From Planctomycetia bacterium (lineage in GTDB: Bacteria > Planctomycetota > Planctomycetia > Planctomycetales > Planctomycetaceae), in NCBI GenBank assembly GCA_016200145.1, contig JACQFH010000364.1, forward strand, positions 1 through 35,209: a stretch of 35,209 nt of DNA. Reading direction: 5' to 3'. Positions within the stretch are counted from its first letter, which is position 1, and each line of letters opens with the position of its first letter. The notes beneath the pieces are model-generated. The model searched no databases, had not been told where the DNA came from, and saw only the letters and a program-made list of their open reading frames with translations. Below are positions 1 through 35,209 of the stretch, piece after piece. Made by a program: the position numbers and the translations under genes.

Positions 1-144
1 AAACAACCGCGGGTCTGGTCTATTTTCCGACGACGGCGGGGGCGATGCAGGATTCATGGCCACACGTTTTAGCGCATCGTCGGCGGAATGCAATCCGAGT
101 TCGCCAAGCTTCGGTTGAGAATTCGAAAAATTCACAGCCTGTCT

Positions 145-183
145 GCGTGGGAACGCAAGTGCCGACGCTCTGCGTCGCGTCCG
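145..183. repeat. REP-like palindromic repeat, copy A (family 1)
   Basis: This about 39-bp element contains GACGC/GCGTC arms around a 3-nt loop, and a GCGTGGGAACGC motif. Its reverse complement matches 377-416 at roughly 35 of 40 positions by eye, so the two copies are inverted relative to each other. Hairpin elements built on GTGGGAACG and GACGCTCTGCGTC are common intergenic repeats in bacteria with REP-type elements. It lies outside any convincing gene. Confidence 0.7.
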
Positions 184-284
184 AGAAACTCTGTGCATCG
201 CCTGCAGGTTCGCGGTACGCTGTAGCAACACCACACCGGCAATCGCTTTCAATTCGCCTCAATCGTCATCCATCGAGGCCAGCC

Positions 285-362
285 AGGTCCCGCAGCCGTT
301 ATAAGATCTTCGAAAACGAATACCCGTACTTTTTGCTGCCGGTGACGACCGATTGGAGGTAG
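285..362 (+). pseudogene. Possible N-terminal remnant of a REP-associated (IS200-like) transposase
   Basis: The plus frame ending at the TAG at 360-362 reads RYKIFENEYPYFLLPVTTDW just before the stop. By recollection this resembles the start of REP-associated tyrosine transposases (RAYTs), where a Y-x-F-E-N/x-x-x-PYF-(L/V)-T-x-T-x-x-x-W segment begins the domain. The HUH and catalytic tyrosine regions are absent and nothing further continues after the stop. The piece sits between two inverted copies of a REP-like palindrome (145-183 and 377-430), the arrangement expected around such genes. Only about 20 residues support this, so it is tentative; the upstream part of the frame looks non-coding. 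Confidence 0.25.
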
Positions 363-376
363 GGGCCGAAGTGTTT

Positions 377-430
377 CCGGACGCGACGCAGAGCGTCGGG
401 ACGCGCGTTCCCACGCGGAGCGTGGGAACG
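377..430. repeat. REP-like palindromic repeat, copy B (family 1), double hairpin
   Basis: It contains two hairpins in tandem: GACGC-AGA-GCGTC at 385-397, and an 11-bp stem CGTTCCCACGC-GGA-GCGTGGGAACG at 406-430. The first 40 bases are the inverted counterpart of 145-183. It lies 10 bases beyond the stop codon of the minus-strand SPFH gene, so its RNA could form a stable 3' hairpin for that transcript. There is no U-tract, so calling it a terminator would be a guess. Confidence 0.75.
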
Positions 431-440
431 AGAAGCGGGC

Positions 441-2120
441 TTACTTCTTCGACACGCCCGCGGCGGACGCTGGGCGAGGGCGGGCCTCCTGCGCCTGCTT
501 GGCGAGCATCGTGTCGGAGAAGCCCTTCAAGTCCGTCCAGAACGTGCCGTCGCCGGCGTACAGGAGCTGGAGCTGGATGTCATCGGGGAGGCCCGACGCG
601 AACACCCACTGGTTGAAGGCGTCGCCGGTCCCGAATGCCGAGACGGCCAGCTTGAATCGGCCGGCTTTGGCTTCTTCCATCAGCTTCTGGGCAGAGGCTT
701 CGGCTTCGCCCAGCGTCACGGTCGCTTCGCGATCGAGCTCGGCGGTCTGTCTGGCGATCGTCGCCACGAGCTTCAGGGTTTCTGCGCCCGTTTCGGCGGC
801 CGTCTTGTCCCCTTCCGCCTTCTTCTCGGCCACGAGTTTTTCGGTTTCGACGCGAATGCGTTCGGCTTCGAGCTCGACCTTCCGCTCGGCTTCGCGCAGG
901 TTGGCCTCCGTCCTGGCGGTGAGCTGTTCCTGGTCGCGGGTCAGCTTGAGCTCGTCGGCGACGTACTTCTTCTGGATCGGGACGCGAACTTCCTGCGGAA
1001 TGTAGATGTGCCGCACCAGGCCGTATTGCAGCACGACGCCCGTTTCGCGCAGCTTCTGCTCGAACTGCTGGGTCGTGATGTCCTGGAACTGCTCGCGGCT
1101 GTCGCCAACCAGCAGATCGACGGCGCCCAGCTTCGAACCCTCGTTGCGACAGATGCTCTCGATGAGGGGAACGACGACGCGGGTCTCGACCGCTTCCAGG
1201 GTACCGCTGAACTCGACGACATGCGGCGCTTCATCGGGCATGATGCCCCAGATTGCGGTGAAATCCATGTGAATCGTGAAGCCGTCTTTCGAGGGAAACA
1301 CGATCCCGCCGGCGCCTGCCGCCATTGAAGGCTCGCCGCTGGCGTCGAGCTCGGGGTTCCCTTTCGCATCCTGTTTGACCGGGCTGATGATTGTCTTTTC
1401 GCGGTAGCCGATTTCGACAATGTCCACTTTCTGCTCGCGCGGATTCATGGGATACAGCCCCGGCGGCAGCACATACGGCTGAATTCCCGCTTTTGCTCCC
1501 GTGAGCGGGTTGTCGGTCTGGTTGGTGACGACCCCCACATAGCCGGTCTTGATCTCGACCCAGCCCGAGTACTTCACCTGTTCGCCGTTCTTCTCGACGT
1601 CGGTCTTGATCTTCTTGAACTCGTAGGCATACGGATTGACGCGATAGCGCCCCGGTCCGTAGACCTTGCGGAGCACGCCCTTGTATTCCGTCGAGCCGAA
1701 GTCGCCGTCGACGAGAAACTGATTGTTCGCGGCGCGGCCCGTGCTGGATTCGGCGGAGGAACGCTGATTGAGATCTTTGCCCACGAGGCTCGTGACGACG
1801 GCCACTTCGCCGGGGGCGACGACCTGGTCCTTCACAATCTGGCAATCCCACCAGATCGGGCAGTAGAAGTGGCGTCCCGGCCCGGGCATTTGCTCGATCA
1901 CGCCGATCTCGCCGCGCTCGAGACTGGCGAGCTGTCCGTCTTTGGGCTTGTTGGCGCTGCCGAACAGCAGCGGGCCCTTGTACTGCAACAGCAGGCTCGA
2001 TCCGACGGGAACCGAAATGCGGTTCACCGTCCATTCGAATGCTTCCCAGCCGGCGGCGCAGGCCAGCAGCAGGACAATCAATCCAGTCGCAGTCCGTCGG
2101 GCACTTGCAGGTTGTGACAT
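441..2120 (-). CDS. SPFH/Band-7 domain protein, membrane-anchored, second of a tandem pair
   Basis: The protein has 559 residues. A hydrophobic N-terminal anchor (about 10-25) is followed by three spaced copies of a short module: GVIEQMPGPGRHFYCP (about 73-88), YKGVLRKVYGPGRYRVNPY (146-164) and a variant ending LPPGLYPMNP (218-227). An SPFH/prohibitin-like core follows (about 275-385), then a long charged coiled coil rich in Glu/Lys/Ala (about 385-490). SPFH proteins form large oligomeric membrane-associated assemblies (stomatin, flotillin, HflK/C). The start at 2120 has a GGAG box eight bases upstream. It lies 12 bp downstream of a paralogous gene, so the two are probably co-transcribed and may build one hetero-oligomer. 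The PGxYxxNP repeats before an SPFH core recall the order of domains in major vault protein; that is inference. The exact role is unknown. Confidence 0.88.
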   Translation of the reverse strand: MSQPASARRTATGLIVLLLACAAGWEAFEWTVNRISVPVGSSLLLQYKGPLLFGSANKPKDGQLASLERGEIGVIEQMPGPGRHFYCPIWWDCQIVKDQVVAPGEVAVVTSLVGKDLNQRSSAESSTGRAANNQFLVDGDFGSTEYKGVLRKVYGPGRYRVNPYAYEFKKIKTDVEKNGEQVKYSGWVEIKTGYVGVVTNQTDNPLTGAKAGIQPYVLPPGLYPMNPREQKVDIVEIGYREKTIISPVKQDAKGNPELDASGEPSMAAGAGGIVFPSKDGFTIHMDFTAIWGIMPDEAPHVVEFSGTLEAVETRVVVPLIESICRNEGSKLGAVDLLVGDSREQFQDITTQQFEQKLRETGVVLQYGLVRHIYIPQEVRVPIQKKYVADELKLTRDQEQLTARTEANLREAERKVELEAERIRVETEKLVAEKKAEGDKTAAETGAETLKLVATIARQTAELDREATVTLGEAEASAQKLMEEAKAGRFKLAVSAFGTGDAFNQWVFASGLPDDIQLQLLYAGDGTFWTDLKGFSDTMLAKQAQEARPRPASAAGVSKK

Positions 2121-2132
2121 GGTTGGGCTCCG

Positions 2133-3752
2133 TTATTCTGAACTGCCGGTGGAAGTCGCAGATGCCCCGGCCGACTGGCTCGCGCGAACCTTCGAGACGG
2201 GCCTCGGGCCGGGACTGTTGAACGAATCGAAGATCTTCATGATCGGGCTGTCGGCCGTGTTCACCATGATGCTGCGGTACGACGAAGCGATCTTCTGGAA
2301 CAACACGTACTGGGCAAACAGGCTTCCTGAGCCGTCGAACGCGTCGACCGACCGCTCCCACCCGGCCGCTTCCGCCTTGTTCTTGAACTCGACGACCTCG
2401 GCCGCCCCCTTGCCCTTCGAGGCGATGGCTGCGGCTTCGTCCTTCGTGGCGGCCAGGCGGAATTCCGAAACGGCCAGCTTCTCGCGGGCCTTGGTCAGGG
2501 CCACTTCCTGCTCGCGGTCTGCGGCGGTCGTTACGCGGATGACTTCCTGCTCGGCCTTCACCAACTCCTGTTTCTGCTTGACCAGCTCTTTCTCGATCGC
2601 CAGCTTCTCTTCCGATTTCTGCTGCAGTATTTCCTGGCGGTATTGCTCTTCCTGTTGCTTGGCGATTTCGCGATTACGCACCGGTGTGGCGATCTGCTCG
2701 GGCGGATTGATCTTCGTGATCAGCGCCTGGATGATCTCGATCCCCAGCGGATCGCACTTCGAGCTCATCATCCGCTGGTACTCGTCCTGGAACTGCGTGC
2801 GCGACGTGCCTTCGATGAAATCCCGGCCCGCGTTCTTCGAGCCCTGCACGCGGCAGAACGCCCGCGCCACCGGCAGGATCACTTTCCGCACGACCTCTTC
2901 GTCGATCCGGTCGCCGTTCGTCTCTTCGTTGTAGAGCACGAACACTTTGGCGGCCATTTCCGGCTTCACCCGGAACTCGACGATGCTGTCGAGGCTGACC
3001 CAGAAGCCGTCTTTCGACGGGAAGCCCAGGTCGCGGCTTTCCGAGAGATTGAACCGCTGGTTGCGGCAGTCGACAAGCTTGACCTGTTGCTCGTACGGGT
3101 TGAAGTTGTACGTTCCCGGATCGAGAGTTTCATTCTGGACGCCGCGGAAGCCTGTCTTCACGAGCAACTTCTGATGCATCTTGTCGGAATCGTCCCAATA
3201 GTCGGCCGGTTTCGCAGGAATCTTCCCGGCGCGGTTGACGACGACTCCCTTGTAGCCGGCCGGCACGACCTGCGGTGTGTGTTCTTCGACGTCGTACAGG
3301 TACGGATTGATCGGGTAGCGGCCGGGAAGCAGCACGCCCGGAACGATTCCTTTTTCACCGTCCTGGTGAGCCAGGAATTCTCCGTAGGGCAAATCGGCGC
3401 CGTACAGGCGAACCTGCACGCCCAGCTTCCCGTCGGGGATCACGACTTGCGGCTTGATTTCCCAGCCCCAGTTGTAAGGGTCGTACTTGAAGAAGTAGCG
3501 GCCCACCTCGAGGACATCTTTCTGCACGCCCTTGTAGTTCGTGTCGGGGGCGACGACGTCGGCATTCGACAGGTCTTTCCCCGTTTTCCTGACCAGCACG
3601 CCGACGTGATACGCCGGCACTTCGATCACAAACTGGGCATAACAGATCCAGACCAGGCCCAGAGCGAACACGGCCAGGGCCGCGACGCCCGCGATGTAGG
3701 GGGCGAACTGCTTCCTGTCGTTGCGGTCTTGCAGAAAAACGTCGCGCGGCAT
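2133..3752 (-). CDS. SPFH/Band-7 domain protein with triple vault-like repeat, first of a tandem pair
   Basis: The protein has 539 residues. A single TM helix (about 17-40) precedes three well-aligned repeats: YKGVQKDVLEVGRYFFKYDPY (73-93), EKGIVPGVLLPGRYPINPY (133-151) and FRGVQNETLDPGTYNFNPY (202-220). They are linked by segments ending in GVxV or GVVV. The SPFH core covers about 240-350 and contains GFPSKDGF (243-250), also seen as VFPSKDGF in the neighbour. A continuous charged coiled coil (350-465) and a low-complexity Ser/Ala tail follow. The start at 3752 is supported by a GGAGG box seven bases upstream. The 12-bp gap to the next gene indicates an operon of two paralogues. Both would sit on the membrane with most of the protein on one side. 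Function is not assigned beyond an oligomeric SPFH scaffold. Confidence 0.9.
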   Translation of the reverse strand: MPRDVFLQDRNDRKQFAPYIAGVAALAVFALGLVWICYAQFVIEVPAYHVGVLVRKTGKDLSNADVVAPDTNYKGVQKDVLEVGRYFFKYDPYNWGWEIKPQVVIPDGKLGVQVRLYGADLPYGEFLAHQDGEKGIVPGVLLPGRYPINPYLYDVEEHTPQVVPAGYKGVVVNRAGKIPAKPADYWDDSDKMHQKLLVKTGFRGVQNETLDPGTYNFNPYEQQVKLVDCRNQRFNLSESRDLGFPSKDGFWVSLDSIVEFRVKPEMAAKVFVLYNEETNGDRIDEEVVRKVILPVARAFCRVQGSKNAGRDFIEGTSRTQFQDEYQRMMSSKCDPLGIEIIQALITKINPPEQIATPVRNREIAKQQEEQYRQEILQQKSEEKLAIEKELVKQKQELVKAEQEVIRVTTAADREQEVALTKAREKLAVSEFRLAATKDEAAAIASKGKGAAEVVEFKNKAEAAGWERSVDAFDGSGSLFAQYVLFQKIASSYRSIMVNTADSPIMKIFDSFNSPGPRPVSKVRASQSAGASATSTGSSE

Positions 3753-4158
3753 GATGCTGCCTCCGGGTTAGACAATGGTGACATACGAAACAACGTATCC
3801 CCGGCCGGTCGGTTCACGGGCTCCGCCCTGAATCGGCAGGCTTTACCGAATCTTCATGAAGGCCCGCGGTTCGCTATTCGCCGCGAAAAACAATGTCATC
3901 GCACGCGGCACGCGTGGAATCGGCCGTACAGGCTATCAAACGCCCGCCGTATTCTGGGGCTTGAGGGAACCTGGGCTGGCCGTGAGTGCGAGGCACGGCT
4001 GGCACAACCGATACAGCCGGCGAGGTCGCCCGGGCTTTCTCCAGAATGCCCGACCGGATGACTCTTTGCGTACTGCCCGATCCGCAGATCTTTCGATGGG
4101 GTAAAGAGGATTCCGGATCGCCAACGGACTGGCCTGTCGTGCAACAAGGACATCAGCC
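3753..4158. other. Divergent intergenic region between the SPFH pair and sthA
   Basis: These 406 bases carry no convincing gene; the short open frames here have no recognisable protein character. They must hold the promoters of both flanking transcripts. The only clear symmetry is an inverted repeat ATACG-AAACAA-CGTAT at 3783-3798, about 30 bases upstream of the SPFH start, which could be an operator. A good AAGGA box (about 4146-4150) precedes the sthA start. No sigma-54-type or other confident promoter was identified. Confidence 0.5.
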
Positions 4159-5634
4159 ATGCGTTACGATCTGGTGGTGATTGGCAGCGGCCCCGCGGGC
4201 CAGAAGGGGGCGATCGCTGCCGCCAAGCTCAACAAGCGCGTCGCGATGATCGAGCGCAGTCCGCTCGGGCCAGGCGGAGTCTGCCTGCACTCGGGCACGA
4301 TTCCCTCGAAGACGATGCGCGAGGCGATTCTGCACCTGACCGGTTTCCATCAGCGCGAAATGTTCGGCGAGCGCCACCGCGAAAAGCGCAAGATCACGAT
4401 GCACGATCTGAAGCGGCAGGTCGCCTACGTCGTTGAGCACGAACTCGACGTCATTCACGATCAGCTCGACCGCAACGGCATCGACCTGTTCCGCGGCGAC
4501 GCGCGGTTTACGGGCCCCCACGACCTGGCCGTCGAATGCGCCGAAGGAACTGTGCAGCTTGCGTCCGAGAATTTTCTCGTGTCGTGCGGCACGAAACCGG
4601 CGCGGCCTGCGAACATCCCGTTCGATGGAAAGCGAGTCTTCGATTCCGACGAAATCCTGCACCTGGAATCAATCCCGCGGTCGCTGATCGTCGTCGGTGG
4701 CGGCGTGATCGGCCTGGAATACGCCATCATGTTCGCCACACTGGGTGTGCGCGTGACGGTCGTCGACGGCCGCGAGCGCATCCTGGAGTTCTGCGACCGT
4801 GAAATCGTCGATACGTTGCTGTTTCACGGCCGGTCGCTGGGCATGGTGTTTCGGCTGGGCGAAGACGTGATCGCGGTGGAACACATTGCGGGAGACCGCG
4901 TCGCCGTGCAGCTCGAAAGCGGAAAACGGTTGATCGGCGACAGCCTGCTGTTCACCGCGGGACGGGTGGGAGACACAGAACGTCTCAATCTGCCGGCGGC
5001 GGGGCTCGAACCCGATGAACGGGGCCGGCTGTGGTGTGACGAGAACCACCGCACGTGGGTCCCGCACATTTACGGCGCCGGGGACGTCGTGGGATTTCCC
5101 GCGCTGGCCAGCGTGTCGATGGAACAGGGCCGCCGCGCGGTGTGCCACGCCTTCGGCCGTACGTTCGAAGGCTGCCGGCACATGCCGTACGGTTTGTACA
5201 CGATTCCCGAAATCTCGATGGTCGGCAAGAGCGAAGAGCAGCTCACGAAAGAACGGACGCCGTACGAAGTGGGAATCGCCCGCTTCCGCGAAATCGCCCG
5301 CGGGCAGATTCTGGGCGACAAGCTCGGCATGCTGAAAATTCTCTTCAACCGGGCCACGCGCAAGCTGCTGGGCGTGCACTGCATCGGCGAAACGGCGACC
5401 GAGATCATCCACATCGGGCAGTCGGTGATGGCGTTCGACGGCACGATCGACTACTTCCGCGACACAGTCTTCAACTACCCGACGATGGCCGAGTGCTACA
5501 AAGTCGCCGCGTTCGACGGCCTCAATAAGCTGGGCTTCGACGGCGAAGCCGATCGCGACGACGCGCAGGAGTGCAAGGTCGCCGAGGAAGCCGTGCAGTT
5601 GAGCGAAGCCGCGGCCGAGATGGCGGCCGTGTGA
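4159..5634 (+). CDS. sthA: Soluble pyridine nucleotide transhydrogenase SthA
   Basis: This 491-residue flavoprotein is of the disulfide-oxidoreductase fold and transfers hydride between NADPH and NAD+ in the cytoplasm. The FAD-binding motif VVIGSGPAG is at 6-14. The segment VCLHSGTIPSK (41-51) has only one cysteine: the second redox Cys of dihydrolipoamide dehydrogenases is Thr, the mark of the SthA branch. A second Rossmann motif GGGVIGLE lies near 178-185, the FAD-binding GAGDVVGFP near 307-315, and a dimerisation domain fills the C-terminal third (about 350-475). The length fits the family, with a slight Ala/Glu-rich extension. The start has AAGGA nine bases upstream. A diverged copy of its last 120 bases occurs at 9539-9658. 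Confidence 0.93.
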   Translation: MRYDLVVIGSGPAGQKGAIAAAKLNKRVAMIERSPLGPGGVCLHSGTIPSKTMREAILHLTGFHQREMFGERHREKRKITMHDLKRQVAYVVEHELDVIHDQLDRNGIDLFRGDARFTGPHDLAVECAEGTVQLASENFLVSCGTKPARPANIPFDGKRVFDSDEILHLESIPRSLIVVGGGVIGLEYAIMFATLGVRVTVVDGRERILEFCDREIVDTLLFHGRSLGMVFRLGEDVIAVEHIAGDRVAVQLESGKRLIGDSLLFTAGRVGDTERLNLPAAGLEPDERGRLWCDENHRTWVPHIYGAGDVVGFPALASVSMEQGRRAVCHAFGRTFEGCRHMPYGLYTIPEISMVGKSEEQLTKERTPYEVGIARFREIARGQILGDKLGMLKILFNRATRKLLGVHCIGETATEIIHIGQSVMAFDGTIDYFRDTVFNYPTMAECYKVAAFDGLNKLGFDGEADRDDAQECKVAEEAVQLSEAAAEMAAV

Positions 5635-5776
5635 GTGCGTGGCGAGCACAATCTGCAGGGATGCAAGAGGGGGAGACAAGGAGAAAAACCATTTCCCACC
5701 CCATTGTCAGGGGGAACTGTCCAGCGTTCTGGCCGCGATCAACTTGAGATGCGTGAACAGTTGCGACTCGGTGTTG

Positions 5777-5820
5777 AGACCCCTGCTGGTTCATCCGGCG
5801 GGTGAATGAGTTCGATAGGC
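5777..5820 (+). repeat. Hairpin repeat family 2, copy 1
   Basis: The element runs AGACCC, an imperfect stem CCTGCTGG-TTCAT-CCGGCGGG, then a conserved tail GTGAATGAGTT...GGC. Two stem positions form G-T wobbles compared with copy 2, so the fold survives sequence change. It has the same orientation as the copy at 5847-5889. Confidence 0.75.
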
Positions 5821-5846
5821 TAGACTGCGGGCAACGGCAGATGACC

Positions 5847-5889
5847 AGACCCCTGCCGGCTTGCCGGCAGGTGAATCAGTTTCTTCGGC
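5847..5889 (+). repeat. Hairpin repeat family 2, copy 2
   Basis: It has AGACCC, a perfect 8-bp stem CCTGCCGG-CTTG-CCGGCAGG, then the tail GTGAATCAGTTTCTTCGGC. It lies 26 bases after copy 1 in direct orientation. Confidence 0.8.
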
Positions 5890-5930
5890 TGCAGTCATCC
5901 GCGCGTGTTCAAATTCAAGTTGCGCCGATA

Positions 5931-5974
5931 GCCAAAAAAACTCATTCACCTGCCACACGAGGTGGCAGGGGTCT
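5931..5974 (-). repeat. Hairpin repeat family 2, copy 3 (inverted)
   Basis: Read on minus: AGACCC, a stem CCTGCCAC-CTCGT-GTGGCAGG, then the tail GTGAATGAGTTTTTTTGGC. The last two stem bases differ from copies 2 and 4 on both arms, so pairing is kept by a double compensatory change. Confidence 0.8.
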
Positions 5975-6000
5975 TGCACGCGCCTCAAGCTCGGCAACTA

Positions 6001-6044
6001 GCCGACCAAACTTCTTCACCTGCCGGGTGAACCGGCAGGGGTCG
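6001..6044 (-). repeat. Hairpin repeat family 2, copy 4 (inverted)
   Basis: Read on minus: CGACCC, a stem CCTGCCGG-TTCAC-CCGGCAGG, then the tail GTGAAGAAGTTTGGTCGGC. An extra small hairpin TCGGC-AACTA-GCCGA overlaps its outer end at 5991-6005. Confidence 0.8.
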
Positions 6045-6133
6045 AGCCGTGCGGTCGCCCATTTCGTCGCGGTACCCATAGGTGCGTGAATTTCGTACGG
6101 CCAGTTCGCTTCGTGCTCCAAATACGAGCGACC

Positions 6134-6583
6134 CTAAGCGCCGGCAATGTAACCGTGCAGCTTCAACCAGTCGACGGCGCGCAGTTGCCAGTCTGTGGGG
6201 CCCGGGGCGCCGGGACGGGCGCGCATGCCGAAGCCGTGGCCCCCTTTTTCGTAGATGTGGATCTCGGCGGGGATCTTGCGGTTCACCAGGTCGAGATAGA
6301 GCAGCGTGCTTCCCTGCGCCAGCGATCCGGTGTCGTCTCCCATCTGGGCGATGAACGTGGGCGGAAGACCGGCGTCGACCTGGATCTCCGCACGCAATGA
6401 CTTGGTGCGGCGAGTAATGCCATCTTTGCCGCGCTCCGAATTTTCCGGCGGATCGGCCGGGACGACCGGTTCGGGCATGCCTTGCGGCCAAAGCACTATT
6501 TCCGGCGGATCTGCCGCAACAGCCGTCGAGAGCGCGAATGTGGCATACGTAATGAAGGCAAAAAGGTTCACGCGAGGGGGCAT
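6134..6583 (-). pseudogene. Internally deleted alpha/beta-hydrolase (acetylxylan esterase-like) remnant
   Basis: The frame is open for 149 residues but encodes only the two ends of a secreted hydrolase usually of about 300 residues. Residues 1-24 are a signal peptide. The following EIVLWPQGMPEPVVPADPPE is the usual N-terminal strand region of this esterase group. After about residue 60 the sequence jumps to the C-terminal part, PPTFIAQMGDD (probably the catalytic Asp region) and GGHGFGMRARPG (catalytic His). The oxyanion HGGG/PGGG motif and the GxSxG nucleophile elbow are missing, so it cannot be an active serine hydrolase. The simplest reading is an in-frame internal deletion of roughly 150-170 codons. 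A short functional protein is unlikely but not excluded. Confidence 0.7.
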
Positions 6584-6702
6584 GGTGCTCCTTCAGTCGA
6601 CAGGGGGCATTTGCTGATTCGGGTCCGAATGCAATCGATGCCGTGTGCTGACCATCGAAACGAAATCTGTGCACAATTGCAATTCCCGCGTTCAACACCG
6701 TA

Positions 6703-6719
6703 GCAGGCGAGACGCCTGC
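6703..6719. repeat. Palindrome GCAGGCG-AGA-CGCCTGC
   Basis: This is a perfect 7-bp stem with a 3-nt loop, followed by ACCACA. It is the only copy seen in the window. It lies in the 255-base gap upstream of the 2-hydroxyacid dehydrogenase gene, where no gene is visible. Confidence 0.55.
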
Positions 6720-6838
6720 ACCACAATTTTGGACACGGCCCGCAACACGCGCAGGTTGCAGTGGCTCGCGCTGTCGTTTAGATTGCCGGACAATTCGATC
6801 TATCTCGCTTTTCGATCCTGCCACTCGAGCCGTTCCCT

Positions 6839-7798
6839 ATGCCGACCGTCGCCGTCACCGACTACACGTTTCCATCTCTCGACATCGAAGAGGCGATTTT
6901 GCGTCCGCTGGGCGTCGAGCTGATCCAGGGGCAGTGCAAAACCGCCGAGGCGCTGATTCCCCTGGTGAGCCGGGCCGACGCCGTCCTCACGCAGTTTGCG
7001 CCGGTGACGGCTGCCGTCATCGCCGCGATGGACAAGGCGCGGGTGATCGTGCGGTATGGAATCGGTGTCGACAATGTCGATCTGGAAGCCGCTCGCGTCA
7101 AAGGCATTCCCGTCTGCAACGTGCCTGGATTCTGCATCGACGAAGTGGCCGATCACACGCTGGCGTTTATTCTTGCCACGACGCGTCAGGTGATTCAGAA
7201 CAGTCTGCACGTCCGCGCCGGCAAGTGGGGGTTGGCGATGCCCCTGGACCAGATGAAGACGCTGCGCGATCAGGTGGTCGGAATCGTCGGCTTCGGAAAG
7301 ATCGGACGCGAGGTGGCAGCGCGACTCGCGCCCTTCAAGTGCCGGAGGCTGGCATTTGACCCAGTGGTTTCCGAGGCCACGATCCGGGCGGCAGGGTGTG
7401 AACCGGCTTCGCTCGACGCCCTGCTCGCACAAGCGGATATCGTCACGTTGCATTGCCCCTCGACGCCGCAGACTCGCAAGCTGCTCAACGCCAAATCGCT
7501 CGCTCAACTCAAACGCGGCGCGATCGTCATCAATCTGGGACGAGGCGATCTGATCGACACACCGGCGCTGGTGGCGGCGCTAGAGTCTGGGCAGGTCGGT
7601 GCCGCGGCGATTGATGTTTGCGACCCCGAACCGATCCCGCTCGACAGCCCGCTGCGGTCGTTGCCGAACGTCATCACCGCGTCGCATATCGCCTCGGCGA
7701 GCGTCAAAGCCGTTCACACCTTGCGCGAAACCGCAGCCAACATCGCGGCCTGTGCGCTGCGTGGCGAAACGCCCCCCAACATCGTCAATGGCGTTTAA
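6839..7798 (+). CDS. D-isomer-specific 2-hydroxyacid dehydrogenase (CtBP-like)
   Basis: The protein has 319 residues and is a cytoplasmic NAD(P)-dependent dehydrogenase that interconverts a 2-hydroxyacid and a 2-ketoacid. The catalytic domain (1-98 and 290-319) surrounds a Rossmann domain with GFGKIG at 151-156. All three catalytic positions are present: Arg235 in NLGRGDLID, Glu264 in DPEPIP and His283 in ASHIAS. The pattern RYGIGVDNVDLEAARVKGI (72-90) is closest to the C-terminal-binding-protein-like branch rather than to SerA, and there is no ACT domain. The substrate cannot be read from the sequence. It stands alone: upstream is a gene remnant on the other strand, downstream a convergent hydrolase. 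Confidence 0.9.
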   Translation: MPTVAVTDYTFPSLDIEEAILRPLGVELIQGQCKTAEALIPLVSRADAVLTQFAPVTAAVIAAMDKARVIVRYGIGVDNVDLEAARVKGIPVCNVPGFCIDEVADHTLAFILATTRQVIQNSLHVRAGKWGLAMPLDQMKTLRDQVVGIVGFGKIGREVAARLAPFKCRRLAFDPVVSEATIRAAGCEPASLDALLAQADIVTLHCPSTPQTRKLLNAKSLAQLKRGAIVINLGRGDLIDTPALVAALESGQVGAAAIDVCDPEPIPLDSPLRSLPNVITASHIASASVKAVHTLRETAANIAACALRGETPPNIVNGV

Positions 7799-7802
7799 GT
7801 CG

Positions 7803-7826
7803 GTAGGTCAGGCTGTGCCTGACGCA
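7803..7826 (+). repeat. Palindromic repeat family 3, left copy
   Basis: This 24-bp unit contains GTCAGGC-TGT-GCCTGAC. It starts five bases after the dehydrogenase stop codon and matches the reverse complement of 7942-7965 at 23 of 24 positions. Confidence 0.75.
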
Positions 7827-7941
7827 ATCGGCGCCCGTCGGTCAAAACGGGTGACGGGCCAATGCGATTGCTCCTCGACGAATATGACGAAATGCGTCGT
7901 TTGCGGTGGCCTTGGGACCGCTGGCGTTGGCGGAGGCACAC

Positions 7942-7965
7942 TGCGTCAGGCACAGCCTGACCTGC
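7942..7965 (-). repeat. Palindromic repeat family 3, right copy (inverted)
   Basis: This is the inverted partner of 7803-7826, ending eight bases before the stop codon of the convergent hydrolase gene. The pair therefore brackets the 115-base spacer between two convergent genes. Each copy alone can fold in RNA and the two could pair with each other, so they could stop transcription from both sides. No target-site duplication is visible at the outer edges. Confidence 0.75.
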
Positions 7966-7973
7966 GAAACTCA

Positions 7974-9353
7974 TCAGCGAGCGCCTTCCGCAACGGAGTT
8001 CTCGCCGGGCTTCGACTTCAGGCCCACGGTATTGATCGCGATGATGCGGTAGCTGTGCTTCTCGCCGGCCTTGGCGGTCGCGTCGGTGAAGCGCAGCGGG
8101 ACAAGCGGTTGCGTGGGTGTGTCGCTGTACTGCAGATTCTGAAAGACAGGACGGCCGAACGGATTGCTGCCTTTTTCAGGGATGTTCGCGAGGAACTGGC
8201 CGTCGCGCTCGACGATGAAGCTGGCCAGTCCGCTTTCGAGATCGGCTTCTGCGTCCCACGTCAATTCGTTGCCGTTCACGCGCAGGTTCTTCGGCGCGGG
8301 TGGGGGCGTCGTGTCGGTCAGTGCAGTGTCTTTGACGTACTCCATCCAGGCGCGCGCGATGGACTCATTCGGCAGCCACGCGGCCTTCAATGCATCCCCG
8401 GCAAACTTCGCAACGGGGGCCGCTTCGAAGCCGGTTGGCTCGGCCAGCCACAACCGGTCGGTCGGCATGTCCCGTAGCGGTTCACCGTTGACTTTCGGCA
8501 GGCGAACGCTGAGGCACGCATCGAGCCACGGAATGGCAAAGTAGCGCTGGTTGCCGCAATCGTGGCTGGAGAGCGGATCGACCGCCACTCCGATGAGACC
8601 GCCTTGGGAACGCACTTCGTTGAAAAACGCTTCATTTGCCGGCCACACCTTCGCGAACTGATTATCTTTGACTGTGACCCCTTCTTTCGTGCCAAGATTG
8701 CACATCATCGGCACCTTGAGCGCCGTATCGGGCAGGGTGTGGGCCTTGATCCTGGATTGGGTCGGATCGGGTTTCAGCAACGGCACGCCGGAACGCAGCC
8801 ACGCGGCAGCGACCCGTTGCGGATGCAGCAGCAGCATGCCGCCTGCCCAATGGCCACCGCCGCTGTGTCCCCACAGGGCCCACGGCACGTCTGCCAGCTC
8901 GGGATGTCCTGATTTCTCGCCGAGATCGATCAGACACTTTTGAAACGCCGCGCTGGAACCATTCCGCGGATCGCACCACATCTGACAGTCGGCTTTCTCG
9001 GGCTGCTCATACGTCGGGGCCAGCAAGGCGCCCTCGTGCTTCTTCGCCAGCGCCTGCCAATGCAGGTCAAAAGCACCCGTCAAACCCGACTTGCACGATC
9101 CCTCGCCACACCCATGCTGGTGGACGATCACGCAGCGCAGCGTCTTGACGTCCCTGGGAATCCAGATCGTAAAGTTAGCCGAAAAGACGAGCTCGCCCGG
9201 CTGCGTCGAAGCTTCATAGCGAACGCGGTAATACGGCGGGTCAGCCGCAGGAAAGACGTTGTACGGCGGCTGCTGTGCCCGCGCGATCGCGGGCAACGTG
9301 ATTAACATCACAGCAGCGAGGTGACACACCGCCATCATTTTTCTGGGAATCAT
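7974..9353 (-). CDS. Secreted alpha/beta hydrolase with C-terminal fibronectin type III-like domain
   Basis: The chosen start at 9353 gives 459 residues beginning with a signal peptide (MIPRKMM..., hydrophobic 9-25). An upstream in-frame extension to 9497 lacks protein character and would bury the signal peptide. The nucleophile elbow GHSGGG has its Ser at 164. [10 protein letters not shown] (78-87) lies where the oxyanion loop belongs, and [20 protein letters not shown] fits the catalytic His region. From about 355 on, [19 protein letters not shown] and [17 protein letters not shown] mark a fibronectin III-like fold. The enzyme is presumably exported across the cytoplasmic membrane. It may act on a polysaccharide ester or a small-molecule ester; the substrate is unknown. 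Confidence 0.85.
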
Positions 9354-9480
9354 CAAGCGGTCCTGTTGGGGGTGGTCAAGATGGCGCATGCGGGAGCGAT
9401 CATGCCAAAGTCTACCGTTCGTGCGTTTTAGAATGAATCCCCCAATTGCAGTTTGTTGGACTTGCAAGAATGCGGTGGTT

Positions 9481-9523
9481 AAAGGGGACAGGTCCATTTA
9501 ATAAATGGACCTGTTCCCTTTTT
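9481..9523. terminator. Long perfect hairpin GACAGGTCCATTT (family 4, copy 1) with U-tract
   Basis: A 13-bp stem (9487-9499 with 9503-9515, the outermost pair being G-T) extends outward through AAAGGG/CCCTTT to 19 pairs, with a 3-nt loop AAT. A run of five T follows on plus at 9519-9523. The fold would work as an intrinsic terminator. The same core at 10892-10920 shows it is also a dispersed repeat. It sits directly upstream of the detached sthA tail. Confidence 0.7.
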
Positions 9524-9538
9524 CACTTTTTCACACGT

Positions 9539-9658
9539 GACGGCCTCAACAAGCTGGGCTTCAATGGCGAAGCCGATCGCGACGACTCGCAGGTGCGCAA
9601 CGTCGCGGAAGAAACCGCGCAATTGAGCGAAGCAACAGCCGAGATCGCGGCAGTTTGA
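9539..9658 (+). pseudogene. Detached copy of the 3' end of sthA
   Basis: These 120 bases match 5515-5634, the last 39 codons of sthA plus its stop, without any gap. The translated tail (DGLNKLGFNGEADRDD...AEIAAV) is identical at 30 of 39 residues. Many differences are synonymous third-position changes, so the copy diverged while under coding constraint or came from a related second gene. No other part of sthA is present. Its left edge is 15 bases from the end of the hairpin at 9481-9523. It is a ghost of a duplicated or second transhydrogenase gene. Confidence 0.85.
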
Positions 9659-9798
9659 GCACGTCGAAGCTGTCGAGAGCAAAAACACATCTTCACGACA
9701 AGTCGGTTCGCGGGTACAGTCTGTGCCGGAACGGTCGTTACGAGTTCGGGGCAACTCGCCCTGCCAGCGACCGCCATGACCGATATCGGGAGCTGACA

Positions 9799-10878
9799 AT
9801 GTCTCAACGCATGCAGTTCACATTGGGAATCGTCATGACGGCGGCTTGTGTCGCTTCGGCTGTGTCAGTCTGGCGGACTTCGTCAGAAAGGGGCTTGCCA
9901 GCCCACGCGGACGCCAACGAGGCAATGATCGACAGACTGGACAGGCTGATCGCTGCTGTTGAAGCCAACGCGAGACCGCCCGAGAGCGACTCCAAGCCTT
10001 CAGACTGGGTGAATCTGCAATTCCGACTTGTTCAGCGGCGACCGGAAGGGCCCCCTGCTGAGGGTTTCAAAGTAGAGTTTCCGGAGATCCGTGTCGCACC
10101 TGGCGTTCCATTCATAAAAGTCTCAGGACCGACCGGACTGGTTGACCTGGGATTGGTGCACGCCAGCCGCCATTCGTTTCGTGTCACATCGCCGTGGAAT
10201 CAGATTTGCGAATTCGAGTTTGACATCCGCCCGGGCTCCGGATCTCAAACCGAAGTCGTCGTTTGTCCGACGGAACCGCCTCCCCAGGCAGAAGTCACCA
10301 TCAGCGTTGACTGGCCTGAAGATCTGCGCGTCGCGAATGTTGGGCTGATCGGCAAGATCCACTCTCCCACGCTCGAACTGCACGGATGGAAATGGCTGGA
10401 TCTCGATCAGACTTCCTATACAGTATTTTTCGCGGCTGACGGCAAAATCATGAACTACGGCGAAACAGGTTTCGGCTGGAATTCGAAAGACGGCCAAGGC
10501 TGGTCAGGATGGCCCGGGACGCGTGAGGAGCGACTCGACGCCATGGCCAATCAACGGTTAGGTGAATACACGAACCTATCGGCGTCGGCGACACTCGATA
10601 CAAGGACACAGCCGTTAACCTGCCGAGGAACGAACCAAATCTGTGATTTCGTAGAGATCGGAATTATTGAATCGCGCCGTGCTTCCGAATATCCCAGATC
10701 CGAAAATCCCAGAGTTTTGATTATCGATTCGGACTGCCAAGTTAAGCCACGGTCGCTGGTGTTGAATCGAGGCGGGACGAATCAATTCGAGATCGTTCTG
10801 TCGCAGGCGAAGCTGACCGAAATCAGAAACGTGTTGCGGGAGCATACGACCGCGGCACTAAACTCGTCGCGCGACTGA
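9799..10878 (+). CDS. Membrane-anchored protein of unknown function
   Basis: The protein has 359 residues from the ATG at 9799, chosen because GGGAG lies seven bases upstream and the protein then begins with an uncleaved-looking hydrophobic anchor (residues about 6-24). The remainder is soluble, hydrophilic and rich in beta-type sequence, with two pairs of scattered cysteines and Trp-rich segments such as GFGWNSKDGQGWSGWPG. A short amphipathic helix follows the anchor (ANEAMIDRLDRLIAAVEANA). No known domain was recognised. Codons for YPRSENPR near residues 298-305 include a 15-mer (10691-10705) also found in the non-coding spacer at 12422-12436, suggesting that a short repeat spread into this gene. 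It is flanked on both sides by family-4 hairpins. Confidence 0.65.
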   Translation: MSQRMQFTLGIVMTAACVASAVSVWRTSSERGLPAHADANEAMIDRLDRLIAAVEANARPPESDSKPSDWVNLQFRLVQRRPEGPPAEGFKVEFPEIRVAPGVPFIKVSGPTGLVDLGLVHASRHSFRVTSPWNQICEFEFDIRPGSGSQTEVVVCPTEPPPQAEVTISVDWPEDLRVANVGLIGKIHSPTLELHGWKWLDLDQTSYTVFFAADGKIMNYGETGFGWNSKDGQGWSGWPGTREERLDAMANQRLGEYTNLSASATLDTRTQPLTCRGTNQICDFVEIGIIESRRASEYPRSENPRVLIIDSDCQVKPRSLVLNRGGTNQFEIVLSQAKLTEIRNVLREHTTAALNSSRD

Positions 10879-10882
10879 CTGC

Positions 10883-10931
10883 AAAAAAGGGGACAGGTCC
10901 ATTTATTAAATGGACCTGTCGCCTCCCCTTT
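10883..10931. repeat. Long hairpin GACAGGTCCATTT (family 4, copy 2)
   Basis: The core 10892-10920 has a perfect 13-bp stem and loop ATT. It is the reverse complement of the core at 9487-9515 except for one base. The outer arm AAAGGGG/CCCCTTT is interrupted by a 4-base GCCT insertion on the right. It lies between the convergent ends of the unknown membrane protein and narK and could serve both as a terminator. Confidence 0.75.
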
Positions 10932-10981
10932 GCAACTCAAATTTCCTTGTCTCGCCCTCTCCTTGTCTTCGTCCCCAGTGC

Positions 10982-12298
10982 TTACGGCGGCGAGAGGTGC
11001 GCGGGGGCCAGTGTGTTTGCAGGTTCGCTCGATTGAGCGGCGCGCAGGCCGAGGACCGTGACGTGCAGCCAGGCCAGGCTGACGGCCGTCAGCGCCAGGA
11101 GGGCGACGAAGGCCATTTGCGGAACGCCGGTCCAGCGGCCGAGGAGGCCGAAGATCGGCGGCAGAATGAAGCCACCCAGCGCACCGAGGAGCCCCACCAG
11201 CCCTCCCACCGCCCCCACGTCGTCGGGAAAATAATCGGGGATGTATTTGTAGACCGAGGCTTTGCCGATCCCCATCCCGCAACCGACGACAAATAACAGT
11301 GCGGCAAACACTCCGGGCGACCCGGCAGAACTCACGCTTGAAGAACCGCCGCTAGGGATCATGAGCAGCGCGAGCGCGACCGTCATGACCAGGAACACCG
11401 CATACGTCACAACGCGCGGGCCAAACCGGTCCGACAGCCAGCCTCCCAGCGGGCGCAGCAGGCTGGCGGGAAAGATGAACGTGGCGGTGTACAGCGCGGC
11501 CACCTGCAAAGAGACGCCGTACGTGTCGACGTAATACCGTGGAAGCCAGCCCGAAAGGGCCACGTACGCGCCGAACACGACAACATAATAGAGGCTCAAT
11601 CTCCAGACCCGGATTTTTCGCAGGGGACTGAGGATTTCAGACAGCGAGCGCCCCTGCACGGGGCGCGGATCGGTTTTGGGCGCAAGCCAGACGATCAATC
11701 CCGCCATCACGATCAGGCCGATTGCATAGAAGGCCGGAATGGCTCTCCATCCGCCGGGCAGCCAGCCCCCAAGCCAGCCTCCTGCCGGAACGAGAGTCAA
11801 CAATGTCGGCACGAACAGCACGAGCAGCTTGGTCCCCGCCGCTCCCACGTTGCCCGCGCCAAAGATACCCAGCGCCGTCCCCTTCGACTGCTGGGGAAAC
11901 CAGGCTGAGTTCCAGGCGATCCCGACCGCAAACGAATTGCCCGCCAGGCCATACAGGAGAGTACACACCAGCAACGTCGGGTAGCTCGCGGCCTGGCTGA
12001 ACAGATACGTCGGGATCGAACAGAACAGCAGCAGGAACACCATCGTGTTCCGGCCGCCGAACCGGTCGGCCCAGATTCCGAAGTTCAGCCGCAGCATGGC
12101 CCCCGCCAGAATTGCCGTCGAGATCAGCCATTCGAACTGCGCGTCGGAAAGCTCCAGCGCCTTTCGAATCGGAATGCCGAGCACCCCCAGCATCAGCCAC
12201 ACGTTGAACAACAAGGTAAACGCGATGGTCGACAGCCAGAGGACACGGCGGCGATCGCCTGTTGCGGTTGGTTCGTTGGAAACAGGAGCGTTGGTCAT
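10982..12298 (-). CDS. narK: Nitrate/nitrite transporter, NarK-type MFS protein
   Basis: The protein has 438 residues, with about twelve hydrophobic segments in the inner membrane. GIFGAGNVGAAGTKLL corresponds to the nitrate-signature region of the NNP family, and RLNFGIWADRFGGR and RPLGGWLSDRFGPR are the MFS loop motifs in both halves. The start at 12298 (MTNAPVSNEP) is preferred over an upstream ATG at 12343 because GGAG lies seven bases before it. It follows the nitrate reductase gene on the same strand after a 143-base repeat-bearing gap, so it is either the last gene of that operon or has its own promoter. It would import nitrate for the cytoplasmic reductase. Direction and substrate (nitrate versus nitrite) are inferred from family and context. 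Confidence 0.87.
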   Translation of the reverse strand: MTNAPVSNEPTATGDRRRVLWLSTIAFTLLFNVWLMLGVLGIPIRKALELSDAQFEWLISTAILAGAMLRLNFGIWADRFGGRNTMVFLLLFCSIPTYLFSQAASYPTLLVCTLLYGLAGNSFAVGIAWNSAWFPQQSKGTALGIFGAGNVGAAGTKLLVLFVPTLLTLVPAGGWLGGWLPGGWRAIPAFYAIGLIVMAGLIVWLAPKTDPRPVQGRSLSEILSPLRKIRVWRLSLYYVVVFGAYVALSGWLPRYYVDTYGVSLQVAALYTATFIFPASLLRPLGGWLSDRFGPRVVTYAVFLVMTVALALLMIPSGGSSSVSSAGSPGVFAALLFVVGCGMGIGKASVYKYIPDYFPDDVGAVGGLVGLLGALGGFILPPIFGLLGRWTGVPQMAFVALLALTAVSLAWLHVTVLGLRAAQSSEPANTLAPAHLSPP

Positions 12299-12373
12299 AA
12301 GATCTCCGAATGCGTCAGTGCATTTCGAATGGTGACAATTCAAATCGAGTCGTTTAACCCGACCCCCCCTGAC

Positions 12374-12392
12374 CCCCCCTTGCTAAGGGGGG
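12374..12392. repeat. Hairpin CCCCCCTT-GCT-AAGGGGGG (family 5)
   Basis: This is an 8-bp perfect stem. Just upstream the 10-mer GACCCCCCCT is repeated exactly in tandem at 12361-12380. Hairpins of this type are frequent dispersed repeats in many bacterial phyla. It lies in the gap between the nitrate reductase and narK and may weaken read-through. Confidence 0.65.
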
Positions 12393-12405
12393 AGTACGCG
12401 ACATA

Positions 12406-12441
12406 AAATCCGAAATCCGAAATCCCAGATCCGAAATCTCC
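12406..12441. repeat. Tandem TCCGAAA-type short repeat
   Basis: The unit (A)ATCCGAA recurs three times, with an ATCCCAG spacer, ending right at the stop codon of the nitrate reductase gene. The 15-mer ATCCCAGATCCGAAA at 12422-12436 recurs at 10691-10705 inside the unknown membrane protein gene. Confidence 0.6.
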
Positions 12442-14658
12442 TTACGGTGGGCAGGCGCTTGCGCGGCGGACCCGGACGGCGCACGCCTTATACGAGGGTT
12501 GTCGCGAATACGGATCGAATACGGCGTCGGTTAACTGGTTGACCGTTTCGTAGTGCATGGGGATGAAGACCTGCCCCGCCGCAACGACCGGGGTGACGTA
12601 AGCCCGCGCGGCGATGCTGCCTCGCTGCGATTCGACGAGCACCGGTTCGTTCTGCGCGATACCCAGCCGGCGCGCGTCGGTGGGATTCAATTCCACGTAA
12701 GGATTGCGGGGCGAAAGCTTCCGCAGCACGGCCGATTTGTTCGTACGGGTCTGGGTGTGCCACTGGGCGGCCGTGCCGCGCCCCGTCAGGAGTAGCAGCG
12801 GGTACGCGCTCGTGGGGGGCTCGGGCATGGGGCGCGGATTCTCGAAGATGAACCGCGCGCGGCCGTCAGGGTGATAAAACAAGCCATCGGCGAACAACCG
12901 GCGATGCGTTGCCGGGTCGGCCGTGGCGCCGCCGTCGGTTGCACGCTCCTGCTCGGCCGTGAAAGGCCATTGCACACCGCCGAGGTCATCGAGCATCTGA
13001 TAATCGCGGATCCCCGTGATGTCGCAGGGCCGGCCGCGCGAAAGGTGTTTTAGAATCTGAAACGTTGCCGCAGGGGATTCCCAGCGGCGGAACATCGGGC
13101 CCACGCCCCAGGCTTCCGCCACGAGCTTGAAGATCGAGAAATCGGCCAGCGCGACGCCCGGCGCGCGGGCCACCTTTTTGGCGAGGCCATACCGCCGTTC
13201 CGAGTTGATAAACGTCCCGTCTTTCTCCCCCCACGCGGCGGCTGGTAGCACCAGGTCGGCCCGCCGTGCCGTTTCAGTGGTGTGGTACATATCTTGCACG
13301 ACCAGGAACTCCAGCCGATCCAGGATTTCGCCGAGCTGGCTCTGGTTGATCCACGAGTGCGCCGGGTTCGTGGCGATGACCCACAACCCTTTGATCTTCC
13401 CCTTGAGGATGCCGGAGATGATCTCGGGGTAGGCCCAACTGTTTTGATCGGGAATGCGGCGCTCGTCGATTTCGAGGATCCGGGCAACTTCGGTCCGGTC
13501 GTCGGCATTTTCGAAATCGCGTCCGCCGAACAGACTGGTCGTGTTGCTGAACAGGCGCGAACCCATGGCATTGCACTGCCCGGTGATCGAATTGGCGCCT
13601 GTGCCGGGGCGACCGATGTTGCCGGTGAGCAGCGCCAGGTTCACCAGGCTCTGGGCCGTGCGGGTGCCTTCGTAACTCTGATTGACCCCCATCGTCCACC
13701 AGAACGAGACGCGACGACCCTCGTGAATCGTCTGCGCGAGCCGCTCGATCCGATCGGCGTCGATGCCCGTGTCTGAGGCGACCCGTTCGATCGTGAACGG
13801 GGCCACGAACGCGGCGAATTCCTTGTAACTATTTGTGTGTGCCGCGACCCAGTCGCGGTCGATCCAATCACGTTCGATCAGCAACCGCGCGAGACCGTAA
13901 AAGAGCGCCAGGTCGCTCTTGGGGCGGATCGCAAAATGATCGGTGGCCTGCATTGCCGTCTCGGTCTTGCGCGGATCGACGACGATGATCTCAGGGCGAT
14001 GCGGATTGCGCAGCACCCGCTGCCACAAAATCGGATGCGCGACGCACAGATTCGAGCCGACGAAAACCAGGACGTCGGATTCTTCGAGGTCGGCGTAGGT
14101 GTAGGGAGGGGCGTCGAACCCGAACGATTGCTTGTAGGCCACGACCGACGTGGCCATGCATTGCCGCGTATTCCCATCGCCATGGATCATTCCCATTCCG
14201 AATTTCGCCAGCGCTCCCAGCAGGGCCATTTCTTCGGTCATGATCTGGCCGGTGCTCAAGAAGGCGACGGCGTCATTGCCGTACTCAGCCTGGATGGCAC
14301 GGAATCGCGCCACGAAGACCCTCAGCGCGGTCGGCCAGTTGATCGGTTCGAGCTGCCCACGGTCATTGCGCAGCAGCGGCACAGCGGCGCGATCGGGCGC
14401 CTTGAGGACTTCCAGCGCTTCCCACCCTTTGGGGCAGGCCATGCCCAGGTTGACGGGGTACTCGGTGGCGGGAGTGAGACCCACGGCGGCGCCGTTTCGC
14501 AAGTGGACCGAGAGCCCGCAGCCGGTTGAGCAGTAACCGCACGTCATCGTCGTCGTCGCGTCGGGACGCTCGCGCTCGAGGACCTGGCCCAGTCCGAATC
14601 CTCCCGGCGCCAGCCGCAGTTCCTGCGTCAGCGGTCCCGCGCGTTCGAAGAGCTTCAT
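12442..14658 (-). CDS. nasA: Assimilatory-type nitrate reductase, molybdopterin catalytic subunit
   Basis: The 738-residue Mo-bisPGD enzyme reduces nitrate to nitrite. The [4Fe-4S] motif is C40-x2-C43-x3-C47-x27-C75. The likely molybdenum ligand is Cys167 in NTRQCMATS, the Cys typical of the Nap/Nas group rather than the Asp of NarG or the Ser of DMSO reductase. The pterin-binding C-terminal domain starts about 620 ([17 protein letters not shown]) and ends with [32 protein letters not shown]. No twin-arginine signal is present, so it is probably cytoplasmic and assimilatory. It lacks the C-terminal BFD [2Fe-2S] domain found in some Nas proteins. It overlaps the upstream iron-sulfur gene by ATGA, implying coupled translation and a shared complex. 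Also named nasC or narB in other organisms. Confidence 0.9.
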
Positions 14659-16358
14659 GTTCGCAAGCCCCCCGGCATGCGCGGCGCGACGACGGCGGTA
14701 AAGAACAAATAGCGCTCAAACAGTTCGCCCGCCAGAAGCAGGCCGAACTGCGCGGCACACAAAGTGAGCGTCGCGCCCGTCTCACGATCACCCGACAGCC
14801 AGATTGCGGGAAGCAGAAGCCCGCCGGCGATTCCCAGCGCGAACCGCCATTTCGCGGCGCCGGCGAGGTCTCGCGTCATCAGCAGGGCTGTGCGTTTGAG
14901 CGGCGTGTGCTGTCTCGTCCACAGGTGCCGGAACAGCGACGCCTCGAACGCCAGCTTGGCGAGCGACACGAAGGCAATTCCGCGCCACAGGAAGGCGACG
15001 ATGGCCGTCACATCGTGCTGGCCGGCGTTCGGCGCGGTCACGGCGACTGCCGCAACAATCGTCAACAGGGCCGCCGACAGGCCCAGCAGTGCCGTCGTCA
15101 GCAGGAAGCGAGTGGCCGTCGACGGCCCGGTCCACAGCGCGCGGCCCGTGCAGTGGTAGATCATGATCGAACAGAGAATCCCCGCCAGGCCCGTGCCGAC
15201 GACGGCCGCTCCGCACGTTTCCTGCCAGGCTCCGAGAAGCCCGCCGGCGGTGCCCCAGATCGACGCGGCATAGATCGCCGCGAACAACGCGAATGCGCCG
15301 AACGCGACGATCTCGCGGCTGAGCCACGACGATTTCAGCCCCAGCACGACGCGAAAGGCCAGGTGCGGCCTGCCCAGGTGCAGGGTGCTGGCGCCCAGTG
15401 CGACAAGCCCCAGAAAGAGCGCGGCTCCCGCCTGCAATCCCTGTGTCGCATCGAGCCCGGCGCCGGGCCAGAGCAATTGGCCTGCGAATTCGACCGCGAA
15501 CGCTCCCACCGAAAGCTGCGTGAGAACGAGCATGGCGACCAGCGGTCCGTGCGCGTGCTCGGGTTGGACAGAGTAATAGTCGGCGGGCAGAGCATTCCGC
15601 GGGAAGACGCGGTTCGTCTTGTAGTGCGTCGTCGGCTGCGTCTGACGGGGATCGGGCGCTCCGGGAAGAAACGCCCCGAGCTCGCAGTCCTCGGCGGCCG
15701 CCTCGCGCGCGACAGTCGTAATGCGGATCGCCGAGTTCGGACACGACTGCACGCAGGCCGGCGCTTCGCCTATGCCCAGCCGGTTCGAACACATGTCGCA
15801 TTTGCGGACGATGCCCCGCTGGGAGTTGTATTTCGGGACATCGTAGGGGCACGCCAGCACGCAGTACTGGCAGCCGATGCATTGGTCGTCGAGATGCCGC
15901 ACGATGCCGGTGATCTCATCTTTTTCGTAAGCGCGGACCGGGCAGACGTTCAGGCAGGCCGGATCGAGACAATGATGGCAGGCGGCCGTGACATGCTGCT
16001 GAAATGGCTGCTGATCGCTCCCGCCTGAAATCAATCCGACGTCGCGCCACGTTTCGGACTCGTCGAGGCCGTTCAATGAGTTGCACGCCACGACGCACGC
16101 CTTGCAGCCCGAACAGGCGTCGAGATCGACCTCAAACGCGTATTGCTCGCCCGGTCCTGGCGGCGCTGCCGGCAGGAGACTCGAATAGTAGCGGGCCTGT
16201 AATGGCAGTTCGGCCGCTGCATGCGCTTGAGCGAACCGCTCGACGGCCGTCAATTCCTGCTGCTCTGCAAGATACCGATCGACCGGCGTCAGGTGCGCAG
16301 CTTGCGACCCGTCCAGAAAATCACGTGGATGCGCCTCAACTTCGGCGATGGAAACCAT
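14655..16358 (-). CDS. DmsB-DmsC-like fusion: four-cluster ferredoxin plus membrane anchor
   Basis: The protein has 567 residues from the ATG at 16358 (a TTG one codon upstream is possible). After an unusual 70-residue N-terminal extension come four cysteine groups typical of DmsB-type subunits: C82/85/88/92, C127/130/135/139, C160/163/166/170 and C187/190/202/206. Residues from about 265 on form about eight TM helices resembling the DmsC quinol-oxidising anchor. In DMSO-reductase-type complexes these two parts are separate proteins that carry electrons from quinol to the Mo subunit. Here they are one chain, and the partner encoded directly downstream (4-bp overlap) is a nitrate reductase. 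This suggests a membrane-attached, quinol-fed assimilatory reductase. The function of the extension is unknown. Confidence 0.88.
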
Positions 16359-16562
16359 CAATCGAATTCAGACTTCTCGATGCACTGGGTCATTGATCGG
16401 GCGAGTGCCAGCCGCAACATGCGAAAACAGCCCCTTCCTTGAGACATGGTTCCGCGTTCCGGGCCGCAATCGAGAGCGCATCGTCGAAGCCGGAGACGTC
16501 GGTGATCAGAAAGAACGAGGCAGCGCGCCTGGACGTGCGCACTGCAGCGGATGACGTGGAAC

Positions 16563-16578
16563 AGCAACACTCATGCCA
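16563..16578 (-). promoter_or_regulatory. Sigma-54 promoter for the nitrate reductase operon
   Basis: Read on minus the sequence is TGGCATGAGTGTTGCT: GG-N10-GC spacing with TGGCA and TTGCT boxes, one base off the TGGCAC-N5-TTGC consensus. Transcription would begin near 16552, leaving about 190 bases of leader before the iron-sulfur subunit. RpoN promoters need an enhancer-bound AAA+ activator, for nitrogen genes usually NtrC. Confidence 0.7.
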
Positions 16579-16853
16579 CTCGCCAGCCCCGGCACAGACA
16601 ACCGACCGAACTGCCAGGAGAGACAATGACTTCTGCGATTTTCGCGGCACGCGTTTGGTCCCCTGGCGATATTTCGAATGCGTAGTTTCTGGTGCATGCT
16701 CGCTTAATACACAGGCACGAGTTCACAGTTTCTCAGGAATGGACTGCAATTCGGCAGACAAAGTCGCAATGCCCGAAAATCGACAAATTACGCGGAAATC
16801 CGCCGAATCAATGCGCTCCCGCCGAGGGTGCGCCTGCAAGAGTTGCGGCGCTG

Positions 16854-16869
16854 TGGCACTTGAGTTGCA
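16854..16869 (+). promoter_or_regulatory. Sigma-54 promoter for nirBD
   Basis: The sequence TGGCACTTGAGTTGCA matches the -24 (TGGCAC) and -12 (TTGCA) boxes exactly with GG-N10-GC spacing. Transcription would start near 16880, about 117 bases before the nirBD start codon. It is oriented toward nirBD and is the mirror partner of the element at 16563-16578. Confidence 0.78.
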
Positions 16870-16996
16870 GATGCGAATGTTCAGGCAGGCATTGCGACTG
16901 CTGGGCTCGTTTTGCGCAGCGCGCGGTTTCGGCTGTACAGTTCGCCCTGAGTCAGCGGGCGAAAGACCGGTACGTTGTACGTCCCGCTGGAGTTTG

Positions 16997-19900
16997 ATGA
17001 ATCCCCAATCTGAACACGGTCAAAAAACCATCGTGGTCATCGGCCACGGAATGGTGGGGCACCGATTTTGCGAGCGCCTGATCGAGTACGATCGCGACCG
17101 GAATTTCCGGATTGTGACGTTCTGCGAAGAGCCGCGCGCTGCCTATGACCGCGTGGGGCTGACGTCCTTCTTTGCCAGCCGCAGCGCGCAGGCGCTGATG
17201 CTGGCCAACGTCGACTGGTACCGCGACCACGGGATCGAGCTGCACGTCGGCGACCGGGCCAGCGCCATTGATCGCGAGCACCGCATCGTGACTTCGGGCA
17301 AGGGGCTCGAAATCGCGTACGACCACGTCGTGCTCGCCACAGGATCGATTCCGTTCGTGCCCCCGGTTCCCGGCATCGATAAGCTCGGCGTCTTCCTGTA
17401 CCGCACCATCGATGACCTGGAGCGGATCCTGGCTTATGCCCAGAAGGTGCGGAAAGCCGCTGTCATCGGAGGGGGGCTCCTCGGCCTGGAGGCCGCCAAG
17501 GCGACGCTCGATCTGGGGCTGGAAACGCACGTCGTCGAGTTCGCCTCCCGGCTGATGCCGCGGCAGGTGGACGACGCCGGCTCGCGGCTTCTGGTGCGAA
17601 AAATCGAAGCGCTGGGCGTGACGGTCCACCTGCAGAAATCAACCAGGGAAATCCTGGGCGACCAGCAGGTCGAAAAAATGGTGTTTACCGACGGCTCCGA
17701 GCTGGAAGTGGGGATGATCGTCGTTTCCGCCGGAATTCGCCCACGCGACGAGCTGGCGCGGCAGTGCGGGCTTCAGGTCGGAGAGCGTGGCGGTGTCGCC
17801 GTTAACGACCTGTTGCAGACCAGCGACGAGCGCGTGTTCGCCATCGGCGAGGTCGCGCTGCACCGCAGCATGGTCTACGGACTGGTCGCTCCCGGTTATG
17901 AAATGGCCGACATTCTGGCGACGAACCTGTGCGGTGGCAACAGGCAATTCAGCGGCGCAGACCTGTCGACCAAGTTGAAACTGATGGGAGTCGACGTCGC
18001 CAGTTTTGGGGATTACGAAGCTCCGCCGGAGAGGGCCCGGCCGCTGGTGTACGACGACCCGTTCGGCGGAGTGTACAAGAAGCTGCTCTTCAGTCCCGAC
18101 GGTTCCAAGCTCGTCGGCGGCGTGCTCGTCGGCGACGCCGGCGAGTATGCCACGCTGTCTTCACTCGCCAAGACCGGGAAGCCTCTCCCGATGGTCCCCG
18201 GCGAACTGATCATCGGGAAAAAGGCGGCGGCCAGCGTCGATGGCATGGACGACGATTGCCAGGTCTGCTCCTGCAACAACGTCACGAAGGGGCAGCTTTG
18301 CGGAGTAATCGCCGATAAGAACCTGACCAATCTGGGTGAGGTCAAAGAATGCACCAGGGCCGGCACGGGCTGTGGAGGCTGCATTCCTCTGGTCACCTCG
18401 CTCCTCAATCGGCAGCTTGCGGCGGCGGGCGTCAAGGTCAACCAGAACCTGTGCGAGCACTTCGAATACACGCGCCAGGAATTGTTCCAGATCGTCAAGA
18501 TCAAAGAGTTCAAGACGTTTGACGACCTCGTGCAGAGCCACGGTCGCGGCCAGGGTTGCGAAATTTGCAAGCCCGCGGTGGCCTCGATCCTGGCCAGTCT
18601 CTGGAACGATAACATCATGGACCACGCCACGCTGCAGGACACCAACGACCGGTTCCTGGCCAACATGCAGCGCGGCGGTTTGTACTCGGTGATTCCGCGC
18701 GTTCCGGGGGGCGAAATCACGCCCGACAAGCTGATCGTCCTGGGAGAAGTCGCGAAAAAGTACAGTTTGTACACCAAGATCACCGGCGCGCAGCGCGTCG
18801 ACCTGTTCGGCGCCGAGGTGCAGGACCTCCCCGACATCTGGGAAGAATTGGTCGCTGCCGGTTTCGAAAGCGGCCATGCGTACGGAAAGGCGCTGCGGAC
18901 GGTAAAAAGTTGCGTCGGCACCACCTGGTGCCGTTACGGCGTCCAGGACTCCGTCGCATTCGCCATCCGCGTGGAAAACCGCTACAAGGGGCTGCGCGCG
19001 CCGCACAAGATCAAAGCGGCCGTGTCCGGTTGCACCCGCGAATGCGCCGAAGCCCAAAGCAAGGACTTTGGGCTGATCGCCACCGAGAAAGGGTACAATC
19101 TCTACGTTTGCGGCAACGGCGGGGCGAAGCCGCGTCACGCCGATCTGCTTGCCGCCGACCTGGACGAAGAGACTGCGATCCGGTTCATCGACCGCTTCCT
19201 GATGTACTACATCTCGACTGCCGACCGTTTGACGCGGACGAGCGTCTGGCTTGCGAATATGGACGGGGGAATTGCCTACCTCCGCGACGTGATTGTCAAT
19301 GATCGATTGGGGATCGCCGACGAACTTGAGAGGCAACTGCAGTTCCTGGTCGACTCTTACAAGTGCGAGTGGGCGGAAGTCGTCAACGATCCGGCGCGGC
19401 GGCGGTGGTTCAAGCAATTCATGAACACCGATGAGACTGAATCGTGCATCGAGTTCGTGCACGAGCGCGGCCAGCGCCGTCCGGCCGACTGGCCCAGGGA
19501 CGGCGTCGACCTGCATCAACTCACGTTTCTCAACCGGCAGCAGCCGGCCTCGCTCGAGTCGGCGTCGCCGGATGACACGCAGGAGATCCCAGTCCGCTGG
19601 GTCAAAGTGGGAATCGTCGATGACTTTCCACGGGACGGTGGTGCGTCCATCAAGTACGGCCAGTCCCAGATTGCCGTCTTTCATTTCGCATCGCGCGGCG
19701 AGTGGTACGCCACGCAGAACATGTGTCCCCACAAAAACGCGTTCGTGCTGTCGCGCGGCATCGTGGGGGACCAGAACGGCATTCCCAAAGTCGCCTGTCC
19801 GCTCCACAAGAAGACTTACTCGCTGGAATCGGGAGCGTGCCTCTCTGGCGAAGAATACTCGATCCGCGTTTTTCCCGTGAAAGTCGAAGACCGGGATGTC

Positions 19901-20017
19901 TATCTTGAGTTGCCGCCCCAGCACATTCTCGATGCAGAGCTGGCAACCGACCTGTACTGCATCGGCGACTGCCCGGCGGACATCAATTCCGCGGCTGAAG
20001 TCGCCTCGATCACCTGA
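16997..20017 (+). CDS. nirBD: NAD(P)H nitrite reductase, NirB-NirD fusion
   Basis: The start at 16997 (GGAG four bases upstream) gives 1006 residues; the frame is open further upstream but that part lies across the promoter region. In order: an FAD/NAD-binding reductase (1-400, VVIGHGMVG and AAVIGGGLLGLEAA); a BFD-like [2Fe-2S] domain with CSC...C-x2-C around 421-456; then the ferredoxin-nitrite reductase half with C639-x5-C645 and C679-x3-C683 holding the coupled [4Fe-4S] and sirohaem; and from about 868 a Rieske-type NirD domain with C910-P-H912 and C934-P-L-H937. It reduces nitrite to ammonium in the cytoplasm. NirD is usually a separate protein of about 110 residues; here it is the C-terminus, followed by about 40 extra residues. 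It is transcribed divergently from the nitrate reductase genes, with its own sigma-54 promoter. Confidence 0.93.
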   Translation: MNPQSEHGQKTIVVIGHGMVGHRFCERLIEYDRDRNFRIVTFCEEPRAAYDRVGLTSFFASRSAQALMLANVDWYRDHGIELHVGDRASAIDREHRIVTSGKGLEIAYDHVVLATGSIPFVPPVPGIDKLGVFLYRTIDDLERILAYAQKVRKAAVIGGGLLGLEAAKATLDLGLETHVVEFASRLMPRQVDDAGSRLLVRKIEALGVTVHLQKSTREILGDQQVEKMVFTDGSELEVGMIVVSAGIRPRDELARQCGLQVGERGGVAVNDLLQTSDERVFAIGEVALHRSMVYGLVAPGYEMADILATNLCGGNRQFSGADLSTKLKLMGVDVASFGDYEAPPERARPLVYDDPFGGVYKKLLFSPDGSKLVGGVLVGDAGEYATLSSLAKTGKPLPMVPGELIIGKKAAASVDGMDDDCQVCSCNNVTKGQLCGVIADKNLTNLGEVKECTRAGTGCGGCIPLVTSLLNRQLAAAGVKVNQNLCEHFEYTRQELFQIVKIKEFKTFDDLVQSHGRGQGCEICKPAVASILASLWNDNIMDHATLQDTNDRFLANMQRGGLYSVIPRVPGGEITPDKLIVLGEVAKKYSLYTKITGAQRVDLFGAEVQDLPDIWEELVAAGFESGHAYGKALRTVKSCVGTTWCRYGVQDSVAFAIRVENRYKGLRAPHKIKAAVSGCTRECAEAQSKDFGLIATEKGYNLYVCGNGGAKPRHADLLAADLDEETAIRFIDRFLMYYISTADRLTRTSVWLANMDGGIAYLRDVIVNDRLGIADELERQLQFLVDSYKCEWAEVVNDPARRRWFKQFMNTDETESCIEFVHERGQRRPADWPRDGVDLHQLTFLNRQQPASLESASPDDTQEIPVRWVKVGIVDDFPRDGGASIKYGQSQIAVFHFASRGEWYATQNMCPHKNAFVLSRGIVGDQNGIPKVACPLHKKTYSLESGACLSGEEYSIRVFPVKVEDRDVYLELPPQHILDAELATDLYCIGDCPADINSAAEVASIT

Positions 20018-20086
20018 CGCGTTTCGTTGCGGACAAAGTCGTGGTGAACGATCCCGGGCGGCCCTGCCTGAAGAGTTCCAGAACCG

Positions 20087-20212
20087 TCATTTGGTCTTGA
20101 GCTTCTTATGGCAAACCTTGCAACGCACGCGGCGATTGACGAGTACGCCGCACTTGGGGCAGCGCTTGAGCTTCTTGGCAATGACGAACTTTGTCCGCGG
20201 ACGATACACCAT
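20087..20212 (-). CDS. 41-residue basic zinc-ribbon protein
   Basis: A complete small frame with an ATG at 20212 and TGA at 20087 encodes 41 residues with the core CPKCGVLVNRRVRCKVC: Cys18, 21, 31 and 34, two CxxC knuckles nine residues apart. Lys and Arg make up more than a third of the residues. The Cys-Cys geometry and charge suggest a structural zinc site in a nucleic-acid- or ribosome-binding protein, but no family was recognised. The region upstream on minus contains TTGCGG, 17 bases, then TAAAAA (20294 down to 20266), a possible weak promoter. The ribosome-binding site is poor (GGCAGGCAG). It converges with nirBD. Confidence 0.6.
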   Translation of the reverse strand: MVYRPRTKFVIAKKLKRCPKCGVLVNRRVRCKVCHKKLKTK

Positions 20213-20331
20213 GATCTGCCTGCCTGTCTGAACGAACTTTCAATTTCGATTGTTGGGGATCAAAGTTTTTAGCGGAACGGTGTGTCCACCGCAAGGCTGT
20301 GCGCGCGCGCCTGAGGGAGGCACGCCGACCG

Positions 20332-20544
20332 CTACAACCCCGCCGAGAGCCAGGCCAGAATGCCCAGAACAACGGCCATGAAGCCGGCAATCTGCACGCA
20401 CAGCCGGAATGCGCGGCGCACGATCCGCCCAGGGGATTCATAACGGCTGGCGCTGTACACCAGGCTGACGATGATAATCAGCGGCGGGAGAAACCACAGC
20501 CGGCCAAGGGCTGCAGCGCCGCCGGCGGCAAGCACGTAATGCAT
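20332..20544 (-). CDS. Small two-helix membrane protein
   Basis: The protein has 70 residues with two hydrophobic helices (about 2-29 and 48-68) joined by a short basic loop, SRYESPGRIVRRAFR. It is probably an inner-membrane protein with both ends on the same side. No family name is assigned. It lies 60 bases downstream of the DUF6677-type gene on the same strand and is probably co-transcribed with it. The ribosome-binding site is weak, so the start at 20544 is not certain. Confidence 0.6.
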   Translation of the reverse strand: MHYVLAAGGAAALGRLWFLPPLIIIVSLVYSASRYESPGRIVRRAFRLCVQIAGFMAVVLGILAWLSAGL

Positions 20545-20604
20545 GAGATGCCCGATGGTAAAGAATTTCCGGTTGTTGATCGCGCGCCGTGGAAAGTTGC
20601 CTGT

Positions 20605-21504
20605 TCAGGTCTTTTCCGGGCCCGCGTCCGGAGGGGGGGTGTCGGTCTTTTCGTCGTCTTCTTCATCCTCATACGCCGGACCTTCATAAGCGTCGTAGAT
20701 GGCCAGAATATTCAATAGTCCGGCGATCATTGTATAGACGACCCCCAGCTCGAACCGGCCCCCCAGCTCGCGGTGCGCTCGATCGAGGTCGCTGGCGTCG
20801 CTGCCGGAATCGCTGGGACGCGGATCCTGGAGGGGGGCCTCGTACGAATCCCAAAGTGATCGCGGGATCCCTCCTTCAATGCGGCCTCTGACAGGGGCGC
20901 CTCCGCCGTCGGACGTTTCATCGAATCGGCCGAAGACTCGCCGAACCGGCCACGGAGCCACGGCGGGGTCGAGCACCCACCGCTCATGATCACCCCCGCG
21001 CCGGACTTCGCCTTCGATGTTGCGCGTCCCGGCGGGCGTCTTCAGCGTGCCACGGATTGTGCCGCTCCAAGCCGGCCTGTTATTCGCAGTCTCATTCCGG
21101 TCGGGTCGAATCTCCACGGTGCCGCTGATTTCTCCGATGACGTTGCCTTTCGCATCCAGCAGATTGCCCTGGAACGGACCGGAAAACTCATTCGACACGT
21201 AATTCGCATCGAAAGCCTCTTTGGAACGGAGAAGATGAGACTGAGCCAGCGCCGGCAAGGCGGGAAGTCCCGCCCAGACCTGGCACAGATACGCATACGT
21301 TCGATTGTCGGCCTGCTTCCAGTGGAAGTAGACGACCTGTCCGTGGCCGATCCGCAGTCCCGTAAAAAACGTGCCCAGAATGCAGGCGCTGTAGAGCAGC
21401 GCCTTGAACATCCGCCGCTGGTAGAAGTGTCCCAGGCCCGGCACGAGAAATGCCAGGAACGCGGCGAATGCCGGATCCTTCAAGTCGACCTTCGTTCGAG
21501 ACAT
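20605..21504 (-). CDS. DUF6677-type planctomycete membrane protein
   Basis: The protein has 299 residues from the ATG at 21504 (MSRTKVDLKDP); a longer frame to 21633 adds a segment without protein character. The N-terminus has two close TM helices around FLAFLVPGLGHFYQRRMFKALLYSACILGTFF, the TM2-like layout seen in DUF6677 proteins. A hydrophilic middle part follows, containing repeated G-x-I-x-G type strands (about 120-190). A third TM segment lies near 265-280, and the tail is strongly acidic (YEDEEDDEKTD). The family assignment is by memory of the N-terminal pattern. No biochemical role is known to me. The divergent neighbour is an MBL hydrolase. Confidence 0.72.
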   Translation of the reverse strand: MSRTKVDLKDPAFAAFLAFLVPGLGHFYQRRMFKALLYSACILGTFFTGLRIGHGQVVYFHWKQADNRTYAYLCQVWAGLPALPALAQSHLLRSKEAFDANYVSNEFSGPFQGNLLDAKGNVIGEISGTVEIRPDRNETANNRPAWSGTIRGTLKTPAGTRNIEGEVRRGGDHERWVLDPAVAPWPVRRVFGRFDETSDGGGAPVRGRIEGGIPRSLWDSYEAPLQDPRPSDSGSDASDLDRAHRELGGRFELGVVYTMIAGLLNILAIYDAYEGPAYEDEEDDEKTDTPPPDAGPEKT

Positions 21505-21692
21505 GTCCACCCTGTCAATTCGCGCTGCCGAACGGAGGCAGTCGCTGGGCAATTGTGCCGGCTCGCGAGATAATCGACGGCCGACGGAATTCAACGGAAC
21601 GCTGTCACTGCATGAACGATCCGTCGCTCGCAATTCTCGTACAGGCCGTCATTTTAGAGGATCTCCACAGATTCGGAAAGTCGCAATTACGC

Positions 21693-22352
21693 ATGAGTGA
21701 CCCGTCGGTGCAAATTGACGTCGTGGTTTCTCCGCCGTTTATGGAGAATACCTGGATGATCCGGCGCGAAGGTCGCCAGGATTGCCTGGTCATCGATCCC
21801 GGTTTCACGCCGCAAGCCGTGATGGGAATTCTGGACGAGCACAAGCTGGTCCCGGCGGCGATCCTGCTGACTCACGGGCACGTCGATCACATCGCCGGCA
21901 ATGCGGAACTGCGCCGTCGCTGGCCGGAGTTGCCGATCTTGATCGGGACGGGTGACGCGCCGATGCTCACCGACGCGCGGGCCAATCTGAGCTTGAAGGG
22001 TGGCCCGGCGGTGACCAGTCCCCCTGCCGATCGTCTACTGGCGGAACCCGATCGCGTCGAAATGGCCGGGTTCGTTCTGGAGGTACTTGACCTGCCCGGT
22101 CATTCGCCGGGGCACATCGCCTACGTCTTGAAAACCGAAGAGCCGCACCTCGTGTTCGGAGGCGACGTGCTGTTCCAGGGGAGCATCGGGCGCTGCGATT
22201 TGCCGGGGGGCAGCCAGAAGCTGCTCGTCTCGGGAATCCGCAAAAAGCTTTTCTCGCTGCCCGACGACACGGTCGTCTATCCCGGCCACGGCGATCCCAC
22301 GACCGTGGGGGAAGAGAAACGGACGAACCCGTTCTGCGGCCTGAGCGCGTAG
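21693..22352 (+). CDS. MBL-fold metallohydrolase, glyoxalase II-like
   Basis: The protein has 219 residues. The metal site is T-H61-G-H63-V-D65-H66, followed by the ligand His in LPGHSPGH, the bridging Asp in VFGGDVLFQGSIGR and the last His in VYPGHGDPTTVGEE. The GS-x-GR-D and PGHG-x-x-T features put it with the compact hydroxyacylglutathione-hydrolase-like (YcbL-type) enzymes, which hydrolyse thioesters in the cytoplasm; no C-terminal substrate domain is present. The ATG at 21693 fits the family N-terminus (Q-I-D-V-V-V-S-P); an upstream ATG at 21612 would add 27 residues. The next gene, an RluA-type synthase, begins 29 bases after the stop. Confidence 0.87.
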   Translation: MSDPSVQIDVVVSPPFMENTWMIRREGRQDCLVIDPGFTPQAVMGILDEHKLVPAAILLTHGHVDHIAGNAELRRRWPELPILIGTGDAPMLTDARANLSLKGGPAVTSPPADRLLAEPDRVEMAGFVLEVLDLPGHSPGHIAYVLKTEEPHLVFGGDVLFQGSIGRCDLPGGSQKLLVSGIRKKLFSLPDDTVVYPGHGDPTTVGEEKRTNPFCGLSA

Positions 22353-22381
22353 CTGGCCGGTGCATCGGTCTTCTGATATTC

Positions 22382-23419
22382 ATGGCACGCATGAAGTCAT
22401 CCGAGGCAAAAACGTTTCGCGTCGAACCGAATCTGGCGAACCAGACGATCGCCGCTGCGCTGAGGCGCTGGCTGCCGGGCAAGTCGTGGTCCGACATCCG
22501 CCGGCTGCTGGCCACGCGGCACGTTACGGTGAGCGGCAACCTGTGTCTCGACGAAGGCCGACGCCTCAAAGAGCAGGAAGTCGTCAAGCTGCTGGCGCAA
22601 CCGGCGGCGGCCCCTCCGAAAGAAGAAGACGTGCGGATCCGGTTCCTCGACGCCCACCTGGTTGTCGTCGAAAAGCCGGCCGGCATGACGACGCTGCGGC
22701 ACCCCGAAGAGCGTGCCTGGCCCAAGCGTCGCCGGCAGCTTCAGCCGACGCTCGACGAACTCTTGCCTCGCGTGATCGAAAAGAAAGAGCGGTCGGGCAG
22801 GCGACCGGCGGCGCCGCAGCGCGGCGGCAAGCGGCCGGTGCACAAACGTCCGCCGCTGCGATTGGGCCCGCCGCGAAGGTTGCGCGCCGTGCACCGCATC
22901 GATCGCGAGACCAGCGGGTTGATGGTCTTCGCGCGCACCGTCGATTCCGAACGCCTGCTGGGGACGCAGTTTCGCGAACACAGCCTGCATCGGGTCTATC
23001 TGGCCGTCGCCCTGGGAAGCGTCCGCGAGCAGACAATCGAAGCGAACCTCGTCCCTGATCGCGGCGATGGCCGGCGCGGAAGCACGCAGAACCCCAAGCT
23101 GGGGAAGCACGCCGTCACCCACGTGCGCCCGCTTGAAAAGCTGGCCGGTTACACGGTTGTCGAATGCCGGCTCGAGACGGGTCGCACCCATCAGATTCGC
23201 ATCCACCTGTCCGAAAACGGGCATCCCCTGTGCGGCGACAAAGTGTATCGCGGGCCGTTCCCCGGGAAGCCGATTGCCGACGAGAGCGGTGCCAAGCGCC
23301 TCGCGCTGCACGCCGCCGAACTGGGCTTTCAGCACCCGATCACGGGGGAGCAGCTCAAATTCGTGATGCCGCTGCCGAAAGATATGTCGCTGTTGATTGA
23401 TCACCTGCGCAAGCCGTAG
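22382..23419 (+). CDS. RluA-family RNA pseudouridine synthase
   Basis: The protein has 345 residues. An S4-like RNA-binding domain lies at about 12-72 (WSDIRRLLATRHVTVSG). The synthase domain contains EKPAGMTTL (97-105), the catalytic motif HRIDRETSG (171-179, Asp174), and ETGRTHQIRIHL with the later GDKVYRG. Between the KPAG segment and HRID there is a long basic insert (about 110-168, several RRP and KRP runs), larger than the 25-30 residues usual here. It would isomerise a uridine in rRNA or tRNA in the cytoplasm; the target site cannot be deduced. ATG codons at 22382 and 22391 are both possible. Confidence 0.9.
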   Translation: MARMKSSEAKTFRVEPNLANQTIAAALRRWLPGKSWSDIRRLLATRHVTVSGNLCLDEGRRLKEQEVVKLLAQPAAAPPKEEDVRIRFLDAHLVVVEKPAGMTTLRHPEERAWPKRRRQLQPTLDELLPRVIEKKERSGRRPAAPQRGGKRPVHKRPPLRLGPPRRLRAVHRIDRETSGLMVFARTVDSERLLGTQFREHSLHRVYLAVALGSVREQTIEANLVPDRGDGRRGSTQNPKLGKHAVTHVRPLEKLAGYTVVECRLETGRTHQIRIHLSENGHPLCGDKVYRGPFPGKPIADESGAKRLALHAAELGFQHPITGEQLKFVMPLPKDMSLLIDHLRKP

Positions 23420-23464
23420 GACAGGCTTTCCAGCCGGACATATCCAACTCCATTTATATGTCTA

Positions 23465-23493
23465 TTGACTTGTGCATGCCGATTACATAAGGT
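23465..23493 (+). promoter_or_regulatory. Possible sigma-70-like promoter of the DUF1501 gene
   Basis: TTGACT (5 of 6 to the -35 consensus), a 17-base spacer and TAAGGT (3 of 6) lie about 85 bases before the start at 23579. They are preceded by an AT-rich stretch, which is unusual in this GC-rich window. It is a consensus match only. Confidence 0.35.
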
Positions 23494-23578
23494 GGAGGGC
23501 GATGGAACTGTGCGGCTGACGAGTGCGTCCCAACTGGAAACTGCGTCCGTCGGAAAATCTCAAAAAAAAGGACTCGCC

Positions 23579-24907
23579 ATGCTCAATTTCCTGGGTCGGC
23601 GGCTGGCCGGTGACTGTGAAGGATCGAATCGCCGCGATTTCCTGAAGGTTGGCGCCCTGGGAATGACCGGGCTGGGCCTGTCGGGATTGCTGCGCGAGCG
23701 AGCGCGAGCCGGGTCCGAAGGGCGGTCGGTCAAAGACACTTCGGTCGTCTGGATCTGGCTGGGCGGCGGCGCGACGCATATCGAAACGTTCGACCCCAAA
23801 ATGGAAGCGCCGGTCGAATTTCGCAGTTGCGTCGGTTCGGTGAAAACAAACGTCCCCGGAATCGAAATCGGCGGCTTGTTTCCCAAGATGGCCCAAAAGG
23901 CCGACCAGATGGCGTTTTTGCGCTCGTTCGCGCACGGCAATTCGGGGCACGCCGGGGGAACGCATTTTGTGATGACGGGTGTCGACCACCCGCCGGCCGA
24001 CGCCGGCATGCCCCCCATCAAGCCTTCGTTCGGGTCGATCGCCGCCAGAATGCGAGGCATCAATAATTCCTCGTCGGGAATCCCGACTTATATCCGGCTG
24101 TCGGGGCTGTTTGCCGACGGTCCGACATGGCTCGGATCGGCATATTCGCCGTTCGACGTCGGTGGCGAAGCGCGGAACAACATGAACGTCCAGCTCGATC
24201 TTAACCGGCTGGGCGACCGCCGCTCGCTGCTGGGCCAGATCGACCGCCTGAACCGGCAGGTCGACCGGACGGGGAACATGTCGGGGCTCGACCAGTTCGA
24301 ACTTCAGGCGTTCGATCTGATTCTGGGACGGGCCAAAGAGGCCTTCGACCTGACGCGCGAAGATCCGCGGCTGCGAGACAAGTACAATTCGGCCGGCACA
24401 AGCCTGGGAGACCAGATGCTGCTGGCGCGCCGGCTGTGCGAAGCCGGGGCGGGGTTCGTGACGCTCAACTACGCCAATTCGTACCAGGGCTGGGACATGC
24501 ACGAAAAAATTGAGCCGCAACTCAAGCAGGCCTGCCCGCCGTTAGACCACGTCGTGGCGACGTTTCTCGAAGACGTCGAACAGCGCGGCCTTTCGGAGAA
24601 AATCCTGCTGGTCCTCACGGGGGAATTCGGTCGCACGCCACGTATTAACCAGGTCGCGGGGCGCGATCACTGGGGGCCGTTGTGCACGCTGGCGCTGGCG
24701 GGCGGCGGGTTGAAGATGGGTCAGGTGATCGGTGAATCGACGGCGAAGGCCGAAGTTCCCAAATCAACGCCGATCCATCCGAAAGAACTGATGGCGACGA
24801 TTTTCCACGTGCTGGGAATCGATCCGCAGACGCAGCTCATCGACCAGTCCGGCCGACCGCAGTATCTGCTGCCCGATCAGGCCAGGCCGATCCGCGAGCT
24901 GGTGTAG
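23579..24907 (+). CDS. DUF1501 family protein with twin-arginine signal
   Basis: The protein has 442 residues. The start at 23579 follows an AGGA box and yields a twin-arginine signal, NRRDFLKVGALGMTGLGLSGLL (about 17-38); the frame is open upstream but without signal character. The mature part begins SVVWIWLGGGATHIETFDPK and includes GNSGHAGGTHFVMTG and LTGEFGRTPRIN...RDHWG. These are the hallmarks of DUF1501, a sulfatase/phosphatase-superfamily relative very abundant in Planctomycetes. It would be exported folded, probably with metal bound. Unlike most members it has no DUF1549/DUF1553 gene next to it. An intrinsic terminator follows 27 bases after the stop. Confidence 0.9.
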   Translation: MLNFLGRRLAGDCEGSNRRDFLKVGALGMTGLGLSGLLRERARAGSEGRSVKDTSVVWIWLGGGATHIETFDPKMEAPVEFRSCVGSVKTNVPGIEIGGLFPKMAQKADQMAFLRSFAHGNSGHAGGTHFVMTGVDHPPADAGMPPIKPSFGSIAARMRGINNSSSGIPTYIRLSGLFADGPTWLGSAYSPFDVGGEARNNMNVQLDLNRLGDRRSLLGQIDRLNRQVDRTGNMSGLDQFELQAFDLILGRAKEAFDLTREDPRLRDKYNSAGTSLGDQMLLARRLCEAGAGFVTLNYANSYQGWDMHEKIEPQLKQACPPLDHVVATFLEDVEQRGLSEKILLVLTGEFGRTPRINQVAGRDHWGPLCTLALAGGGLKMGQVIGESTAKAEVPKSTPIHPKELMATIFHVLGIDPQTQLIDQSGRPQYLLPDQARPIRELV

Positions 24908-24933
24908 AGCGGGTCGCGTCTGTTGCGAATCAA

Positions 24934-24968
24934 GTGCCCCGGCCGCTGCGAGCAGCCGGGGCACTTTT
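24934..24968 (+). terminator. Intrinsic terminator after the DUF1501 gene
   Basis: A perfect 10-bp stem GTGCCCCGGC/GCCGGGGCAC (24934-24943 with 24955-24964) has an 11-base loop that can add GCT/AGC pairs, followed by TTTT. It is the clearest rho-independent terminator in the window. Confidence 0.85.
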
Positions 24969-25140
24969 GCATTTCCCCGCTGAATTTAAGCCAGCATCCG
25001 GCCTTCTCGCCAACCCTGTGATCTTCGCGCCGTTTTGCTAAAATTCAGCCGGGTGGGCCACAGGGCGGGCAGGTTCCGCCGTCCCACGACGGCGCCGCGG
25101 GCGCAGTACGAGCCGAAGATTCAGCAGGAACGTGACGGCT

Positions 25141-27315
25141 ATGGCTGGCGAAATTGATGTCTATCAACTCTGTCCGTGCGGCAGCGGCCGCAAGCTGAAA
25201 TTCTGCTGCCACGCGATCGTGACCGAGATGGTCAAGGTCTCTGAACTGCAGGAAAGCCACCAGCACCAGGCGGCATTGACGCTGCTGGATGCGATCGAGA
25301 AGAAAGTCCAGTCACGCGACGTGTGGAGCCGCGCCTGGGTCCGCACCTCGCGGGCTTTTTTGAAGTTCGCGCTCGAGGATGTGGCGGCGGCGCGACAACT
25401 CGTGAGCGAAGTGCTCGAAGAGCTCCCCGAACATCCGCTGGCGGTCGCGGTGAATGCCATTCTGGCCGTGTCCGCCGACGGCTACCCGGCTTGCATGCGG
25501 GCCCTGTATCGCGCCATGGAGTTCTCAACCCGGACTCAGCGTTTTTTGATGTCGCAACTGTGCGTGGCCGTTGCGCACCACATGCTGAGCAAAGGGCACC
25601 TGCTGGGATGCGGCATGCACCTGGGGCTGGCCGTGACATTCGATTCCGAAAGCGAAGAAGCGGTCGGTGAGTATCGTGAATTCTTGCGCGATCCGCGGAT
25701 CAGTTACCCGCTGCGCGACAGCTATACGCTGCGAAAGGTTTCCGAAGACGACCCGTTGCGGCCGCTCTTCGAAGAGGCGCATTTGCTTGCCGCGCGTGCC
25801 CGGTATAGCGACGCCGCCAAAGCGTTTGGCAAGGCCGCCCGGCAGGACCCCAAACGCGTCGCCGCCTGGTGGAATATCGCGGTCTGTCATGCCTGGGCCG
25901 CAGAAGACCCGCTGGCGGTCGAGGCGTTCAAGGCGGCGGCCGCCAACGAGCCCGATTTCGAATCAGCCGTCGATTGTCTCATGCTGTCGCGGATTCTGAA
26001 GGGCCCGGCAGCCTCGGTGAAGGTGCCCAACCTGATTGCCGATTACAATGTCGAGGCGGTGTCGAAGCTGCTCACGGTCCTCGATGCGCGCCCCACTCTG
26101 ATCCGGGTCGAATTCGATGCCGAAGACCCCGAGCTCGGCGACATCAAACCGGCCGCCGTCTACCGCATCCTCGATCGCGACCCGGCCTCCGTCGCAAATG
26201 CCGATCTTTGTCCCGAGAACATCGCACACATTGTGGGCGAGGTGATCATATTCGATCGCGAGGAAGGTGGGGCGGCGGCGAAAGCGGCGATTACCGTCTA
26301 CGGCGCCCAGCGCCTCGAGCTCGCGCGGGCCGAGTTCACTGCGGCGGCGGGAGATCTGGCTAAGCCGCAGGGAGACACCCGGGAGCACGGGTTCTTGTCG
26401 TCTGAGCATCTGCCGCTGATTCAGGACTGGCATTTCCCGGCCGACCTGCCGCTCGCACGCCTCAACGATCTGCGCCGCGCCTATGCGAGGCGCGTCGTCG
26501 ACGAAGTCTGGCCCACCGTTGCGCAAGAAGCGCTCGGGGGCAAAACGCCCCTCGAGGCCGCCCAGTCTCCGGAATTGAAGATGGCTCTGGCCGCGTCGGT
26601 CGTCGAGCTCGATGTGTTCTGCGAGAAGAATTCCATTCCCTTCGATCCGGCGGCTGTTCGCGCCCGGCTGGGATTGCCCGCCGTCGTGCCGACCGATCCC
26701 TCAAGCGACCCGTTATTTTCCGGTCGGTCGGCGTCGCTGCTGGCGCTGCGGCACTGTGCGATCCAGAAGCTGTCCGACGCCGACCTGGCGCTGACGGCCG
26801 AGCACGCAATGGTGATCGGGCATTCCGGGCTTTGCTGTGCGCTGCTCACCGAGGCCCTTGATCGCCCGTCGCTGCACGGCAAGTTCGACGTGCCGCGCAC
26901 GTGCATGTTCCTGTCGAGAATCTTCGCGCGGCGGCTCGAAATTGATTCGGCATTGCAGTGGGCGGCCCGCGGGAAAGAAGCGGCGATCGCCCAGAAGCTG
27001 CCCCTCAACGAAGTCGCGCTCTGGGAAATTCACGAGTTGATGCTGCGCTCGCAGCATGCCGACGACCCCCGCGTCGCCGAAATCGCCTCCCGTTTGTGGA
27101 ACTACTACGTCCCCAAACTTCCTGAAGTCCGGGACATGATCGCGGGAATCCTCGAAGAACTGGCACTTCCCGGTCTGTGGAACGACCCCGTTCAGCCGAT
27201 CGGCGCCGGACAGCCGCTGGCGTCGTCGGCCGTCGGCGGGCAGGGGCTGTGGACTCCGGAATCCGAACAACCGGCAGGTCAGCCCTCCAAACTCTGGTTG
27301 CCGGGCCAGGAATGA
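25141..27315 (+). CDS. SEC-C zinc-binding motif protein with TPR-like repeats
   Basis: The protein has 724 residues. A SEC-C motif opens it, CPCGSGRKLKFCC (about 11-23), a zinc knuckle known from SecA and from many stand-alone proteins. Helical repeats of TPR type follow (about 35-130 and 205-280, e.g. RYSDAAKAFGKAARQDPKRVAAWWNIAVCHAWA). A longer middle domain of no recognised family and another helical region end in a low-complexity tail. It is probably a cytoplasmic scaffold or chaperone-associated protein; the partner is unknown. The ATG at 25141 is chosen over the GTG at 25132 because the AGGAA box is 10 bases before it. The stop overlaps the ribD start by ATGA. Confidence 0.85.
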   Translation: MAGEIDVYQLCPCGSGRKLKFCCHAIVTEMVKVSELQESHQHQAALTLLDAIEKKVQSRDVWSRAWVRTSRAFLKFALEDVAAARQLVSEVLEELPEHPLAVAVNAILAVSADGYPACMRALYRAMEFSTRTQRFLMSQLCVAVAHHMLSKGHLLGCGMHLGLAVTFDSESEEAVGEYREFLRDPRISYPLRDSYTLRKVSEDDPLRPLFEEAHLLAARARYSDAAKAFGKAARQDPKRVAAWWNIAVCHAWAAEDPLAVEAFKAAAANEPDFESAVDCLMLSRILKGPAASVKVPNLIADYNVEAVSKLLTVLDARPTLIRVEFDAEDPELGDIKPAAVYRILDRDPASVANADLCPENIAHIVGEVIIFDREEGGAAAKAAITVYGAQRLELARAEFTAAAGDLAKPQGDTREHGFLSSEHLPLIQDWHFPADLPLARLNDLRRAYARRVVDEVWPTVAQEALGGKTPLEAAQSPELKMALAASVVELDVFCEKNSIPFDPAAVRARLGLPAVVPTDPSSDPLFSGRSASLLALRHCAIQKLSDADLALTAEHAMVIGHSGLCCALLTEALDRPSLHGKFDVPRTCMFLSRIFARRLEIDSALQWAARGKEAAIAQKLPLNEVALWEIHELMLRSQHADDPRVAEIASRLWNYYVPKLPEVRDMIAGILEELALPGLWNDPVQPIGAGQPLASSAVGGQGLWTPESEQPAGQPSKLWLPGQE

Positions 27316-28436
27316 CCGACACGACGTTCGCCAGTCGCGAAGCGGTGATGGGTCGTGCGATCGAGCTGGCCCGCCGCGGCGTCGGACTGGTCGAACCGAA
27401 TCCGGCCGTCGGGGCCGTGGTCGTCGACGACAGCCTGCATCTCGTCGGCGAAGGCTGGCACGAGAAATTCGGCGGGCCGCACGCCGAAGTTGCCGCCATC
27501 GCCCGGGCCGGCGCTGCATGTGCTGGCGGAACGCTGTACGTCACGCTCGAGCCGTGCTGTCACGTCGGAAAGACGCCGCCGTGCGTCGACGCCGTGATCG
27601 CGGCGGGACTGCGGCGCGTCGTCGTCGCGATGGTCGACCCGTTTCCGCAGGTCGCCGGGAAAGGCATCCAGAAGCTGCGCGAGGCCGGCATCGACGTGGA
27701 GGTGGGCCTGCTGGAATCGCAGGCCCGGCGATTGACGGCGCCGTTCCGCAAGCTCGTCGAGCGGGGGATTCCGTATGTGCACGCCAAGTGGGCCATGACG
27801 CTCGACGGCAAGATCGCCTCGCCCGCCGGCGACTCGAAATGGATTTCGCACGAGGCCTCGCGGGCCCGCGTTCATGCGCTGCGCGGACGGATGGACGCGA
27901 TCCTGGTCGGCATCGGGACGGCGCTCGCCGACGATCCGCTGCTGACGGCGCGGCCGGCCGGACCGCGCGTCGCGACGCGCGTGGTGCTCGACAGCCGTGC
28001 CCGGCTGCCGATCGATTCGCAGCTCGTGCGCACAGTCGACCAGGCGCCGCTCGTCGTGGCGGTTGGATCGGCGGCCCCGGCGGAACGCATCGCGGCGCTC
28101 GAGTCGCGGGGTGTGGAAGTGCTCAGGCCGTCAAACCGGCCTCCTGCCGCCACGGATCGCCCGGAACTGCGCGAAACTCTGCTGGAACTGGGCCGTCGCC
28201 AGATGACGAACCTGCTTGTCGAAGGAGGCGGTGAGATCCTGGGATCGTTTTTCGACGGTCAGTTCATTGACGAAGTGCACGTGTTTCTGGCCCCCAAGCT
28301 GCTGGGGGGCGCCGCCTCGAAATCGCCGGTCGCCGGCGAAGGCCGGTCTGCCCTGCCGATTCTCCCCGACTTCGAATCCCTGGAAGTCGAAGCCGTCGCC
28401 GGCGACATCTACCTGCACGGCCCGTTGCGCTCGTAG
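27312..28436 (+). CDS. ribD: Bifunctional riboflavin biosynthesis deaminase/reductase RibD
   Basis: The protein has 374 residues and catalyses the second and third steps of riboflavin synthesis (pyrimidine deamination, then ribose reduction with NADPH). The deaminase half has H57-A-E59 and PCCHVGKTPPC (81-91), giving the zinc ligands and the catalytic Glu. The reductase half begins about 150 with PYVHAKWAMTLDGKIA and includes GDSKWIS, RMDAILVGIGTALADDPLLTAR and LLVEGGGEILGSF. All expected motifs are present and the length is normal. The start is the ATGA overlap with the SEC-C gene; a longer in-frame opening into that gene is a shadow. It converges with the prenyltransferase gene only eight bases away. 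No other rib genes are in view. Confidence 0.94.
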   Translation: MTDTTFASREAVMGRAIELARRGVGLVEPNPAVGAVVVDDSLHLVGEGWHEKFGGPHAEVAAIARAGAACAGGTLYVTLEPCCHVGKTPPCVDAVIAAGLRRVVVAMVDPFPQVAGKGIQKLREAGIDVEVGLLESQARRLTAPFRKLVERGIPYVHAKWAMTLDGKIASPAGDSKWISHEASRARVHALRGRMDAILVGIGTALADDPLLTARPAGPRVATRVVLDSRARLPIDSQLVRTVDQAPLVVAVGSAAPAERIAALESRGVEVLRPSNRPPAATDRPELRETLLELGRRQMTNLLVEGGGEILGSFFDGQFIDEVHVFLAPKLLGGAASKSPVAGEGRSALPILPDFESLEVEAVAGDIYLHGPLRS

Positions 28437-28444
28437 AGGCGGTA

Positions 28445-29332
28445 CTACGAGCGTTGCGACACCCACATATCAGCCAGCGCGAGCACGAGCAGCCCGACGC
28501 TGATCACGGCATTCACGTGGAAGAACGCCAGGTTGACGCGCGCCAGGTCGTCGGGGCGGACCAGCCAGTGTTCGTAGGCCAAGAGGCAAGCCACGACAGC
28601 GACGCCGGCGGCGAAGACCCAGCCCAGCTCGGCCTGCTGCCACAGGCCCGCCAGGCACACCAGCATCGCTGCGTGGCTCACGAGCGCCAGCTTCAGCGCC
28701 CGGGGCACGCCGATTCGCGCAGGGATGCTGAATAGCCCCCGATCGCGGTCGAACGCCACGTCCTGGCAGGCGTAGATGATGTCGAAGCCGCCCACCCAGA
28801 AAAACACCGCGGCCGCCAGGAGGGCAGGGGGCCACGCCACCTCGCCGCGCAGGGCAATCCACGCGGCGATTGGCGACAGGCTGAGGGCCGCCCCCAGCCA
28901 GTAATGGCACAGCGACGTGAACCGCTTGGCGTACGAATACCCGCACAGAAACGCCAGCACGGGGAGCGCCAGATACAGCGGCCAGCGATTCGGAAGGAAC
29001 AGCAGTGTCGAGGCCACGAACGCGGCGGTACAGAACGCGCTGAACGCCACGACGCTGGCGACGCTCAAGAGGCCCGCCGGCAAGTGTCGTCCTGCCGTCC
29101 GCGGGTTGGAAGCGTCGAGCCGCCGGTCGGCCAAGCGGTTAAACGCCATCGCCGTCGAGCGTGCGAAGACCATGCACAGCACAATTCCGGCGAGGTCCTG
29201 CGCGCGAAACGGAATTCCCTCGCGCGCGTTCTGCCGCCACGCCAGGCATGCCGCCAGCAGCGCAAACGGCAGCGCGAACAGCGTATGGCTGAAGCGGATC
29301 ATCTCCAGGATGTGCCGCAGTTTCTGCAACAT
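28445..29332 (-). CDS. UbiA-family prenyltransferase (probably menaquinone pathway)
   Basis: This 295-residue inner-membrane protein has about eight to nine TM helices. The two Mg-prenyl-diphosphate motifs are present: N65-x3-D69-x3-D73 (NRLADRRLD) and DIIYACQDVAFDRDRG near 184-199. These fit the 4-hydroxybenzoate/naphthoate type that attaches a polyprenyl tail to an aromatic quinone precursor. Planctomycetes use menaquinone, so a role like MqnP of the futalosine route is more likely than ubiquinone synthesis, but this is inferred from the phylum and not from neighbours. The start at 29332 keeps the conserved IRFSHTLFALPFA N-terminus. Confidence 0.88.
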   Translation of the reverse strand: MLQKLRHILEMIRFSHTLFALPFALLAACLAWRQNAREGIPFRAQDLAGIVLCMVFARSTAMAFNRLADRRLDASNPRTAGRHLPAGLLSVASVVAFSAFCTAAFVASTLLFLPNRWPLYLALPVLAFLCGYSYAKRFTSLCHYWLGAALSLSPIAAWIALRGEVAWPPALLAAAVFFWVGGFDIIYACQDVAFDRDRGLFSIPARIGVPRALKLALVSHAAMLVCLAGLWQQAELGWVFAAGVAVVACLLAYEHWLVRPDDLARVNLAFFHVNAVISVGLLVLALADMWVSQRS

Positions 29333-29481
29333 GAAGATTCAGACCCGATGACACGAACACGAAACAAATCGATCCACAGACTTCACCGATTTTCGCAGGC
29401 CGTCTTAACGGTATTTACCGGGCGCCTGGGTGAATCGGTTTGGTCTGTGGATCGTGAACAGATCGCAATTTCCGCGGTGCC

Positions 29482-30021
29482 TCATTTCTTCTTGGCGACA
29501 CCCAGCTCTTCGAGCTTCTTGGCGACGTCTTCGCCGTGTGTTTCCGTCTTGACGGTCTTGTCGATCGCCTTCACGACGCCGTCTTTATCAATGTAAAACG
29601 TCCACCGCAGCGAGACCTTCCGCTCGGGATTGAACACGCCGTACGCTTTGGCGACGTCGGTGGTGGGGTCGCTGAGGATCGGGTAGTCGAGACTCAGGCT
29701 CTCGGCAAACCTGGTGTTTTCTTCGGGCGTGTCGCAACTGGCGGTGAAGTAGGCGACTTCGTACTTGCGGATCTTCTCGCCGTTCTCGCGCATCGACTTG
29801 CATTCTTTCGTGCATCCGCCGGTGAACGCTTTGGGAAACCAGGCGATGACGACCGCCTGCTTGCCGGCGAACTGCTTGAGCGAATACTCCTTGCCGTCGG
29901 ATGCCTTGAGTTTGAAATCAGGCGCCTTGTCCCCTTCTTTGAGCACGGGCTTGTCCTCCGCATGCGCCGTCGCCAGGGCCAGCATCAGCCCCGCGACGGC
30001 CAGAAATTGAATGGTTTTCAT
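29482..30021 (-). CDS. Exported peroxiredoxin (AhpC/TSA, BCP-like)
   Basis: The protein has 179 residues from the ATG at 30021, chosen because GGGAG lies just upstream and it opens with a signal peptide (MKTIQFLAVAGLMLALATAHA). The peroxidatic cysteine is Cys70 in the PxxxTxxC motif PKAFTGGC. A second Cys lies four residues later (Cys74) rather than five as in E. coli Bcp, so the resolving geometry may differ. The rest of the thioredoxin fold is intact (LSDPTTDVAKAYGVFNPERKVSLRWTFYIDKDG). It would reduce peroxides in the periplasm or outer compartment. It is transcribed divergently from the kinase gene. Confidence 0.88.
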   Translation of the reverse strand: MKTIQFLAVAGLMLALATAHAEDKPVLKEGDKAPDFKLKASDGKEYSLKQFAGKQAVVIAWFPKAFTGGCTKECKSMRENGEKIRKYEVAYFTASCDTPEENTRFAESLSLDYPILSDPTTDVAKAYGVFNPERKVSLRWTFYIDKDGVVKAIDKTVKTETHGEDVAKKLEELGVAKKK

Positions 30022-30363
30022 GATCGAGCTCCCTGGTGCATTAGAAATTGCCGTGAATTCGGAACCGGGCGCCATTTTAGGAGGGTGTGCGTCGAATCTC
30101 AAAGAATCCGGGAAAATCAGCGGCGATCAGGTTCCGATCAATCCCGCTGGAACCTTACAGTTTCGTAATATTATGCGAGATTCTTACGGGACCGTAATCG
30201 GCTGCATGTTCTACTCGCCCGACTCGAAACACTGGTCAGTCGCGTGCGGCCTGTACGAACAGGCTGCGTGGTGGCTGCCGGCGTAACGATCGCGGCCGTT
30301 TCTTGTTGTTTTCCGACCGACTTTCCGCCATAACGGATTGGTCGCGGAAACAATGGAGAAACG
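30022..30363. other. Divergent spacer between the peroxiredoxin and kinase genes
   Basis: These 342 bases have no gene I can support. A 91-residue plus frame (30011-30286) overlaps the peroxiredoxin start and has no recognisable family character. The middle (about 30150-30190) is AT-richer than the surroundings and could hold promoters, but no consensus pair stood out. Confidence 0.45.
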
Positions 30364-31857
30364 ATGTCAGCCAGCTCAGGCCCTGAGCAGACGCCGGTTG
30401 CCGGCGCGACTCCCGCAGAGCCAGATTCGGTCGGCCTCCACGATCTGCCGGCGACAGTGGTCTATTCCGGCGCGACGGCAGACCAGTCGACGGCGCCCGA
30501 TCAGCCCGACGAAGGAACGCTCGCCGCTGGAGCGCTGCTCAAGCACTTTCGCATCGTGCGCCTGCTGGGCCGCGGCGGCATGGGGGACGTCTACGAGGCG
30601 CACGACGAATCGCTCGAGCGCACCGTGGCGATCAAGATCATCCGCGCCGCGGGTGACATTTCCCCCGCCGATCACGCCCGGCTGATTCACGAGGCGCGGT
30701 CGCAGGCGCGGCTCAATCACCCGCACGTCGTGCAGATCTATTACGTCGGCCTCGAGCCCGAGTGCCCGTTCCTGGCGATGGAGATCGTGCGCGGCACGAC
30801 GCTGGCCGAGAGGATCAGCCAGCGCGTGCTGACGCCGCGAGAGATCGTGCGAATTTCCATACAGATCACCGAGGCGCTGCGCCGCGCCGCCGAAATGGGG
30901 ATCGTGCACGCCGACATCAAGCCCGGCAACATCCTGCTGGACGAAGCCGGCATCGCCAAGCTCTCGGATTTCGGCCTCGCGCAGCGGAACACGGCCGCTG
31001 GCCAGCGGTATGTGGGCCTGACCGGCACGCCGCGCTACATGGCGCCCGAGCTTTTGACCGGTGGCCGGAATTCGATCGCCAGCGACATGTACGCGCTGGG
31101 GATCACCCTGTACGAGCTGACGCTGGGGCGCTATCCCTACAGCCAGACCGTGACGACGATGCAGGAGCAACTCGACCTGCACCGCTCGGCGGACGTCGAA
31201 TTCCCGCACCACTGGCCCGACGACGTGCCGCGCGGCTGGAAAGAAGTGCTCGCCCGGCTGCTGGCAAAACAGCCTGAGCAGCGCTATGCCGATTACAGTC
31301 AGTTGCATGGTGACATTCGCAAATTGCAGCCGACGGCACGCTTGCCTGCTGCGATTGTGCCGCGCGCCGAGGCTTGGCTGATCGACATGGTGCTGGTGCT
31401 GGTGGTGCTGGGCGTGTCTGTGCTTTCCGAATGGGCGCTGAGGTTTGTCCACCTCGGCTTGTCAGAGACGGTCGCATCGGGACTGGCGCATTTCGCGGCC
31501 AACGTGATTCAGGCTGGAGTGTTCTTTTTGTTGATCCTGGCGTACGGCCGATTCAAAACAACGCCGGGGAAACGGTTGTTTCAGCTTTCCATTGCCGACG
31601 TGCACGGACTGCCGTGTACGCCGATGCGCCTGATGCTGCGCCTGCCCCTGGCTCTGTTCCCGATCTCACTCGGCATCGTGCTCGATTTTTTCGACCGTCT
31701 GACTGTGAGTTTGTCCTTATGGCTGGTGGGAGGAGGGCTGGTCGTTTCGGCGCTGTGGCTGGTCTTGAACCTCTCGTCGATGGTGATCGACAAACAGCGC
31801 CTCGCGCTGCACGACCGCCTGCTGGGAACGCGGGCCGTGGTCGACCACGCCCGCTGA
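30364..31857 (+). CDS. Serine/threonine protein kinase with C-terminal RDD membrane domain
   Basis: The protein has 497 residues. After a 60-residue Ser/Thr/Pro-rich tail comes a Hanks-type kinase domain: LGRGGMG (68-74), VAIK with Lys91, Glu110, catalytic loop HADIKPGN (182-189), DFG (202-204) and GTPRYMAPE (221-229). The HRD arginine is Ala (HAD), so it is a non-RD kinase and is likely not controlled by activation-loop phosphorylation in the usual way. The remaining catalytic residues are intact. From about 350 there are membrane segments of an RDD domain (RAEAWLIDMVLVLVVLG ... TPGKRLFQLSIAD ... DRLLGTRAVV). The kinase would be held at the inner membrane facing the cytoplasm. Its signal and targets are unknown. 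Confidence 0.91.
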   Translation: MSASSGPEQTPVAGATPAEPDSVGLHDLPATVVYSGATADQSTAPDQPDEGTLAAGALLKHFRIVRLLGRGGMGDVYEAHDESLERTVAIKIIRAAGDISPADHARLIHEARSQARLNHPHVVQIYYVGLEPECPFLAMEIVRGTTLAERISQRVLTPREIVRISIQITEALRRAAEMGIVHADIKPGNILLDEAGIAKLSDFGLAQRNTAAGQRYVGLTGTPRYMAPELLTGGRNSIASDMYALGITLYELTLGRYPYSQTVTTMQEQLDLHRSADVEFPHHWPDDVPRGWKEVLARLLAKQPEQRYADYSQLHGDIRKLQPTARLPAAIVPRAEAWLIDMVLVLVVLGVSVLSEWALRFVHLGLSETVASGLAHFAANVIQAGVFFLLILAYGRFKTTPGKRLFQLSIADVHGLPCTPMRLMLRLPLALFPISLGIVLDFFDRLTVSLSLWLVGGGLVVSALWLVLNLSSMVIDKQRLALHDRLLGTRAVVDHAR

Positions 31858-32082
31858 CTCTGCACGAAGAACTGTATCACCGTGGCGTTCTGCCGCCAGT
31901 CTCGCATTGCACGGCGGTGGCGGTCGGCAAGCCCGAGACCAGCGGCGATGCGACGTTCGTCGGCCAGACATGGGCGAGTACTCCTTGCCCGCTCTTCGTT
32001 GCGGGGGTATGCTTCGAATACAGTTGTTCGTCCGGCCTCCACTGCCTTCCTGATCCCTCATTTCCGCCAAGGCACGCCGCGC

Positions 32083-35019
32083 ATGTTGTTCACCTGGGCC
32101 GTGGCCCTGCTCATTCCGATGGTGGCGGAGCCGGCTGACGAAGCCGTGGCGGCGGCCTATCTCAAAGACGTTCGGCCGGTGCTCGAACGGCGCTGCTTTG
32201 CCTGCCACGGGACGGTGCACCAGAAGGCCGGCCTGCGGCTCGATACGGCAAAATCGATTCGCGCCGGCGGAGATTCCGGCCCGGCGGTTGTACCCAAAGA
32301 TTCTCAGGCCAGCCTGATGATCGAAAAGGTCACCGAGCCTGATCCGAAGCTCCGCATGCCTCCCGAGGGGGAGCCGCTGACAGAGGCCGAGATTGCCGCG
32401 CTGCGTGCGTGGATCGCGGCGGGGGCCGCAGCGCCGGAAGGCGAAAAACCGCAAAAGGACCCGCGCGACCATTGGGCGTATCGTCCACCGGTCCGGCCGG
32501 CGATTCCGGCCAGCGCGCCGGACGTCTCCAACCCGATCGACGCTTTCTTAAGTGCGAAACGCGGATCAAAGAACCTGAAGGCGAGCCCGCCGGTTTCGAA
32601 GGACCTCTGGCTGCGCCGGGTCGCCATCGACCTGGTCGGCTTGCCCCCGACGCGGAACGAGTTGCAGGCGTTTCGCGCCGATCGTTCGGACGAAGCCTGT
32701 GACGTGGCGGTCGACCGTCTGTTGGCCAGTCCCGCGCATGGCGAGCGCTGGGCCCGGCACTGGATGGACGTGTGGCGCTACTGCGACGGGTACGGGCGCG
32801 GGGAAGAGCTGCTGTTCAGCCACCATCATATCTGGCGCTGGCGCGACTGGATCATCGAATCGCTGAACGCGGGGACGGGCTACGACCAGATGGTCGTCGC
32901 CATGCTCGCCGGCGACGAAGTCGCCCCCGAAGATCCCGGCACCTTGCGGGCGACCGGCTTTCTCGCCCGCAACTGGGAATTATTCAATCGGCACAAATGG
33001 CTTGATACGACGCTCGAGCACACGTCACGCGCCTTTCTGGGCGTCACGATTCAGTGTGCCCGCTGTCACGATCACAAGTTCGACCCGATCGCCCAGGACG
33101 ACTATTTCCGCATGCGGGCCGTGTTTGAGCCGTACCAGATCCGTATCGATCGCGTTCCCGGCCAGCCCGACCGCGTCAAAGACGGCCTGGTGCGGGCGTT
33201 CGATGATTTTCACAACACGCCGACGCACGTATTCATCCGTGGAGACGAAACCCGGCCCGACACGAACCGTGCCGTGCTGGCGGGCACGCCGGCGGCTCTG
33301 GGGGGAACATTCGCCGTGCAACCGATTGCATTGCCGGTTTCAGCTTACAATCCCGATAAGAAAGCGTTCGTGATTGACGAAGCGCGCGCCAGCGCCGACC
33401 GCGCGGCGGCGGCTGCTTCCGAGGGACATAAGACGGCCCGCGCTGCGCTCGAAAAGTCGGTGCAGGCGCAAACCGCGGCTGAAATTGCCTGGCGGCAGAC
33501 TGAAGAGGAGTTGCACTCGGCGACGAAGCCCGAAGACCAGGCCGCCGCGCGCGCGGCGGCGATCGCCGCAACCGAGAAAAGGGCGCGGGCCCGGCGCGCG
33601 GTGATCGATGCACCGGCGGCGCTACACCGGGCAGAAGCTGCACAGGTCGCAGCCGAAGCGGCCCGCGACTCGCTCGCGGCGGTGCTGGCGGTCGAGCACC
33701 TTGAAGACAAAGGAGAAAAAGAGACCAGCCCCGCCGTCTGGTCCGACGCGGCGCGCCAGGCGGTGGCTTGCCAGCGCAGGCAGGCCGTGGCCGACGCGAT
33801 CGTCGCAGAAATTGCTGCTCGACAGGCGGTCGAACAGGCGAGCACGGCGGTCGACGGGTTGATTGCCGCGGCAACCGATCCCAAAGACGAATCGCTCAAA
33901 AGCGCGCTGGCCAAAGCCACTGCCGCGCTGGTCGATGCCCACGCGAAGCTGGCCGCGGCGGGCAAGCAGCGAACCGCGGCAGGAGCCGAGTGCGGGCAGC
34001 CGCTGTCGACCGAATACAGACCCCGCGCTCTGGAATTCCCGCGGGCCAAAATCGCGTTCCGCGATGTTCCCAGCACGGCCCCCTACGCGCGGACGAGCAC
34101 CGGTCGCCGGCTGGCGCTGGCCCGCTGGATCACCGACAACCGCAATCCGCTCACGGCGCGGGTCGCGGTCAACCACATCTGGATGCGGCATTTTGGCGAG
34201 CCGCTGGCGGGTTCGGCCTTCGATTTCGGTCTCCGCACGCCGCGTTCCGTGCATCACGAATTGCTCGACTGGCTGGCGGTCGAGTTCATGGAGTCGGGCT
34301 GGAACATGAAACATCTGCACAAGCTGATCGTGACGTCTCAGGCGTATCGCATGCAGTCGTCGCCCGTCGCGGCCGACGACCCCAACCGGACGATTGATCC
34401 CGACAACAAGTATTTCTGGCGGATGAACCCGCGGCGGATGGAAGGTGAAGTGATCCGCGACAGCCTGCTGCACCTGGCGGGCCGGCTCGATTCGGTGCGG
34501 GGCGGTCCGGCACTTCCGGTGGCGGCGGCCGAAGAGGGGCTGCGGCGGACTGTTTACTATCACCACGCCCGCGACGACCGGATGCTGTTTCTGACGATGT
34601 TCGACGCGCCCAGCGTCGAAGAGTGTTACCGCCGCCACGAGACGATCGTGCCGCAGCAGGCGCTGGCCCTCTCGAACAGCAAGCTGGCGTTCGATCGTGC
34701 CGATGACATCGCGCGGGCGATGTCTGCGCAGGTCTGCGACGATTCGTCAGCCGATTTCGTCGTCGCGGCGTTTGAACACCTGCTCGGGCGATCGCCGACC
34801 GACGCCGAGCGCACCGCAGCGATCGAAGGACTGGAGAGCCTGACAGCAATCGAGGGGACTGAAGCAGCAGCCGCCGACGCCCAGACCGCGGCCGCGAAGG
34901 CGAGTGCCGCCGGCGGCACACAGGCTCCCGCGCAGAGCAGCGCCACGCGACGCGACCGGGCCCGCGCGGCGTTCATTCACGTGCTGCTGAACCACAACGA
35001 CTTCGTAACGATCAGGTGA
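32083..35019 (+). CDS. Cytochrome c (PSCyt1) - DUF1549 - DUF1553 protein
   Basis: The start at 32083 yields 978 residues with a short hydrophobic signal. A planctomycete cytochrome c domain lies at about 25-115 with C38-F-A-C41-H42 and a possible Met ligand in LRMPPEGEPL. DUF1549 follows (about 145-355), with HGERWARHWMD and a second C325-A-R-C328-H329. A 200-residue Ala/Glu/Arg-rich coiled-coil insert comes next (about 435-650). DUF1553 spans about 665-920 (RLALARWITDNRNPLTARVAVNHIWMRHFGEPL, YFWRMNPRRMEGEVIRD, VEECYRRHETIVPQQALAL). The tail is low-complexity Ala/Gln/Thr. The protein is probably exported and haem-bearing. Such genes pair with DUF1501 genes, as here with an 8-base gap; the shared function is not established. 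Confidence 0.91.
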   Translation: MLFTWAVALLIPMVAEPADEAVAAAYLKDVRPVLERRCFACHGTVHQKAGLRLDTAKSIRAGGDSGPAVVPKDSQASLMIEKVTEPDPKLRMPPEGEPLTEAEIAALRAWIAAGAAAPEGEKPQKDPRDHWAYRPPVRPAIPASAPDVSNPIDAFLSAKRGSKNLKASPPVSKDLWLRRVAIDLVGLPPTRNELQAFRADRSDEACDVAVDRLLASPAHGERWARHWMDVWRYCDGYGRGEELLFSHHHIWRWRDWIIESLNAGTGYDQMVVAMLAGDEVAPEDPGTLRATGFLARNWELFNRHKWLDTTLEHTSRAFLGVTIQCARCHDHKFDPIAQDDYFRMRAVFEPYQIRIDRVPGQPDRVKDGLVRAFDDFHNTPTHVFIRGDETRPDTNRAVLAGTPAALGGTFAVQPIALPVSAYNPDKKAFVIDEARASADRAAAAASEGHKTARAALEKSVQAQTAAEIAWRQTEEELHSATKPEDQAAARAAAIAATEKRARARRAVIDAPAALHRAEAAQVAAEAARDSLAAVLAVEHLEDKGEKETSPAVWSDAARQAVACQRRQAVADAIVAEIAARQAVEQASTAVDGLIAAATDPKDESLKSALAKATAALVDAHAKLAAAGKQRTAAGAECGQPLSTEYRPRALEFPRAKIAFRDVPSTAPYARTSTGRRLALARWITDNRNPLTARVAVNHIWMRHFGEPLAGSAFDFGLRTPRSVHHELLDWLAVEFMESGWNMKHLHKLIVTSQAYRMQSSPVAADDPNRTIDPDNKYFWRMNPRRMEGEVIRDSLLHLAGRLDSVRGGPALPVAAAEEGLRRTVYYHHARDDRMLFLTMFDAPSVEECYRRHETIVPQQALALSNSKLAFDRADDIARAMSAQVCDDSSADFVVAAFEHLLGRSPTDAERTAAIEGLESLTAIEGTEAAAADAQTAAAKASAAGGTQAPAQSSATRRDRARAAFIHVLLNHNDFVTIR

Positions 35020-35027
35020 TCGACAAC

Positions 35028-35209
35028 ATGTCAGACCATTCGAATTGCTGCCCCGGCCTGCCGCGCCGCTCGTTCCTCACGTCGACGGGAATGGGCCTGG
35101 CAGGCGTGGCGCTGCAGGCGCTGCTGCAGCGCGAAGGAATGGCGGGGGCCGCCGACGAATCGGAGCCGGACTGGGCGCCTCCCGATGGCCGGCCGCACCG
35201 TGCGCCGCG
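35028..35209 (+). CDS. DUF1501 family protein, cut by the window end
   Basis: Only the first 60 codons are present. An AGGTGA box overlaps the stop of the preceding gene, and the ATG follows eight bases later, so translation is likely coupled. The N-terminus carries a twin-arginine signal, LPRRSFLTSTGMGLAGVALQ, followed by AGAADESEPDWAPPDG. Assignment to DUF1501 rests on this signal and on pairing with the DUF1549/DUF1553 gene. The catalytic region lies outside the window. Confidence 0.75.
   Translation, partial: MSDHSNCCPGLPRRSFLTSTGMGLAGVALQALLQREGMAGAADESEPDWAPPDGRPHRAP

What the first reader, a model, noticed from the sequence alone, without database searches (positions are those of the whole stretch)
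441..3752. Tandem SPFH proteins with vault-like repeat architecture
Both proteins carry three spaced copies of a module of the form (Y/F)xGV...L-x-PG-x-Y-x-x-NPY, each followed by a linking strand ending in GVV or GVxV. An SPFH core and a long coiled coil follow. Major vault protein has the same order: beta repeats, an SPFH-like shoulder, and a long cap helix. The copies in 2133-3752 align residue by residue (73-93, 133-151, 202-220). Unlike vaults, both proteins have an N-terminal membrane anchor, and two paralogues are encoded together. They could form a membrane-anchored barrel or cage. The repeats are visible; the vault comparison is inference.
Basis: partly seen in the sequence, partly recalled or inferred. 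Interest (0 to 1): 0.62.

Follow-up and report, generated by a model that had tools for sequence, protein, structure and literature searches.

The report
Membrane-anchored bacterial SPFH pair, vault-like repeats
Two neighbouring planctomycete genes encode membrane-anchored relatives of prohibitin/HflK-HflC that carry three stacked beta modules in front of the usual ring-forming domain, an arrangement that among solved structures is matched only by the shell protein of the eukaryotic vault particle, so they may build a half-vault-like cage standing on a bacterial membrane.

Summary
Two adjacent genes (P2 = 2133-3752 minus; P1 = 441-2120 minus) encode SPFH (Band_7) paralogues. Each has an N-terminal membrane segment, three ~60-residue beta modules, the SPFH core and a long helix. 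The modules are genuine repeats: sub-profiles match each other at E down to 6e-21, and every intact orthologue scanned has three. In an AlphaFold2 model of P2 (modules pLDDT ~80-95), ordinary SPFH structures (prohibitin, erlin, HflC, stomatin, flotillin) align essentially from module 3 onward. All ten listed vault entries, and only they, align continuously from module 1 through SPFH into the cap helix (model 42-419 to MVP 323-714; ~300 residues, Z ~11). So modules 1-3 occupy the places of MVP R7-R9. No sequence-level homology to MVP was detected and no Pfam Vault model matches: a vault-like SPFH variant, not an MVP. The pair is always adjacent, found in about a sixth of Planctomycetota genomes sampled, and in huge-phage contigs with a Gp23 capsid gene. 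A four-module relative occurs in Rhizobium as 'flotillin family protein'. A 2026 paper calls MVP domains unique to the vault. Cage formation and function remain inference.

The parts
2133..3752 (-). P2: SPFH protein, 539 aa, upstream gene of the pair
   Evidence: Band_7 E 1.8e-25; prohibitin by profile E 3.5e-9; AF2 model pLDDT 75.6
3633..3695 (-). P2 N-terminal membrane segment (residues 20-40)
   Evidence: mean hydropathy 2.33 over 19 residues; a hydrophobic segment in all 20 orthologues; helix 13-41 in the model
3462..3629 (-). P2 module 1 (residues 42-97), in the place of MVP R7
   Evidence: HHalign to the other modules, E 1e-17 to 7.5e-9; covered only by MVP entries
3285..3458 (-). P2 module 2 (residues 99-156), in the place of MVP R8
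   Evidence: HHalign to P1 module 2, E 5.6e-21
3066..3275 (-). P2 module 3 (residues 160-229) = usual SPFH1 start, in the place of MVP R9
   Evidence: prohibitin, erlin, HflC and stomatin alignments begin here
2697..3065 (-). P2 SPFH core (residues 230-352), MVP shoulder equivalent
2451..2699 (-). P2 long helix (residues 352-434), CC1 / cap-helix equivalent
   Evidence: single 83-residue helix in the model, low confidence after about residue 410
2220..2279 (-). P2 conserved C-terminal motif IMVNTADSPIMKIF
   Evidence: conserved in alignment A1; resemblance to the HflC tail is from memory only
441..2120 (-). P1: SPFH protein, 559 aa, downstream gene, 12 bp after P2
   Evidence: Band_7 E 3.1e-22; prohibitin Z ~14 by structure with a low-confidence model
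2037..2093 (-). P1 N-terminal membrane segment (residues 10-28)
1833..2018 (-). P1 module 1 (residues 35-96), most diverged copy
   Evidence: HHalign to P2 module 1, E 1.1e-9
1608..1829 (-). P1 module 2 (residues 98-171)
   Evidence: HHalign to P2 module 2, E 5.6e-21
1410..1565 (-). P1 module 3 (residues 186-237) = usual SPFH1 start
   Evidence: HHalign to P2 module 3, E 1.6e-17; SPFH and MVP structures align from residue ~190
996..1409 (-). P1 SPFH core (residues 238-375)
789..995 (-). P1 long helix (residues 376-444)
   Evidence: low-confidence model; conserved region in A2
519..566 (-). P1 conserved C-terminal motif LLYAGDGTFWTDLKGF
   Evidence: conserved in alignment A2

Best explanation
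P2 and P1 are an HflK/HflC- or prohibitin-like pair of SPFH proteins that have gained two extra copies of the beta module with which every SPFH1 domain starts, giving three stacked modules as in the upper wall of a vault half-shell. Most likely they alternate in a ring. Each subunit is anchored by its N-terminal helix, with the bulk on the extracytoplasmic side. The modules form a beta wall, the SPFH domains the shoulder and the long helices the roof. The two extra modules lift the shoulder off the membrane and give a taller closed chamber than HflK/C. The chamber would fence off a membrane patch and shelter or sequester membrane proteins within it. Shown here: the repeats, the domain order, the hydrophobic anchor, the constant pairing, and the predicted-structure match of P2 to MVP R7-R9, shoulder and cap helix. 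Inferred: heteromeric ring, topology, chamber, function. From a published length rule for the first helix (PMC12624060: y = 0.1782x + 10.22), 83 and 69 residues predict roughly 22-25 subunits.
For: Module homology. AF2 model and Foldseek/VIA matches: MVP entries span model 42-419, ~300 residues; other SPFH entries start at ~155-160 or later, apart from two that begin at 110 and 123. P1's module 3 aligns with MVP ~462, the same register. The pair is adjacent, same order and strand, from a 4-bp overlap to a 230-bp gap, in 19 loci measured. In the tree P1 and P2 are separate clades with similar internal groupings, so the triplicated architecture predates the split (inference). Known SPFH complexes are ringed cages made of one protein or of heterodimers of two paralogues (PMC12624060). 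The genome has a canonical HflK/HflC-like pair without extra modules, so this pair is additional.
Against: Only P2 gave a good model; P1 reached pLDDT 54. MVP Z ~11 is no higher than that of small SPFH cores, so the case rests on aligned span, not on Z. No sequence-level link to MVP. No complex was modelled. Charge bias around the anchor is weak (P2 family mean net +1.7 before, +0.75 after), so topology is uncertain. No partner gene such as FtsH or NfeD was identified beside the pair.
Confidence: 0.6

Rival explanations
1. Ordinary HflK/C-like membrane quality-control pair whose extra modules are spacers only: local duplication of the SPFH1 start, arisen independently of MVP, giving a taller stalk with no vault-like closed wall.
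For: Sequence profiles find prohibitin, HflC and stomatin, never MVP. Canonical SPFH domains already carry one such module, so duplication is easy. No significant MVP profile similarity.
Against: The model aligns to consecutive MVP domains continuously over ~300 residues, so the stacking also resembles the vault wall; this does not exclude convergence.
Confidence: 0.25
2. The modules are homologous by descent to MVP repeats: bacterial multi-module SPFH proteins (three or four modules, membrane-anchored) are the stock from which MVP arose by further repeat expansion and loss of the anchor.
For: Graded series: one module (canonical SPFH), three (this pair; Vibrio phage protein), four (Rhizobium, Planctomycetota, 642-kb phage), nine (MVP) (nine from PMC13347060). 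Same order and register.
Against: No sequence evidence; no Pfam Vault match in Planctomycetota, though the control rang nowhere. Independent duplication gives the same series.
Confidence: 0.1
3. The modules are a cargo- or lipid-binding platform, not a wall: each projects outward to hold periplasmic partners on a loosely oligomeric SPFH scaffold.
For: Loops between strands vary in length between orthologues.
Against: Glycine/proline turn and strand residues are the conserved positions in all copies; strict constancy of three copies in the pair fits a fixed height better.
Confidence: 0.05

Closest known systems
Prohibitin 1/2, HflK/HflC, erlin 1/2 (SPFH cages)
   Same: N-terminal membrane anchor, SPFH core, long helix, two paralogues; adjacent genes as in HflK/C; best sequence and Foldseek hits
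   Different: They have one module, these have three; below NCBIfam cut-offs for HflK and HflC
Major vault protein (MVP, vault shell)
   Same: Tandem beta modules, then shoulder (SPFH), then long helix; model 42-419 aligned to MVP 323-714
   Different: Three modules not nine; membrane anchor at the N-terminus, where MVP halves meet; two paralogues; no detectable sequence similarity
Four-module 'flotillin family protein' of Rhizobium (WP_120670126.1) and the 868-aa homologue in this genome
   Same: N-terminal hydrophobic segment, several of the same modules, SPFH, long helix
   Different: Single gene, four modules; annotated as flotillin, repeats not described in the papers found
Bacterial SPFH subfamilies SPFH1-12 (PMC2636767)
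   Same: Same superfamily
   Different: The passages read of that classification mention no multi-module architecture; the word vault does not occur in it

Membership tests
SPFH / Band_7 superfamily | Band_7 domain above Pfam gathering score | tested here: met
   79.9 and 90.4 bits against 23.6
SPFH / Band_7 superfamily | Membrane anchor upstream and long helix downstream of SPFH | tested here: met
   P1 helix from a low-confidence model
HflK / HflC | NCBIfam equivalog cut-offs TIGR01933 / TIGR01932 | tested here: not met
   15-21 bits against 134-159
HflK / HflC | Adjacent paralogue genes | tested here: met
HflK / HflC | Binds and regulates FtsH | not testable with these tools
   needs biochemistry
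Major vault protein | Match to Pfam Vault repeat or MVP shoulder models | tested here: not met
   no hit up to E 10 in 37 family members; own genome and phylum negative, but controls rang nowhere
Major vault protein | Nine N-terminal repeat domains | tested here: not met
   three in every intact pair member scanned
Major vault protein | Order: beta repeats, SPFH-like shoulder, long cap helix, with matching fold | tested here: met
   continuous structural alignment for the P2 model
Major vault protein | No N-terminal membrane anchor; halves joined by N-termini | tested here: not met
   hydrophobic N-terminal segment in all orthologues
SPFH1/2/5 with NfeD operon | Neighbouring NfeD gene | tested here: inconclusive
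   no conserved NfeD-like neighbour seen, but the window's contig ends 440 bp after P1 and neighbours were not all scanned

The most novel reading that the evidence does not exclude
Bacteria and their large phages make membrane-anchored half-vaults: hetero-oligomeric cages whose walls are true MVP-type repeat domains, representing the membrane-bound stock from which the eukaryotic vault arose.
Probability: 0.2. Interest if true: 0.85.

Novelty: new variant of a known kind. Interest (0 to 1): 0.6.

Why it matters
The vault's function and origin are open questions. [quoted passage not shown] Here one protein has both the anchor and stacked MVP-like modules. That offers a bacterial system in which to ask what the modules do, and whether the vault is an elaborated SPFH cage. 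It also suggests that proteins now annotated 'flotillin family' hide this architecture.

Tried and rejected
Sequence-level MVP link: Pfam scans of all 37 members up to E 10, HHalign of full and module profiles to human MVP (the module-profile score lies within the shuffled range) and to three MVP repeats (9 of 200 column shuffles as high): not significant, though a single-species MVP profile has little power (it also missed the shoulder/SPFH match). True MVP in plasmids or viral contigs by protein search: none found. PF11978 / PF01505 genome searches rang in no control, so absence is not shown. P1 structure: a 9-sequence alignment gave pLDDT 54; only the module 3-SPFH part is usable. Functional link to the neighbourhood: the window's other genes are mostly nitrate/nitrite assimilation and housekeeping; only a divergent flavoprotein-like gene recurs. 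Promoter/terminator scan uninformative.

Full report
What is there. The window is one whole contig of an 8.28-Mb, 742-contig genome; named close relatives of the pair are Planctomycetaceae MAGs. On the minus strand, P2 (2133-3752, 539 aa) is followed 12 bp later by P1 (441-2120, 559 aa). Both are Band_7/SPFH proteins and 26% identical to each other.

The repeats are real. I aligned 20 P2 and 17 P1 sequences, cut out the six module segments and compared them as separate profiles. Fourteen of the fifteen comparisons gave E between 6e-21 and 1e-6; P1M1-P1M3 was weak. Positional partners match well (P1M2-P2M2 6e-21, P1M3-P2M3 2e-17), which suggests that the three-module layout is older than the P1/P2 split (inference). 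A module HMM (consensus VKGDVEVPPGEVGVVTNLTGPDLPNGQFLAVDEGEKGIQREVLGPGRYFINPYEYEVDLVDC) finds exactly three copies in each intact member. The HMM was trained on these proteins, so the independent evidence is that it also finds three or four copies in proteins not used for training and none in shuffled sequences or in the genome's canonical SPFH proteins.

Structure. AlphaFold2 modelled P2 well from module 1 to the first half of the long helix. Foldseek against the PDB put prohibitin first (E 3.7e-13), with MVP entries at about 1e-10. The informative result is the aligned range in VIA-align. Prohibitin, erlin, HflC, QmcA, flotillin and stomatin rows start at about residue 155-160 or later (two start at 110 and 123), which is module 3. 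All ten MVP entries listed start at residue 18-42 and run to 419 or beyond, with about 300 residues aligned, Z 10.4-11.5, from MVP residue 321-323 in nearly all (289 in one entry). The extra ~80 aligned residues must fall on modules 1-2 (my accounting, since only ranges are printed). P1's poor model still puts its module 3 at MVP ~462. Modules 1, 2 and 3 thus take the places of MVP R7, R8 and R9 (R-numbers assigned by me from the alignment and the domain order in PMC13347060). Z is not itself evidence for modules 1-2, because small SPFH cores reach Z ~12.

Is it a vault protein? No. It lacks Pfam Vault and MVP_shoulder matches, has three modules instead of nine, has a membrane segment at the N-terminus, and shows no significant sequence similarity to human MVP. 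It is laid out like the upper part of a half-vault attached to a membrane. Whether the modules share descent with MVP repeats or arose by independent duplication of the SPFH1 start cannot be told from these data.

Distribution. Of 59 sampled relatives, 24 have any match and 17 besides the query genome are listed with a P2 hit of E below 1e-100 or a divergent full pair; 50 of 294 sampled Planctomycetota genomes match the P2 profile at E below 1e-30 (some of these hits may be other multi-module SPFH proteins). In every locus where both places could be read, P1 follows P2 on the same strand. Five distinct pairs come from IMG/VR contigs; they form one group within each paralogue clade (support 95/93 and 93/74). 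Three of those contigs are 356-527 kb and carry a Gp23-type major capsid protein; in L067 it ends 855 bp before P2. A ribosomal S12 search found none in five of them. No Terminase_6C was found, so their phage identity rests on the capsid gene and the IMG/VR classification. Beyond the pair, a 548-aa SPFH protein of cultured Vibrio phage 207E48.1 has three modules and a protein of a 642-kb uncultured phage has four. Rhizobium plasmids carry a four-module protein annotated 'flotillin family protein'.

Mechanism. Known SPFH complexes are ringed cages, either homo-oligomers or alternating heterodimers of two paralogues, mostly membrane-bound (PMC12624060). The constant pairing, shared layout and similar trees make a P1/P2 heteromeric ring the likely assembly. 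Stacked modules between membrane and SPFH shoulder would raise the roof and enlarge the chamber. By analogy with HflK/C, prohibitin and erlin, the function would be to fence off a membrane patch and sequester or protect membrane proteins (inference, low confidence). The published helix-length rule (PMC12624060) gives about 25 subunits from P2 and 22-23 from P1; both helix ends are uncertain.

Novelty. Papers found do not describe this architecture (the library holds open-licence papers only). [quoted passage not shown] The proteins here have both. I rate it a new variant of a known kind.

Noticed in passing
L067:3150-4103 and L067:4959-8213; L064, L068 records: Huge-phage contigs (356, 430, 527 kb) with a Gp23 major capsid gene encode the same SPFH pair; in L067 the capsid gene ends 855 bp upstream.
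   Followed up: partly
L087:3878-5524 (Vibrio phage 207E48.1, QZI90398.1): A cultured phage carries a single three-module SPFH protein just upstream of nrdA/nrdB.
   Followed up: partly
L042:1937-4543 (own genome, C552); L080:3899-5938 (Rhizobium): A separate four-module SPFH protein occurs in this genome and, at about 46% identity, in Rhizobium plasmids as 'flotillin family protein'.
   Followed up: partly
window 4159-5634: A divergently transcribed pyridine nucleotide-disulphide oxidoreductase lies upstream of the pair; related flavoprotein-like genes recur there in nine of the 23 loci compared.
   Followed up: no
L066:17-4957: Upstream of the pair in a 60-kb viral contig: NAD synthase, PP2C phosphatase, cytidylyltransferase-like and protein kinase-like genes.
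   Followed up: no
L043:2-4946 (own genome, C542): A tandem of two single-module HflK/HflC-like genes follows a P-type ATPase-like frame that runs on into a third SPFH domain.
   Followed up: no
BFVD A0A3G5A4K1 (Harvfovirus): An 802-aa giant-virus prohibitin-domain protein matches the P2 model over 596 alignment columns; possibly an MVP-like protein.
   Followed up: no
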